DNA of 47,781 nt from Candidatus Methanoperedens sp. (GTDB taxonomy: Archaea > Halobacteriota > Methanosarcinia > Methanosarcinales > Methanoperedenaceae): contig JAPZAV010000021.1 in NCBI GenBank assembly GCA_027460465.1, forward strand, positions 1 to 47,781, read 5' to 3'. The notes beneath the pieces are model-generated. The model saw only the letters and a list, made by a program, of their open reading frames with translations, did not search any database and was not told the DNA's origin. Positions 1 through 47,781 of this stretch are shown piece by piece. Position 1 is the first letter of the stretch. Every line of letters starts with the position of its first letter. Made by a program: the position numbers and the translations under genes.

Positions 1-1
1 A

Positions 2-100
2 TTTAAAAAAGGAATCGGTTTTACTATTGGTCTTATTTTCCTTCCTTTCATTTTCTTTCCAATACTCGGTTTCGGTGATGCGACATACGAAAAATGTTAA
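2..100 (+). CDS. C-terminal end of a membrane protein (DUF5684-like), partial
   Basis: The window opens inside a reading frame that ends at TAA 98-100. The 32 visible residues form a hydrophobic helix with the pattern GLIFLPFIFFPILGFGDA followed by a short polar tail. This resembles the last transmembrane helix of DUF5684-type archaeal and bacterial membrane proteins, whose sequences often end in a similar PFIFYPILGFG motif. The start and most of the protein lie outside the window, so the family call rests on this tail alone. Confidence 0.55.
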   Translation, partial: FKKGIGFTIGLIFLPFIFFPILGFGDATYEKC

Positions 101-322
101 CACAATAATTGATGAAAGCGCAGGTACTCATTGCGGTATTCTGAGTAAAAACTTAAGGTCATACGCAGTTTTGTTTACTGCGGTCTAAATGCAATGTCAT
201 TAATATCCACTCTACGTCATCAGGATACAAATCCGTATACAAGAAAGCTTTTGAATTCACCATCAAATTTATCGATTTATTTCCATTATTTTTGACTACG
301 GATAATCCTATGCTTATTTTTC
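101..322. other. AT-rich intergenic stretch without a supported gene
   Basis: I see no gene here. The only candidate is a 34-codon frame on the minus strand (159-263), which has no recognisable motif and no convincing ribosome site. It lies just downstream of the orphan antitoxin gene, where a toxin gene would be expected, but it shows no RelE or PIN features. Confidence 0.5.
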
Positions 323-535
323 TTAATCAGAGAAATACGAATCAAATTCTTCAGCACTTTTGAATCTAATGCCTTTCTGTTTCTGGATTTTTTCCAATTT
401 CTTAAGATATTCTGGATTCACTTCTCTATGAATGTCATTATCAATTTCATTTATGGCTATCTCTATCCGGGTCATCTGCTCCTTTAAAGATGCTACGTCA
501 TCCATCATTCTTCTTAAAAGTTCTATTTCTGCCAT
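323..535 (-). CDS. Small antitoxin-like coiled-coil protein, orphan
   Basis: A 70-residue acidic protein. The N-terminal two thirds is a predicted amphipathic helix or coiled coil (LLRRMMDDVASLKEQM, then IEIAINEID), and the C-terminal tail has a KSAEEFDSYF motif. This layout matches small antitoxins of archaeal RelBE-type modules, where the tail wraps the toxin. No toxin frame follows downstream (323 towards 1), so the gene is an orphan here. An inverted repeat that includes a TATA-like element lies 23-46 bases upstream of the start, as expected for an autoregulated, nearly leaderless antitoxin promoter. The family assignment is by resemblance of the tail and size only. Confidence 0.5.
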   Translation of the reverse strand: MAEIELLRRMMDDVASLKEQMTRIEIAINEIDNDIHREVNPEYLKKLEKIQKQKGIRFKSAEEFDSYFSD

Positions 536-557
536 TTAATTCAATATTATAACGATA

Positions 558-581
558 AGTAACATATAAAACTTTGTTACT
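558..581 (-). promoter_or_regulatory. Inverted repeat over the TATA element of the orphan antitoxin gene
   Basis: Arms AGTAAC and GTTACT (perfect 6-bp inverted repeat, 12-base spacer) enclose an AT-rich stretch that reads TTTTATATG on the minus strand. The centre is about 34 bases upstream of the ATG at 535, the usual position of a TATA box in a leaderless archaeal transcript. A repressor bound here would block TBP, which fits antitoxin autoregulation. That role is inferred. Confidence 0.4.
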
Positions 582-650
582 GGTTATCCTCGAATACTGT
601 ATGGACTGCGCCCTCAAAGTGAACAGGAGGTTAAGCTTCTAAAACCCCCC

Positions 651-731
651 TCAATAAACCTGCCACCCCTCCACGAAAGCAGGATGAAACCTCCTGCAGC
701 TCTCAGGCACCTGCTCAAAATCCTCTCCTAC
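651..731 (-). pseudogene. Remnant A of a tyrosine recombinase C-terminus
   Basis: Reading the minus strand in the frame ending at TGA 651-653 gives a short peptide with VPESCRRFHPAFVEGW. This parallels the tail of remnant B (1401-1610), which reads VHESYRRFHPVLVEG just after a recombinase Tyr motif. The similarity begins at about position 731, exactly where the unrelated gene 715-1317 loses its own coding character. It looks like a copy of the 3' end of an integrase gene joined to foreign DNA. Confidence 0.5.
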
Positions 732-1317
732 CGCCTTTTGAAGGAGTAGAAATTACAAACATCCACTCACTTACTCTCGTACCATTCACCTGACATGGGC
801 CGGCGTGGCACGACAAGCTCCATTTTCCGACCATCTGAGCTTCAGTGAACAACGGCGCCTTTGCGGGACTGGACCCCCGGATCGTTGCAGTGTCGAAGAA
901 ATTTCGCATGGTTATCTCCAGCGACTCGTCCCATCCATTGTAGACCCCGATAATGGGTACGGCTCGATCCTCTGCAGCGATCACATAGAACACGACAAAT
1001 GTCGATTCGCCGGTATTCATCTTCATATTACCTCCGTCGAACGCGAGCGCATAGCCGGACTTGAGACGAAGCTGCATCGGCAACGGCTTGATGTCAGCGG
1101 TAAACATGCCCAGCAATATATCTCTCCACAGTACCGAATAGGTGTCGGCAAGTGAACCGCTCAGTGGTCGGCTCTGCAACACCAATAACACGTATGTGCG
1201 TACACCGTCTCCGCGGCTCAGGCCGATCGCATCGGCATTCGACCGATTTTCAGCCCATCCATCGGGAACCTCGTATGCGAGGTCGAAACCATAAGTCATA
1301 CTATAACTTTCGCTCAT
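715..1317 (-). CDS. Hypothetical protein, probably truncated at the C-terminus
   Basis: About 200 residues starting at the ATG at 1317, chosen because AGAGG sits 7 bases upstream; the longer frame to 1377 adds 20 residues without support. The protein has a WAEN motif near the start, alternating hydrophobic strands (for example TYVLLVLQSRP and FVVFYVIAAED), a repeated GW pattern, and no signal peptide or membrane helix. It looks like a small soluble beta-rich fold. I do not recognise the family. The final 8-10 codons are read from recombinase remnant A in the wrong frame, so the native C-terminus is probably lost. The region looks more GC-rich than its AT-rich neighbours, which suggests transfer. 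Confidence 0.5.
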   Translation of the reverse strand: MSESYSMTYGFDLAYEVPDGWAENRSNADAIGLSRGDGVRTYVLLVLQSRPLSGSLADTYSVLWRDILLGMFTADIKPLPMQLRLKSGYALAFDGGNMKMNTGESTFVVFYVIAAEDRAVPIIGVYNGWDESLEITMRNFFDTATIRGSSPAKAPLFTEAQMVGKWSLSCHAGPCQVNGTRVSEWMFVISTPSKGGRRGF

Positions 1318-1400
1318 CACAGACCTCTTCTGAATGTCATTTTTTATTATGTGGGAATTTATCCAAATACACCCCACGATTCATATACATACAAGCTCAT

Positions 1401-1610
1401 TTAAAAAGATTTTGATGCTAATAATCCAATAACATTTAGAAACCCGACGGATCTACAGCCCTCCACTAACACCGGATGAAATCTCCTGTAGCTCTCATGC
1501 ACCTGCTCCTCCCCTACCTTCTCATAGTGCCGTTCCATGACCGCCATAGAATGCCCCATACCCACTGCAGATAATTTCCAGACCCATCACGAAGGTGTAT
1601 CCCTTCGTGC
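1401..1610 (-). pseudogene. Remnant B of a tyrosine recombinase (integrase) C-terminus
   Basis: On the minus strand the peptide MGHSMAVMERHYEKVGEEQV, followed by the ESYRRFHPVL stretch, is readable to TAA 1401-1403. The pattern GHS...ERHY matches the last conserved box of phage-type tyrosine recombinases, with the catalytic Tyr in RHY. Just upstream another frame reads TFVMGLEII, the segment that normally precedes the GHS box, so a frameshift separates the two. The rest of the integrase is gone. It lies about 90 bases from the foreign-looking gene 715-1317, on the side opposite to remnant A. Confidence 0.6.
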
Positions 1611-1717
1611 AGCTGCTCAATATTGTTTTCGAGCAGCGCCCGCTCAGTGAGAAGCTTACCATTTGTGATTCGGGCAGATTTTTCAAAAATCACGATACAT
1701 ATCCTTTTCGAACAAAA

Positions 1718-2010
1718 TCAGCACTGAAGCCTTGGAATTATCCCGTCAAAGCCGCCGTCAAAACTAACTATGTTTTCAATATCCCTGTTTTTCATCAATT
1801 CTATGGTGGAACAATCAGTAAAGCTCAATTTTTTCTCTGCGTATTTTATGAATGTAATCCAGCCTTTTTCAAAGACTTCACGATCTATGAAAAGAAGATT
1901 GATGAACTGTTTCTCATGATTTTATCAATTAGTCTGGTGGCGCAAGAATGATGCACATCCTTCTTATTAATAAAAGCTATAAAAACTCCACTATCTATGA
2001 GAACACTCAT
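1718..2010 (-). pseudogene. vapC-type PIN toxin with internal deletion
   Basis: Translation starts at ATG 2010, overlapping the antitoxin stop as ATGA, and gives SVLIDSGVFIAFINKKDVHH, the classic PIN N-terminus with its first catalytic Asp. After about 40 residues the frame stops. A different frame continues to TGA 1718-1720 with LFIDREVFEKGW, then KLSFTDCSTIEL and NIVSFDGGFDGI, the C-terminal PIN half with its acidic residues. The middle, about 40-50 residues in intact relatives, is missing, so the two halves are out of frame. The toxin should be inactive. The upstream antitoxin gene is intact. Confidence 0.75.
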
Positions 2011-2285
2011 CTTTCAGCTCCATATACTTCCCTATCGATCTCTGTTTCTGCAGTCACGATGCCCCAGTCACTCTGCATACTTTTAATTTTTCTAATCTCC
2101 TTTTCTGAAAGAGGCAATTTAAGGATTCGACCAAAAAAGTTATCTTTTCTTGATTCTGCAAAACCGATCAGTTTCGAAAATAGCTCTTGCTGAGTTATCT
2201 TTTTGCCAATCTTGAGAGTTAATTCAGCTTGAAGCATGTCAAAAATATGTTTATCTTTCTCATAGATTTTGATATTTTCACTCAT
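2007..2285 (-). CDS. VapB-like antitoxin
   Basis: A 92-residue basic-acidic protein. The N-terminal part (KIYEKDKHIFDMLQAELTLK) resembles a short DNA-binding segment, followed by KKITQQELFSKLIGFAES, a helical motif seen in archaeal antitoxins paired with PIN toxins, and a charged C-terminal tail for toxin binding. Its stop overlaps the start of the vapC remnant (ATGA), the usual translational coupling of such modules. A perfect 32-base palindrome directly upstream of the start is the likely operator. With the toxin broken, this is a solitary antitoxin that may still bind its own promoter or protect against related toxins elsewhere in the genome; that is inference. Confidence 0.7.
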   Translation of the reverse strand: MSENIKIYEKDKHIFDMLQAELTLKIGKKITQQELFSKLIGFAESRKDNFFGRILKLPLSEKEIRKIKSMQSDWGIVTAETEIDREVYGAER

Positions 2286-2317
2286 GTATATAAAAGATAA
2301 TTTTATCTTTTATATAC
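2286..2317 (-). promoter_or_regulatory. Perfect palindrome abutting the vapB start codon
   Basis: Two perfect 15-base arms (GTATATAAAAGATAA and its complement) separated by TT lie directly next to the antitoxin ATG at 2285. Each arm contains a TATA-like core, so the element may be promoter and operator at once. Its place in front of a toxin-antitoxin gene makes autoregulation the simplest reading. Confidence 0.6.
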
Positions 2318-2449
2318 TTTTCTAAAGCAGATCAATCATTATCATAACAGTAATTATTCACATGAGTAAATAAATATATGTACAGTACGGAATAAGGTAT
2401 AATGCGAGGGGAGTCGTATCGTCTCTTTCCAATCACAGGAAATAATCAT

Positions 2450-2590
2450 ATGAACACGAAAGAGTGGACAGAAAGGCACAGGCACTGGAAATCTGGATGG
2501 TTTGCGCCGGTCATAGCAGCCCTTGTAATCGTCTACTGGGCAATTCTGATGATTTACGTCGTATTCAGAGGCGTAAGAAAAAGGGAATAA
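2450..2590 (+). CDS. Small single-span membrane protein
   Basis: 46 residues from the ATG at 2450, preceded by AGGA 9 bases upstream; a longer frame from 2402 is less likely. A charged, aromatic N-terminus (TKEWTERHRHWKSGWF) leads into one transmembrane helix (APVIAALVIVYWAILMIYVV) and ends in an RGVRKRE tail, so the basic C-terminus probably faces the cytoplasm. No family is recognised. The gene stands alone, convergent with the NifU-domain gene. Confidence 0.5.
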   Translation: MNTKEWTERHRHWKSGWFAPVIAALVIVYWAILMIYVVFRGVRKRE

Positions 2591-2615
2591 CACCTTTTAC
2601 TTCCATCTATTACTT

Positions 2616-2903
2616 CTATTTCACTACCTCAACCTTTGTTATCCCCGGAATCTTCTGTTTCAATTCTGCCTCAAGCACTGCAGCGATCGTGCTTGCAGGG
2701 ATACGGCATCCTCCGCATCCTATGCCCTGGCGGGTCTTGTGATCCCTGAGGAACTGGCTGAAGCTCACAGGCACAGTGGTTCGTGTGATCTTCACCTTCA
2801 CGACCCCGTCCTTTACATCTGCAAGCTCGATATCTCCGCCGTCCTCCTGAAGGCTTTTTCGAAAGCCAGCCAGGATCTCATTTATTGATTCATCCACTTC
2901 CAT
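2616..2903 (-). CDS. NifU C-terminal domain (Fe-S scaffold/carrier) protein
   Basis: 95 residues spanning the whole NifU/NfuA C-terminal domain: an N-terminal helix, a DGGDIELADVKDG strand pair, and the cluster-binding motif GIGCGGCRIPAST with CxxC. Such proteins assemble or carry a 4Fe-4S cluster for delivery to apoproteins in the cytoplasm. The length is typical of stand-alone Nfu domains. It lies 28 bases downstream of the ABC importer ATPase on the same strand, so it may be transcribed with that operon, though a functional link is not evident. The organism's many Fe-S and cytochrome proteins make a cluster-carrier role plausible. Confidence 0.85.
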   Translation of the reverse strand: MEVDESINEILAGFRKSLQEDGGDIELADVKDGVVKVKITRTTVPVSFSQFLRDHKTRQGIGCGGCRIPASTIAAVLEAELKQKIPGITKVEVVK

Positions 2904-2931
2904 GATCCCATATTCTCTTTACATTGACTTA

Positions 2932-3687
2932 TTATTTACTCTGCGCACGCTTTATCTCTGCTCCCAGTGACCTGAGGATCGCATCCCTGAGCGCATTTGC
3001 CTCCTGGCTCGTCCTCACCCTGGGGCGGGGAAGATCATTCCTGAAGATCTCCTTCACGGTACCAGGGCGAGCCGACATCACCACAACCCTGTCTGAAAGA
3101 TACACCGCCTCATCAACGCTGTGGGTAACAAAGAGGGCGCTTATATGTTCTGTCTCCCAGATCCTCAGAAGCTCGGTCTGCATCAGGTTCCTTGTCTGCG
3201 CATCCAGTGCGCCAAACGGTTCGTCCATCAGCAGCAGCTTTGGATCGTTTGCATAGGCTCTCGCAATCCCGACCCTCTGCTTCATCCCTCCTGATAGTTC
3301 ATGGGGATAGTGATCCTCGAATCCCCTTAAACCCACAAGGTCTATATAGTGCTGTGCGATTTTCTCGCGCTCCTCTTTACCGTCCATTCTGACTTCGGGA
3401 CCGAACTCGATATTGCCTTTCACAGTCCTCCATGGAAAGAGTACATACTCCTGGAACACAAACCCGCACTCTTTATTCACACCTTCTATCTTCTTCCCGT
3501 CAAGGAAAAGCTCACCCTCAGTGGGTGCATCAAGCCCTGCCACAAGGCGAAGAAGGGTTGTCTTTCCGCATCCGCTCGGACCGAGAAGGCACATGAACTC
3601 GCCGTCCTTAAGCTCAAGATTCAAGTCTGAGATCGCTATGACCCCGTTGAATCTCCTTGAGACGTTTTTCAGTACTAATCTACCCAT
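2932..3687 (-). CDS. ABC importer ATPase, nitrate/sulfonate/taurine type
   Basis: A 251-residue nucleotide-binding subunit of the SsuB/TauB/NrtD group. Visible motifs: Walker A GPSGCGKTT (about 36-44), Q-loop FQEYVLFPW, signature LSGGMKQR, Walker B LLLMDEP, and the H-loop THS. The length is normal for the family. Its start overlaps the end of the permease gene by 13 bases, so the two are translationally coupled. It would power uptake of a small anion or organic sulfur compound together with the permease 3675-4481 and lipoprotein 4481-5581. The substrate cannot be told from sequence. Confidence 0.93.
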   Translation of the reverse strand: MGRLVLKNVSRRFNGVIAISDLNLELKDGEFMCLLGPSGCGKTTLLRLVAGLDAPTEGELFLDGKKIEGVNKECGFVFQEYVLFPWRTVKGNIEFGPEVRMDGKEEREKIAQHYIDLVGLRGFEDHYPHELSGGMKQRVGIARAYANDPKLLLMDEPFGALDAQTRNLMQTELLRIWETEHISALFVTHSVDEAVYLSDRVVVMSARPGTVKEIFRNDLPRPRVRTSQEANALRDAILRSLGAEIKRAQSK

Positions 3688-4481
3688 CTTATGAACCTCT
3701 TTTGCAGAAGGAGTATGGTGATATTCATGATATACCCGACCACCCCGATCACTAACATTCCTGCCACCATCTCAGCATACCTCCCAAGGTCGCCCATGTT
3801 CCAAATGAAATATCCGAGACCAACAGGGCTCCTGATAACCATCTCAGCCGCGACTATCGCCATCCATCCCACACCAAGCCCTATCCGTAATCCTGCGATT
3901 ATGGAAGGAAAGGCTGTCGGGATAACTACTTTCGTCACTACCTGAGCCTCAGATGCGCCAAGTGTCTTTGCAGCATCAATGAGGCGCACATCTGTTGACC
4001 TTACTCCATGCACCGTGTTCAGTATTATAGGAAAGACCATTCCAATGAACACGATGAATATCGAACCGCCTGCAACAAATATGAATATGGCAAGCGGTAT
4101 CCACGCCATCGGAGGCATATTGCGCACGATCTCGATGACCGGGTTCAGAATATTGCTTATGAGCTTTGAATATCCAACCCCAATGCCGGTTGGCACTCCT
4201 ATGATAAACGCTATTATCCCGCCCTGGATGACGCGTTCAAGGCTTGCCTGGACATGGTCAACGATGCCGTACGTGAGTGCAGGTCCGTAGGTTTGCGCGA
4301 ATAGAGAACCAGCGAAAGCGTTCATGGTCTCAAGAGGCGTGGGCACATCTTTTAACCTGATGAAAGGAGCGTTAAAAATATCGTTTCTTGCCAGGGTTAT
4401 GAGCACATGCCACAGTATCACCAGCAGGACAAGGGAGAGGATATTGATGATGAATTCTTTTCTCCCGTAACCTTTTTTCAT
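3675..4481 (-). CDS. ABC importer permease, SsuC/TauC type
   Basis: 268 residues with about six transmembrane helices and the BPD_transp_1 EAA-loop region: TLGASEAQVVTKVVIPTAFP at about 180-200 contacts the ATPase. The N-terminal helix FIINILSLVLLVILWHVL and loop content fit nitrate/sulfonate/taurine importers. The ATG overlaps the stop of the binding-protein gene (TGATG), and its own 3' end overlaps the ATPase. All three subunits of the importer are therefore made from one coupled transcript. Confidence 0.92.
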   Translation of the reverse strand: MKKGYGRKEFIINILSLVLLVILWHVLITLARNDIFNAPFIRLKDVPTPLETMNAFAGSLFAQTYGPALTYGIVDHVQASLERVIQGGIIAFIIGVPTGIGVGYSKLISNILNPVIEIVRNMPPMAWIPLAIFIFVAGGSIFIVFIGMVFPIILNTVHGVRSTDVRLIDAAKTLGASEAQVVTKVVIPTAFPSIIAGLRIGLGVGWMAIVAAEMVIRSPVGLGYFIWNMGDLGRYAEMVAGMLVIGVVGYIMNITILLLQKRFIRWVD

Positions 4482-5581
4482 CAGGTTACGACCTTCAACC
4501 CTTCCTTTTCAGCCGCCATCAGGAAAAGCACGTGCTGAATTGTACCCTGACCCGGATATCCAACTGTCTTTCCTGTCAGATCCTTTAATGATTTCACGTC
4601 GTTCGCAACCACGATCACAGAGCCTTCGTTGTTCATACCAGCGATCACCTCCACACGAGCGTCGTCGGTTGTGAAATCGTTGCTGTTTATCCTGTGAATG
4701 ATCACTGGCGGGATTCCAAGGCTCCCGATATCCACCGCGCTTGCTTTGAACCCTTTCTGCATCTCGAACGCTCCATTCTGGAACGGGGTGCCTTCAGCCA
4801 GAGTTATATTTATTCCAGCATCCTTATACCAGCCTTTCTTCCACGCCACATAGAACGGCAGCTCGTGGATATCGTTTATCAGATATGCATACCTGATATC
4901 CACAGGTTGCCTGAGCGCCACTGCTTTCAGGCTGGCTTCCCTGTTCTGCACAGCCCATTCCACGTAGCTGCTGTTGATCAGCGAGCCAGCATAATCCTTT
5001 GCATCCTTATATCCTGACTGGTTCCATTTAGTCAGATCAAAAATCCCAAAGTCCCGGATCCGTCCAATAAAGGTCTCAGCGCCCTGAATATTCAGGGCGT
5101 ACACGAACTCCACATCTCCAAGGCTGAGGTTGGCTGCGGCCCGGTCAGTAATGCCTCCAAACTCCATCGTGAAGTTTATCAGGTCTTCATGATCCGGAGA
5201 ACTGAGGGACTTGGCGTTATTGATGTATTCCACGGATTTTAACTGTACAAGAGCCATGCGCTTCAGGATCTCATCAGCGTTCTCAGTTTTCTTATACCAG
5301 TCATAGTCATATGCGACCACACAGCATGGATGATCCTCCCATATGTCCTTTGAAAACAACAGGGCTTTTCCATATCCTCTGGTGATGGCGATCGCAGGGT
5401 AGGGTTCCCACATTATGAAGCCTGCAATATCCCCGGTTCCCAATCTCTGTATCATTTCCTGCCCGCTCATTTTCACCAGATTTACGGGTTCAGGACTTTT
5501 TACCGCGGGTTCGGGCTCAATGCATCCGGCTATTAATGCCGCAAAAATGATAACTGAAAGGATCTTCAATGAATTTCTCAT
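4481..5581 (-). CDS. ABC importer substrate-binding lipoprotein, apparently circularly permuted
   Basis: 366 residues with a lipoprotein signal (lipobox LIAGC, Cys20), so it is anchored outside the membrane. It belongs to the SsuA/NrtA-type binding proteins, but the segments are in swapped order. Residues about 32-125 (VNLVKMSGQEMIQRLGTGDI, IMWEPYP, DHPCCVV) are what normally follows the central crossover. Residues about 228-366 (VDIRYAYLINDIHELPFYVA, SLGIPPVI, GTIQHVLF, ending EGLKV) are the normal N-terminal half. The total length still equals one complete copy. The stop overlaps the permease start, so the permuted frame is built into the operon. A tandem duplication followed by loss of the outer halves could produce it; local misassembly is the alternative. 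Confidence 0.8.
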   Translation of the reverse strand: MRNSLKILSVIIFAALIAGCIEPEPAVKSPEPVNLVKMSGQEMIQRLGTGDIAGFIMWEPYPAIAITRGYGKALLFSKDIWEDHPCCVVAYDYDWYKKTENADEILKRMALVQLKSVEYINNAKSLSSPDHEDLINFTMEFGGITDRAAANLSLGDVEFVYALNIQGAETFIGRIRDFGIFDLTKWNQSGYKDAKDYAGSLINSSYVEWAVQNREASLKAVALRQPVDIRYAYLINDIHELPFYVAWKKGWYKDAGINITLAEGTPFQNGAFEMQKGFKASAVDIGSLGIPPVIIHRINSNDFTTDDARVEVIAGMNNEGSVIVVANDVKSLKDLTGKTVGYPGQGTIQHVLFLMAAEKEGLKVVT

Positions 5582-5671
5582 GTTTTCCCTTTAGTAATCA
5601 ATTTTATGAACACTATATTTAATAGTTTCCATATTTATACTCACAATAACCCAGATGTATTAATAAGCAGC

Positions 5672-5681
5672 TATATATATA
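5672..5681 (+). promoter_or_regulatory. TATA-like element upstream of the HTH regulator gene
   Basis: A TATATATATA run sits about 23-32 bases upstream of the ATG at 5704, a spacing that fits an archaeal promoter with a very short leader. A GAGG ribosome site also lies between it and the start. It lies in the 122-base divergent region shared with the ABC importer operon. Confidence 0.4.
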
Positions 5682-5703
5682 CAATCGTGATAAGAGGATA
5701 TTA

Positions 5704-6222
5704 ATGACTGCGGATGATCTAATAAGAGCAGCAGTAGAATCGGATGAAGCTTTCATCAAAGAGTTTGCCAGTATACTGAAAGGGGAGCTGCATATTACAG
5801 CAGCGGAATTTAGTGAGAAATCAGGCATACCATCCAGCACTGTCTACAAATTGTTATCAGGTCACCGCGAACCCAATATCAAGACCCTGCGACAGATTGT
5901 AAAGGTGCTCAGGAAGATGGAGGGAAATGAAAAATCAGATTTTATCGCAGTGATCGCAGCCAGACCTGTGCTGGACATCATTACAGAAAAAAAATTGAAG
6001 TTGGGAGGAAAGCTTCTTACCATCAGGGAATACTCGGCCACCTCGATGGAGGATGCGATCGTGGCAGCCATAAGGGCAGAAAGGGATGGAGCAAAAGCAC
6101 TGGTCTGTGCGCCCATCGTGAGCCCGACCATAGAAAAGGTCGTTCGCATCCCTGTAACGACCATCATGCCAAGGGACAGCCTTATCGCAGCGATCGAGCT
6201 TGCTGCAAGAAAAATGGGCTGA
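5704..6222 (+). CDS. HTH transcriptional regulator (archaeal XRE-like, COG1709 type)
   Basis: 172 residues. An N-terminal helical segment is followed by a Cro/XRE helix-turn-helix at about 36-60 (TAAEFSEKSGIPSSTVYKLL, then SGHREPNIKTL), and a C-terminal alpha/beta domain (about 80-170) with IAARPVLDII and GAKALVCAPIVSP, which looks like a ligand-sensing or oligomerisation domain. The GAGG site 6 bases upstream supports the start. It is divergent from the ABC importer and 2 bases upstream of the YkgJ-like gene, so it may control either. The target is not visible. Confidence 0.75.
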   Translation: MTADDLIRAAVESDEAFIKEFASILKGELHITAAEFSEKSGIPSSTVYKLLSGHREPNIKTLRQIVKVLRKMEGNEKSDFIAVIAARPVLDIITEKKLKLGGKLLTIREYSATSMEDAIVAAIRAERDGAKALVCAPIVSPTIEKVVRIPVTTIMPRDSLIAAIELAARKMG

Positions 6223-6224
6223 AG

Positions 6225-6800
6225 ATGGATCAAATGAAGAAATCGCTTGAAAAGGCTCTCAGGATAGATGAAAGAGAGATCGCTGGTAAAATAAAATCTA
6301 TAGGATTTAAATGCCAGCAGTGCGCAAAATGCTGCAAAGAAGAATTTGGAGATAACACGGTAGCTGTATTCCCCTTTGAGATCAGGCGCATATGCCACGA
6401 AACTGGGCTTAATCGTGAGGACATCACCATCCCCGCACCTTCAGAGGATAAGGACTCAGGCGGGAATATCCATACATTTGAATGGGTATTGCGAAAGAGA
6501 GGAGATTGTATGTTTCTTATGAACGGTCTATGCAGCATATACAGATGCAGACCGCATATCTGTAAAACCTATCCTTTCTATCTATATGAAGGAAAGCTTA
6601 TGGTCTCCCTGTGCGATGGGCTTGGAGGCAGGATCAGCAGCAAAGAAAGCCTTGAACTGGCAAGATTGTTAAAAGAAAGGCAGATCATCGAAATTGAAGA
6701 ATCCATTGCTCTTTTTGAGAAGTTCAGAGGGTTCGAACCGGGCGGAAACGGAAATATCTGCGTTCATGACAGTGAAGGAGAGCACTGGATGATCCGATAA
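6225..6800 (+). CDS. YkgJ family cysteine-cluster (Fe/Zn-binding) protein
   Basis: 191 residues. The N-terminal metal motif CQQCAKCCKE (about 26-35), the downstream CSIYRCRPHICKTYPF pattern and a further Cys (SLCDG) are the hallmarks of the UPF0153/YkgJ family, which is thought to bind a metal ion or Fe-S cluster. The biochemical role of the family is not established. The start lies two bases after the stop of the HTH regulator, indicating co-transcription. Confidence 0.82.
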   Translation: MDQMKKSLEKALRIDEREIAGKIKSIGFKCQQCAKCCKEEFGDNTVAVFPFEIRRICHETGLNREDITIPAPSEDKDSGGNIHTFEWVLRKRGDCMFLMNGLCSIYRCRPHICKTYPFYLYEGKLMVSLCDGLGGRISSKESLELARLLKERQIIEIEESIALFEKFRGFEPGGNGNICVHDSEGEHWMIR

Positions 6801-6831
6801 ATAATAATATCTCCTTTCCCTTTAAAAGAGC

Positions 6832-7265
6832 ATGATCGGTGAGTTATATGCGCTTGCAGCTGCAGTTTGCTGGTCTGCGGCAGCAATATTCTATAAGAAA
6901 GGAATAGGTGCCGGAGCGATACCTGCTGTGCTCATCCGTACTTTTTTTGCCATGGTTTTCATTCTGACCCTGTATCTGCTCATACGCGGTGGGCGTTTTG
7001 AGTTCACGCTCATGGGATTTGCATTCCTCAACCTTGGAGGACTGCTCAGGCTCATTTTTGGAGGCGCTGCGTAGGCATGGGCTTTGGAAGCTACTTCTTT
7101 TTCGTGAGCCTTACATTGATAGGTGCTTCCAAAGCCACAAGTCTATCTGCCATAACGCCTTTTCTATCAAGTATCATCGCCCTTGTCACACTGAAAGAGA
7201 AGCTCACTCTGACATTGATCCTGGGCACGATGGCAACGGTTGCAGGGATCATGGTGATAATGTAG
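6832..7265 (+). pseudogene. Single-EamA-domain (half-size DMT) transporter, frameshifted
   Basis: Two adjacent frames (6832-7074 and 7077-7265) together make one EamA domain of about 140 residues with five membrane helices: ELYALAAAVCWSAAAIFYKK, the IRTFFAMVFILTLYLLI helix, SYFFFVSLTLIGASKATSL, SAITPFLSSIIALVTLKE and LILGTMATVAGIMVIM. The first frame ends at TAG 7072-7074. Adding one base just before this TA would restore GGALGMGFGSY and join the frames, so a single-base deletion is the likely lesion. Half-size EamA proteins work as dimers exporting small metabolites. Either the gene is recently dead or the base is a sequencing error in a coding frame that otherwise looks intact. Confidence 0.75.
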
Positions 7266-7291
7266 ACCTTGAATGAGCAATTATAGATCTT

Positions 7292-8296
7292 TTATATCAC
7301 CACAGGTATTGCTTCCCCGCACTCAGGGCACCTGCCCTCCTTTATCCTGACCGAGCTTACCCTGAAACCTGTTCTGTCTATCAGCAGAGCACTGCACCCG
7401 GGACAATGAGTGTTCTCGTGCTCATGCCCTGGAACATTTCCGAGATACACAAACCTCATTCCTTCTTTTCTGGCGATATCATACGCCATCTCCAGGGTCT
7501 TCAGTGGTGTTGAAGATGCATCTTCCATCTTATACATGGGATGGAACCTGGTAAAATGCATCGGGATATCCACGCCGAGGTCGTGCACCCATCGCACGAT
7601 CCGGGTCAATTCCTCTTTTGAATCATTCCTTCCGGGTATGATCAGCGTCACGGTCTCCACATGCATCCCGAGTTCTTTTGCAAGTTTCGTGGATTCAAGC
7701 ACAGGCGCAAGTCTGGCACCGCATGTTTTTCTGTAGAAATCCTCGGAAAATGACTTTATATCAACGCGGTAGGCATCAAGGTACGGGGCGATCCGGCGCA
7801 GTGCTTCAGGCGTGATATAGCCGTTTGTCACATAGACAGTTTTCAGTCCTGCTTTTTTTGCAAGCACCGCGCTGTCATGGGTATACTCATGCCAGATTGC
7901 AGGTTCGTTATAGGTCCAGGAGATAGACCTGCTCCCGGTTGCCAGAGCCCGTCGTACAGCTTCTTCAGGTGTGATTTGCATTGTGTATGCCTCTTCAAGC
8001 GTGACCTGAGAAATGGTCCAGTTCTGGCAGTGCTCACATCTGAAATTGCACCCGATGCTTCCAAGGGAATATGAGAGCGTTCCTGGAAGGAAATGATACA
8101 GAGGCTTTTTTTCTATGGGGTCCACGGCTTCTGAAGAGATGGTATTATAGATTGTGGTGTGTATCTTTCCCCCGATGTTCTTCCTTGTTCCGCATATCCC
8201 CAGCCTGCCTTCCGCGATCACGCACCTGTGGGAGCATACATGGCATTTCACCCTGCTATTTTGAAGCTCTTCGAATAGAACGCCTTCTTTGATCAT
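7292..8296 (-). CDS. amrS: AmmeMemoRadiSam system radical SAM enzyme
   Basis: 334 residues. The N-terminal Cys cluster (CHVCSHRC, GICGTR), the radical SAM triad in GCNFRCEHCQNW (CX3CX2C), YNEPAIWHEY and a C-terminal zinc-ribbon-like pair (CPGC, CPECGE) define the AmmeMemoRadiSam radical SAM protein, a relative of pyruvate formate-lyase activating enzymes. The family is named for its association with AMMECR1 and MEMO1 proteins, which are not in this window. The start overlaps the stop of cdc48 by 4 bases, so the two are translationally coupled. The substrate remains unknown. Confidence 0.92.
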   Translation of the reverse strand: MIKEGVLFEELQNSRVKCHVCSHRCVIAEGRLGICGTRKNIGGKIHTTIYNTISSEAVDPIEKKPLYHFLPGTLSYSLGSIGCNFRCEHCQNWTISQVTLEEAYTMQITPEEAVRRALATGSRSISWTYNEPAIWHEYTHDSAVLAKKAGLKTVYVTNGYITPEALRRIAPYLDAYRVDIKSFSEDFYRKTCGARLAPVLESTKLAKELGMHVETVTLIIPGRNDSKEELTRIVRWVHDLGVDIPMHFTRFHPMYKMEDASSTPLKTLEMAYDIARKEGMRFVYLGNVPGHEHENTHCPGCSALLIDRTGFRVSSVRIKEGRCPECGEAIPVVI

Positions 8297-10554
8297 ACAT
8301 ACATTTCTGGTGTGCTCTCAATCTGTTTTGAACGCTTCTTTCTCAACTCATCCTTGATCTTTTCGTAATAGGTCATGGTATCCGGTGTTATCGAGGGACC
8401 TGTCTCATCGATTGCAGCGAAGAAATGCGATTGTCTTACCTTTTCTGCATTGATGTCCTCTCGCATCGCAAACCTGCCTGCTTTCTTGCACACAGCTGCG
8501 ATATCTGCCCCTGTAAAATCCTCGGTCAGTCTGACAAATTCGTTAAGATCCACATCTTCAGCCAGCGACATTTTCTTAGTGTGAACCTTGAAGATCTCAA
8601 GCCGTGTCCTTTCATCAGGTACAGGTACGAGTATCATCTCATCAAACCTGCCCGGACGCAGGAGTGCAGGGTCTATGATATCGGGTCTGTTTGTGGCTGC
8701 TATTACCACCACACCCCGCAGTTCCTCAAGACCGTCGAGCTCTGAGAGCAGCTGGTTCACTATCCTCTCAGTGACATGAGGCTCGCCCAGGGCAGTCCCT
8801 CTCATCGGAGCCAGGGCATCGAGCTCGTCCAGGAATATGATCGCAGGTGCTACCTGTCTTGCTTTTTTAAAGATCTCGGCTATATGTTTTTCGGATTCTC
8901 CATACCATTTCGATAGTATATCGCTGCCTTTGACCGTGATAAAATTTGCCTCGCTCTCATTGGCTATCGCTTTTGCAAGCAATGTTTTACCTGTTCCAGG
9001 AGGTCCATAAAGAAGCACACCCTTCGGAGCCTCCACCCCGATCCTGCGGAAAGACTCCACATACCTGAGAGGCCATTCAACTGCCTCTTCGAGCAGGGCT
9101 TTCACCTTATCAAGCCCTCCTATATCTTCCCAGGTCACGTTTGGTACCTCAAACAATATCTCACGGAGCGCTGAAGGCTGTATTTCCTTCATGACGTCCT
9201 CAAAATCCGAGCGCTTGACGACCAGTTTATCCAGCGTCTCTTTCGGGATCTCTTTCAGTTCAAGATCTATTTCAGGCAAGATCCTTCGAAGTGAATTCAT
9301 GGCAGCCTCACGGCACATAGCAGCGATATCCGCACCCACGAACCCGTACGTGCGGTCTGCAAAATCATCCAGGTTCATATCTTCGCCAAGCGGCATCCCC
9401 CTGGTATGGATCTGGAATATCTCCCGCCTCCCATCGCGGTCAGGCACCATGAGCTCGATCTCTCTATCAAACCTTCCAGGGCGGCGAAGTGCCATATCCA
9501 GAGCTTCGGGACGATTGGTAGCCCCTATCACTATCACGTTCTTTCTTGATTTCAGGCCGTCCATGAGCGAGAGAAGCTGAGCTACCACGCGCCTCTCCAC
9601 CTCGCCCGTGACCTCTGCTCGTTTCGGGGCGATGCTGTCTATCTCGTCAATAAATACAATCGCAGGAGCATTTTTCTCTGCCTCGTCAAATGCCTCCCGC
9701 AGTTTGTGCTCGCTTTCACCGTAATATTTGGACATGATCTCAGGGCCGTTGATTGTGATGAAATAAGCATCGCTTTCGTTTGCCACTGCCTTTGCAAGCA
9801 TGGTCTTTCCTGTGCCGGGAGGACCGTGGAGCAGCACCCCTTTAGGCGCATCTATGCCCAGGCGATTGAAGAGCTCAGGATGTTTCAATGGCAGCTCTAT
9901 GATCTCTCTGACCCTGGTTATCGCAGGCTTGATCCCGCCCAGGTCCTCGTACATGACCTCGGGTATCTCCCGCTCTAACGCCACTGCCTCTGGTAATAGT
10001 TCGACCTCTGTGATATCAGTGATCTTAACTATCCCTGCAGGGGTGGTGGAGACTACCTGGAGCTTTATTTCTCCGAGCCCGAATGACGGAAACATCCCCT
10101 GGAAGATCTGCTCGAACATCACTTCGCTTCCAAAAGATTCTTTCGGCTTGCGCACGCTTGTGGTTGAGATGATGTCTCCTTTTGAGACAGTTCTATTATG
10201 AAAAATTGCCCGAAGGCTTTCGCTGGGCGCATAGATATGGATGTTCTTTACCACAGGCGCAAGGATTACTTTCTTTGCTTCTTTCCATTCCGCTTTCCTG
10301 ACCTCCACAGACTCCCCAATGCTTGTTTTCGCGTTTGTTCGAAGCAGCCCATCCATCCTTATTACATCCAGCCCTTCATCCTGGGGATATGACCTCCCCA
10401 CCATTGCTGATGTGCCGCGCTCCCCTGCTATTTCCACCACATCGAAAATATTGACGCCGATTGTGTTCCTGAATTTCTCATCGATCCTTACTATTCCTTT
10501 TCCGACATCTCTTTGATCTGCTTCTGAAACCTTTAATCTTACGGATTTTTCCAT
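8293..10554 (-). CDS. cdc48: Cdc48/VAT family AAA+ ATPase
   Basis: 753 residues with the full p97 architecture: an N-terminal double-psi barrel and four-stranded domain (1-180), the D1 AAA module (Walker A GPPGTGKT, Walker [17 protein letters not shown]) and the D2 AAA module (second [24 protein letters not shown]). The hexamer unfolds proteins for degradation in the cytoplasm. The protein ends in MYV, which fits the hydrophobic-Tyr-X motif by which archaeal AAA unfoldases dock on the 20S proteasome. The length is normal. It precedes and overlaps amrS. Confidence 0.97.
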
Positions 10555-10669
10555 GGTAATAAATAATTAGGCTCTCATTTCATAAAGCTTGCGAAAACAG
10601 ACGGATTTCAGCTCAATGCCTGTATTATCTGATTTTTGAGTTCGGATAGGTATTTAATATTCTGCCAAT
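10555..10669. other. Intergenic spacer between aksA and cdc48
   Basis: 115 AT-rich bases between two minus-strand genes. It should hold the cdc48 promoter; no hairpin or clear TATA element stands out beyond AT-rich tracts around 10558-10585. Confidence 0.35.
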
Positions 10670-11827
10670 TCACTCAAGTTCCTTAATGAATTCAGACAGC
10701 CTGTCGCATGTGACCTGTTTCTTGGCTTCACTGCATTTTTTTACCCTGTCCAGAAGCATGCACATCTTATCATGCGTGAGATTATAGCCCATCTTCTCCA
10801 CCACACCCTTCAATGCCTTGCTCCCTGTATGCTTGCCTATGATAAATTCACGCTTGCCGCCCACCATCTCTGGAGCGAACAGCTCGTATGTCATGGGTTC
10901 TTCAAGCACAGCAGCCACATGTATCCCTGACTCGTGCGAGAACGCATTTGCTCCCACGATCGGTTTTATCCTCGGGATCGGGACACCCGAATACTGTTCT
11001 ACGAGCTTTGAGAGTTCCATGAGCTGACCGACATCATATCTCTCGATCCCGTACTGAACCCTGAGCCCAACGAGCAGCTCCTCAAGAGAGGCATTACCGC
11101 ACCTCTCACCGATGCCATTTACAGTGGTATGAAGCTGAAAAGCTCCCGCCTCTGCCCCGCTCAGGGTATTTGCAACAGCCATGCCCAGGTCGTTATGGCA
11201 GTGGATACACACTTTTGTTTTCACGGTTTTCTTGATCTCGCTGATAAGATAGAATGCAGTGCTGGGGTTCAGTATACCCACAGTATCAGCGATGCTGACA
11301 TAATCTGCACCATGCACTTCTGCAGATTTGAATATGGTTTTCAGAAGATCTATATCGGTTCGCGTTGCATCCTCAGCAGCAAACCTCACGGTGAGACCGT
11401 GGTCCTTGGCATAATCCAGCACATCAAGGGCACAGGATTCTGCCTCTTCAAATGTCTTATGGTACTTGTATTTGAGGTGCAGGTCAGATGTTGCGATAAA
11501 GACGCTCACGAAATCAACGTCGCACGCCAGCGCAACATCAATATCCCTTGCAACTGAACGGGCAAGACAGCATATCCTGGCATTAAGTCCAAGGTGTGAG
11601 ATCTCTTTGACTATGGCAGCCTCTGCAGGTGAGACCACAGGGAATCCAGCCTCGATCACATCAACGCCTACGCTGTCAAGTTTTTCTGCGATCGCGATCT
11701 TCTCTTCTCTTGAAAATACAACACCAGGCGTCTGCTCTCCATCCCTTAACGTGACGTCGCATATTTCGATATCAGCTGGTTTTGAATTGATGAACTGCAT
11801 CAGGTTATTTCTTGAGTAACTGGACAT
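10670..11827 (-). CDS. aksA: Homocitrate synthase of coenzyme B biosynthesis (AksA-like)
   Basis: 385 residues of the LeuA/homocitrate synthase group: N-terminal CDVTLRDGEQTPGVVFS with the metal-binding Asp, VIEAGFP, HCHNDLGMAVAN with the metal-binding His pair, GERCGNASLEE, and a C-terminal KHTGSKAL regulatory-domain remnant. It condenses 2-oxoglutarate with acetyl-CoA; in methanogens AksA repeats this elongation to build the 7-carbon chain of coenzyme B. The divergent homoaconitase-type gene at 11971 supports AksA over isopropylmalate or citramalate synthase. Length alone does not separate these paralogues. Confidence 0.85.
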   Translation of the reverse strand: MSSYSRNNLMQFINSKPADIEICDVTLRDGEQTPGVVFSREEKIAIAEKLDSVGVDVIEAGFPVVSPAEAAIVKEISHLGLNARICCLARSVARDIDVALACDVDFVSVFIATSDLHLKYKYHKTFEEAESCALDVLDYAKDHGLTVRFAAEDATRTDIDLLKTIFKSAEVHGADYVSIADTVGILNPSTAFYLISEIKKTVKTKVCIHCHNDLGMAVANTLSGAEAGAFQLHTTVNGIGERCGNASLEELLVGLRVQYGIERYDVGQLMELSKLVEQYSGVPIPRIKPIVGANAFSHESGIHVAAVLEEPMTYELFAPEMVGGKREFIIGKHTGSKALKGVVEKMGYNLTHDKMCMLLDRVKKCSEAKKQVTCDRLSEFIKELE

Positions 11828-11970
11828 AGTATCGTGGTTTATTAACGATGTTTAATCATTACTTATATCTTTGCATTTTTTTTATCACGGAAAATCACTG
11901 CCTGCATGGGAATAATGCAGTTACCAGTCCATGCAAATCTCTATGTATCTTCAGGCTCAATAAACAGGCG
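11828..11970. promoter_or_regulatory. Divergent promoter region of aksA and aksD
   Basis: 143 bases between the two divergent starts, AT-rich near the aksA side (TTAATCATTACTTATATC) and with a long T-run at 11874-11883. It must hold promoters in both directions, which suggests shared control of the two coenzyme B enzymes. No clear operator palindrome is seen. Confidence 0.4.
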
Positions 11971-13215
11971 ATGCCCACGATTAGTGAGAAGATACTTACC
12001 AGAGCCTCAGGCAGACCTGCAAATGCCGATGATTTTGTTACTGCTGAAGTGGATTACGCCATGGCGCACAATGGCACGAGCGTGCTCGCGGTCAGGGCAT
12101 TTAAGGAAATGGGTGCAAAAAAGGTATGGGATCCTGAAAGGATAATAATCCCGTTCGATCACATCGCACCTGCCAATAACGAAACATCCGCAAAGCTCCA
12201 GCGGAGCATAAGACAGTGGGTCAAAGAGCAGGGGATCACCAATTTCTTCGACGTCGGATGCGGCATATGTCATCAGATACTCTCTGAAAACGGGTTCGCT
12301 CTCCCGGGGAAGCTCGTCATCGGAGCTGACTCGCACTCATGCACATACGGGGCATTCGGTGCATTTGCGACAGGGGTAGGCGCAACAGACATGGCAGAGA
12401 TATTTGCCACAGGCAAACTCTGGCTCAGAGTGCCCAGGTCCATAAGGGTGACTGTTGAAGGAAAGCTGGCAAAAGGGGTTTCAGCAAAGGACATGACCCT
12501 TCATATAATCAAGAACATAGGATCTGACGGGGCAAACTACAGGGCAATTGAGTATTACGGCGAGGCTGTGAGCAGTCTTTCTATCTCTGAGCGGATGACG
12601 CTTTGCAACATGGCTATCGAGATGGGGGCAAAGGCAGGCATCGTGCCCCCGGATGAGAAGACATTCGAATATTTAAGATACGTAGCCAGAGAGAAATACT
12701 CGCCTGTGTATGCAGATGAGGATGCGCAGTACTGCGAAGAATATGATTTCGATGCAGGAGACCTTGAGCCGCAGATAGCAAAGCCGCATGAAGTGGACAA
12801 TGTGGCAGGCATCGGGGAGGTGGCAGGTACTCCAATTGATCAGGTTTTCATCGGTTCATGCACCAACGGAAGGTACGAAGACCTGGAAGCTGTGGCAGGG
12901 ATTTTGAAAGGAAAGAAGGTCAGGGTCAGGACAATCGTGCTACCGGCCTCGCACTCGATCCTTGTCAGGGCAACAGAGTCAGGCATTATAGCCACGCTGC
13001 TGAAAGCCGGGGTAATAATCGCGCCGCCTGGCTGCGGACCATGTCTTGGTGCTCATATGGGAGTTATATGCGAAGGTGAGACCTGTCTTTCAACTTCAAA
13101 CCGCAATTTCAAAGGAAGGATGGGAACTGGAGGCGAGATATACCTGTCCTCGCCAGAAACCGCGGCTGCAAGTGCGATTCACGGTAAGATCGCAGACCCG
13201 AGGGAATTCTTCTGA
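11971..13215 (+). CDS. aksD: Homoaconitase / 3-isopropylmalate dehydratase large subunit (AksD/HacA type)
   Basis: 414 residues from the ATG at 11971, where similarity to the family begins ([14 protein letters not shown]); an upstream extension to 11848 is unsupported. Aconitase-fold motifs: [37 protein letters not shown], and the 4Fe-4S cysteines in CTNG and [12 protein letters not shown]. It dehydrates and rehydrates homocitrate-type acids to homoisocitrate analogues in the coenzyme B pathway. The partner small subunit (AksE) is not in the window. The divergent arrangement with aksA points to the homoaconitase role, though leucine synthesis cannot be excluded. Confidence 0.85.
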
Positions 13216-13218
13216 TCT

Positions 13219-15498
13219 CTAACCTCTTCGCTCCCTTGCAGATTTAAGCAGGAGCTGGAGCTCTGTTCTTGCCACCATCTCTCTTACAGCCTCGACAGCA
13301 TCGATATTCGCGCTGATGCTTGTGATTCCAAGCTCGACCAGGCGTTTTGCCACCTTTGGATTGCTCCCTGCCTGACCGCATATGCTCGTCTTTACACCTG
13401 CCTTGTTGCACTCGACAATCACATGCTCGATGAGCTTCATCACGGCCGGATGCATCTCATTGTATAGATGCGCAATATGCTCGTTGTTCCTGTCTACTGC
13501 AAGCGTGTACTGCGTGAGGTCGTTGGTTCCAAAGCTCACGAAATCCAGTCCCACTGCTATGAACTGGTCTATTATGAGTGCAGCCGCAGGTATTTCGACC
13601 ATTATCCCGATATCTGTTTTATCAATGTCCAGACCTTTTGACCTCATGAACTCCTTTGCCCTTCTCAATTCCGAGGGATGCTGGACAAGAGGTATCATGA
13701 TGCCCATATTACTGTAGCCGCGCTTTATCAGCTCCCTGAACGCTCGCACTTCGAGCTCGAAATGCTCTGTATCGATCAGGTCGCGCCTGATGCCGCGGTA
13801 CCCAAGCATGGGATTTGGCTCGATCGGTTCTCCCTCACCGCCTTCCATCGCCCTGAACTCATCAGTGGGCGCATCCAGGGTGCGCACCCATACAGGTTTT
13901 GGATAGAACGCATCCACAACTGTCTGTATCCTCGATACAAGCTCATTGACATATTCGTCTGCATTCCCTTCTTTGATGTACTGCTTGGGATGCTTTGGAA
14001 GTCCGAGTATCATGTGTTCGATGCGAAGAAGCCCGACACCATCAGCCTGCGTCTCAAGGGCACGGGCAGTAGCCTCAGGGATGGAGACGTTCACTTTCAC
14101 TTCAGTAGCAGTAAGGGGTTTTGATTTTGTGAACGACACTGATGCCCTGGTCTGTGACTCAGGCGCTGCCTGCACTTCCTTTTTCCCTTCAAATACAAGC
14201 CCTTTCTCACCGTCCACCGTTATCATCATCCCGTCACTCAGCAGCTCTGTCGCCTTCCTCGTGCCAACAACAGCAGGGCATCCAAGTTCACGCGACACTA
14301 TGGCTGCATGGCATGTCATACCACCTTCGTCTGTCACGATCGCAGCCGCGCGCTTCATCGCAGGCACCATGTCAGGGGTGGTCATGACCGCAACAAGTAT
14401 ATCGCCATCCTTGACCTTCCCGAGCTCTGAGGCATCAGAAATCAATTTTGCCTCACCGCACGCGATCCCTGGAGAAGCGCCAAGCCCTTCAAGTAATGCC
14501 GACATCGCTGCTTTCTCCTTTGTATCTTTTTTCTTCTTTATTGTGGTTATAGGTCTTGACTGGAGCATGAAAAACTCATGGTCCATGATCGCCCACTCCA
14601 CATCCTGAGGTATACCGTACAGATCTTCCACCACTTCGCCAAGCTCGACAAGCTTAAGAATCTCCTCGTCCTCCAGTACCTTCGCATTTTTTTTGTCATC
14701 CGGTACAGGAAGCTCGATAGTTCTTCCTGTCTTCTGGTCCCTGATATGCTGGATGTTCTTGGATGCTATTTTGCGCTCCTGGATTTTTTTTATCCTTCTG
14801 TCAATAACATAATAATCAGGAGAAACAGCACCAGAGACCACGCTCTCGCCCAGTCCCCAAGCTGCTTCGATGATTGTGAGAGGTTCTCCAGTGGATGGAT
14901 GGGACGAGAACATTACTCCTGCTTTCTCTGCATCCACCATCATCTGGACAACAGCGCACAGGTTTACTTTGCTGTGCTCAAATCCCTGCTTCACCCGGTA
15001 ATATATCGCCCTTGCGCCATACAGTGATGCCCAGCATTTCTTGACAGCTTCGATCACATTCGCATCTCCTTTGATGTTGAGGAACGTATCCTGCTGACCT
15101 GCAAAACTGGCATCTGGGAGATCTTCTGCAGTGGCGCTCGAACGCACAGCCACAAAAACCTCTTCACCTTTTCTCCCGCACAGTTCCCTGTATTTGTCCC
15201 TGATGCTCTTTTCAATGTCTTCGGGAATTTTTGCGCCGTTTATCAGTTTTTTTGCTTTTCTCTCTGCTTCTTTCAGAGTTTCTGCATCATCGACATTAAT
15301 TTCAAGTGAACTGAAAAGCTCTTCGCCGATACCATTCTCGTCAATGAACCGTCGAAATGCCTGTGCCGTCACTGCAAATCCAGCAGGGACAGGCAGTTCT
15401 GCCCTCAGCATCTCGCCCAGACTTGCACCTTTTCCACCCACGATTGCAATGTCCTCTTTTCCTACCTCTTCAAGCCATACAACCATATCATCTGTCAT
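13219..15498 (-). CDS. ppsA: Phosphoenolpyruvate synthase (pyruvate, water dikinase)
   Basis: 759 residues with all three domains: the N-terminal ATP-binding domain (GGKGASLGEM, SSATAEDLPDASFAGQQDT), the swivelling phosphohistidine domain (GGMTCHAAIVSREL with the catalytic His) and the C-terminal PEP-binding barrel (MVEIPAAAL, FGTNDLTQYTLAVDR, ICGQAGSNP). It makes PEP from pyruvate and ATP for gluconeogenesis. GGAG lies 7 bases upstream of the ATG. The start overlaps the XRE regulator gene by 11 bases, so the two form one operon and the regulator very probably controls ppsA. Confidence 0.96.
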   Translation of the reverse strand: MTDDMVVWLEEVGKEDIAIVGGKGASLGEMLRAELPVPAGFAVTAQAFRRFIDENGIGEELFSSLEINVDDAETLKEAERKAKKLINGAKIPEDIEKSIRDKYRELCGRKGEEVFVAVRSSATAEDLPDASFAGQQDTFLNIKGDANVIEAVKKCWASLYGARAIYYRVKQGFEHSKVNLCAVVQMMVDAEKAGVMFSSHPSTGEPLTIIEAAWGLGESVVSGAVSPDYYVIDRRIKKIQERKIASKNIQHIRDQKTGRTIELPVPDDKKNAKVLEDEEILKLVELGEVVEDLYGIPQDVEWAIMDHEFFMLQSRPITTIKKKKDTKEKAAMSALLEGLGASPGIACGEAKLISDASELGKVKDGDILVAVMTTPDMVPAMKRAAAIVTDEGGMTCHAAIVSRELGCPAVVGTRKATELLSDGMMITVDGEKGLVFEGKKEVQAAPESQTRASVSFTKSKPLTATEVKVNVSIPEATARALETQADGVGLLRIEHMILGLPKHPKQYIKEGNADEYVNELVSRIQTVVDAFYPKPVWVRTLDAPTDEFRAMEGGEGEPIEPNPMLGYRGIRRDLIDTEHFELEVRAFRELIKRGYSNMGIMIPLVQHPSELRRAKEFMRSKGLDIDKTDIGIMVEIPAAALIIDQFIAVGLDFVSFGTNDLTQYTLAVDRNNEHIAHLYNEMHPAVMKLIEHVIVECNKAGVKTSICGQAGSNPKVAKRLVELGITSISANIDAVEAVREMVARTELQLLLKSARERRG

Positions 15499-15928
15499 AT
15501 TTTTTCTCCTTCAACGACTTTTGAATTTTCATAAGTTTTTTGTCATAACTTTCCACTGCCACCTTTATTATGAACGGCAATTTCTCCCTGTTGAAATCCA
15601 GATCTTTCGCGATGTTTTCAAGAAGATAAAGATCTATCTCCTTATGCTGTGCCCTCTCCACGCGCGTCGCCTCGATCAAAGCCATGGCTTTTATGAATGT
15701 CTTCACAAAATCAAACGTGGGCGTAACATTGCCATTTTCTATACGCAGGATGGACTCCCTGCGCAGGTCCATGAGTTCCCCCAGTTGTTCCTGAGACATT
15801 CCATATCTCTTCCTGTATTCTCTTATCACGTCTCCGGAGTTTTGAGCCAGTATGACCTCTCCTGCTGCTTCCCTCTCAAAAGAAATAATCCAGTCAGGCG
15901 TATGCAGCATTGGTTTTGAATCTGCCAA
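15488..15928 (-). CDS. XRE-type HTH regulator of the ppsA operon
   Basis: 146 residues. A TTG start at 15928 is chosen because AGGAGG lies 6 bases upstream; the longer frame to a GTG at 15964 would run through the operator. A short N-terminal region (TPDWIISFEREAAGEVI) is followed by a Cro/XRE helix-turn-helix (GDVIREYRKRYGMSQEQLGE, LMDLRRESILRIENG) at about 30-65 and a helical C-terminal dimerisation part ending in a Lys-rich tail. This is a common gene upstream of archaeal metabolic enzymes. The gene overlaps ppsA, and a TCACA/TGTGA palindrome in its promoter is the likely binding site, giving autoregulation plus control of PEP synthase. Confidence 0.8.
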   Translation of the reverse strand: MADSKPMLHTPDWIISFEREAAGEVILAQNSGDVIREYRKRYGMSQEQLGELMDLRRESILRIENGNVTPTFDFVKTFIKAMALIEATRVERAQHKEIDLYLLENIAKDLDFNREKLPFIIKVAVESYDKKLMKIQKSLKEKKYDR

Positions 15929-15960
15929 TCTATTCCTCCTGATAGATGTTATATTGGATA

Positions 15961-15974
15961 TCACACCTATGTGA
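15961..15974 (-). promoter_or_regulatory. Palindromic operator of the XRE-ppsA operon
   Basis: TCACACCTATGTGA is a 5-bp perfect inverted repeat with a 4-base centre. It sits just downstream of an AT-rich TATA-like stretch (about 15975-15992, TTATATTAAATATT on the minus strand) and about 33 bases before the TTG start, so it would cover the transcription start. Binding there would repress. The regulator encoded by the first gene is the obvious candidate. Confidence 0.5.
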
Positions 15975-16036
15975 AATATTTAATATAATGATATGCTATT
16001 TAAACTTATCTGCCTGCATAAGAAAAATAACATGAT

Positions 16037-16642
16037 TTATAATGTCACATGGAGTCTTTTCGAGACAGCAGCTTTTCTCAATCTGATGTTCTCCTCGAGT
16101 ACCTCCCTGTATATTCTATTCTTTTTCAATTCATTCTGATACTCATCGTTCTGCTTCTCAAGCTCCTGATTTCTCGCTTTAAGCTTACCTATCTCTGTAT
16201 CCCTTTTTTCAAGCTCCTGCTCAAGATTCTTTATCGTGATCTCATGGCGATGCAAAGTGAATTCCAGATCTTCTTTTTCTTTCTGGTGCGCCTCAAGATA
16301 TCCATTTCTTGAATTATAACTCCTATCCTTTTGCTCAAAGTTAACTTTTCTCGGCAAAGCTGGAAGGACTGGAAGCTCTACCTGTTTGCCCATGAGCTTT
16401 TCAATAAAAAGCATGGATACCCGGTGTTCTTCAGGAGAGAGCGTCCAGGAAGGCCCTTCATGGCGCAGCTTTTCGTTCTCTGCAAGCGCGATCAGCCTTT
16501 CTGATGCTTCGGTGCTGATCCATCCAATGCTTTCATAGTATTCAAGCAAACTTGGAAGATAGTTGTGCCCCACTCTCATTAGCATGAACTGCAGCCACAG
16601 CTGCTGGGTTTTTATAGTGGTATCATCCAGTGTCTGAAGCAT
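16037..16642 (-). CDS. ArlD/E (FlaD/E)-like domain protein with long coiled coil
   Basis: 201 residues. The N-terminal half (about 12-90) carries a FlaD/E-like pattern, LWLQFMLMRVGHNYLPSLL then EYYESIGWISTEASERLIAL, like the conserved domain of archaellum accessory proteins ArlD/ArlE. Residues about 105-195 are an uninterrupted heptad coiled coil rich in Glu, Lys and Leu. No archaellum genes are near. Its ATG follows the stop of the MamK-like actin gene directly (TAGATG), so the two are translationally coupled and probably work together. A filament adaptor or anchor role is inferred. Confidence 0.7.
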   Translation of the reverse strand: MLQTLDDTTIKTQQLWLQFMLMRVGHNYLPSLLEYYESIGWISTEASERLIALAENEKLRHEGPSWTLSPEEHRVSMLFIEKLMGKQVELPVLPALPRKVNFEQKDRSYNSRNGYLEAHQKEKEDLEFTLHRHEITIKNLEQELEKRDTEIGKLKARNQELEKQNDEYQNELKKNRIYREVLEENIRLRKAAVSKRLHVTL

Positions 16643-17710
16643 CTATGCTGTGTGCCAGAACTCTTCCGGCATGTCCAATGCAAGCTTTAATGCACCTTCT
16701 GCTCCTCCGAAAACAGGGTCCTTGAAATTCTGGACCCTGGCTCCGCCGATGAGTTCAAGCCTTTGCTCCAGGACCTGTGCAAGATTCTTTATCTGGCTTC
16801 CTCCACCAGCAAGCCAGATATTGTTGCGCAAGGCATCCTGGAAATCCGGATCATAGGTCGAGATGAGTTTTGATATTCCGGCTACGATGTCAGGCAGTAT
16901 GGATTCACATGCTTCTTTCATTTCTTTTGTGATGGGAAGCTTGAGGAATGATGAGTCCACAGGGACATCCACTATGATCTCCTTTTCAGCTTCGCCAACG
17001 AAGGAATACTGTTCCTTCCATTTCTTTGCCATTTCCTGAGTGACCCTGACGTCTGTATAGCTCTCAGAGATCAGCCTTACGAACTCCCTATCAATGAAAT
17101 TCCCTGCCCTGATGCTTGTTATCTGGTCTTCAGGATCAGGGAGGGTACCGTGTACCCTGCACAGGTCTGTGGTGCCTGCCCCTATATCGACTATCAGAGA
17201 ATGCTCAAGCTGTCCCATCATGTATGCCACGCAGAAAGGTTCGCTTGCCACCATCATCCCATCAAAGAACTCACTTGCCATATCAAGGATTATTTTCTTG
17301 TTCAGCACGCTTGCCTGCGCGGGTACGCCTATGATTGCATACTTCTTGATTTCCCTGTCACCATTGACAGAGTGGAGTACGTATTCAAGCAATCCCTTCG
17401 CAGCTTCAATATCTTCTTTCTGGTTTTTTATCAATCCGTTCTCAACAGGTCGCAAAAGCTTGAGAGCAACCCTGTGTTTTAGCGCTTCCTCTCCATAGAG
17501 ATGTTCTTTTTTGAGAAACTTTGATGCAACAGGATCCCTTGGAGTCCCGACCAGACTCAGAATAGTATTTTTTTTACCATCGCTGGTGGAGATCGCGGTA
17601 TGGTTTGTACCCAGATCCACGCCTATATATAGATTTTTTTCATTTCCTGTACCATGGGTTAAAGTGTTCTTGGAATTTTTTGATGTCATATTATCACATA
17701 TCATTATCAT
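16643..17710 (-). CDS. MamK-like actin-family filament protein
   Basis: 355 residues with actin-fold nucleotide motifs: phosphate-1 LYIGVDLGTNHTAIS (about 27-41), phosphate-2 LIVDIGAGTTDLC (about 171-183) and the adenosine loop IWLAGGGSQI (about 300). Segment by segment it follows magnetosome MamK rather than MreB or crenactin: a GTPRDPVASKFL region, EALKHR...LRPVENGLIK, VASEPFCVAY, AGNFIDREF, WKEQYSFVGE and the final FKDPVFGGAEGALKLA. MamK polymerises into cytoplasmic filaments that position organelles. No other magnetosome gene is present. It is coupled to the coiled-coil gene downstream. The start is uncertain; Met8 is an alternative. Confidence 0.85.
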   Translation of the reverse strand: MIMICDNMTSKNSKNTLTHGTGNEKNLYIGVDLGTNHTAISTSDGKKNTILSLVGTPRDPVASKFLKKEHLYGEEALKHRVALKLLRPVENGLIKNQKEDIEAAKGLLEYVLHSVNGDREIKKYAIIGVPAQASVLNKKIILDMASEFFDGMMVASEPFCVAYMMGQLEHSLIVDIGAGTTDLCRVHGTLPDPEDQITSIRAGNFIDREFVRLISESYTDVRVTQEMAKKWKEQYSFVGEAEKEIIVDVPVDSSFLKLPITKEMKEACESILPDIVAGISKLISTYDPDFQDALRNNIWLAGGGSQIKNLAQVLEQRLELIGGARVQNFKDPVFGGAEGALKLALDMPEEFWHTA

Positions 17711-17815
17711 TATTATAGTTATACCTGAGTAAATAAATAGTTTATGTGGCCTATCTTTGTGTAGTCCCGAAATCTTTATAATGATTAAAAATAAAAGATT
17801 GAGTGATAGGATAGG

Positions 17816-18202
17816 ATGGTTCAGATCTTGAACGAATATGATCTATATAAGTTCATGGAATTAATAATGTTTGCATTATATTTAGTATTTATATTTTTAT
17901 CTATTCAGATATTTTTCCTATGGAAAGATCTCAATAAAACCGAACTGAAAGTGAAATCATTTATGAACGATTCGTTCTTCAAAAGAAATTCTATTTATGT
18001 TTTCTCGTTCAGCGTATTCTTCATGCTCCATGAAATCCTTGAAGGAACAAGCCTGCCCAACGCTATGTTATACTTTGAATTCCTGGAGATACTGGGATTA
18101 TCATGCCTGGTAATATTTGCTCATGGATGGTACAGGGCTTTGAAAGCTTCTGTGAAGAAAAAACCCATTCCTCGCGAGCTTATTAATTTAAAGACCATCT
18201 GA
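17816..18202 (+). CDS. Predicted membrane protein, three to four helices
   Basis: 128 residues. Hydrophobic spans at about 14-36 (MELIMFALYLVFIFLSIQIF), 60-75 (SIYVFSFSVFFML) and 88-108 (FEFLEILGLSCLVIFAHGW), with basic ends. A conserved-looking HEILEG follows the second span. No family is recognised. GATAGG precedes the ATG. It is divergent from the MamK-like operon, sharing a 105-base promoter region, which makes a link with that system possible but unproven. Confidence 0.6.
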   Translation: MVQILNEYDLYKFMELIMFALYLVFIFLSIQIFFLWKDLNKTELKVKSFMNDSFFKRNSIYVFSFSVFFMLHEILEGTSLPNAMLYFEFLEILGLSCLVIFAHGWYRALKASVKKKPIPRELINLKTI

Positions 18203-18293
18203 TGTTATGTTCTTTTCATGAAAAGCAGCCCTTTTCACTCGTTACTTATTTATACTCGGCATGTAATGTTAAATCAGTGGACTGATATCAAAA

Positions 18294-18965
18294 ATGATTG
18301 TGGTCAGCGAAGATGAAGATGAGAGCGACTCTAGTCCGTTACTTTTTTTGGGGCAACCAGTATACGAAAGCGTACTTAATATCAACCACGATTACCGTTA
18401 TCTGAGGATGGGATATTATGTATCTGCGCATGCTGAGACCTATGGAGTAGAGGTTACACCGAGCTGCACAGAGATAATGGATGCATACAGGAATCCGCTC
18501 CTGATAGAGAAGGCAAGGAGGCATGGATTGCTTGCCGGCAATTACAGCCTTATAACAAAACCCAGGGATGACCTTTCTGGTCCTGTGATGTTATTCGCAG
18601 TAAACCCTTTCACCAATAACTCAATGAAGATAGTGAGATCAGACAGAAGACTGCCAGGGATGATAAGAAAAATGAGCATGGATGCAAGGTTCCCGGTTTC
18701 TCTGCATCCTCTGCTGGGCGAAGTGCATGAGATCGTGCAGATGTTCGGCGAATCTACTTTTGATGAGGCATCAAAATTCACAGAGAGATTTTTCAAGATA
18801 TTCAACATCCCTATATGCAAATTGATCGTACAGATAGATGATGGGGATGTTATTCTCAACCACTGCGAACCTGCTCTGAAAAAAGAAGTGAAGTGGGATA
18901 TCGTGCATGAGAAAGTGCATGAGATCGGAATGAAAAAGCAACATGAAAATAGCCTGCTTTGTTGA
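18294..18965 (+). CDS. RLAN-domain protein (partner of a RimK-like ligase)
   Basis: 223 residues. After an acidic N-terminus, residues about 22-75 (SVLNINHDYRYLRMGYYVSA, HAETYGVEVTPSC) match the RimK-like ATP-grasp N-terminal (RLAN) domain. In many bacteria this domain is fused to the ligase; here it is a separate gene. The C-terminal half has TERFFKIFNIPICKLIVQ. It overlaps the next gene by 23 bases, so it is made together with the ATP-grasp ligase and probably forms a complex with it. Confidence 0.75.
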   Translation: MIVVSEDEDESDSSPLLFLGQPVYESVLNINHDYRYLRMGYYVSAHAETYGVEVTPSCTEIMDAYRNPLLIEKARRHGLLAGNYSLITKPRDDLSGPVMLFAVNPFTNNSMKIVRSDRRLPGMIRKMSMDARFPVSLHPLLGEVHEIVQMFGESTFDEASKFTERFFKIFNIPICKLIVQIDDGDVILNHCEPALKKEVKWDIVHEKVHEIGMKKQHENSLLC

Positions 18966-19809
18966 AGCGTATAATTTTAATAACAAACCGGAACGCTGCG
19001 CTCTTTCAAAATTCAAATCCACTGCTGAATCAATGGGGCATACGTTCGAATTCATTTTCAAGGACCGCATTTCAGAGATCAAAGAATACGATAGTTTATT
19101 CATACGTTCCATAACAGATCCGAACAATTCTGCGTACATTGTCTCAAGACTGGCAGAACAGGCAGGAGTCAGGGTGATCGATGATCCGCATTCGATCAGG
19201 GTTTGTTCAAACAAAGCTGTGCTTTACGATCTCTTCCTGAAAAATAATATTCCATCTCCAGATTCCCTTTTATTTACAGGTGATTATTCAGGGGAAAATC
19301 TTGACAGGATATTCGATACCCTGGGAACACCGGTTATAATCAAAACTCCCTATACCAGGTTCTCATCTCATGTAGAGAAAGCTCATAATGAAAAGGAATT
19401 CACTGAGATTTCAAAGAAATTCCTTACGAAATCAAAAGTCCTTATCATCCAGGAATATATTCATTCAGATTTTGACTGGCGTGTGGGGATACTTCAAAAT
19501 AAGATACTTTACATGTGCAAATATTGCATACCCGAAGGAGGATGGAAGGTAAAATCGAAAATAAATGGAAAAAACGTATGGGGGGATACAATCGCATTGC
19601 CCAGGGAAATGATATCTCCGGAATTAAGAAAGATCTGCATTGACCTTTCAAAGTGCGTCGGGGATGGGCTTTATGGACTTGATGTCAAAGAAACAATTAA
19701 CGGGTATAAAGTTATCGAGATAAATGATAACCCCAGCATCTACGAAGGCTATGAGGATACTGCGGATAAGGATATATACGAAAAAATCATAAGCGCACTT
19801 GTATCATGA
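18943..19809 (+). CDS. RimK-type ATP-grasp carboxylate-amine ligase
   Basis: 288 residues with the ATP-grasp layout: N-terminal Rossmann-like region (1-90), NKAVLYDLFLKNNIPSP, TLGTPVIIKTPYTRFSSHVE (ATP-binding lysine), IIQEYIHSDFDWRVGIL, GDGLYGLDVKE and the metal-binding VIEINDNPSIYEG (Glu and Asn). Such enzymes join an amino acid to a carboxylate via an acyl phosphate, as in RimK or lysine-modification ligases. It is coupled to the RLAN gene and convergent with a GCS2 ligase. The substrate is unknown. Confidence 0.88.
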   Translation: MKIACFVEAYNFNNKPERCALSKFKSTAESMGHTFEFIFKDRISEIKEYDSLFIRSITDPNNSAYIVSRLAEQAGVRVIDDPHSIRVCSNKAVLYDLFLKNNIPSPDSLLFTGDYSGENLDRIFDTLGTPVIIKTPYTRFSSHVEKAHNEKEFTEISKKFLTKSKVLIIQEYIHSDFDWRVGILQNKILYMCKYCIPEGGWKVKSKINGKNVWGDTIALPREMISPELRKICIDLSKCVGDGLYGLDVKETINGYKVIEINDNPSIYEGYEDTADKDIYEKIISALVS

Positions 19810-20934
19810 TCATCTTTTCATCTGATGACAGGTATATGGCTGGTTGCTCCTGAGGGCTTTTTCCATACTGACCATGATTTCCAGCATATCCCCGGTATCT
19901 TTAAACCTGTCCTGCATCCTCTCTGCAATACTTCCATGAATGATACGGTCTTCAATGATCTGAAGAAACTTCTTCTCTTCGTTTGTCGCAGCATCCCGTG
20001 CCCCGGACAGCAGGCGTTCCAGTTCAGGCTGAAGCGCTCTCGTACCTTTTTTAATAGCAAGCTCTGTCAGATCAAGGAGGATATCCCGATCTGTCTCCAC
20101 GGGAACGTCCCTGGCACGAACGAGTGCCATGAGAAATGCACACACCGCCATATCAGATCTCACACATTCCTGCTCGTCAATTGCTTTTACTTCCACACAT
20201 CCTCGTGAAAACCTGATGATGAGACCTGAGGAGTTCAGCCATTCCTTGCGGAGGATATGGGCATCTCTATTTTCGAGTTCCCTGAAAATTTCCTGCTGAT
20301 TTTCGAGATAATCGTTGACTTCAGAAATTGTTTCAGGGATAATTCGGTTGCAGATCTGCGGGATCTCCTTCTGGTTCTTTCGGTAAAATAGGAGCCTGTT
20401 ATCCATCGAGCCTGTAACTTTTCCTTCTACGAAGGGCGAGGAGGCTGATACTGCAATAAGGTACGGCAGAAGTGAACGGATCCTGTTGTAAAGGTAAATC
20501 AGTTCTTCGTCATTGCTGTAGGAAAGGTTGACCTGCAGTGCCTGGATATTCAGCCATCCATGCTGCCTGATATTGAAGAGCCTGTCATAGACTTCATAAT
20601 ATTCCTTTTCATCATGATTCCAGACTGCTGTCTTATCGAGGGTCAGCGTGGGGTGCATTCCGAGCCCTAAAAGATGGTATCGATCCCCAAACTGCAGATA
20701 AAACCTGCGAATCCCGGAATATATCTGCCTTTCCAGCTCAAAAAGGCTGTCACCTGGATGATCTGGAATGAATTCAAGAACTGTCTTCTGCAGTTCTTTT
20801 GAGAGTGTGACCTCACCAAAAGAGACCTCATTTTTTACGCTGCCTGCGATCTTTGAAAGAATCACATCTGAGATCGGGAGTGGATTGAAGTTGCGGTCGT
20901 TTATTGAGTATTCATGTTCTGTGCCGATTGTCAT
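19810..20934 (-). CDS. GCS2-family carboxylate-amine ligase (glutamate-cysteine ligase-like)
   Basis: 374 residues. The N-terminal TIGTEHEYSINDRNFNPLP is the ATP and substrate-binding signature of the GCS2/YbdK family; LLGLGMHPTL, LNIQALQVNLSYSNDEE and VSASSPFVEGKVTGSMDNR follow, with the cysteine-ligase-like core running to about residue 270. It ligates glutamate or a similar acid to an amine in an ATP-dependent reaction. The convergent ATP-grasp/RLAN pair ends at 19809, next to its stop. The same three families have been noted together in predicted peptide-modifying systems. Confidence 0.85.
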   Translation of the reverse strand: MTIGTEHEYSINDRNFNPLPISDVILSKIAGSVKNEVSFGEVTLSKELQKTVLEFIPDHPGDSLFELERQIYSGIRRFYLQFGDRYHLLGLGMHPTLTLDKTAVWNHDEKEYYEVYDRLFNIRQHGWLNIQALQVNLSYSNDEELIYLYNRIRSLLPYLIAVSASSPFVEGKVTGSMDNRLLFYRKNQKEIPQICNRIIPETISEVNDYLENQQEIFRELENRDAHILRKEWLNSSGLIIRFSRGCVEVKAIDEQECVRSDMAVCAFLMALVRARDVPVETDRDILLDLTELAIKKGTRALQPELERLLSGARDAATNEEKKFLQIIEDRIIHGSIAERMQDRFKDTGDMLEIMVSMEKALRSNQPYTCHQMKR

Positions 20935-20985
20935 TCAGTGCCGTCCTCTTGATTTTCAGCCACTTTCCTGGTCAGATATCCGCTT

Positions 20986-21414
20986 TCAAGGCACTGCCAC
21001 ACGCGACCTGACGCATTCCTGGACCTGCTTTACCACTTCTGGATAATCGCCAAAGATAAGCCCAAGATCTACCGTGCCCACAACGTCCACAACGCCTATG
21101 GCTGCGACACCATAACCTTCCTTGTTCCTTATCGGAACAACCACCACTGGGATTCCGGTATATCTGCCGCTTGTCGGGATCGTGCGTATGAGCTTGTTTT
21201 CTTTCAAAACCTGTTCCAGTACCGGACCTGTATAATTATTATCCAGGATCTTCCCCTTCTCTAATCTGACACCTTTTTTATGAAGACTTCTCATCGTGAC
21301 AGGAAGCCCCAGGAGTTCATGTACAGCCATCGCAAAAGGTGCCAGTTCTTCAGCATCCGATTCAGCAGAGATCTGAATTTTAGTGTAGCTCATATTATAA
21401 TATTTTGCGCTCAA
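20986..21414 (-). CDS. DUF2111 family protein
   Basis: 142 residues (135 if Met8, MSYTKIQIS, is the true start). The sequence has PFAMAVHELLGLPVTMRSLH, GVRLEKGKILDNNYTGPVLE and GYGVAAIGVVDVVGTVDLGL, the last two typical of the archaeal DUF2111 family found mostly in methanogens. The pattern looks like a small sensory, PAS/GAF-like, alpha/beta fold. Its role is unknown. Confidence 0.78.
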   Translation of the reverse strand: MSAKYYNMSYTKIQISAESDAEELAPFAMAVHELLGLPVTMRSLHKKGVRLEKGKILDNNYTGPVLEQVLKENKLIRTIPTSGRYTGIPVVVVPIRNKEGYGVAAIGVVDVVGTVDLGLIFGDYPEVVKQVQECVRSRVAVP

Positions 21415-21545
21415 TGATGATATAATTTATTATCGACCAGATTACAAACCGTGATTTTTCTGAGCCAGAACGTATCATAATATAGTGATGCGAAGGCACA
21501 GAAAATAAAAAAATATATGTAGTAGTATCTCCTATTAGACATATT

Positions 21546-21827
21546 ATGAAAGTTGTTTTCAGAATTATTGGTTCCGAAAAAGACCTCAATGATCTTGACA
21601 CAACCGATGAAAATGTGCACTTTTGTTTCAGACCTTCTGAAAAAAACATTTTTGAACTTGTGAAGAAGAACCCGAAACTCAAGAGAATACAGCTGCCTTC
21701 TTCCTATCAAAAGACGATTTCAAATACAACAAAGTCATTTCTAAAAATGAAAAACATAAAATTAATGGTGGGAGATATATGGGGTCACAGGACTGACATT
21801 GACAGATTTGCAGAAATAGATGTTTAG
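21546..21827 (+). CDS. DUF1699 family protein
   Basis: 93 residues. The pattern NVHFCFRPSEKNIFELVKKN, IQLPSSYQKTIS and GDIWGHRTDI is that of DUF1699, a small protein family known mainly from Methanosarcinales. No catalytic motif is evident. It is convergent with the methyltransferase gene, overlapping it by 4 bases. This family is a useful taxonomic marker for the window. Confidence 0.82.
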   Translation: MKVVFRIIGSEKDLNDLDTTDENVHFCFRPSEKNIFELVKKNPKLKRIQLPSSYQKTISNTTKSFLKMKNIKLMVGDIWGHRTDIDRFAEIDV

Positions 21828-22405
21828 GATTTCATTGCAAGAAGTACAGTGAGCTGTTCAAAGTCAAATCTTTCGTTAGCCCTTTCTCTGACAGAATACC
21901 CGAGCGATCGCAGCCTGGATTTTATCTCATCGATCCCGGTGAGAGATGAAACGAGCATCAGAATTTTGCCATGTTCAGCAAGGCAATTTCCTGCATCTTC
22001 AAGGAATCTGTTGATTACCCTCCTTCCGTCATTCCCTCCATCAAGTGCAGCATCGAGCCAGTCTCCCCTTCTTTCCGCGTCGCCTGTGGGGAGATACGGT
22101 GGATTGAAGATAATAATGTCGAATTTTCCTCTGATGCAGTTCAGCAGATCTCCTCTTATCACCTCGATCCCATTTTGTTTTGAGCACACTGCAGCAAAGG
22201 GATTGATATCTATCCCGATCACTTTCGCTTCTGTATTGGCTTCAATAACAGCGGATATTATTCCACATCCGCACCCTACCTCCAGAATTTTTTCCGAATT
22301 TTCTATCTCATACAGCGCCGCTTCTGCAAGCAAGAAAGAGTCTTCCGAGGGTTCATAGACCTGTTCTGAAATTCTCACCCCGGTATTCTTATATGAAATA
22401 TGCAT
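21824..22405 (-). CDS. HemK2/Mtq2-type N5-glutamine protein methyltransferase
   Basis: 193 residues from ATG 22405; a TTG at 22417 would add four residues. SAM-binding motif ILEVGCGCGIIS, acidic loop VIGIDINP, and the catalytic NPPYLP motif shared by HemK/PrmC-type enzymes. VYEPSEDSFLLAEA at the N-terminus is typical of the short HemK2/Mtq2 branch, which methylates the GGQ glutamine of release factor aRF1. The length is that of the archaeal family. Confidence 0.88.
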   Translation of the reverse strand: MHISYKNTGVRISEQVYEPSEDSFLLAEAALYEIENSEKILEVGCGCGIISAVIEANTEAKVIGIDINPFAAVCSKQNGIEVIRGDLLNCIRGKFDIIIFNPPYLPTGDAERRGDWLDAALDGGNDGRRVINRFLEDAGNCLAEHGKILMLVSSLTGIDEIKSRLRSLGYSVRERANERFDFEQLTVLLAMKS

Positions 22406-22426
22406 TGATTGGTTCAATTGACCTGA

Positions 22427-23530
22427 TCAGGAGGCTTTCAATCTCTTTCCGCCTGCAACGAATCCAGCATGGCAGTCAGAACAGAATTTGGGCAGATGGC
22501 AGTCGCTGCACACCTTTCCTATCAAAACCTCTTTCTTATGTGTCATTAACCAGTCCTCCGGATGCTCCTGACTGTGGCAGGTAGCGCATAAATTTTCCTT
22601 TATTTTTGGTTCATGCTTTACATTGGAGTGGCACTCGTAGCAGGCGATCTTATTATTCGTGACATGATTCTTATGTATGAAACTGAAATCGTCGTACTTG
22701 TCCACTCTTCCCTTGACATTATGACATGAATAGCACTTGCTCTTCGGGACTATGTCGTTGGCACCTGTGGAGAGATTGATATGGCAGGTCAGGCAATCAT
22801 ATCCCTTGTTAATATGGATGGAATGGTTGAAGCTTGTATAATTTTTATGCGTCTGTTTTGGCGCACCATGACATGAAGGGCATCCTGATATGGATGTATT
22901 TCCGGGTACATCTCTGAAGTGGCATGTGAAACAGGTTGAAGTGGTCACCACGATATGCCCGATATCCTGCTGGATTATATTCGGATGGCACTGACTGCAG
23001 GAAGGATCTGTTACAGACCTGTGCTCACTCATACCGATCACAAGCATGGAATGACAGCTTGTGCATGTCAATCCTATGCCTCTTCTTGACTGAAGCAAAT
23101 GGTTCTTATGGCTGAAATTCACACCCATATAGTTTATATCTGAAGAAAATATACGCTGTTCATGGCAGAGAAGGCAATTCTTATCCATTACTCTTGCATA
23201 TAATTTCCCGGAATAATCTTCAACTGTGGTCTCATAGCTGTAAAACTGCATGAGCCCGTTGATCTTGCCTCTGATATGACCTACAAGTCCGGGTTCATAA
23301 TGACATTCTACGCATCTGACATCATTATGGGATGAAGTACGCCAGGAATCATAATATGGTCTCATGATATGGCAGTTCTTTCCACAGAAGGCAGGATTTT
23401 CAGTTATATCAAGCACTTTTTCAGAAACCACAGCCACTGCCGAGAACAAAAGTATGAGAACGATCGCTATCGGCACTTTATGTTCCAGAATCCAATTCTT
23501 AATGATAGATGCTATTGATTGATTATCCAT
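22427..23530 (-). CDS. NapC/NirT-type membrane-anchored multiheme cytochrome c (13 heme motifs)
   Basis: 367 residues. One N-terminal membrane helix (VPIAIVLILLFSAVAVVSEK), then 12 CxxCH motifs (CVECH, CLLCH, CTSCH, CSQCH, CFTCH, CPSCH, CLTCH, CYSCH, CYECH, CATCH and CSDCH twice) plus a first, non-canonical CGKNCH (CX3CH) followed by IM, the position that binds the quinol-facing heme in NapC/NrfH. The first four motifs correspond to the NapC/NirT domain; the rest form a heme wire. It lies 9 bases after the 6-heme gene and is the last gene of the cluster. A role in quinol oxidation or electron export is inferred. Confidence 0.92.
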   Translation of the reverse strand: MDNQSIASIIKNWILEHKVPIAIVLILLFSAVAVVSEKVLDITENPAFCGKNCHIMRPYYDSWRTSSHNDVRCVECHYEPGLVGHIRGKINGLMQFYSYETTVEDYSGKLYARVMDKNCLLCHEQRIFSSDINYMGVNFSHKNHLLQSRRGIGLTCTSCHSMLVIGMSEHRSVTDPSCSQCHPNIIQQDIGHIVVTTSTCFTCHFRDVPGNTSISGCPSCHGAPKQTHKNYTSFNHSIHINKGYDCLTCHINLSTGANDIVPKSKCYSCHNVKGRVDKYDDFSFIHKNHVTNNKIACYECHSNVKHEPKIKENLCATCHSQEHPEDWLMTHKKEVLIGKVCSDCHLPKFCSDCHAGFVAGGKRLKAS

Positions 23531-23539
23531 TTAACTCGG

Positions 23540-24514
23540 TCACCGTCTTCTCATCAGGTATATTATCGCAAAAATCGCAAAAATAAGGATCATTTCTACA
23601 CCAGGGATGCGCGGTACAGTGGGTTCAGCACTTGAGGTCTTGTATTCTGCTTTCTTGGCTGAATCTATTCCACTCTGGATCTGCCTGTCAAAATCCTTCA
23701 GGTTGAACCCATGCCATAAAGCCGGAATATTCTCCTGTACCTCCTGAGCTTTGTCCAGGTCAGTCTGGGCAGAGGAAACTTCTTTTCCTGCTGCCTTTGC
23801 TTCTGCTACGGAATTTTTGGCTTTTCTAAGTTCATCCTTGAATTCATTCGCCCTTTCGAGGGCCTGTTTTGCCTCCTTTGGAATACCTGCAGTCGCGATC
23901 TGGTCCTGCTGGTTGTGACACACGCTGCATAGTACAGTAAGCTCTGATGCCTTGAGTACCTTAAAAGTGTGGGGCTGGTGGCATGTAGCACAGGATGGAG
24001 CACGGAACTCAGCCTTTAATCTCTGATAATGCATTGTATTCTTGAAATGATCCTGTTCCTCTGTATGGCACTTTCCGCAGGTGTCAGGAATTTTTTTGAA
24101 AAAGATGGGACTTTCAGGATCATCAACATTTCTCACTGTAGCATGAGCTTCTGCCTTTGTTTTCACTCTTGGGTTGCCGCCATGGCATGCGTCACATGTC
24201 ACATAATACCTTGAATGCTCCGAATCTGACCACTGCTGGTAATTATCACTGGCTCTTTTCCTGAGAACATCTTCATGGCATTCAAGCGAACAGGAGATGT
24301 TCTTCTGTGTATGAAGCACTCTTATTTCGTTGAGTCTGCTCTGCTCATTTGAGAAAGGCGATAATGCTCCATGGCAGTCCACACATGAGTTATTAAGAAT
24401 GTCTGAATTTGCCGCCCCTGCCGGGACGATGAAAGCAATGAAATAAACAAATAATATGCAGCTATATAAATAGCTAAAGAGATGTTTTTCCAGTTTTTCA
24501 GTTTTTAAAAACAT
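23540..24514 (-). CDS. Six-heme cytochrome c with PGF-CTERM-like anchor
   Basis: 324 residues. An N-terminal signal helix (YSCILFVYFIAFIVPAGAA) is followed by five CxxCH motifs (CVDCH, CDACH, CGKCH, CATCH, CSVCH) and one CSLECH (CX3CH). A helical, coiled-coil-like segment (about 205-255) precedes VPRIPGVEMILIFAIFAIIY and a basic end, the layout of an archaeosortase-processed PGF-CTERM tail. It is a paralogue of the first gene of the cluster (28093-27140), with the same heme order. It probably sits on the outer face and passes electrons between the NrfD complex and further cytochromes. Confidence 0.9.
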   Translation of the reverse strand: MFLKTEKLEKHLFSYLYSCILFVYFIAFIVPAGAANSDILNNSCVDCHGALSPFSNEQSRLNEIRVLHTQKNISCSLECHEDVLRKRASDNYQQWSDSEHSRYYVTCDACHGGNPRVKTKAEAHATVRNVDDPESPIFFKKIPDTCGKCHTEEQDHFKNTMHYQRLKAEFRAPSCATCHQPHTFKVLKASELTVLCSVCHNQQDQIATAGIPKEAKQALERANEFKDELRKAKNSVAEAKAAGKEVSSAQTDLDKAQEVQENIPALWHGFNLKDFDRQIQSGIDSAKKAEYKTSSAEPTVPRIPGVEMILIFAIFAIIYLMRRR

Positions 24515-24641
24515 TTTTCTTTTTCACCGTTATTACAATATATCTTCCAGTATATAAATATCCTATCTCACTGCCTGATCCAGTACCCGTTTTTTATTTC
24601 AGCAGATCAAGTTGAATTCATGATTTTATACATTAAATACC

Positions 24642-25841
24642 TTACGATTTTTTTTTCAAAATACTCCCCATTTGTGTAGTTTCCTCTTCCATGTCCTTCC
24701 AGGGCGGAAGTATATACGTCACAACAAGCAGGATAATGAATGGAAGCGTCATTATTACCAGCGCCGGAAGCACGCCCTCAGGATGAAAGAAAACAGGAAC
24801 GTATGTGAGTGTACCGCTCAGGCTTTTTGAGATCTCCTGACCTCCGATCACCACATTCCACCGCATGGCAAAAACACCTATCAGGACACAAACGGATGAT
24901 ATGGAAATCAGGATCATCTTGAGCGTGTCTCTGTTCTTTAAAAGACCTATGACGAGCAGCAGTACGAATGGTATTAAGATGCCAAGTGTCAGCTGCACCC
25001 CGTAAAAAGTAAATGCAATCTTTTCAGAGAGCAGTCTGTTAATTATATCGATCTCTTCAAGAGATTCGTATTTCATGCTGACGATTTCAAGTAATTCTAA
25101 AGCCACGTCCAGGATAAGGAAAACCCACAGATAATGCGCAAGCGATTCAAGGCATTTATGGTCTATTGGATGTTTCCGAAGTTTCATGGATGCGATATAT
25201 AATAATATCAGGAGCGCTATACCTGACACAATGGCTGACATCAGGAATATGATCGGCATGAGAGGCGTGGACCACCAGGGGTTCGCCTTGATACCTCCAA
25301 AAATAAATCCAACATACCCGTGCAGGAATGCGGCGGATGGAATGCCTATGATTGCAAGTTTCTTTGCAATCTTCTCGTCTTCATGAAGGGCTTTCTCAGA
25401 GATGTCGTATGAAAAAAGTGCAAGCCCCGAGTACAGAAGTTCCCTCCAGCCACTGGAATTCAAAGCCATTTTGACGATATCCTCTCTGAAGGACAGCCAT
25501 ATCTCGACTGCCACAATAACCAGATAAAATGAATAAATATACCCGAATCCTGACATTGCGGACGTGAGATGTGGCGTGAACATGATCTCAATACCGCGCT
25601 CGGGATGCCCGAGATGAGTGAGAAGCGGCATCGTGGCAACAAGCAAAAAGGAAAGAGCTGTCAGTAGCGCGAACCTTGCCACAGGTCTTATCTCTTCTTT
25701 ACCGAAAACATGGTATAAAGATGATGCAATGAACGCTCCTGCCACAAGACCTGTGATATAAGGGTACAGCACTATGAGAACGCTCCACTGGATTTCAACC
25801 TCATTTGGATAAACAAATCCCCAGATCAAACCCTCTGTCAT
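24642..25841 (-). CDS. NrfD/PsrC-type quinone-interacting membrane subunit
   Basis: 399 residues with about ten membrane helices, starting WSVLIVLYPYITGLVAGAFI; the conserved early motif (LYHVFG and HLGHPERG) is that of NrfD/PsrC/HybB proteins, which exchange electrons and protons with the quinone pool. GGGAGG precedes the ATG, which overlaps the ferredoxin stop by one base (TAATG). Together they form the classic FeS-NrfD module. In Methanoperedens-like archaea menaquinone is the likely quinone. Confidence 0.9.
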   Translation of the reverse strand: MTEGLIWGFVYPNEVEIQWSVLIVLYPYITGLVAGAFIASSLYHVFGKEEIRPVARFALLTALSFLLVATMPLLTHLGHPERGIEIMFTPHLTSAMSGFGYIYSFYLVIVAVEIWLSFREDIVKMALNSSGWRELLYSGLALFSYDISEKALHEDEKIAKKLAIIGIPSAAFLHGYVGFIFGGIKANPWWSTPLMPIIFLMSAIVSGIALLILLYIASMKLRKHPIDHKCLESLAHYLWVFLILDVALELLEIVSMKYESLEEIDIINRLLSEKIAFTFYGVQLTLGILIPFVLLLVIGLLKNRDTLKMILISISSVCVLIGVFAMRWNVVIGGQEISKSLSGTLTYVPVFFHPEGVLPALVIMTLPFIILLVVTYILPPWKDMEEETTQMGSILKKKS

Positions 25842-26611
25842 TATCGTACCTCCCTGTCCAGTCCCACATAATAGACCTTGGGTTTTGTTCCCAGGTCAGG
25901 TTTAAGGACATTGATTCTCTCTTTATCCAGTATCTTATTGACCTCACTTTCAGGATCTTTAAGATCCCCAAATATCCTTGCTCCCACCGGACATGCCTGG
26001 ACGCAGGCTGGTAAAAGCCCTTTGGTGATCCTGTGGTAGCACCACGTGCATTTATCTGCTGTTCTCTTCTCGGTGTTGAAATATCTTGCACCGTAAGGGC
26101 AGCCCTGTATGCAATACCTGCATCCTATACAGTAATCATAGTCCACAAGAACAACTCCATCCTCGGTCTCGTATGTAGCTCCCACAGGGCAGACCTGAAC
26201 GCATGGAGCGATTTCGCAGTGATTGCAGATCTTGGGTACGTAAAAAGCTTTTTTTATCTCCTCTGCAGGAATATCGTCTTCAAATCCATTTATGCTTCCA
26301 TTTGGCGAGTCGATTTTTACCTCTCCATCTTTTAAAACCCTGTATCTTTCAACCCATGTCCTGTAAACGGGCTCGTCGAATGGAACATGGTTCTCGAGCT
26401 TGCATGCATTTGCACACCTTCCGCATCCTATGCATTTGCGGGTGTCGACCACATATCCCCAAAGATGTTCTTTCCAGTCATATCCTCCTCCCGGGGAAAC
26501 CTCAGCAGCGATGCTGTTTGTAACAATGGATTCGATGATTGTGCTGCTCACGGCAGCTCCAATAATAACCCTGAACCCGGTTTTTGCAAATTCTCGCCTT
26601 GATATCTTCAT
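25841..26611 (-). CDS. Tat-exported four-cluster ferredoxin subunit (NrfC/PsrB type)
   Basis: 256 residues from ATG 26611, preceded by GGAGAT at 6 bases; the longer frame to 26638 lacks support. The Tat signal is SRREFAKTGFRVIIGAA. Four cysteine sets follow: CIGCGRCANACK, CNHCEIAPCVQVCP, CIGCRYCIQGCP and CTWCYHR...CVQACP, holding four 4Fe-4S clusters. This places the protein on the outer face of the membrane. It links NrfD quinone chemistry to the cytochromes encoded on both sides. Confidence 0.93.
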   Translation of the reverse strand: MKISRREFAKTGFRVIIGAAVSSTIIESIVTNSIAAEVSPGGGYDWKEHLWGYVVDTRKCIGCGRCANACKLENHVPFDEPVYRTWVERYRVLKDGEVKIDSPNGSINGFEDDIPAEEIKKAFYVPKICNHCEIAPCVQVCPVGATYETEDGVVLVDYDYCIGCRYCIQGCPYGARYFNTEKRTADKCTWCYHRITKGLLPACVQACPVGARIFGDLKDPESEVNKILDKERINVLKPDLGTKPKVYYVGLDREVR

Positions 26612-26625
26612 TGTTAAATCTCCAT

Positions 26626-27075
26626 CTATACAAACCACGGTTTGTGGGGGTTATGGCAATATGCGCATCTTAGATTCTCCCCATGCGTTTCTGGATCGAT
26701 CTGAGGGAAATTAGCAGGCCTGGCTGCGCGTTCAAAGTGACATAAACCGCAATATTCTCTTGATTCGTTTGCAGGCTCCGGCATTATCCTGACATTGTTA
26801 ACATGGTCGTTAGAGGGACCGTGGCATATTTCGCAATTCACTGCTTTGTGTCTTGAGCCAACCCATATCGAATATATGGTCTTATGGCAGTTCTCTTCTC
26901 CACAGCTTGATGACCCGGCGTATCCTACCTGAAGGTTTCTATTATCAATCACAGACTCACCTCTATACCAGCCATACTGTCCAAATGAATCAGGCACAAT
27001 TAAGGATCTGATAAATATAAAAGCGATTAATGCTATCACCAGTAGAATGATAACCCTTTTCAAATGCGGCTGCAT
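26626..27075 (-). CDS. Small membrane-anchored tetraheme cytochrome c
   Basis: 149 residues. One N-terminal helix (VIILLVIALIAFIFIRSLIV) anchors a periplasm-like domain with CGEENCH (CX4CH), CEICH, CGLCH and CAYCH. The first motif is non-canonical. The gene lies between the leading six-heme gene and the ferredoxin, so it may be the heme subunit that contacts the FeS protein. No closer family is evident. Confidence 0.85.
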   Translation of the reverse strand: MQPHLKRVIILLVIALIAFIFIRSLIVPDSFGQYGWYRGESVIDNRNLQVGYAGSSSCGEENCHKTIYSIWVGSRHKAVNCEICHGPSNDHVNNVRIMPEPANESREYCGLCHFERAARPANFPQIDPETHGENLRCAYCHNPHKPWFV

Positions 27076-27139
27076 TATTTTCTCACCGGTGCGATAGAGA
27101 ATCTCTTTGATTCATAATCGTTTTTATCATTGTACTCCT

Positions 27140-28093
27140 CTATTTTCTCCTTATGAGATACACTGCAGCCAGCAGGGATACTATGCCTGAAAGAAAGATG
27201 AATCCAGGTGTACGGGGCGCAGGTGTTCTGGTTGGAGTGACTGCAGGTTTTATGATATCCTGGGCTTTTTTCAGTTCTTTGCCTGCAGAATCTATCTCAT
27301 CCTCGAAATGCGTGAGATTGAATTCATGCCACATGGGTGGTAAATTTTGCATTATACTCAGCGCATCATCTGCATACCGCTCTGCAGCTGCTACATCTGT
27401 TCCGTTCTTTTTTGCCCAGAAAATATCCTGCCTTGTTATTTCAATATTAAATTTCAATTTATTTACCTTTCCGAGCAGATATTCTGCCTGAACAGGTACA
27501 TCGTAAGGTGCTACTTTCTTATAAACAGAGTGGCAGTTCCCGCAGAAATTCCTGAATTCCTCAGGATTCAAAACCATAAATGTGTGAGGAGCATGGCACG
27601 TTGTGCAGGTAGGGGCAAGTTTCAGTGCCTCAAGCCTCTGGTAATGCTTGCTGTTCGCAAAATTGGCAAGCTCTTTTGAATGGCAGTTTCCGCACGTTTT
27701 TGGCACATTGGTATAATACACAGGACTCTCAAGATCTGTGGGTTTCTTTATGCCCAGATGTGCTTTCTCTTTGACCGCCTGCTTTGGATCTCCTTCATGA
27801 CAGATCTCGCATGTTACTCCTTTAAGAGCATGCAAAGAGTTAGACCACTGCTGATAATTTGCTGTCGCAAGCTGTCTCAGCCTGTCCTCATGGCATTCGA
27901 GAGAGCATGTAACATTCTTCTCAAGATGCTGGATTCTTACCTGGTTGAACTGCTTTTGAATATCCTGAAAAGGTGATACAGTTCTATGGCAGTCTATACA
28001 TGAGTTCTCAGATGCATATGCATGGGGGACGAAGAACAAAATCGCCCCGGTTATTACAAGAAAGATTATCAAGTTGAATGGCTTCATTTGCAT
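27140..28093 (-). CDS. Six-heme cytochrome c with PGF-CTERM anchor, first gene of the cluster
   Basis: 317 residues. Signal helix FNLIIFLVITGAILFFVPHA, five CxxCH (CIDCH, CEICH, CGNCH, CTTCH, CGNCH) and one CSLECH (CX3CH). A helical spacer is followed by a Pro/Thr-rich linker and TPGFIFLSGIVSLLAAVYLI plus RRK, a PGF-CTERM sorting tail. It is clearly homologous to 23540-24514 along the whole length. It is first in the six-gene cluster, so transcription probably begins upstream in the 28094-28217 divergent region shared with the moeA-like gene. Confidence 0.92.
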   Translation of the reverse strand: MQMKPFNLIIFLVITGAILFFVPHAYASENSCIDCHRTVSPFQDIQKQFNQVRIQHLEKNVTCSLECHEDRLRQLATANYQQWSNSLHALKGVTCEICHEGDPKQAVKEKAHLGIKKPTDLESPVYYTNVPKTCGNCHSKELANFANSKHYQRLEALKLAPTCTTCHAPHTFMVLNPEEFRNFCGNCHSVYKKVAPYDVPVQAEYLLGKVNKLKFNIEITRQDIFWAKKNGTDVAAAERYADDALSIMQNLPPMWHEFNLTHFEDEIDSAGKELKKAQDIIKPAVTPTRTPAPRTPGFIFLSGIVSLLAAVYLIRRK

Positions 28094-28217
28094 TTTTCAG
28101 ACCTACCCGTGTTTATACTATTTTCGTTTTAACTACGCGTTTTTTATTCTCTCAAATATTATTTTGTATATATAGCTTTTGTTTTTTTTCAGGAAAAGCA
28201 ATTTAACCGAAAGCTTC
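28094..28217. promoter_or_regulatory. Divergent promoter region of the cytochrome cluster and moeA-like gene
   Basis: 124 AT-rich bases between the divergent genes. A TGTATATATAGC element near 28164-28175 looks like the TATA box of the plus-strand gene. The cytochrome cluster must also start here. The shared region may tie the molybdenum cofactor gene to respiration. Confidence 0.45.
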
Positions 28218-30128
28218 ATGATAACACCTATGCGAAAGGAATTCAGAAAGCTCGTCACCATCGAGGAAGCAAAAAGTCTGATCGAGGGTCTTGGTATTCA
28301 GCCGGCAGCAATTGAAGTGAATATCGAAAATGCAGCAGGACTGGTACTTGCAGAGGAAGTGGTCTCTGAAATAGATGTACCTCCTTTCAACAGAGCCTCC
28401 ATGGATGGTTATGCAGTCCATGCCCGGGACACCTACCAGGCAGGAGAGGACAGACCTGTCAGCCTTAACCTGGTCGGCTCGATTCGACCCGGGATGAATT
28501 ATGATCTGATCGTAAAGAGGGGCGAGGCTGCTGAAATCGCCACTGGTGCCGTGATGCCTTCAGGTGCGGATGCAGTGGTGATGGTGGAATATACAAGAAC
28601 CGATTCTTCACTTTATGTCCTCCATCCTGTTTCAATAAATGAGAATGTAATGCATGCTGGCTCTGATATCATGGCAGGAGAGCGTGTATTGAAGAGAGGG
28701 ACTGTTCTTGGCGCAAGGGAAATAGGCGTCCTGGCAGCAATCGGTATAAGGACTGTCAAAGTACATGGGCTGAATGTGGGTATTGTTTCCACAGGGAAAG
28801 AACTTACAGAGCCCGGGCATAAACTTGAGGCTGGAAAGATCTATGATATAAATTCCTTTTCGATTGCCTCGGCTGTAAAAGAATGCGGGGGGCTCCCACT
28901 CAGCTTCGCAGTTGTCAGTGACGATGAGGCTGAAATGAAAGAGGTACTGAAAAAAGCTGCTGAGAATTGTGATATCATTCTCACATCAGGAAGCACTTCA
29001 GCAGGTTCAGGGGATGTGATGTACAGGGTTATCGAGGAAAATGGAACTGTGCTTGCGCATGGCATTGACATCAAACCAGGAAAACCTGCGATCATCGGAA
29101 AGGTTTTCGGGAAATCTGTATTCGGGCTTCCAGGATATCCTGCCTCAGCACTTACAATCTTCAATGAATTTGTGGCACCCCTGATAAGAAAATTGATGGG
29201 AAAGAAAATGGAAAGGATCAAAACATCCGCAAAACTCGCTTCGAGGGTGCGTTCTGAAGCGCGGACGCAGCTTCTTCCTGTCGGACTGGTGAGGGGATGG
29301 GCATACCCGATCGAGAAAGGTTCAGGAGCGATAACCGCGCTAGCAGATGCTGACGGTTTTATCGAAATACCTTCAGATGCAGAGATGCTGGAGCCAGGCG
29401 ATGGTGTGGAGGTCACGCTTTTTGGAGAGCTTGAGACCCCTGAGCTTCTGTTTGTGGGAAGCCATTGCTTAGGTCTTGATGTCCTTGCTGATATTACAGG
29501 TCTTAGAATCCGGGTGATCAATGCGGGTTCCTCAGGAGGTCTTGGCGCGATCAGGAATGGAACCGCGGATATTGCAGGCATTCATCTACTGGACGAATCG
29601 GGAGAGTACAACATTCCTTTCCTGGAAAGGTTCAAAATAAAGAATGCGGTCATAATTAAAGGGTATCTCAGGGAACAGGGTTTGATCGTAAGAAAGGAAA
29701 GCCTCATAGCTAAATTCGAGGACATTCTGGCTTCAAGTATCATCAACAGAAACACAGGCTCTGGAACAAGAGTGATAACAGACATGAAACTAAGGGAAAT
29801 AGCTGTAAAAAAAGGGGTTGCATTTGAGGAGCTTGTGAACAGCATAAACGGCTACCATACAGAGGCGAAAACGCACAGTGCGGTAGCGGCCGCTGTCAGG
29901 CTCAAAAAATCCGATGCAGGTGTGGGAATCCGTACTGCTGCAGAATTGAACGGACTGAAGTTTATCAAAATAGCTGATGAGGAATACGATTTTGTTGTTC
30001 CTGCGAAGCTTCTTGAAAGCAAAGAGATCAGGATCTTCATAGAAGCGCTGCGCTCAGAGGAGTTCAGGGAAAAGATCCCTCACGGGATGCGCACCTATGA
30101 ACGAACAGGAGAGATCATCAGATCATAG
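28218..30128 (+). CDS. moeA: MoeA molybdopterin molybdotransferase fused to a PBP-like domain
   Basis: About 636 residues. The first 410 or so are MoeA: VPPFNRASMDGYAVHA, a PSGADAVVMVEYT segment, TSGSTSAGSGDVMYRV and FGLPGYPASALTIFNEF. The rest (about 415-636) is a periplasmic-binding-protein-like domain with NAGSSGGLGAIRNGTADIAG, RNTGSGTRVITDM and GVGIRTAAE, which probably senses or handles molybdate or the pterin. The fusion is common in archaea. Met at 28218 or 28230 could start it. It inserts Mo or W into the cofactor used by formylmethanofuran dehydrogenase, nitrate reductase and similar enzymes. Confidence 0.93.
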   Translation: MITPMRKEFRKLVTIEEAKSLIEGLGIQPAAIEVNIENAAGLVLAEEVVSEIDVPPFNRASMDGYAVHARDTYQAGEDRPVSLNLVGSIRPGMNYDLIVKRGEAAEIATGAVMPSGADAVVMVEYTRTDSSLYVLHPVSINENVMHAGSDIMAGERVLKRGTVLGAREIGVLAAIGIRTVKVHGLNVGIVSTGKELTEPGHKLEAGKIYDINSFSIASAVKECGGLPLSFAVVSDDEAEMKEVLKKAAENCDIILTSGSTSAGSGDVMYRVIEENGTVLAHGIDIKPGKPAIIGKVFGKSVFGLPGYPASALTIFNEFVAPLIRKLMGKKMERIKTSAKLASRVRSEARTQLLPVGLVRGWAYPIEKGSGAITALADADGFIEIPSDAEMLEPGDGVEVTLFGELETPELLFVGSHCLGLDVLADITGLRIRVINAGSSGGLGAIRNGTADIAGIHLLDESGEYNIPFLERFKIKNAVIIKGYLREQGLIVRKESLIAKFEDILASSIINRNTGSGTRVITDMKLREIAVKKGVAFEELVNSINGYHTEAKTHSAVAAAVRLKKSDAGVGIRTAAELNGLKFIKIADEEYDFVVPAKLLESKEIRIFIEALRSEEFREKIPHGMRTYERTGEIIRS

Positions 30129-30174
30129 TATGCTTTAAATACGATCCGGAAGAAGTTATCTCTGGAGGTTGATT

Positions 30175-30687
30175 ATGTTCAAGGGAGTGATATCAACATT
30201 TATCATCATTACAGCGATCGTCCTGTTGCTGGGAGGGTGCGTGAGCGCTCCGCAGCCCGGGGTCATCCCCACACCGACCGCAGAGCCCACGTCGCCTTTA
30301 CCCGCAACTGCCCTGCCAGTCACCGCAACGCCAACCGCAGCACCCTTTGTCACACCAGAGATCACAGTAACATTCTATCCTGCCAGCGTTAACGGAGATA
30401 CGAACATCACCATAGACTGGGAGGTATCTGGCGGGAGTACGGGTGAAATAAGCCAGACCGCGGTTTACTGGGGATATAAGACCGCAGGTGCAAATACCTC
30501 GGATTATCCCAGAGCCAGCACTGTGCAGACAGGGAAAGCGCCTCAGGGATTCAGCACCATAATAAAGGCTCCTGCTGGGGGCGATTTCTATTTCAGAGCA
30601 CATGCAACAGTGGACGGCATTGATGTCTATTCACCAGAATACAGGATAACCATAATTGCACCCATGGGAGGGGGAGGAGGATACTGA
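30175..30687 (+). CDS. Secreted lipoprotein with proline/threonine-rich linker
   Basis: 170 residues from ATG 30175, which has GGAGG 6 bases upstream; an in-frame TTG at 30169 immediately follows that site and is rejected. Lipobox LLGGC at about 20, then a Pro/Thr-rich stretch (TPTAEPTSPLPATALPVTA) that acts as a spacer or glycosylation site, then a compact beta-rich domain (TVTFYPASVNGDTNITIDWE and FYFRAHATVDGIDVYSPEY) and a Gly-rich end. The C-terminal fold looks like a fibronectin-like beta sandwich. The function is unknown. It is 46 bases downstream of the moeA-like gene. Confidence 0.75.
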   Translation: MFKGVISTFIIITAIVLLLGGCVSAPQPGVIPTPTAEPTSPLPATALPVTATPTAAPFVTPEITVTFYPASVNGDTNITIDWEVSGGSTGEISQTAVYWGYKTAGANTSDYPRASTVQTGKAPQGFSTIIKAPAGGDFYFRAHATVDGIDVYSPEYRITIIAPMGGGGGY

Positions 30688-30782
30688 TCGATGCGATAGT
30701 TTATAAGCTGCAGGGCTGACTGAGGATGAGATAAGAATAGTTGAGGAAAGTATTTCAGATAAAATATAAAAAGGAGAGAAAT

Positions 30783-30926
30783 ATGAACACTGCAGCTGAA
30801 ATTGAGAGTGCAGCTGATATTTTTATTGAGACCCTGAAAGCAATCGAAGAAGGGTTACAGGATATCAAAGAAGGAAGAGTAGTCAAGTTCGAGGATTTCT
30901 TAAAGAAATACGGGTATGAGATATAA
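30783..30926 (+). CDS. RelB-like antitoxin
   Basis: 47 residues from ATG 30783, with GGAG just upstream; the longer frame to 30741 is unsupported. The sequence AADIFIETLKAIEEGLQDIK followed by KFEDFLKKYGYE is a helical antitoxin tail. Its stop overlaps the start of the relE-type remnant at 30916. The pair is a standard RelBE layout, but the toxin is broken. Confidence 0.6.
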   Translation: MNTAAEIESAADIFIETLKAIEEGLQDIKEGRVVKFEDFLKKYGYEI

Positions 30927-31140
30927 CCTTCTTCTGTCCCATAAATTCGATAGGGATTTCTCCCGGCTTGAGAAGAAATTGCAGGATAGAGTTGTTGGGG
31001 GTCTCAGGGAATTGAATGAGAAACCGCATGCTGGAAACAATTGAAGTGAAAACTTAAAGATTTATGGTCATGGCGTGTAGGGATGTATCGAATATTATAT
31101 CAAATTCAGGAAGAAAAGCTTCTCATTTTTGTCTTTAGAA
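30916..31140 (+). pseudogene. relE-type toxin, frameshifted and 3' truncated
   Basis: From ATG 30916 (overlapping the antitoxin) the frame reads MRYNLLLSHKFDRDFSRLEK and KLQDRVVGGLRELNEKPHAG, a typical RelE/ParE N-terminus, then stops at TGA 31042-31044. A second frame continues with KDLWSWRVGMYRILYQIQEE and KLLIFVF, the conserved RelE core. The DVGHR...Y end is absent: similarity stops at about 31138, where the DNA switches to the 3' end of the opposite-strand PIN gene. One frameshift and one truncation are therefore present. Confidence 0.7.
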
Positions 31141-31471
31141 AAAGAGAGATTTCGTGGAATACCAGATTCAGGAAATTCGTGATCCCAGGCTTTTCACTCT
31201 TTTTTTTCTTAAAACTCTCAATAATTAAGGCCTGAGAATCCAATGAACTGAGAGTCGGTTTTTGATAAATATCAGGGAAAAATTTAAAAATTTCCACGAG
31301 AACCTCGTTAATTCTATTCCTAAGAACATTATGAGATTCTTTTATTGCAGATTTACATAAAACTAATTTGTCATCTCGTTTATTTTTTATCAATGCAATT
31401 GACATCTCATGAATCCGGTCTCCATCGTTAGCTATCCCTAAAATTATATTTGTATCCAGGGAAAAGTTCAT
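31106..31471 (-). CDS. PIN-domain protein, C-terminally truncated
   Basis: 121 residues. The N-terminal FSLDTNIILGIANDGDRIHE has the first catalytic Asp of a PIN ribonuclease, and KSAIKESHNVL carries the next conserved Glu. The C-terminal acidic residues that complete the active site are missing; the final residues (TKMRSFSS) are translated from relE remnant DNA on the other strand. A nuclease role is therefore unlikely unless the fold is completed by another protein. The gene follows the coiled-coil gene 31473-32033 with one base between them, so they were probably one operon. Confidence 0.6.
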   Translation of the reverse strand: MNFSLDTNIILGIANDGDRIHEMSIALIKNKRDDKLVLCKSAIKESHNVLRNRINEVLVEIFKFFPDIYQKPTLSSLDSQALIIESFKKKKSEKPGITNFLNLVFHEISLFLKTKMRSFSS

Positions 31472-31472
31472 C

Positions 31473-32033
31473 TCATGCCTCTAACAACTCAAAGATGACA
31501 TTATAATTCTTCGGGACAGACTCTGCCCTTAAAGTCAGGATGCTTAGCTCGGAAATATAATCTTGAAGCTCATCGAAGGTGATTTTGCCCCTATGAAAAG
31601 CTTCAAGTTTGAGCAATGAGACTGCTATCCGTGTCCAGAACTCTACTTTTTCCGGATTTTTTATTACTTCCTTTATTAATTCTTGGATTAAGAAAAACAT
31701 CTGGTCAAGAACCAGTAACTGACCGGTATTTTCTTTTTTATCCCAGATCTTCGATTTTATTCCATCCCTTATAGAAGAGATTCTTCCGTTGAGTTTTATC
31801 AAGGACAATCTATATACTTCAAATTGCTGATATGCATCCAGTTTAGCTGTGAAAGATTTCAACTTTTTGAAAGATTCATCGAAATCCTTCATTTCTGAGA
31901 TCTTATCTTCCATTTTTTTTTCGATCTCATCAATCGCAGATTTAATACTATAAATACTTTTTAGAAGAAAAATGCTTTCTTTTTTATTCCTTCGGAAGTT
32001 ACGGTTATTGATTATTTTTTGTAGGGAAAACAA
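31473..32033 (-). CDS. Hypothetical helical protein upstream of the PIN gene
   Basis: Up to 186 residues, almost all predicted helix with heptad-like stretches (SIKSAIDEIEKKMEDKISEM and LLVLDQMFFLIQELIKEVI) and no membrane segment. The only start upstream of an internal Met41 is a TTG at 32033 that lies inside a GTAGGGAAAACAA repeat next to the transposase, so the original N-terminus may have been replaced by the insertion. The family is not recognised. Tight spacing to the PIN gene suggests an antitoxin-like or partner role, unproven. Confidence 0.5.
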   Translation of the reverse strand: MFSLQKIINNRNFRRNKKESIFLLKSIYSIKSAIDEIEKKMEDKISEMKDFDESFKKLKSFTAKLDAYQQFEVYRLSLIKLNGRISSIRDGIKSKIWDKKENTGQLLVLDQMFFLIQELIKEVIKNPEKVEFWTRIAVSLLKLEAFHRGKITFDELQDYISELSILTLRAESVPKNYNVIFELLEA

Positions 32034-32160
32034 TTATCAATTCATGAATGCATAAATTTATTATGTAGGGAAAACAATATTTCTACATGCACTTTAAATC
32101 ATGCAAAAGCAGGGGCCACATATATTACGCCGTGGTTCACTCCAAACGTAGGGAAAACAA
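32021..32160 (+). repeat. Three copies of GTAGGGAAAACAA around the transposase start
   Basis: The 13-mer GTAGGGAAAACAA occurs at 32021-32033, 32065-32077 and 32148-32160, all in the same orientation. The third lies inside the transposase reading frame. Copy two also starts a weak hairpin (ATGTAG...CTACAT) over the start codon. A degenerate match (GTAGAGGAAA) follows the transposase stop at about 33748. These could be transposase-binding sites near the left end of the element. Confidence 0.6.
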
Positions 32161-33751
32161 GATTTTTCAGGAATATTTGCTTAAACTTGGCAGACTTGAT
32201 AAACACAGAGAACTTGTCAAGAAATTCCATGATCTTTTGTATTCCATTGGTTACACTTTCCCTTCACCAATCTCTACCCTCGAAATAGATAATGTTTTTA
32301 GCTATGGACAAGAACTGGCATTACACAAAGTCTGCGAGGAAATAGAACTCATAAGCACAGTAAATCGGTTTACTACAAAAGGCGGAGGCCCTGAGCTTGG
32401 AAAAATAGTCGAAGCGATGGCAATAAACAGGAACTGCGATCCATGCAGTTACTATCAATTGCAGGATTGGTATTCAAAAAGTGCTCTTCCTTTTTTCCTT
32501 GAACTGCCAGCATCCGATTTAACCTATCCCGTGTCATTGAATGCACTCAATTATCTCCAGCCTGAAACTACCATTCCAGTACAGGTGGAAATTTACAAAA
32601 ATATTAATCGGGTGTATGGTTATAACTGCAAACGGCTCGACATCGACTTGACGTCTACTTATTTTGAAGGAGAAGAATGCATTCTTGCAGAATTTGGACA
32701 TTCAAGAGATCATCCAATACATCCTTCCAAAAAACTCCAGATAGTATTGGCTTTTGTTGTTGACCAAAAAGGTGTGCTTGTAACTCATCGAGTCTGGCCT
32801 GGGAACAGGACAGATGCAAAGAGTCTGAAACCTGTGGATAGATGTCTGAAAAACGAATTCGGGCTTGATGCTCCCAGGGTTATGGACAGGGGTATATCTA
32901 CTTGGGAAAACCTCATTTATATGGATCGGAAAAAAGAACGTTATCTGGTGGCACTTAGAGCTGGGGTCAAAGGCACGAAGCTTCTTGCAGAAATTAAAAT
33001 TCCTATGGAGGAATGGGCAAATGTTGGGGATGAACAGGTTGCTGCTTCTGTTATTAAAGGTAGAAGAAAATACGTAGTAGTGTGGAATGCTTCTGTGGCA
33101 AGGACAAATAAAAAAGAGCGGGAGGCTAAAATCGTAAAAGCTGAAAAGGAATTGAAAAAACTCTTGGAATCTGTGGAAAAGGGAGAGATCGGCTCAAGAT
33201 CGGAAAGGGATGAAAAGATAGGACATATAAAAAAGAAGTATAAAGTTACAAGATACATTTACACAAAGGGTAGTAAAAAGGGCTTCAGCTTTACAATTGA
33301 GAGAACAAGAGCATTGAAAGAAGTGGAAAAATATGACGGCTACCAAATATTTGTGACAACTGAACATGACCTCAGCGAAAAAGAAGTTGTGGAATCCTAC
33401 AGAATTAGAGACCAGATAGAGAAAGCAATTCGAACCTTGAAAAATGTGCTTGGGCTGCATCCGCAAAATGTGAGAACAAAGGAGCATGTTCTCGGAAACA
33501 TATTTGTTTGTGCCACGGCTTTCCAGTTACGCTCTATTTTGAGGATGAAACTCAAAGATAAGGGGATTGACTTGAGCATTGAAGAAGCTATGAGAACACT
33601 TGAAAGTCTAAAGGCGGTACATATTGCGGTGGGTAAAGAGGGTGAAATACATGTTCACAGAAAATTAACACGATTTGATAATGAAACAAGGACGTTGATA
33701 GAGGTTTTTAATATGGCGGATAATGAAAAACTTCCCGAAGTTGAAATGTAG
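32087..33751 (+). mobile_element. IS1634-family transposase (IS4-like DDE)
   Basis: 554 residues, the full length of the family. The DDE acids are visible: DIDLTSTYFEGEE (first Asp), MDRGISTWENL (second Asp) and SYRIRDQIEKAIRTLKNVLG (the YREK-like Glu). The N-terminal SRGHIYYAVVHSKRREN is the family's typical entry. I could not find convincing terminal inverted repeats or a target duplication, so the element ends are undefined. The left part carries the repeated GTAGGGAAAACAA motif. The element lies between decayed toxin-antitoxin genes. Confidence 0.88.
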
Positions 33752-33998
33752 AGGAAAGTTTATATAATATTAAACTTGCGATCCATGTAATGATCTCGAA
33801 AATATCGGATGAAAAAACATCCAGTATAAAATTGATTGATCTATATTGAGCGTTCGAATAATTGCTTTCCATAAAGTATCGAGGTTTTCCGTTGACAGGG
33901 CAATTTTATTGAAGTTTGTTATATACCTTATGTTTTTATGTTGTAATACATCATAAATAAATGACATAGTATAATATAAGGCATAAAATATGAACTTT
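33752..33998. other. AT-rich stretch downstream of the transposase
   Basis: No gene is supported. It holds two inverted repeats: 33756-33777 (AAGTTTA/TAAACTT, 8-base centre) directly after the transposase stop, and a small hairpin GGATG-A6-CATCC at 33807-33822. Either may end the transposase transcript or mark the element's right side. Confidence 0.4.
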
Positions 33999-34110
33999 TT
34001 TCAGGAACACAAGCGCTGAAAAACCATCGGAAAATACAACGAAGGTTCGGTCTCCTTGAGAAAGCAGCAGAGATAGCAGGTGTATCCAGAAAAAGAAATC
34101 CCCTTGACGG
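33999..34110 (+). pseudogene. UPF0175-like antitoxin remnant, frameshifted
   Basis: Two plus-strand frames give KYNEGSVSL and then EKAAEIAGVSRKR, which together reproduce the helix-turn-helix core of UPF0175-type antitoxins (pattern YxEGxVSLxKAAEIAGVS). A one- or two-base shift at about 34055 breaks it, and no intact start or end remains. It immediately precedes the DUF2283 gene. Confidence 0.5.
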
Positions 34111-34130
34111 TGATAATTCCAGGTTAAGAT

Positions 34131-34331
34131 ATGCAAAAAATTCGAGTATCAATCAACCGCGAATCGAATACCCTTAATATATGGTGTGATGAACCCGAAA
34201 AAGAGTTCATAAGCGAAAAGACCGGGGAAGAAATAATATTGAAAAAAGATAAAAACAGCCTGATAGTTGGATTCGAAAAACTGAACCTCTTTCCTGGCGA
34301 AGAAGACATGCCTGTAGAAGTGACTTTCTAA
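34131..34331 (+). CDS. DUF2283-like small protein
   Basis: 66 residues. The pattern VSINRESNTLNIWCDEPEKE, then EEIILKKDKNSLIVGFEKLN resembles the small beta-rich DUF2283 family, which is often found beside toxin-like DUF4258 genes; no partner is present here. It is convergent with the RNase HI gene with a 4-base overlap. The function is unknown. Confidence 0.6.
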   Translation: MQKIRVSINRESNTLNIWCDEPEKEFISEKTGEEIILKKDKNSLIVGFEKLNLFPGEEDMPVEVTF

Positions 34332-34762
34332 TGCATATCCAGACATTCATTGCATAACATATCTGTTCGTCTTACGAATCCATTCTCTCTTCTGACATTG
34401 GAAAATTCTACCTTCTCGAATCTTTTCATCAAAGAATAAACTTCACTGCATAATTGAGATAGATGGGGTTTATTAATTCTATACTCCTTTTTTATCTGTT
34501 TTATGACAAGTTCACTATCAGAGAAGATCTTTATTTGCCGTCTTGTATATTTTTCTGCGTCTTTTAGAGCATTGATTATTGCAAGATATTCAGCAGTGTT
34601 ATTTGTGGCACGACCGATATAACCACAGTTTTGATGGATTATATTTCTGTCTTTCACAAAGATATACGCCCATGCAGCAGGACCTGGATTTCCTCTTGAT
34701 GCACCATCTGTATATATCTCTATTACTTCGCCTTTCTTTATCTGTTTTTTTTCCAATTTCAT
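34328..34762 (-). CDS. rnhA: Ribonuclease HI
   Basis: 144 residues with the RNase H fold: EIYTDGASRGNPGPAAWAY (first Asp), NTAEYLAIINAL (Glu), IKIFSDSELVIKQIKKEY (second Asp) and a late Asp in RRTDMLCN. It cleaves RNA in RNA-DNA hybrids during replication and repair. The ATG overlaps the stop of bud32 (TGATG), so it is co-translated with the KEOPS genes. The C-terminal part differs from the usual N-x-x-AD motif, so the fourth acidic position is less certain. Confidence 0.9.
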   Translation of the reverse strand: MKLEKKQIKKGEVIEIYTDGASRGNPGPAAWAYIFVKDRNIIHQNCGYIGRATNNTAEYLAIINALKDAEKYTRRQIKIFSDSELVIKQIKKEYRINKPHLSQLCSEVYSLMKRFEKVEFSNVRRENGFVRRTDMLCNECLDMH

Positions 34763-35337
34763 CAGGCATATCTTCCTCTGGATTCGATCTCTTTTACGCG
34801 TTCCAGGATTTCTTCAGCATTGCTTAAAGTCCTGCGGTATCCTTTTTTAAAAGCCTCGATCAATTCTTCATGGTTCTCGTGAGTGCTCTCAAATGTCTGG
34901 AAAAGAACGTGCACATCCACACCTCTTGCTTCCTGGGTCTTATCAAGATAGGCAAGACCGAAATCTATCAGGTAGAGCTTTCCGTCTCTGTGCACTATAT
35001 TCGACGTGGTAAGATCGCCGTGCACAAGCCCGCAATTATGCAATTTTCCGACAAGTTCTCCTGTTTTTTCGCTGAGAAAAATATCGATCACGTTTTTGAT
35101 GGGAGTCCCGTCTATGTACTCCATTTTGATCTCGAAATCTGTGACATCCTTTATGATAGGCGTGGGGACTCCGCATCTGCGCGCCTCTGATATCAGTTTT
35201 GCCTCAGTTCTTGTCCTTTCCCGCCTGATATTCTCATCGATCTCTTTCAATCTGTACCTCTTCTTTACCCTGGTCTTGATTATGGTGTCCCCTTCAAGAG
35301 AGATCACTGCTTCTGCTCCGCTTGCGATTACAGCCAT
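34762..35337 (-). CDS. bud32: Bud32 (PRPK) small kinase/ATPase of KEOPS
   Basis: 191 residues, the short stand-alone form. EAVISLEGDTIIKTRVKKRY with the ATP-binding Lys, RTRTEAKLISEARRCGVPTP, catalytic LVHGDLTTSNIVHRDG and LIDFGLAYLDKTQE. Bud32 supports t6A37 tRNA modification together with Kae1. In some archaea the two are fused; here the genes overlap by 10 bases, so they are separate but coupled. Confidence 0.95.
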   Translation of the reverse strand: MAVIASGAEAVISLEGDTIIKTRVKKRYRLKEIDENIRRERTRTEAKLISEARRCGVPTPIIKDVTDFEIKMEYIDGTPIKNVIDIFLSEKTGELVGKLHNCGLVHGDLTTSNIVHRDGKLYLIDFGLAYLDKTQEARGVDVHVLFQTFESTHENHEELIEAFKKGYRRTLSNAEEILERVKEIESRGRYA

Positions 35338-36302
35338 ACAACCTCCACATCATCGGGTCTGTAATTCGGATTCACCCCTGAATCCGAGATCGCGGTACTG
35401 TACCCAGCTCTGTACATAAGGAGACCAAGATATGCTATCATGGCACCGTTATCTCCCATGAAGCGCTTCTCAGGTACATAGAACTCTATACCCCTGTCTT
35501 GGCACATGAAGCCGAGCATCTCTCTCAGGCGCGCATTTGCTCCAACCCCACCTGCAAGGAGAACCTCGTTCTTCCCTGTATGCGCAACAGCACGTTCAGT
35601 CACTTCAACCAGCATTGCAAACGCTGTCTCCTGGAACGAATGGCAGACATCGGGCAGAGAGTTCTTCTTGACCGATTCCTGCGCAGCAGTCGTAAGACCT
35701 GAGAATGAAAAATCCATGCCTTTCACGACGTATGGAATGGGGATGTACCTCGCTGCCTGCTTTGCCAGTTCTTCCACCTTTGGACCGCCAGGGTGAGGCA
35801 GCCCCACAGATCTTGCGAACTTGTCAAGGGCATTCCCTATTCCGATATCAAGCGTCTCGCCAAAAACCCTGTAGCGACCTGCCCTGTATGCAAGTACCTG
35901 TGAGTTCGCACCGCTGACGTAAAGGGTTACAGGATCGCTTGCACTGGTTTTCCATCTTCCGACCTCGATATGGGCTATGCAGTGATTGACCCCTATAAGA
36001 GGGATTGCAAGCGATAAAGCAAGCGCCCGTGCGGCTGTTGCAACGGTTCGAAGGCAAGGTCCAAGCCCGGGACCCTGAGAGAACGCCACTGCATCTATAT
36101 CTCTTCCGCCTTTTTTCAGTGTTTCTCTAATTACCCGGGCAATATGATTTGCATGATGCTGTGCAGCCTCACGCGGATGAATACCTCCGCTTGCCGGCAT
36201 GTATGTGGCTGTTGTCTCTGCTATCACATCTTTTTCATCCACGATAGCTGCGCTCAAATTCCATGCTGTTCCTTCAAGACCAAGTACTGTGATATCTGAC
36301 AT
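35328..36302 (-). CDS. kae1: Kae1/TsaD t6A threonylcarbamoyltransferase subunit
   Basis: 324 residues, the usual length. VLGLEGTAWNLSAAIV, the metal-binding HHANHI motif (about 49-54), SQGPGLGPCL, LYVSGANSQVLAYR and LLAGGVGANARLREML. With Bud32 and the other KEOPS subunits it transfers threonylcarbamoyl to A37 of ANN-decoding tRNAs. It heads the kae1-bud32-rnhA operon and is divergent from the aIF1A-RIO1-KH genes. Confidence 0.96.
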   Translation of the reverse strand: MSDITVLGLEGTAWNLSAAIVDEKDVIAETTATYMPASGGIHPREAAQHHANHIARVIRETLKKGGRDIDAVAFSQGPGLGPCLRTVATAARALALSLAIPLIGVNHCIAHIEVGRWKTSASDPVTLYVSGANSQVLAYRAGRYRVFGETLDIGIGNALDKFARSVGLPHPGGPKVEELAKQAARYIPIPYVVKGMDFSFSGLTTAAQESVKKNSLPDVCHSFQETAFAMLVEVTERAVAHTGKNEVLLAGGVGANARLREMLGFMCQDRGIEFYVPEKRFMGDNGAMIAYLGLLMYRAGYSTAISDSGVNPNYRPDDVEVVWL

Positions 36303-36347
36303 AAATCAGTAACCTTTACATACAGCATGGACATAAAGATTAATTAA

Positions 36348-36597
36348 ATAAGAGGTGTTAAACTAAAACAGCGAGCCAAAGAAGGCCCGGAATCCGAAGA
36401 ATTCACGCGGGTCAGGATCCCGCAAAAAAGTGCAAACGAGGTGCTGGGTATCGTTGAAAGCCTGCTGGGAGCTAACAAAATAAGGGTAAGGTGCATGGAT
36501 GGTGTGGTAAGGCTTGCTCGCATTCCAGGTAAGATCAAGAAAAGGATATGGATCTCAGGTAAACTGGCTCGAAAGAAAAGGATTTTTAAAAACTTGA
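36348..36597 (+). pseudogene. Translation initiation factor aIF1A, start lost and internally deleted
   Basis: The plus strand reads GPESEEFTRVRIPQ, EVLGIVESLLGANKIRVRCM and DGVVRLARIPGKIKKRIWI, the OB-fold core of archaeal aIF1A, but no start codon is in frame (stop TAA at 36345). Right after IWI the frame becomes foreign, while another frame reads QVNWLERKGFLKT and stops at TGA 36595-36597, the normal aIF1A C-terminus. About 27-30 residues between these parts are missing. The gene sits just upstream of rio1 and the KH gene, its usual position in archaea. Confidence 0.72.
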
Positions 36598-36606
36598 ATC
36601 AATGGT

Positions 36607-36996
36607 ATGGTCAGCGATAAGAAGCTTCGCCGCATGGAAGAGAGAATCGATGAATTCCGCATGCGGATCAAGGATTCAAGCCAGAGAGCGGTTTTTGCGG
36701 ATGTTTTTGATGAGGCGACGTTGCTGGCACTTTATTCTCTTTCCAGAAAAGGCTACATAAATGCCATGGGCGGCTCTGTCAGCACAGGGAAAGAGGCAAA
36801 TATCTTTCATGCAGTTTCTAAAAAAGACGATGTCCAGGAGATCGCGGTGAAGATATATATGATATCCACAGACCATTTCAATGCTGAGATGTATCTTAAG
36901 CGCGATGTGAACAATATCATCAGGTTCTTTGAGAGATTCGATATCACACTCGAGGAAGAAAAAATCATCTCTATTATTAAAGAGGAGAAAAAATGA
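36607..36996 (+). pseudogene. rio1: RIO1 kinase with in-frame loss of the catalytic core
   Basis: 129 residues against about 250-260 in the family. The N-terminus is normal: DVFDEATLLALYSLSRKGYI, GGSVSTGKEANIFHA (RIO nucleotide loop) and EIAVKIYMIST with the ATP-binding Lys. Directly after it comes NAEMYLKRDVNNIIRFFERF, which is the C-terminal end in intact homologues. The stretch with the catalytic loop (HGDLSEYN) and metal-binding Asp is absent. The frame stays open and overlaps the KH gene start (ATGA). RIO1 is needed for 30S maturation, so an intact copy should exist elsewhere if this is real. Confidence 0.75.
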
Positions 36997-37532
36997 CAGA
37001 ACATATCAAAATCCCATTTGAGAGGGTTGCTGTCCTGGTCGGACCAAAAGGCAGCACGAAGGAACTCATCGAACAGAAATCAACGGCGACCCTCAATATA
37101 GACAGTAAGACTGGTAATGTGGAGATAATGGAACCTGAAGATCCTATCAAAGGATTGCGCACCCGGGAAGTGATCCATGCGATCGCGAGAGGTTTCAGTC
37201 CTGAAAAGGCTCTCAAACTATTTGATGATGAGTTTCTCATACTCGAAACAATAGACCTCTCTGATATCGCTCGAACTGAAAAAGACCTGCAGAGGATAAA
37301 AGGCAGGGTGATCGGAAAGGAAGGGAAGACCAGGGAGATCTTTGAGAACCTTACCAGTGTCCTCATATCTGTATATGGAAAAACAATATGCTTGATCGGG
37401 TATCCTGAACAGAACGCTGTTGCCCGCGCAGGAATCGATATGCTTTTGAAAGGCTCAGCCCATGGACCGGTGTACAATTTCCTTGAGAAAAAGAAAAGCG
37501 AGCTGAAGCGAGTAGAACTGGGGTTGCAATAA
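36993..37532 (+). CDS. KH-domain rRNA-processing protein (archaeal Pno1/Dim2-like)
   Basis: 179 residues with two KH domains: VAVLVGPKGSTKELIEQKST (first, about 10-30) and GRVIGKEGKTREIFENLTS (second, about 105-125, with the GxxG loop). This is the archaeal homologue of eukaryotic Pno1/Dim2, which binds the 3' end of pre-16S rRNA and works with RIO kinases. The ATG overlaps the rio1 stop, keeping the usual archaeal gene order even though rio1 is broken. Confidence 0.9.
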   Translation: MTEHIKIPFERVAVLVGPKGSTKELIEQKSTATLNIDSKTGNVEIMEPEDPIKGLRTREVIHAIARGFSPEKALKLFDDEFLILETIDLSDIARTEKDLQRIKGRVIGKEGKTREIFENLTSVLISVYGKTICLIGYPEQNAVARAGIDMLLKGSAHGPVYNFLEKKKSELKRVELGLQ

Positions 37533-37576
37533 GAATTATATAACTGCGCTGCATTTGAGTATCCTGGTGGTCAAAT

Positions 37577-38083
37577 TTGTCAAAACGAATAACCAAAAGT
37601 CTGATCGGTGAAGCTCTTGTGGGCTCAGGTCCTGAGATTGCACACATTGACCTTGCGATCGGTCCCAAGGGCGGGGCAGTGGAAACTGCGTTCATGAACT
37701 CTCTTGCGATGCCGCGCTATGGTCACACACCGCTTCTTGCAGTGCTTGAGCCCAACCTCCAGCCCAAGCCTTCTACCCTGATCATAAACAAGGTAACGAT
37801 CAGGAATGCGGAACAGGCACTGCTCATGTTCGGTCCTGCGCAGGCTGCTGTGGCAAAGGCTGTTATGGATTCTGTGGAAGAAGGAGTGATCGATAAAAAA
37901 GAAGCTGAAGACGTGCTGCTCATCGTCTCAGTGTTCATAGAATGGGATGCAAAGGACAAGGATAAGGTATACGAGTACAACTATGAAGCCACGAAACTTG
38001 CGATAAAGAGGGCGATGGAAGGAGAGCCTTCAGTAGAGGAAGTGCTGGCAAAAAAGGAGAAGGCAAAGCATCCGTTCGCATAA
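37577..38083 (+). CDS. fae: Formaldehyde-activating enzyme (H4MPT hydro-lyase)
   Basis: 168 residues, the standard length, from a TTG start with GGTGG about 7 bases upstream. Family signature EALVGSGPEIAHIDLAIGPK with the catalytic His, then ETAFMNSLAMPRYGHTPLLA and IRNAEQALLMFGPAQAAVA. It condenses formaldehyde with tetrahydromethanopterin to methylene-H4MPT. In methane-cycling archaea it likely detoxifies formaldehyde or links to ribulose-monophosphate reactions; no fused hexulose-phosphate synthase domain is present. Confidence 0.95.
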   Translation: MSKRITKSLIGEALVGSGPEIAHIDLAIGPKGGAVETAFMNSLAMPRYGHTPLLAVLEPNLQPKPSTLIINKVTIRNAEQALLMFGPAQAAVAKAVMDSVEEGVIDKKEAEDVLLIVSVFIEWDAKDKDKVYEYNYEATKLAIKRAMEGEPSVEEVLAKKEKAKHPFA

Positions 38084-38158
38084 TTATCCTCGTGCTCAAA
38101 CAGACGAACCCTTTCATCTTTTTCCTTATGATTTTTCAACTATTACTCAATACAGGCA

Positions 38159-38953
38159 TTACACTGCTTTTTTACCCAGATAATAAAGCCTGTTGAAATC
38201 CAGGATTATCCTTCCGTCTTTTGATTCACTCCTGATCTCATTTTTCACCCTGTTATTAAAAGCTGCAATATATTCATCATCTATCTCAATATCATAGTAC
38301 TTTTTCCCTGTGAATCCGTTTGCTGCGCCTGAAAGATAGATGTTATAAGCCTCATCTTCTGAATAGTCTGTCTCTTCATGATCAATTTTGATAAAAATGG
38401 TTACAAATCCATGCTTTTCAAAGAAAAGTCTATAATCATTCTCTGCAGGAAGATGGAACCAGGGATTTTTCCAGTGAGAAAATACAGGTTTGATCTCTCT
38501 ATCCTCACTGACTTTAGAAATGATCCTGCCAAACCATGGAGACCAGTTCGGGGTGGCTGGGCAGGAGATTCCCATTTTCCCATCTGGTTTTAATGAATTA
38601 AATAGCGCTGCCATGGCTTTCTCCGGGTCGCTGAACCACTGCAGTGCAGAGTTGCAGAAGGCAATATCAAATTCATCATCATAATCCATGTCTTCAATCG
38701 CAATCTGCCTGAATTCTATGTCAGGGTACAGAGATTTTGCCTGCTTGATCATGCCTTCTGAGATATCGATGCCTACTACCCTTCCTCGAGTTGCATTGCC
38801 CAGCCATTTTGTGACATGACCTGGACCGCATGCGATATCAATAATATCATCCGAATCCACTATCTTCAGGATATTGAAAAGCTTTAATGCTGCCTTTTGC
38901 TGGACGAGTGATTTTTCCCTGTATTTTCCGGATATTTCATCAAAATCGTTCAT
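38159..38953 (-). CDS. Class I SAM-dependent methyltransferase (trans-aconitate/BioC-like)
   Basis: About 264 residues from ATG 38953, which overlaps the ilvE stop as ATGA; a GTG at 38968 is an alternative. Motif I IIDIACGPGHVTKWLG, then VVGIDISEGMIKQAKSLYPD, FDIAFCNSALQWFSDPEKAM and LKPDGKMGISC. The order and FCNSALQW resemble trans-aconitate and malonyl-ACP methyltransferases, but the substrate is not determined. It follows ilvE in one transcript. Confidence 0.82.
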   Translation of the reverse strand: MNDFDEISGKYREKSLVQQKAALKLFNILKIVDSDDIIDIACGPGHVTKWLGNATRGRVVGIDISEGMIKQAKSLYPDIEFRQIAIEDMDYDDEFDIAFCNSALQWFSDPEKAMAALFNSLKPDGKMGISCPATPNWSPWFGRIISKVSEDREIKPVFSHWKNPWFHLPAENDYRLFFEKHGFVTIFIKIDHEETDYSEDEAYNIYLSGAANGFTGKKYYDIEIDDEYIAAFNNRVKNEIRSESKDGRIILDFNRLYYLGKKAV

Positions 38954-40011
38954 CTGATCAAATGACACCAGCCGAATTCATCATCCTTTTCCCCGTGCTG
39001 AATTCCTGTAATCTCATCGTATAGCTTCTTCGAGAGCATACCGATCTTTCCTCCGTTTATTGTGATCAGAATATCATTATGCTGGATCTCACCGATCGGA
39101 GAGATGACAGCCGCAGTCCCTGTCCCGAAAACCTCCTTCAATCTGCCCTCACTTGCTGCCAGGAGCACTTCATCTATTGAAATCCTTCGCTCATGCACGT
39201 CCATACCCCATTCTCTGGCTATATGGATCACTGTATTTCTTGTAACTCCTTCAAGGATAGAGCTATCCAGGGAAGGCGTAACCAGTTCATCGTCCATGAG
39301 AAAAAATACATTCATGGCTCCGCTTTCCTCAATATATTTTTTCTCAAAGCCGTCAAGCCACAGCACCTGAGAGAATCCATTCTTCTTTGCCTCTTCAGCT
39401 GGCAGGAGGCTTGCAGCGTAGTTTGCCGGAGTTTTGGAAGCACCCAGTCCTCCTTCAACAGCCCTCGCATACTTCCCGGATGTCTTCAATCTGATCGGGT
39501 TAAAACCTTCCCTGTAATATGCTCCTACAGGTGAGGTTATGATCATAAATCTATAGGTCTTTGAGATCTTGACTCCAAGAAAGCTGTCAGTTGCGAATAT
39601 GAAAGGACGGATGTATAATGAATGACCTTTGATCTCTGGGATCCAGTTCTTATCCAGTTTCAAAAGTTCAGTCAATCCTTCAATAAATATTTCATAATCT
39701 ATCTCAGGGATGCAGAGTCTCAGGCACGATCTATTCAACCGCTCATGATATTTTTCAGGACGGAATAAGCATATGCCATTTTTTGTACGGAAAGCCTTCA
39801 AGCCTTCAAAGACCACCTGTCCGTAATGCAGTGAACATAAGGATGGAAGAATCTCGATGTTACCAAAAGGAATGATCTGCGCAGATGTCCATTCACCGTT
39901 CCTGTAATCCATACTGAACATGTGATCTGAGAAAACCTCCCCGAACCCCAGATTTTCAAACTCTGTTTCATCTATTCTACTTTTATGTGTTTTTGTGATA
40001 TTTATTTTCAA
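38950..40011 (-). CDS. ilvE: Branched-chain amino acid aminotransferase
   Basis: 353 residues from a TTG at 40011, preceded by GGAGGTG 7 bases away; the longer frame to 40032 is less likely. Fold-type IV PLP enzyme: LHYGQVVFEGLKAFRT, LYIRPFIFATDSFLGV, GGLGASKTPANYAASL with the PLP-binding Lys, VLWLDG and EEGAMN-like IEESGAMNVFF. It interconverts branched-chain amino acids and their keto acids. It is followed by a methyltransferase gene and preceded by another. Confidence 0.93.
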   Translation of the reverse strand: MKINITKTHKSRIDETEFENLGFGEVFSDHMFSMDYRNGEWTSAQIIPFGNIEILPSLCSLHYGQVVFEGLKAFRTKNGICLFRPEKYHERLNRSCLRLCIPEIDYEIFIEGLTELLKLDKNWIPEIKGHSLYIRPFIFATDSFLGVKISKTYRFMIITSPVGAYYREGFNPIRLKTSGKYARAVEGGLGASKTPANYAASLLPAEEAKKNGFSQVLWLDGFEKKYIEESGAMNVFFLMDDELVTPSLDSSILEGVTRNTVIHIAREWGMDVHERRISIDEVLLAASEGRLKEVFGTGTAAVISPIGEIQHNDILITINGGKIGMLSKKLYDEITGIQHGEKDDEFGWCHLIR

Positions 40012-40036
40012 GATATAACACCTCCGGGTCATGTGA

Positions 40037-40753
40037 TTATCCAGTATTTAATCTGGTGCATACATAATCCGCCATAAAACCTTCATAATAATCTGCTTTA
40101 TCTATATGAAAGCCTGCTTTCCTGAGCAAATCTTCCATTATCCAGTGAAGAGTTGCGTATTCCTCTCGAACCGCAATCTCAAGATCACTGGCAAATTCGA
40201 AACCAGCAGCTATCCTGACCTCATCAATAAAGTTATTAAAAAAATTCTCATAATTATCAACTTCGAATGAGTAGACTGTATCTTTCAAGTAGAATTTTCC
40301 TCCTGGTTTCAGTATTTCAAATACTCGCTTCAGGGCGATGATTTTCCAGAAATCTGGAAGATGGTGCAATGCCAGCTGTGAAACCACTGCATCAAGAGGT
40401 TTTCCAGAGTGTCTGAACGTTAGAAATCCTGCATGATAAAATTCAACATTTGTGACGCCTTTCAGTTTTGCTTTCTGCTTAGCAAATTCCAGCATCTTTG
40501 TCGAAACATCGATGGCAATAACTCTTTCACAATGTTGAGCAGCCTCTATTGCAAAGCTTCCTGTGCCAGTTCCTATTTCAAGGATCGTATCGTTTCGTTT
40601 AAGATTTATGGAACTGATGATATTTTGCGTTTCTTCTTTGATATCTCTCAATCTTTGCATGCGCCGGTCATAGGCTTCCACATTCGCATCGTCCGTATAG
40701 TCTGTGCCCACCTGCTGCATTTCATTATATTGCCACACCGGGATGAAATTCAT
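40037..40753 (-). CDS. Class I SAM-dependent methyltransferase
   Basis: 238 residues. Motif I ILEIGTGTGSFAIEAA, VIAIDVSTKMLEFAKQKAKL, DAVVSQLALHHLPDFWK and LKPGGKFYLKDTVYSFE. GGAGA precedes the ATG. The sequence resembles small-molecule C- or O-methyltransferases of the UbiE/MenG neighbourhood, but nothing fixes the substrate. It starts 26 bases upstream of the ilvE start and shares its strand, so they may be one operon. Confidence 0.8.
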   Translation of the reverse strand: MNFIPVWQYNEMQQVGTDYTDDANVEAYDRRMQRLRDIKEETQNIISSINLKRNDTILEIGTGTGSFAIEAAQHCERVIAIDVSTKMLEFAKQKAKLKGVTNVEFYHAGFLTFRHSGKPLDAVVSQLALHHLPDFWKIIALKRVFEILKPGGKFYLKDTVYSFEVDNYENFFNNFIDEVRIAAGFEFASDLEIAVREEYATLHWIMEDLLRKAGFHIDKADYYEGFMADYVCTRLNTG

Positions 40754-40868
40754 GTTTATTTCTCCTTTTTTCTCTTATTTACCTGCAATTCATGATATAT
40801 TGTTAAGTAGGATGGAAATAATATTTCTGATTATCCAGACATGATCACATTCAGGATTGAACCAGAAA

Positions 40869-41321
40869 ATGAATAAAAATATTCTCATCCTGGCTGCAAT
40901 AATAGCGGGCAGCGTTATCGCGGGAATTGCCATAAGTATTTTATCAGGCGACAGCCCAATCCCTCCGGATAACGAAGACAATGGGACAGACGAATTTATT
41001 TACGGCAACGCCACTGTTGAAAGCATTGAAGTAGTGGTTCTTGAATCATTTCCTGTTCAGATAAATGTGAATGCCAGTGGCTATCTTCCTGATAGCTGCA
41101 CAAAGATCCACACGATCACAAAAGAAAAACAGGGTAACATATTTCTGGTCGCCATTAAAACAGTCCGACCTGCAGATGCAGTTTGCGCACAGGTCATTGT
41201 GCCTTTCCGGGAAGTGATCTCGCTCGATGTTTATGGACTGAAAGCAGGAATATACAATGTGAATGTCAATGGAGTAAAAGGAACATTTGAATTAACGACC
41301 GACAATATTATACAGAAGTAA
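40869..41321 (+). CDS. Membrane-anchored extracytoplasmic protein, I42-inhibitor-like
   Basis: 150 residues from ATG 40869; a TTG at 40857 would add four. One N-terminal helix (NILILAAIIAGSVIAGIAIS) anchors a beta-rich domain with VVVLESFPVQINVNASGYLP, IHTITKEKQGNIFLVAIKT and AGIYNVNVNGVKGTFELT. The GTFEL ending and strand pattern look like small immunoglobulin-like or chagasin-like (I42) domains; that is a guess. The function is unknown. Confidence 0.6.
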   Translation: MNKNILILAAIIAGSVIAGIAISILSGDSPIPPDNEDNGTDEFIYGNATVESIEVVVLESFPVQINVNASGYLPDSCTKIHTITKEKQGNIFLVAIKTVRPADAVCAQVIVPFREVISLDVYGLKAGIYNVNVNGVKGTFELTTDNIIQK

Positions 41322-41346
41322 ATCAGCAAAAAAAGGAGATGATCCA

Positions 41347-41784
41347 GTGACCCTGACCAGTTTCTTCAACCCTTTCATGGTTTTGCTTCTGCGCTCGCCT
41401 CTTCACATACTTGCCAGCAAAAGCACGCTCCTCATTACCTTCACCGGACGAAAGAGCGGCAAATCATATACCACTCCGGTCAACTATGTGTCTCGCGGTG
41501 ATCTCCTTTACATCGTGAGCCTGCGCAGCCGCACCTGGTGGAGGAACCTGCGCGGAGGTGCTAAGGTCAATGTGTGCCTGCCTGGCAATAACCTTGAAGC
41601 CGCAGGTGAGGTCATTGAAGATCATGAGAGCGTGACAGCAGAGCTGATGGAATATCTGCAAAAGGTCCCCCACTATGCCAGATACTTCAAAGTGGGTCTT
41701 GATCCGGAGGGTCGTCCCAGACCTGAAGATGTCTCTCAGGCTGCAAAGGAAAGGGTCATGATACGTCTCAGATTGAAGAAATGA
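41347..41784 (+). CDS. F420/flavin split-barrel oxidoreductase (nitroreductase/Ddn family)
   Basis: 145 residues from a GTG with GGAG 7 bases upstream. The pattern ITFTGRKSGKSYTTPVNYV, LLYIVSLRSRTWWRNLRGGA and VNVCLPGNNLEAAGEVIED is that of the deazaflavin-dependent Ddn/DUF385 family, whose split-barrel binds F420. It would reduce a quinone or similar substrate using F420H2. It is convergent with the CPBP gene, overlapping by 17 bases. Confidence 0.82.
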   Translation: MTLTSFFNPFMVLLLRSPLHILASKSTLLITFTGRKSGKSYTTPVNYVSRGDLLYIVSLRSRTWWRNLRGGAKVNVCLPGNNLEAAGEVIEDHESVTAELMEYLQKVPHYARYFKVGLDPEGRPRPEDVSQAAKERVMIRLRLKK

Positions 41785-42685
41785 GACCTGAAAAAACAGG
41801 ATCTCTGGTCAAAAAACGATCATAAACGAAAATAGCGATGTTCACGATCAATAGAACGATAAAACCTGCCAGTCCTGTTACCCCTATCATCAGATCGTTC
41901 CCTCCAGCAACTACCATGATAGCCAGCCCTGCGGTCGCATTGAGAGAGCCGTGGATGATGGCAGCAGCAATGACGGATCTGGCTTTGAGTCTCACGTAGC
42001 CGAAGATCGGCGAGAGCAGGAGAGTGAAAACTGTCATCATGAATACACCTGCAAGAGGGTGCTGAGGATAGTTGTATCCCTGGATAATGATTGGAGCATG
42101 CCATATCCCCCATATTATTCCTATGACAGCAGATGACCTCCAGAAGCCGAGATAACCAAGCTCTTTCTGAAGAAGACCTCTCCAGCCAAGCTCTTCCCCG
42201 AAGCCAGCTATTGCATTGATGGTAATGCCTGCCACAAGCCCCTGGAGCAGGGCGATCCAGATAGGATGGATAGGGGATGCTGCGAACTGCATTTTGAGCT
42301 GTTCCATTTGCTCCGGCGTGAGTATCGAACTGAACCTCTCAAATAGTCCGGTCATTTCTGGAGAGTATTCGACCCCTGGAAAAAGCAGGCTCACCCCCAG
42401 GGTTGCGAATGCTATGACCGCAGGAAGAAGCCATGCTACCAGAAACCAGCGGTTTAATTTCCATGAAATGCCAAGATCTTTTAGAGGTTCTCTGTAAACA
42501 AACCTCTGGACAATAATGGCAATCGTCATCGGGACGAACATATAGACCAGCAGCACAGCGACCGCCTGCGGTGTGGTACCCAGCCTGCCGCCTGAGATAT
42601 AGAATATAATCGCTATAAGCCAGCTTAAAAAAAATGTCAATCCGATGAATATCACTGATTTTTTGATATTTTTTCTTGTTTCCAT
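41768..42685 (-). CDS. CPBP family intramembrane metalloprotease
   Basis: 305 residues, about eight membrane helices. The CPBP motifs are complete: motif 1 GFGEELGWRGLLQKEL (double Glu plus Arg), motif 2 GIIWGIWHAPIII (His) and motif 3 AAIIHGSLNATAG (His, Asn). GGAGG precedes the start. Members cleave prenylated or membrane proteins, or protect bacteriocin producers. It lies 11 bases downstream of the DUF6544 gene on the same strand. Confidence 0.9.
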   Translation of the reverse strand: METRKNIKKSVIFIGLTFFLSWLIAIIFYISGGRLGTTPQAVAVLLVYMFVPMTIAIIVQRFVYREPLKDLGISWKLNRWFLVAWLLPAVIAFATLGVSLLFPGVEYSPEMTGLFERFSSILTPEQMEQLKMQFAASPIHPIWIALLQGLVAGITINAIAGFGEELGWRGLLQKELGYLGFWRSSAVIGIIWGIWHAPIIIQGYNYPQHPLAGVFMMTVFTLLLSPIFGYVRLKARSVIAAAIIHGSLNATAGLAIMVVAGGNDLMIGVTGLAGFIVLLIVNIAIFVYDRFLTRDPVFSGLISSI

Positions 42686-42696
42686 ACGCTTCCTCC

Positions 42697-43533
42697 TTAT
42701 TTTTTATCTCCACGTGAATCTGGGATCTTATCTGAAATGTCAACATTATATTCAACCCCTTCAACCGTCCAGTAAGACCAGGGACTGCCTTCGTCTTCCC
42801 AGGCTACTGAAAAGCGTACCGGTATCCTGACCGAATGGAACGTTTTCCAGTCCGTGAATTCGATCAGCCACGGTGTCTTTTCTTCCTCCTGACCTCGGTA
42901 GCGCATGGCTGAAATGTGAGTTATCAGATTTGTTTTCGGATCGAATTTGAATAGCAATCTATCCTTTTGCTCACCAAAAGGAACCACAAGATGCGCAGTG
43001 ACTTCATCCACAGCCTCCCAGCTCGCACGGGGGTCTGCGATAAACACCGACGGCGCGAACACAGCTTCACCCCATAAAGCAAGATTTTGTCCCTGATCCA
43101 TCTTTTCGCCAGTTTCACTCATGTTGAGTATGCCTTCTATTTTGAGAACCCCTTCTCCGTTAATGAAGGAATCATGAACTTTGAGAATGGGTCTGCCGAA
43201 CCAGGTAATTTCCATATAGCGGTAAAACGTCCGCCCCGGTAAATAGTATGCTTTGAAGCGAACCGGCATCCATATTCCAGATAATTTCATTTTTGCCTTT
43301 CCCCAGACAACAGCGGATTCTATCCCGGGAACATGGCTGCCCATAACCTCTTCAGAATACCGCCTTACCGGTTCAGGTAAATTCGACGGCAACCCGACAG
43401 CGCCTGCCTCCTGCGTCTTTTCAGGATGCGGTGGAAAGCCTGCGGGTTCGATCTGAAATCCCAGCCAGACGATGCCAGGCAAAACAACGGCGATGCTGAT
43501 TATTGCAATGACCAAAATCAATATGGTGCTCAT
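42697..43533 (-). CDS. DUF6544 (SPEEVRRY) family membrane-anchored protein
   Basis: 278 residues. One N-terminal helix (ILILVIAIISIAVVLPGIVW), then LPEPVRRYSEEVMG, VRFKAYYLPGRTFYRYMEIT, SFINGEGVLKIEGILNMS and FTDWKTFHSVRIPVRFSVAW, the usual order in DUF6544 proteins. GGAGG lies 7 bases from the ATG. The family is of unknown function. It is coupled to a 25-residue membrane peptide upstream (ATGA overlap). Confidence 0.78.
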   Translation of the reverse strand: MSTILILVIAIISIAVVLPGIVWLGFQIEPAGFPPHPEKTQEAGAVGLPSNLPEPVRRYSEEVMGSHVPGIESAVVWGKAKMKLSGIWMPVRFKAYYLPGRTFYRYMEITWFGRPILKVHDSFINGEGVLKIEGILNMSETGEKMDQGQNLALWGEAVFAPSVFIADPRASWEAVDEVTAHLVVPFGEQKDRLLFKFDPKTNLITHISAMRYRGQEEEKTPWLIEFTDWKTFHSVRIPVRFSVAWEDEGSPWSYWTVEGVEYNVDISDKIPDSRGDKK

Positions 43534-43607
43534 TTTATAACCTCCTTTTTACGCCTGATAAAAAGGATGTCAGATGCAGCAAGGATAATAACTGATATAA
43601 TTGCCAT
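43530..43607 (-). CDS. 25-residue membrane peptide coupled to the DUF6544 gene
   Basis: Frame starts at ATG 43607 and reads MAIISVIILAASDILFIRRK, then KEVIK, with its TGA overlapping the DUF6544 ATG (ATGA). One hydrophobic helix plus a basic tail. No conventional ribosome site is obvious. The GGAGG of the next gene lies within its 3' end. It could be a leader that couples translation or a true micropeptide. Confidence 0.4.
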   Translation of the reverse strand: MAIISVIILAASDILFIRRKKEVIK

Positions 43608-43634
43608 TAATGGTTAATTCTTTTCTCATCCCAT

Positions 43635-43718
43635 TCACCTCTTTCCAAATAATTTGCTTAATATCAATGTGATAATCGCCAGCGCAAGAAACAATGGATT
43701 ATAACCCCTGCTCCTCAT
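43635..43718 (-). CDS. 27-residue membrane peptide coupled to the ABC ATPase gene
   Basis: ATG at 43718 overlaps the stop of the ATPase gene (ATGA). It encodes MRSRGYNPLFLALAIITLIL followed by SKLFGKR: a single helix with basic ends. It is too short for a usual gene call, but the coupling and hydrophobic pattern support it. Confidence 0.45.
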   Translation of the reverse strand: MRSRGYNPLFLALAIITLILSKLFGKR

Positions 43719-44428
43719 TTCATATCAACCCCTGTATCACTTTCAATTCTTCCATCGCGCATGGTTATGATCCTGTCGGTCTGCTCTGCCACTGCCATGT
43801 CGTGCGTCACAACAATGATGGTCTGACCTTTCCTGCTCAGTTCCTTGAGTACACTGACTATCACCTCGCGCGTCTTTGTGTCCACAGCTCCGGTCGGCTC
43901 ATCAGCAAGTATGATCGCTGGATTGTTCGCCATCGCTCTGGCAATTGCCACGCGCTGCTGCTGTCCTCCCGATAGTTCAGATGGTCTGTGGTTCACCCTG
44001 TCTCCCAGCCCTATCGAGCTCAGAAGTTCGAAAGCCCTGATTTTTCGCTTACTTCTTGAAACTCCTGAAAAGCGCATCGCTATGTCCACGTTCTCAAGAG
44101 CAGTGAGCGTGTGCAGGAGGTTGAAGTGCTGGAAAACGAACCCTATCTTTTCCCTGCGTATCCTGGGAGCTTCGCTCTCCTTCGCATCTGTTATTTCCTT
44201 TCCCTCGATAAAGACGCTTCCTTCGGTCGGTCTGTCCAGCAGCCCTATCATGGAGAGAAGCGTTGATTTCCCGCTCCCTGAGGGTCCTACTATGCTAATG
44301 AGCTCTCCTTTCTTTACGTCAAGGTTCACACCATCAAGAGCATGGACAGGGATCCTGCCCTGCATATATGTTTTTTTAAGACCCCTGATGCTCAGAATCG
44401 GTTCTTTCCCGTTTCCATTGTTACTCAT
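43715..44428 (-). CDS. MacB/LolD-type ABC exporter ATPase
   Basis: 237 residues. Walker A VGPSGSGKSTLLSMIGLLD, Q-loop FQHFNLLHTL, signature LSGGQQQRVAIARAMANNP, Walker B IILADEPTGAVD and H-loop THD. DEPTGALD-like DEPTGAVDT is typical of MacB/LolD/FtsE ATPases. The ATG overlaps the permease stop by 8 bases. With the permease and the PGF-CTERM protein it forms an export or envelope system. Confidence 0.93.
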   Translation of the reverse strand: MSNNGNGKEPILSIRGLKKTYMQGRIPVHALDGVNLDVKKGELISIVGPSGSGKSTLLSMIGLLDRPTEGSVFIEGKEITDAKESEAPRIRREKIGFVFQHFNLLHTLTALENVDIAMRFSGVSRSKRKIRAFELLSSIGLGDRVNHRPSELSGGQQQRVAIARAMANNPAIILADEPTGAVDTKTREVIVSVLKELSRKGQTIIVVTHDMAVAEQTDRIITMRDGRIESDTGVDMK

Positions 44429-45563
44429 ACCGCAGCGCCTCCATTGGACTCATTTTAGTGGCTCTGTATGCTGGATAGGTTCCGCATATCATTCCAAGAA
44501 CTGTGGCAAATATCAATCCGATAACCACAATTCTGGGGGTGATAGAGAAAAGCGCAGAACCCTGGGCTTCAAAAGATATATTCAGGAAGTGGACAAGTAT
44601 CCAGCCCCCGGCAATTCCCGCGATCCCTCCTATCATTCCCATGAGCGCAGCTTCTCCCATGGTCATGAAAAGAATGCTTTTTCTTTCAGCACCAAGCGCT
44701 TTGAGGAGACCGAATTCTTTTGTTCGTTCTGAAACAGACATCAGCATCGTGTTCATGACACTGAGTCCACCGATGATGGCTGCAAGCACTGCTGCGCTTA
44801 TGGTGATCAAACTGAAAAAGACAAGCTCTCCCTCGATATCTTTCCTGAGCTGTTCCGGAGATCGGCTTTTCACTTTTTCTACACTCAGATCAATCCTTTT
44901 TGCAAGAAGAGAAGAATCCGTACCTGGTGCTGGCTCCGCATAAATCATAGATACAGTGTTTTCCATTTTATAGAACTTTTGCGCGGCGTCAAGGGGTATA
45001 TTCACAGAAGAATCAAACATGGTGCCGGAATATTCCTGAATACCAACGACAGTAACATTCCGGGTATGGCTTATTGATGATGAGCCTTTTTTCCTCTTGT
45101 TTTTTATCTCAAGTTCATCTCCAACCTTGAGATTAAACTTCCGGGCAATGCTGCTGCCTATCACTGCTTTATATTCATCGCCAGGAACAAGATACCTGCC
45201 TGAGATGAGCTTCAGGTCTTTAATTTGTTTTTCTGGAAGAACACCACTCACAAAATCGCCGGGATCGAATCCTCCACCACTTTTTTCGGGATCAAGAGAA
45301 GTATATAATACTCCATAAGCATCTTTTACCCCCGGCACTCTTTTTATCTGCCGGATCTTTGTTTCATCAAGAGTGCCGGATCCATCAGGCTGTACCATGA
45401 TATCAGCTGCCAGGAGTTTTATTGACTTGTCATAAGTCATGTTCAGATGCTCGGACATCCCACCCATAACAACAACCGCAAAGATCCCGAGAGCGATCCC
45501 GAATATAGTCAGTCCAGTCCTCATTTTTCTCTGGGTGAGGCTACGAACGATGAGGTCGAGCAT
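44421..45563 (-). CDS. MacB/FtsX-type ABC permease
   Basis: 381 residues from ATG 45563, two bases after the stop of the PGF-CTERM gene; a GTG at 45572 would overlap it. An N-terminal helix (RTGLTIFGIALGIFAVVVMG), a large extracellular MacB-PCD domain (about 40-245) and three C-terminal helices of the FtsX fold, the first beginning ITISAAVLAAIIGGLSVM. The protein transmits ATP use to the outside rather than forming a classical channel. It works with the ATPase 43715-44428. Confidence 0.9.
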   Translation of the reverse strand: MLDLIVRSLTQRKMRTGLTIFGIALGIFAVVVMGGMSEHLNMTYDKSIKLLAADIMVQPDGSGTLDETKIRQIKRVPGVKDAYGVLYTSLDPEKSGGGFDPGDFVSGVLPEKQIKDLKLISGRYLVPGDEYKAVIGSSIARKFNLKVGDELEIKNKRKKGSSSISHTRNVTVVGIQEYSGTMFDSSVNIPLDAAQKFYKMENTVSMIYAEPAPGTDSSLLAKRIDLSVEKVKSRSPEQLRKDIEGELVFFSLITISAAVLAAIIGGLSVMNTMLMSVSERTKEFGLLKALGAERKSILFMTMGEAALMGMIGGIAGIAGGWILVHFLNISFEAQGSALFSITPRIVVIGLIFATVLGMICGTYPAYRATKMSPMEALRYE

Positions 45564-45564
45564 T

Positions 45565-46629
45565 CTAACCACCCCGCCATTTCCATGCTGCCGCGAATAA
45601 AGCTATTAAAAGAATCAATGCTGTGAAACCGGGAGTGCTTTTGACGGTTGGAGTTTCTGAAGATACGGCTTCTTCAGGGATGCGCAGGACTGTTTCATAT
45701 TTATCAAGTGCTATATTCTCCTTATTTACCGCTCTTATTTCAATATCATAGGTTCCTGGAACAAGGTTCTTCCATACAACTCCAGCAGTGTCCTCTTTTC
45801 CGTATACCAGGATATCTTCAATCTGCTGGCGGAAGGTCAGTCTCTCATTCGTATCCCTGTTCTTTGCTGCCACGTCAATGAACCCATCAAATGGAACCTG
45901 AGATCTTCCTCGAAGCGTTACGCTGGCGCCGTACTCATCCACCTCGACATCGTCCTGAACGATCTCTACATCATCATTAGCAACGAACGAAGCTGTGTAG
46001 GTATTGACCAGAGGTGGAGCAGAAAGCCTGTGGGTCAGGATCTTGGCGCGAACATTATAATTCCTGTTATTGCTGAGAAGGAACGGCCAGTCAATTTTCA
46101 ATTCAGTGTTCGATGTTAGGGATACGTCCTCTTTTGTCTCTGTAAAGACTATATCGTTGTTTTCGAGCAGCTCGATTTTGATATCAACTGCACCGGGATT
46201 GAAAGGACGGAGCAGCAGCTGCACTCCTCTATTCGACGGCGAAAAGTCCACAACATGAAAGCTCGGCATGGCTACTGTGCCGTATGACACTGCATAAGAA
46301 CTGCTGTCATGGACTTGAGTGTCATTGTAAAGGCTCACTCTTGCTGTATAATAATCATGCTGGGGCTTTTTCTGCCATATAATCACCTTGGATATCTGCT
46401 CACCTGCGTTTACTTCAAAGGGTACCACCTGAGACTCCACTGCATTTCCTCCATACATGAGTTCAAAAACCGCCTTCCCCTGATGAGCCTGGTCGGATTT
46501 GATACTGACCTCGCTGCTTGTGAAATCAGAGAAAAAGTCCGTGATTTCAAGTGAACCTGCTGCTGAATTCACGAATATGAATGAAAATGTCAATAGCAGA
46601 TAAAAAGCCTTCGCTAATTGTTTCTTCAT
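45565..46629 (-). CDS. Secreted PGF-CTERM protein of the MacB-like operon
   Basis: 354 residues from ATG 46629, which has AGGAGG 6 bases upstream; the longer frame to 46695 is unsupported. Signal peptide KAFYLLLTFSFIFVNSAAG, several beta-sandwich-like repeats with Asn/Asp-rich loops, and a tail TPGFTALILLIALFAAAWKW plus basic residues, the archaeosortase PGF-CTERM signal. It resembles COG1361-type proteins that sit at the cell surface in front of MacB-like ABC genes. It probably serves as the extracellular partner of the transporter. Confidence 0.8.
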   Translation of the reverse strand: MKKQLAKAFYLLLTFSFIFVNSAAGSLEITDFFSDFTSSEVSIKSDQAHQGKAVFELMYGGNAVESQVVPFEVNAGEQISKVIIWQKKPQHDYYTARVSLYNDTQVHDSSSYAVSYGTVAMPSFHVVDFSPSNRGVQLLLRPFNPGAVDIKIELLENNDIVFTETKEDVSLTSNTELKIDWPFLLSNNRNYNVRAKILTHRLSAPPLVNTYTASFVANDDVEIVQDDVEVDEYGASVTLRGRSQVPFDGFIDVAAKNRDTNERLTFRQQIEDILVYGKEDTAGVVWKNLVPGTYDIEIRAVNKENIALDKYETVLRIPEEAVSSETPTVKSTPGFTALILLIALFAAAWKWRGG

Positions 46630-46696
46630 ATTATTCCTCCTGTTATATATTCCACTCGTTTTTTCAGGTATGCCCTGTGTAAGGACAGACCTCAAG

Positions 46697-46718
46697 TATT
46701 AAGTAGAACTTCTTAATA
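46697..46718. promoter_or_regulatory. Inverted repeat in the divergent promoter of the MacB operon
   Basis: Perfect 7-bp arms TATTAAG and CTTAATA with an 8-base centre. It lies 68-89 bases upstream of the PGF-CTERM start and 150 bases from the winged-helix gene on the other strand. A likely operator for the divergent regulator. Confidence 0.4.
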
Positions 46719-46867
46719 GATAAACATTTCTATAAATAGTCAGGTTGGTGCTATGAAACAATAAACTATAAATATTTATAAGCAAGACTATATCAATAGA
46801 AACTCAGATAGTATGAATTAATAAACATACAGATAAATTCAGGCGTAATCAGGATGAGAGTTAAATC

Positions 46868-47152
46868 ATGAGCCCGCTTCAAAAATTATTTGGCAAAACT
46901 GCACAACTGACAGTGCTGGAATACTTGCTGAGAAATAAAGATGAGATAAATTATCTCTCAGGGATCGCGGAAGGAACTGGATTATATCATTCCAGTGTGG
47001 CGAGGGTACTTGAGCCTCTGCTTGAAAATAACATTGTCATTGAGAAAAAGATCGGAAAGCAGATCCGAAGTTTTACTCTGAATGAAGAGCATAAGGCTGT
47101 GAAGTTCCTGATGAAATTTTATGATGAGCTGAAAGTAGAACTTGGAGATTAA
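46868..47152 (+). CDS. Winged-helix transcriptional regulator
   Basis: 94 residues with a single winged-helix domain: KLFGKTAQLTVLEYLLRNKD, INYLSGIAEGTGLYHSSVAR (recognition helix), then VLEPLLENNIVIEKKIGKQI (wing), and a C-terminal helix for dimerisation. No ligand domain is present. It is divergent from the MacB-like operon over a 238-base region that holds an inverted repeat and a TATA-like ATAAATATTTATAAG near 46771-46785, so it probably controls that operon and itself. It ends 4 bases into the V4R gene's 3' end (convergent). Confidence 0.82.
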   Translation: MSPLQKLFGKTAQLTVLEYLLRNKDEINYLSGIAEGTGLYHSSVARVLEPLLENNIVIEKKIGKQIRSFTLNEEHKAVKFLMKFYDELKVELGD

Positions 47153-47655
47153 TCCACTTTCTTCATCACAAACTCGCAGCAGTCATCCCCTTTTGCAGCG
47201 CATTTTGTTTCTTCGGCGTCGATACCCTTTCCTTTCAGCACCTCGGCCAGCCCGGCATTATACCCCCTCAAAAAATGACACACTGCGACCTCTGACCTTT
47301 CATAACCCCGTGCTATGAATGAATTCTCGACCCTGATCACAAGTTCATTTGTGTTATCCTCTTCAACAATAAACCTGCCCCATCCAAGATCTGCATAAAA
47401 GTTCTGCACAGCCTCGATGAACTTTTGATCTTTCAGATCCCATCCATTTCTAAAGCGATTGATCCACCGTTCGCCGGCATTCTTGCCAGCTTCATAAAAA
47501 AGCACGGCTGCGCCGTCAGCACCCAGAATCTTTTCAGCATCTTTCTGCAGATGCACAAAAGTTTCAACGCTTACTATCACTGCAGGGACTTTAATGACTG
47601 AAAACTCGCCTTTGCTTCTTTCCCAGGCAGCAGTTTCTCTGACGTCTTTGAACAT
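47149..47655 (-). CDS. V4R-domain (4-vinyl reductase-like) protein
   Basis: 168 residues. The V4R signature is clear in the C-terminal part: FIARGYERSEVAVCHFLRGY, NAGLAEVLKG, then the Cys-rich CAAKGDDCCEFVM. V4R domains bind small hydrophobic ligands or metals and occur in photosynthesis, aromatic degradation and archaeal regulators. The GAAGKNAG-like FYEAGKNAGERW is the N-terminal conserved part. It stands alone; regulated upstream DNA carries phased half-sites. Confidence 0.85.
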   Translation of the reverse strand: MFKDVRETAAWERSKGEFSVIKVPAVIVSVETFVHLQKDAEKILGADGAAVLFYEAGKNAGERWINRFRNGWDLKDQKFIEAVQNFYADLGWGRFIVEEDNTNELVIRVENSFIARGYERSEVAVCHFLRGYNAGLAEVLKGKGIDAEETKCAAKGDDCCEFVMKKVD

Positions 47656-47723
47656 AGGTAATCAAAATGATTGTGCATGTAACTTAAATTTATCTATATA
47701 CACCATCACCAGAATTTTAAATG

Positions 47724-47768
47724 TGACCTATGGTCATATAAGACAGTGGTCATAAATAATCAAGGTCA
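47724..47768. promoter_or_regulatory. Phased GGTCA half-sites upstream of the V4R gene
   Basis: GGTCA occurs at 47732-47736, 47748-47752 and 47764-47768, each 16 bases apart, and the first forms an inverted repeat with TGACC at 47724-47728 (TGACCTATGGTCA). Equal spacing over 1.5 helical turns suggests a cooperative protein-binding array. It could control the V4R gene (start 47655) or the gene beyond the window edge. Confidence 0.5.
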
Positions 47769-47781
47769 TTAATATTAGGCT

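Follow-up and report, generated by a model that had tools for sequence, protein, structure and literature searches.

A conserved gene pair encoding a MamK-like actin and a coiled-coil partner, usually with an ArlD/E-type head, in Candidatus Methanoperedens and related archaea

What might an archaeon organise with an actin that resembles MamK, the actin of magnetosome bacteria? The question is raised by a locus in a Candidatus Methanoperedens genome (G000; 2.87 Mb in 176 contigs), located on a stretch of 47,781 nucleotides that is referred to in its entirety as the window. Except in Asgard archaea, crenarchaea, and haloarchaea, very little has been learned about what archaeal actins do. An earlier note on this DNA had proposed that the actin and the gene directly behind it form an undescribed cytoskeletal module, possibly positioning a membrane system or the chemotaxis and motility apparatus. 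The locus comprises the following features:

16643–17710, minus strand: MamK-like actin, 355 amino acids as listed, probably 348 amino acids from the ATG at 17689; nucleotide-pocket motifs intact
16037–16642, minus strand: partner (adaptor) protein, 201 amino acids; ATG directly after the actin stop
16391–16600, minus strand: ArlD/E-type (Arch_fla_DE) head domain of the partner, residues 15–84
16043–16309, minus strand: predicted single long helix (coiled coil) of the partner, residues 112–200
16073–16294, minus strand: C-terminal module of the partner, common to all four lineages; proposed actin-binding part
17816–18202, plus strand: divergent gene for a small membrane protein; rejected as part of the module, beside the actin in only one other genome
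15488–15964, minus strand: downstream HTH regulator; not part of the module, with synteny in 11 Methanoperedens loci and none elsewhere
13219–15498: PEP-synthase-like gene, downstream together with the HTH regulator; not part of the module, synteny in the same 11 loci

Both reading frames of the proposed module are present as described in the earlier note, and the TAG of the actin is followed by the ATG of the partner without any gap. The listed start of the actin at 17710 is probably too early, as judged from the N-termini of its relatives. The divergent membrane gene also exists, but it was rejected as a third component because it is kept beside the actin in a single relative. The HTH regulator and the PEP-synthase-like gene, whose synteny is limited to part of the genus, were discarded likewise. 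Elsewhere in the window (18294–20934), a RimK-type ATP-grasp protein is split into an ORF for the N-terminal domain and a RimK-like ORF that overlap by 23 bases; they are convergent with a glutamate-cysteine-ligase-like gene, and together these genes possibly represent a cluster for peptide or thiol biosynthesis. A multihaem cytochrome-like protein that is rich in CxxCH motifs and anchored in the membrane (22427–23530) is as expected for the organism.

The actin is of the MamK type over its full length rather than of the MreB type. It matched the NCBIfam model of MamK (NF040964) over the whole length at 7.8e-118 (393 bits), followed by the models of BeeR (1.5e-57, 195 bits), MreB (3.3e-15, 56 bits), and salactin (6.7e-11, 41.9 bits; below the NCBIfam cut-off of 400 bits). 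A sequence search of the PDB returned MamK (2.7e-79), BeeR (1.6e-30), and MreB (8.5e-13), and the best fold match of the AlphaFold model (pLDDT 89.5) was the subunit of the MamK filament (5ljv; TM 0.88/0.96, 40% identity), with BeeR at 26% identity. MamK and BeeR head both the sequence and the fold list, and crenactin is absent among the matches listed. Within the sample of the phylum, the MamK model separates the actin family (E < 1e-51) by a wide gap from all other proteins (1e-18 or weaker). Because its score of 393 bits lies just under the NCBI cut-off for MamK (400 bits), which no protein reached in any of the 393 genomes of the phylum, the actin is better called a sister family of MamK than MamK itself.

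Homologs of the actin occur in 54 of 238 genomes of the class, which fall into four lineages: Methanoperedens, an ANME-2-like family, an ANME-3-like genus, and a Methanolobus-like genus (apart from Methanoperedens, the names were assigned on the basis of family structure and of what is known about the group, hence “-like”). The gene is present in a single copy in the genome of the window; it was found in 19 of the 31 Methanoperedens genomes and is absent from the other 12. Its recurrence in this genus and in three further lineages, together with low dN/dS values (0.08–0.14 where calculable), indicates that the locus is not a product of chance. In a maximum-likelihood tree, the 41 archaeal actins form one clade (100/99) whose nearest neighbor is MamK (90/55; represented by a single sequence), with salactin-like proteins, BeeR, and MreB outside. 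Each of the four lineages forms one group within this clade, which suits vertical descent with losses but would also be compatible with transfer.

The partner is the next gene on the actin strand in all 41 loci inspected, with gaps of −4 to 46 bases (the locus of G028 was counted through the match to the partner's C-terminal module), and is the sole neighbor of the actin common to all lineages. The earlier note had named two outcomes that would speak against a module, namely a branching of the actin with MreB- or DnaK-type proteins and a restriction of the pair to one genome. Neither occurred: the actin groups nearest to MamK and not with MreB, and the two-gene order is conserved across Methanosarcinales and ANME-like lineages.

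The nucleotide pocket of the actin differs among the lineages. The phosphate-binding and catalytic motifs of the window actin (GVDLGT, SEPF, VDIGAGTTD, and AGGGS) are intact. In the aligned rows of the Methanolobus-like actins (L043–L053, L072, and L073), GAGTTD is replaced by GASKLD, GASKTD, or GSGKTD, and SEPF by DELF, NGLF, or NGPF. These altered motifs suggest that the proteins may be poor ATPases, with altered or lost ATP hydrolysis; the partner gene is nevertheless still linked. At the position of A278 in MamK, where the mutation A278D renders the protein non-polymerising, archaeal actins often carry D or E (A in some), which implies that the contact within the filament is either different or compensated for.

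The partner protein of the window combines an ArlD/E-type head with a long coiled coil, much as had been read from the sequence (where the coiled coil was put at 90 residues). It matched Arch_fla_DE of Pfam at 4.3e-17 (62.3 bits, gathering score 21) in residues 15–84, and its model consists of four helices (residues 7–83), a disordered linker, and one predicted helix of 89 residues (112–200). The head is 42% identical over 86 residues to the ArlD/E domain of the archaellum cluster in the same genome, which is encoded on a different contig. In a tree of the short domain, the archaellum copies of ArlD/E form one branch apart from the adaptors (99/100). PF05377 (ArlC) gave only a match under the cut-off (0.0034), located in the coiled coil. 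The PDB yielded no significant structural relatives of the head and no sequence match, and a search for defence systems returned only weak coiled-coil matches.

Across the lineages, the partners range from 190 to 1940 amino acids. Those of Methanoperedens (190–214 amino acids) have the layout of an ArlD/E-type head, a disordered linker, and one 89-residue helix. The head is also N-terminal in the partners of the ANME-2-like family (up to 1940 amino acids) and the ANME-3-like genus (630 amino acids or more), and the Arch_fla_DE matches of the three lineages range from 4e-7 to 4e-17. It is absent from the Methanolobus-like partners (450–607 amino acids), which start with a conserved FTPNIYRKP motif and contain no detectable relic of the head. 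An actin-less Methanoperedens encodes a second ArlD/E protein whose N-terminal region is long and repeat-like (L087:1423-2733), and similar second copies occur in G001, G027, and G029. Such copies were rejected as adaptors of actin-less Methanoperedens: the one examined (L087) is an ArlD/E-like protein and not the adaptor.

What the partners of all four lineages share is a C-terminal module of approximately 75 residues, in which an R, I, L, and N are invariant. When 6165 frames were searched with a model built only from the Methanolobus-like rows, the partners of Methanoperedens were recovered at about 1e-5 to 1e-9, and single-lineage models in general recovered the other lineages and almost nothing else, which argues that the likeness of these sequences is homology and not a generic property of coiled coils. 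Strong matches within the class are limited to actin-bearing genomes and two others (G123 and G058), and there are none in the 12 actin-less Methanoperedens. Because it is the only part common to all partners and co-occurs with the actin, the module is probably the actin-binding part. It is found also in a second, unlinked coiled-coil protein of about 285 amino acids in Methanolobus-like genomes (L111–L116, L120–L123) and as a stand-alone version of 82–83 amino acids in the ANME-3-like genus (L117:5168-5419, L118:8675-8923), suggesting that the actin may be a common docking site for several proteins.

The head domain directs attention to the archaellum. Reported interaction partners of ArlCDE are ArlH and CheF; the three proteins have been suggested to form a cytosolic ring around the motor and possibly touch the polar cap, a structure associated with chemosensory arrays (PMC8978795). 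Among the 54 actin-bearing genomes, 45 encode CheA and 47 archaellin, and the only two that encode neither are 60–74% complete. The association of the actin with CheA, or with either CheA or archaellin, is strong across the class (p about 1e-9) but weak within lineages (p 0.007–0.06 for the better cases, and none for archaellin in Methanoperedens), and therefore largely reflects kinship. In 5 of the 13 Methanolobus-like loci inspected, MCP/CheW/CheR-type genes are located close upstream. Against a link of the head to the archaellum, the Methanolobus-like genomes have archaellins although their partners carry no head.

Two ANME-2-like genomes, G034 (100% complete) and G038 (97%), possess the actin pair but neither archaellin nor any other ArlD/E protein. 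Both carry a che cluster (L107 and L110; in G034 with MCP, CheW, CheA, CheR, CheC, and CheD), with no match to CheF. Conversely, the genome of the window has an archaellum cluster but no CheA. The module is thus strictly dependent on neither system: archaellum dependence is ruled out by G034 and G038, and CheA dependence by G000, G013, G017, and the ANME-3-like G186. CheF was rejected as a universal partner of the head, as the search detected it neither in Methanoperedens nor in those ANME-2-like genomes that encode the actin. Most Methanoperedens have archaellins and many have CheA, and the link between chemotaxis and archaellum may be different in this genus. The earlier suggestion that the module possibly positions the chemotaxis or motility apparatus is neither confirmed nor refuted: the class-wide association is suggestive, but it is broken on each side by near-complete genomes. 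A cargo belonging to motility or chemosensing is plausible, though unproven.

The pair is probably a two-gene cytoskeletal module, in which an actin filament is joined to a dedicated tether whose N-terminal head docks a cargo. Judging from its fold and intact pocket, the actin would polymerise with ATP into a MamK-type filament, and the partner would bind it via the conserved C-terminal end of the coiled coil. There are precedents for such a contact: the C-terminal helix of arcadin-2 sits in the hydrophobic groove of crenactin, and the corresponding groove of ParM is the binding site of ParR (PMC5173319). The coiled coil, whose length varies roughly tenfold between lineages, would serve as spacer and tether, and the N-terminal head, which is of the ArlD/E type in Methanoperedens and the other ANME-like groups, would dock the cargo. 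Tentatively, this cargo may be a cytoplasmic assembly that is also contacted by the ArlD/E proteins of archaella, either the motor ring or a polar cap with chemosensory arrays. It is conceivable, albeit somewhat doubtful, that the base of the archaellum and the chemosensory arrays (or an organiser resembling the polar cap) are tethered via the ArlD/E-headed coiled coil to an actin filament that is ancestral to Methanosarcinales and was retained in ANME lineages even where these lack the archaellum.

Some of the same observations would fit a structural cross-linker, i.e., a partner that self-associates via coiled coil and head and bundles filaments in the service of cell shape, division, or the architecture of aggregates, independently of motility. 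The independence of the pair from archaella or CheA in some near-complete genomes, the variation in partner length, and the additional proteins carrying the C-terminal module all speak for such a role, which is possible but rather unlikely in view of a head that is specifically of the ArlD/E type and an actin whose presence leans towards genomes with motility or chemosensory genes. It is unlikely that the partner is mainly a regulator that sequesters or depolymerises the actin, with a head that senses a signal and binds no cargo. The layout with a conserved C-terminal helix behind a variable linker does resemble arcadin-2, which acts on crenactin (PMC5173319), and the position of the gene at the actin stop codon suggests matched amounts of the two proteins; partners of 450–1940 amino acids that consist almost wholly of coiled coil, however, look like spacers or bundlers rather than sequesterers of monomers.

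The remaining explanations concern the actin itself. A ParM/Alp-type actin that segregates plasmids or chromosomes with the help of an adaptor would accord with the groove-binding of ParR, but is very improbable: the match to the ParM family of Pfam is under the cut-off (0.01), the gene is single copy, the adaptor as sole conserved neighbor is not accompanied by a partition-type partner, and there are no close relatives on plasmids and none in viral contigs. That the actin is a true magnetosome MamK, gained together with magnetosome genes or surviving from a former set of them, has scarcely any credibility. Although the similarity of the actin is highest to MamK, its score stays just below the cut-off for that family, its archaeal relatives group with it in a single clade following the lineages, and no MamB above the cut-off was detected in the 60 genomes searched, including that of the window, which bears out, for the MamB class, the absence of magnetosome genes noted earlier.

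The favored module of filament and tether points to an internal scaffold without published description in methane-oxidising archaea and some of their methanogenic relatives. In line with the earlier note, to whose author no description of such a module was known, the open-licence literature searched yielded no paper that joins MamK, archaea, and Methanoperedens and none describing the actin–partner pair, and the text of the main comparative paper on ANME genomes does not mention actin or the cytoskeleton. A conserved and testable pair is now available in ANME archaea, whose role in the methane cycle is central but of which there are no pure cultures, and also in a genus that is apparently Methanolobus, which has cultured species. 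The results suggest that actins of the MamK type also exist outside magnetosome bacteria, a point of relevance to the origin of MamK, and the pair may help to reveal the organiser of the polar cap and motor in archaea.

Among the known systems, MamK (PDB 5LJV, 5JYG) is the closest, with full-length homology, approximately 40% identity, and the best structural match; in deep-branching magnetotactic bacteria, it likewise acts with coiled-coil proteins (PMC12748827). The window actin differs in being archaeal, in belonging to a separate clade, in scoring below the NCBI cut-off, in coming from a genome in which no MamB above the cut-off was detected, in its ArlD/E-headed partner, and in the acidic residue that its family often carries at the A278 position. 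BeeR, a three-stranded bacterial actin (PMC11929497), is the next best match (1.5e-57, and 26% identity in the fold search) but clearly more distant than MamK. Salactin is also an archaeal (haloarchaeal) actin, reported in Methanotecta and as the subfamily closest to MamK (PMC10746226); the window actin matches its model at only 6.7e-11, salactin falls outside the clade, and the passages of that paper that were consulted contain neither an archaeal MamK-like pair nor such a partner. Crenactin (PMC5173319) is another archaeal actin, and the gene of its partner arcadin-2, which likewise has a conserved helix at its end, is clustered with it; crenactin, however, apparently belongs to a different subfamily, arcadin-2 is a depolymeriser, and the likeness noted between the partners is one of layout. 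In contrast to the ArlD/E components of the archaellum, the partner has no ArlC domain above the cut-off, is unlinked to the archaellum cluster, and is present also in genomes without archaellin, yet its head retains 42% identity to the archaellum protein of its own genome.
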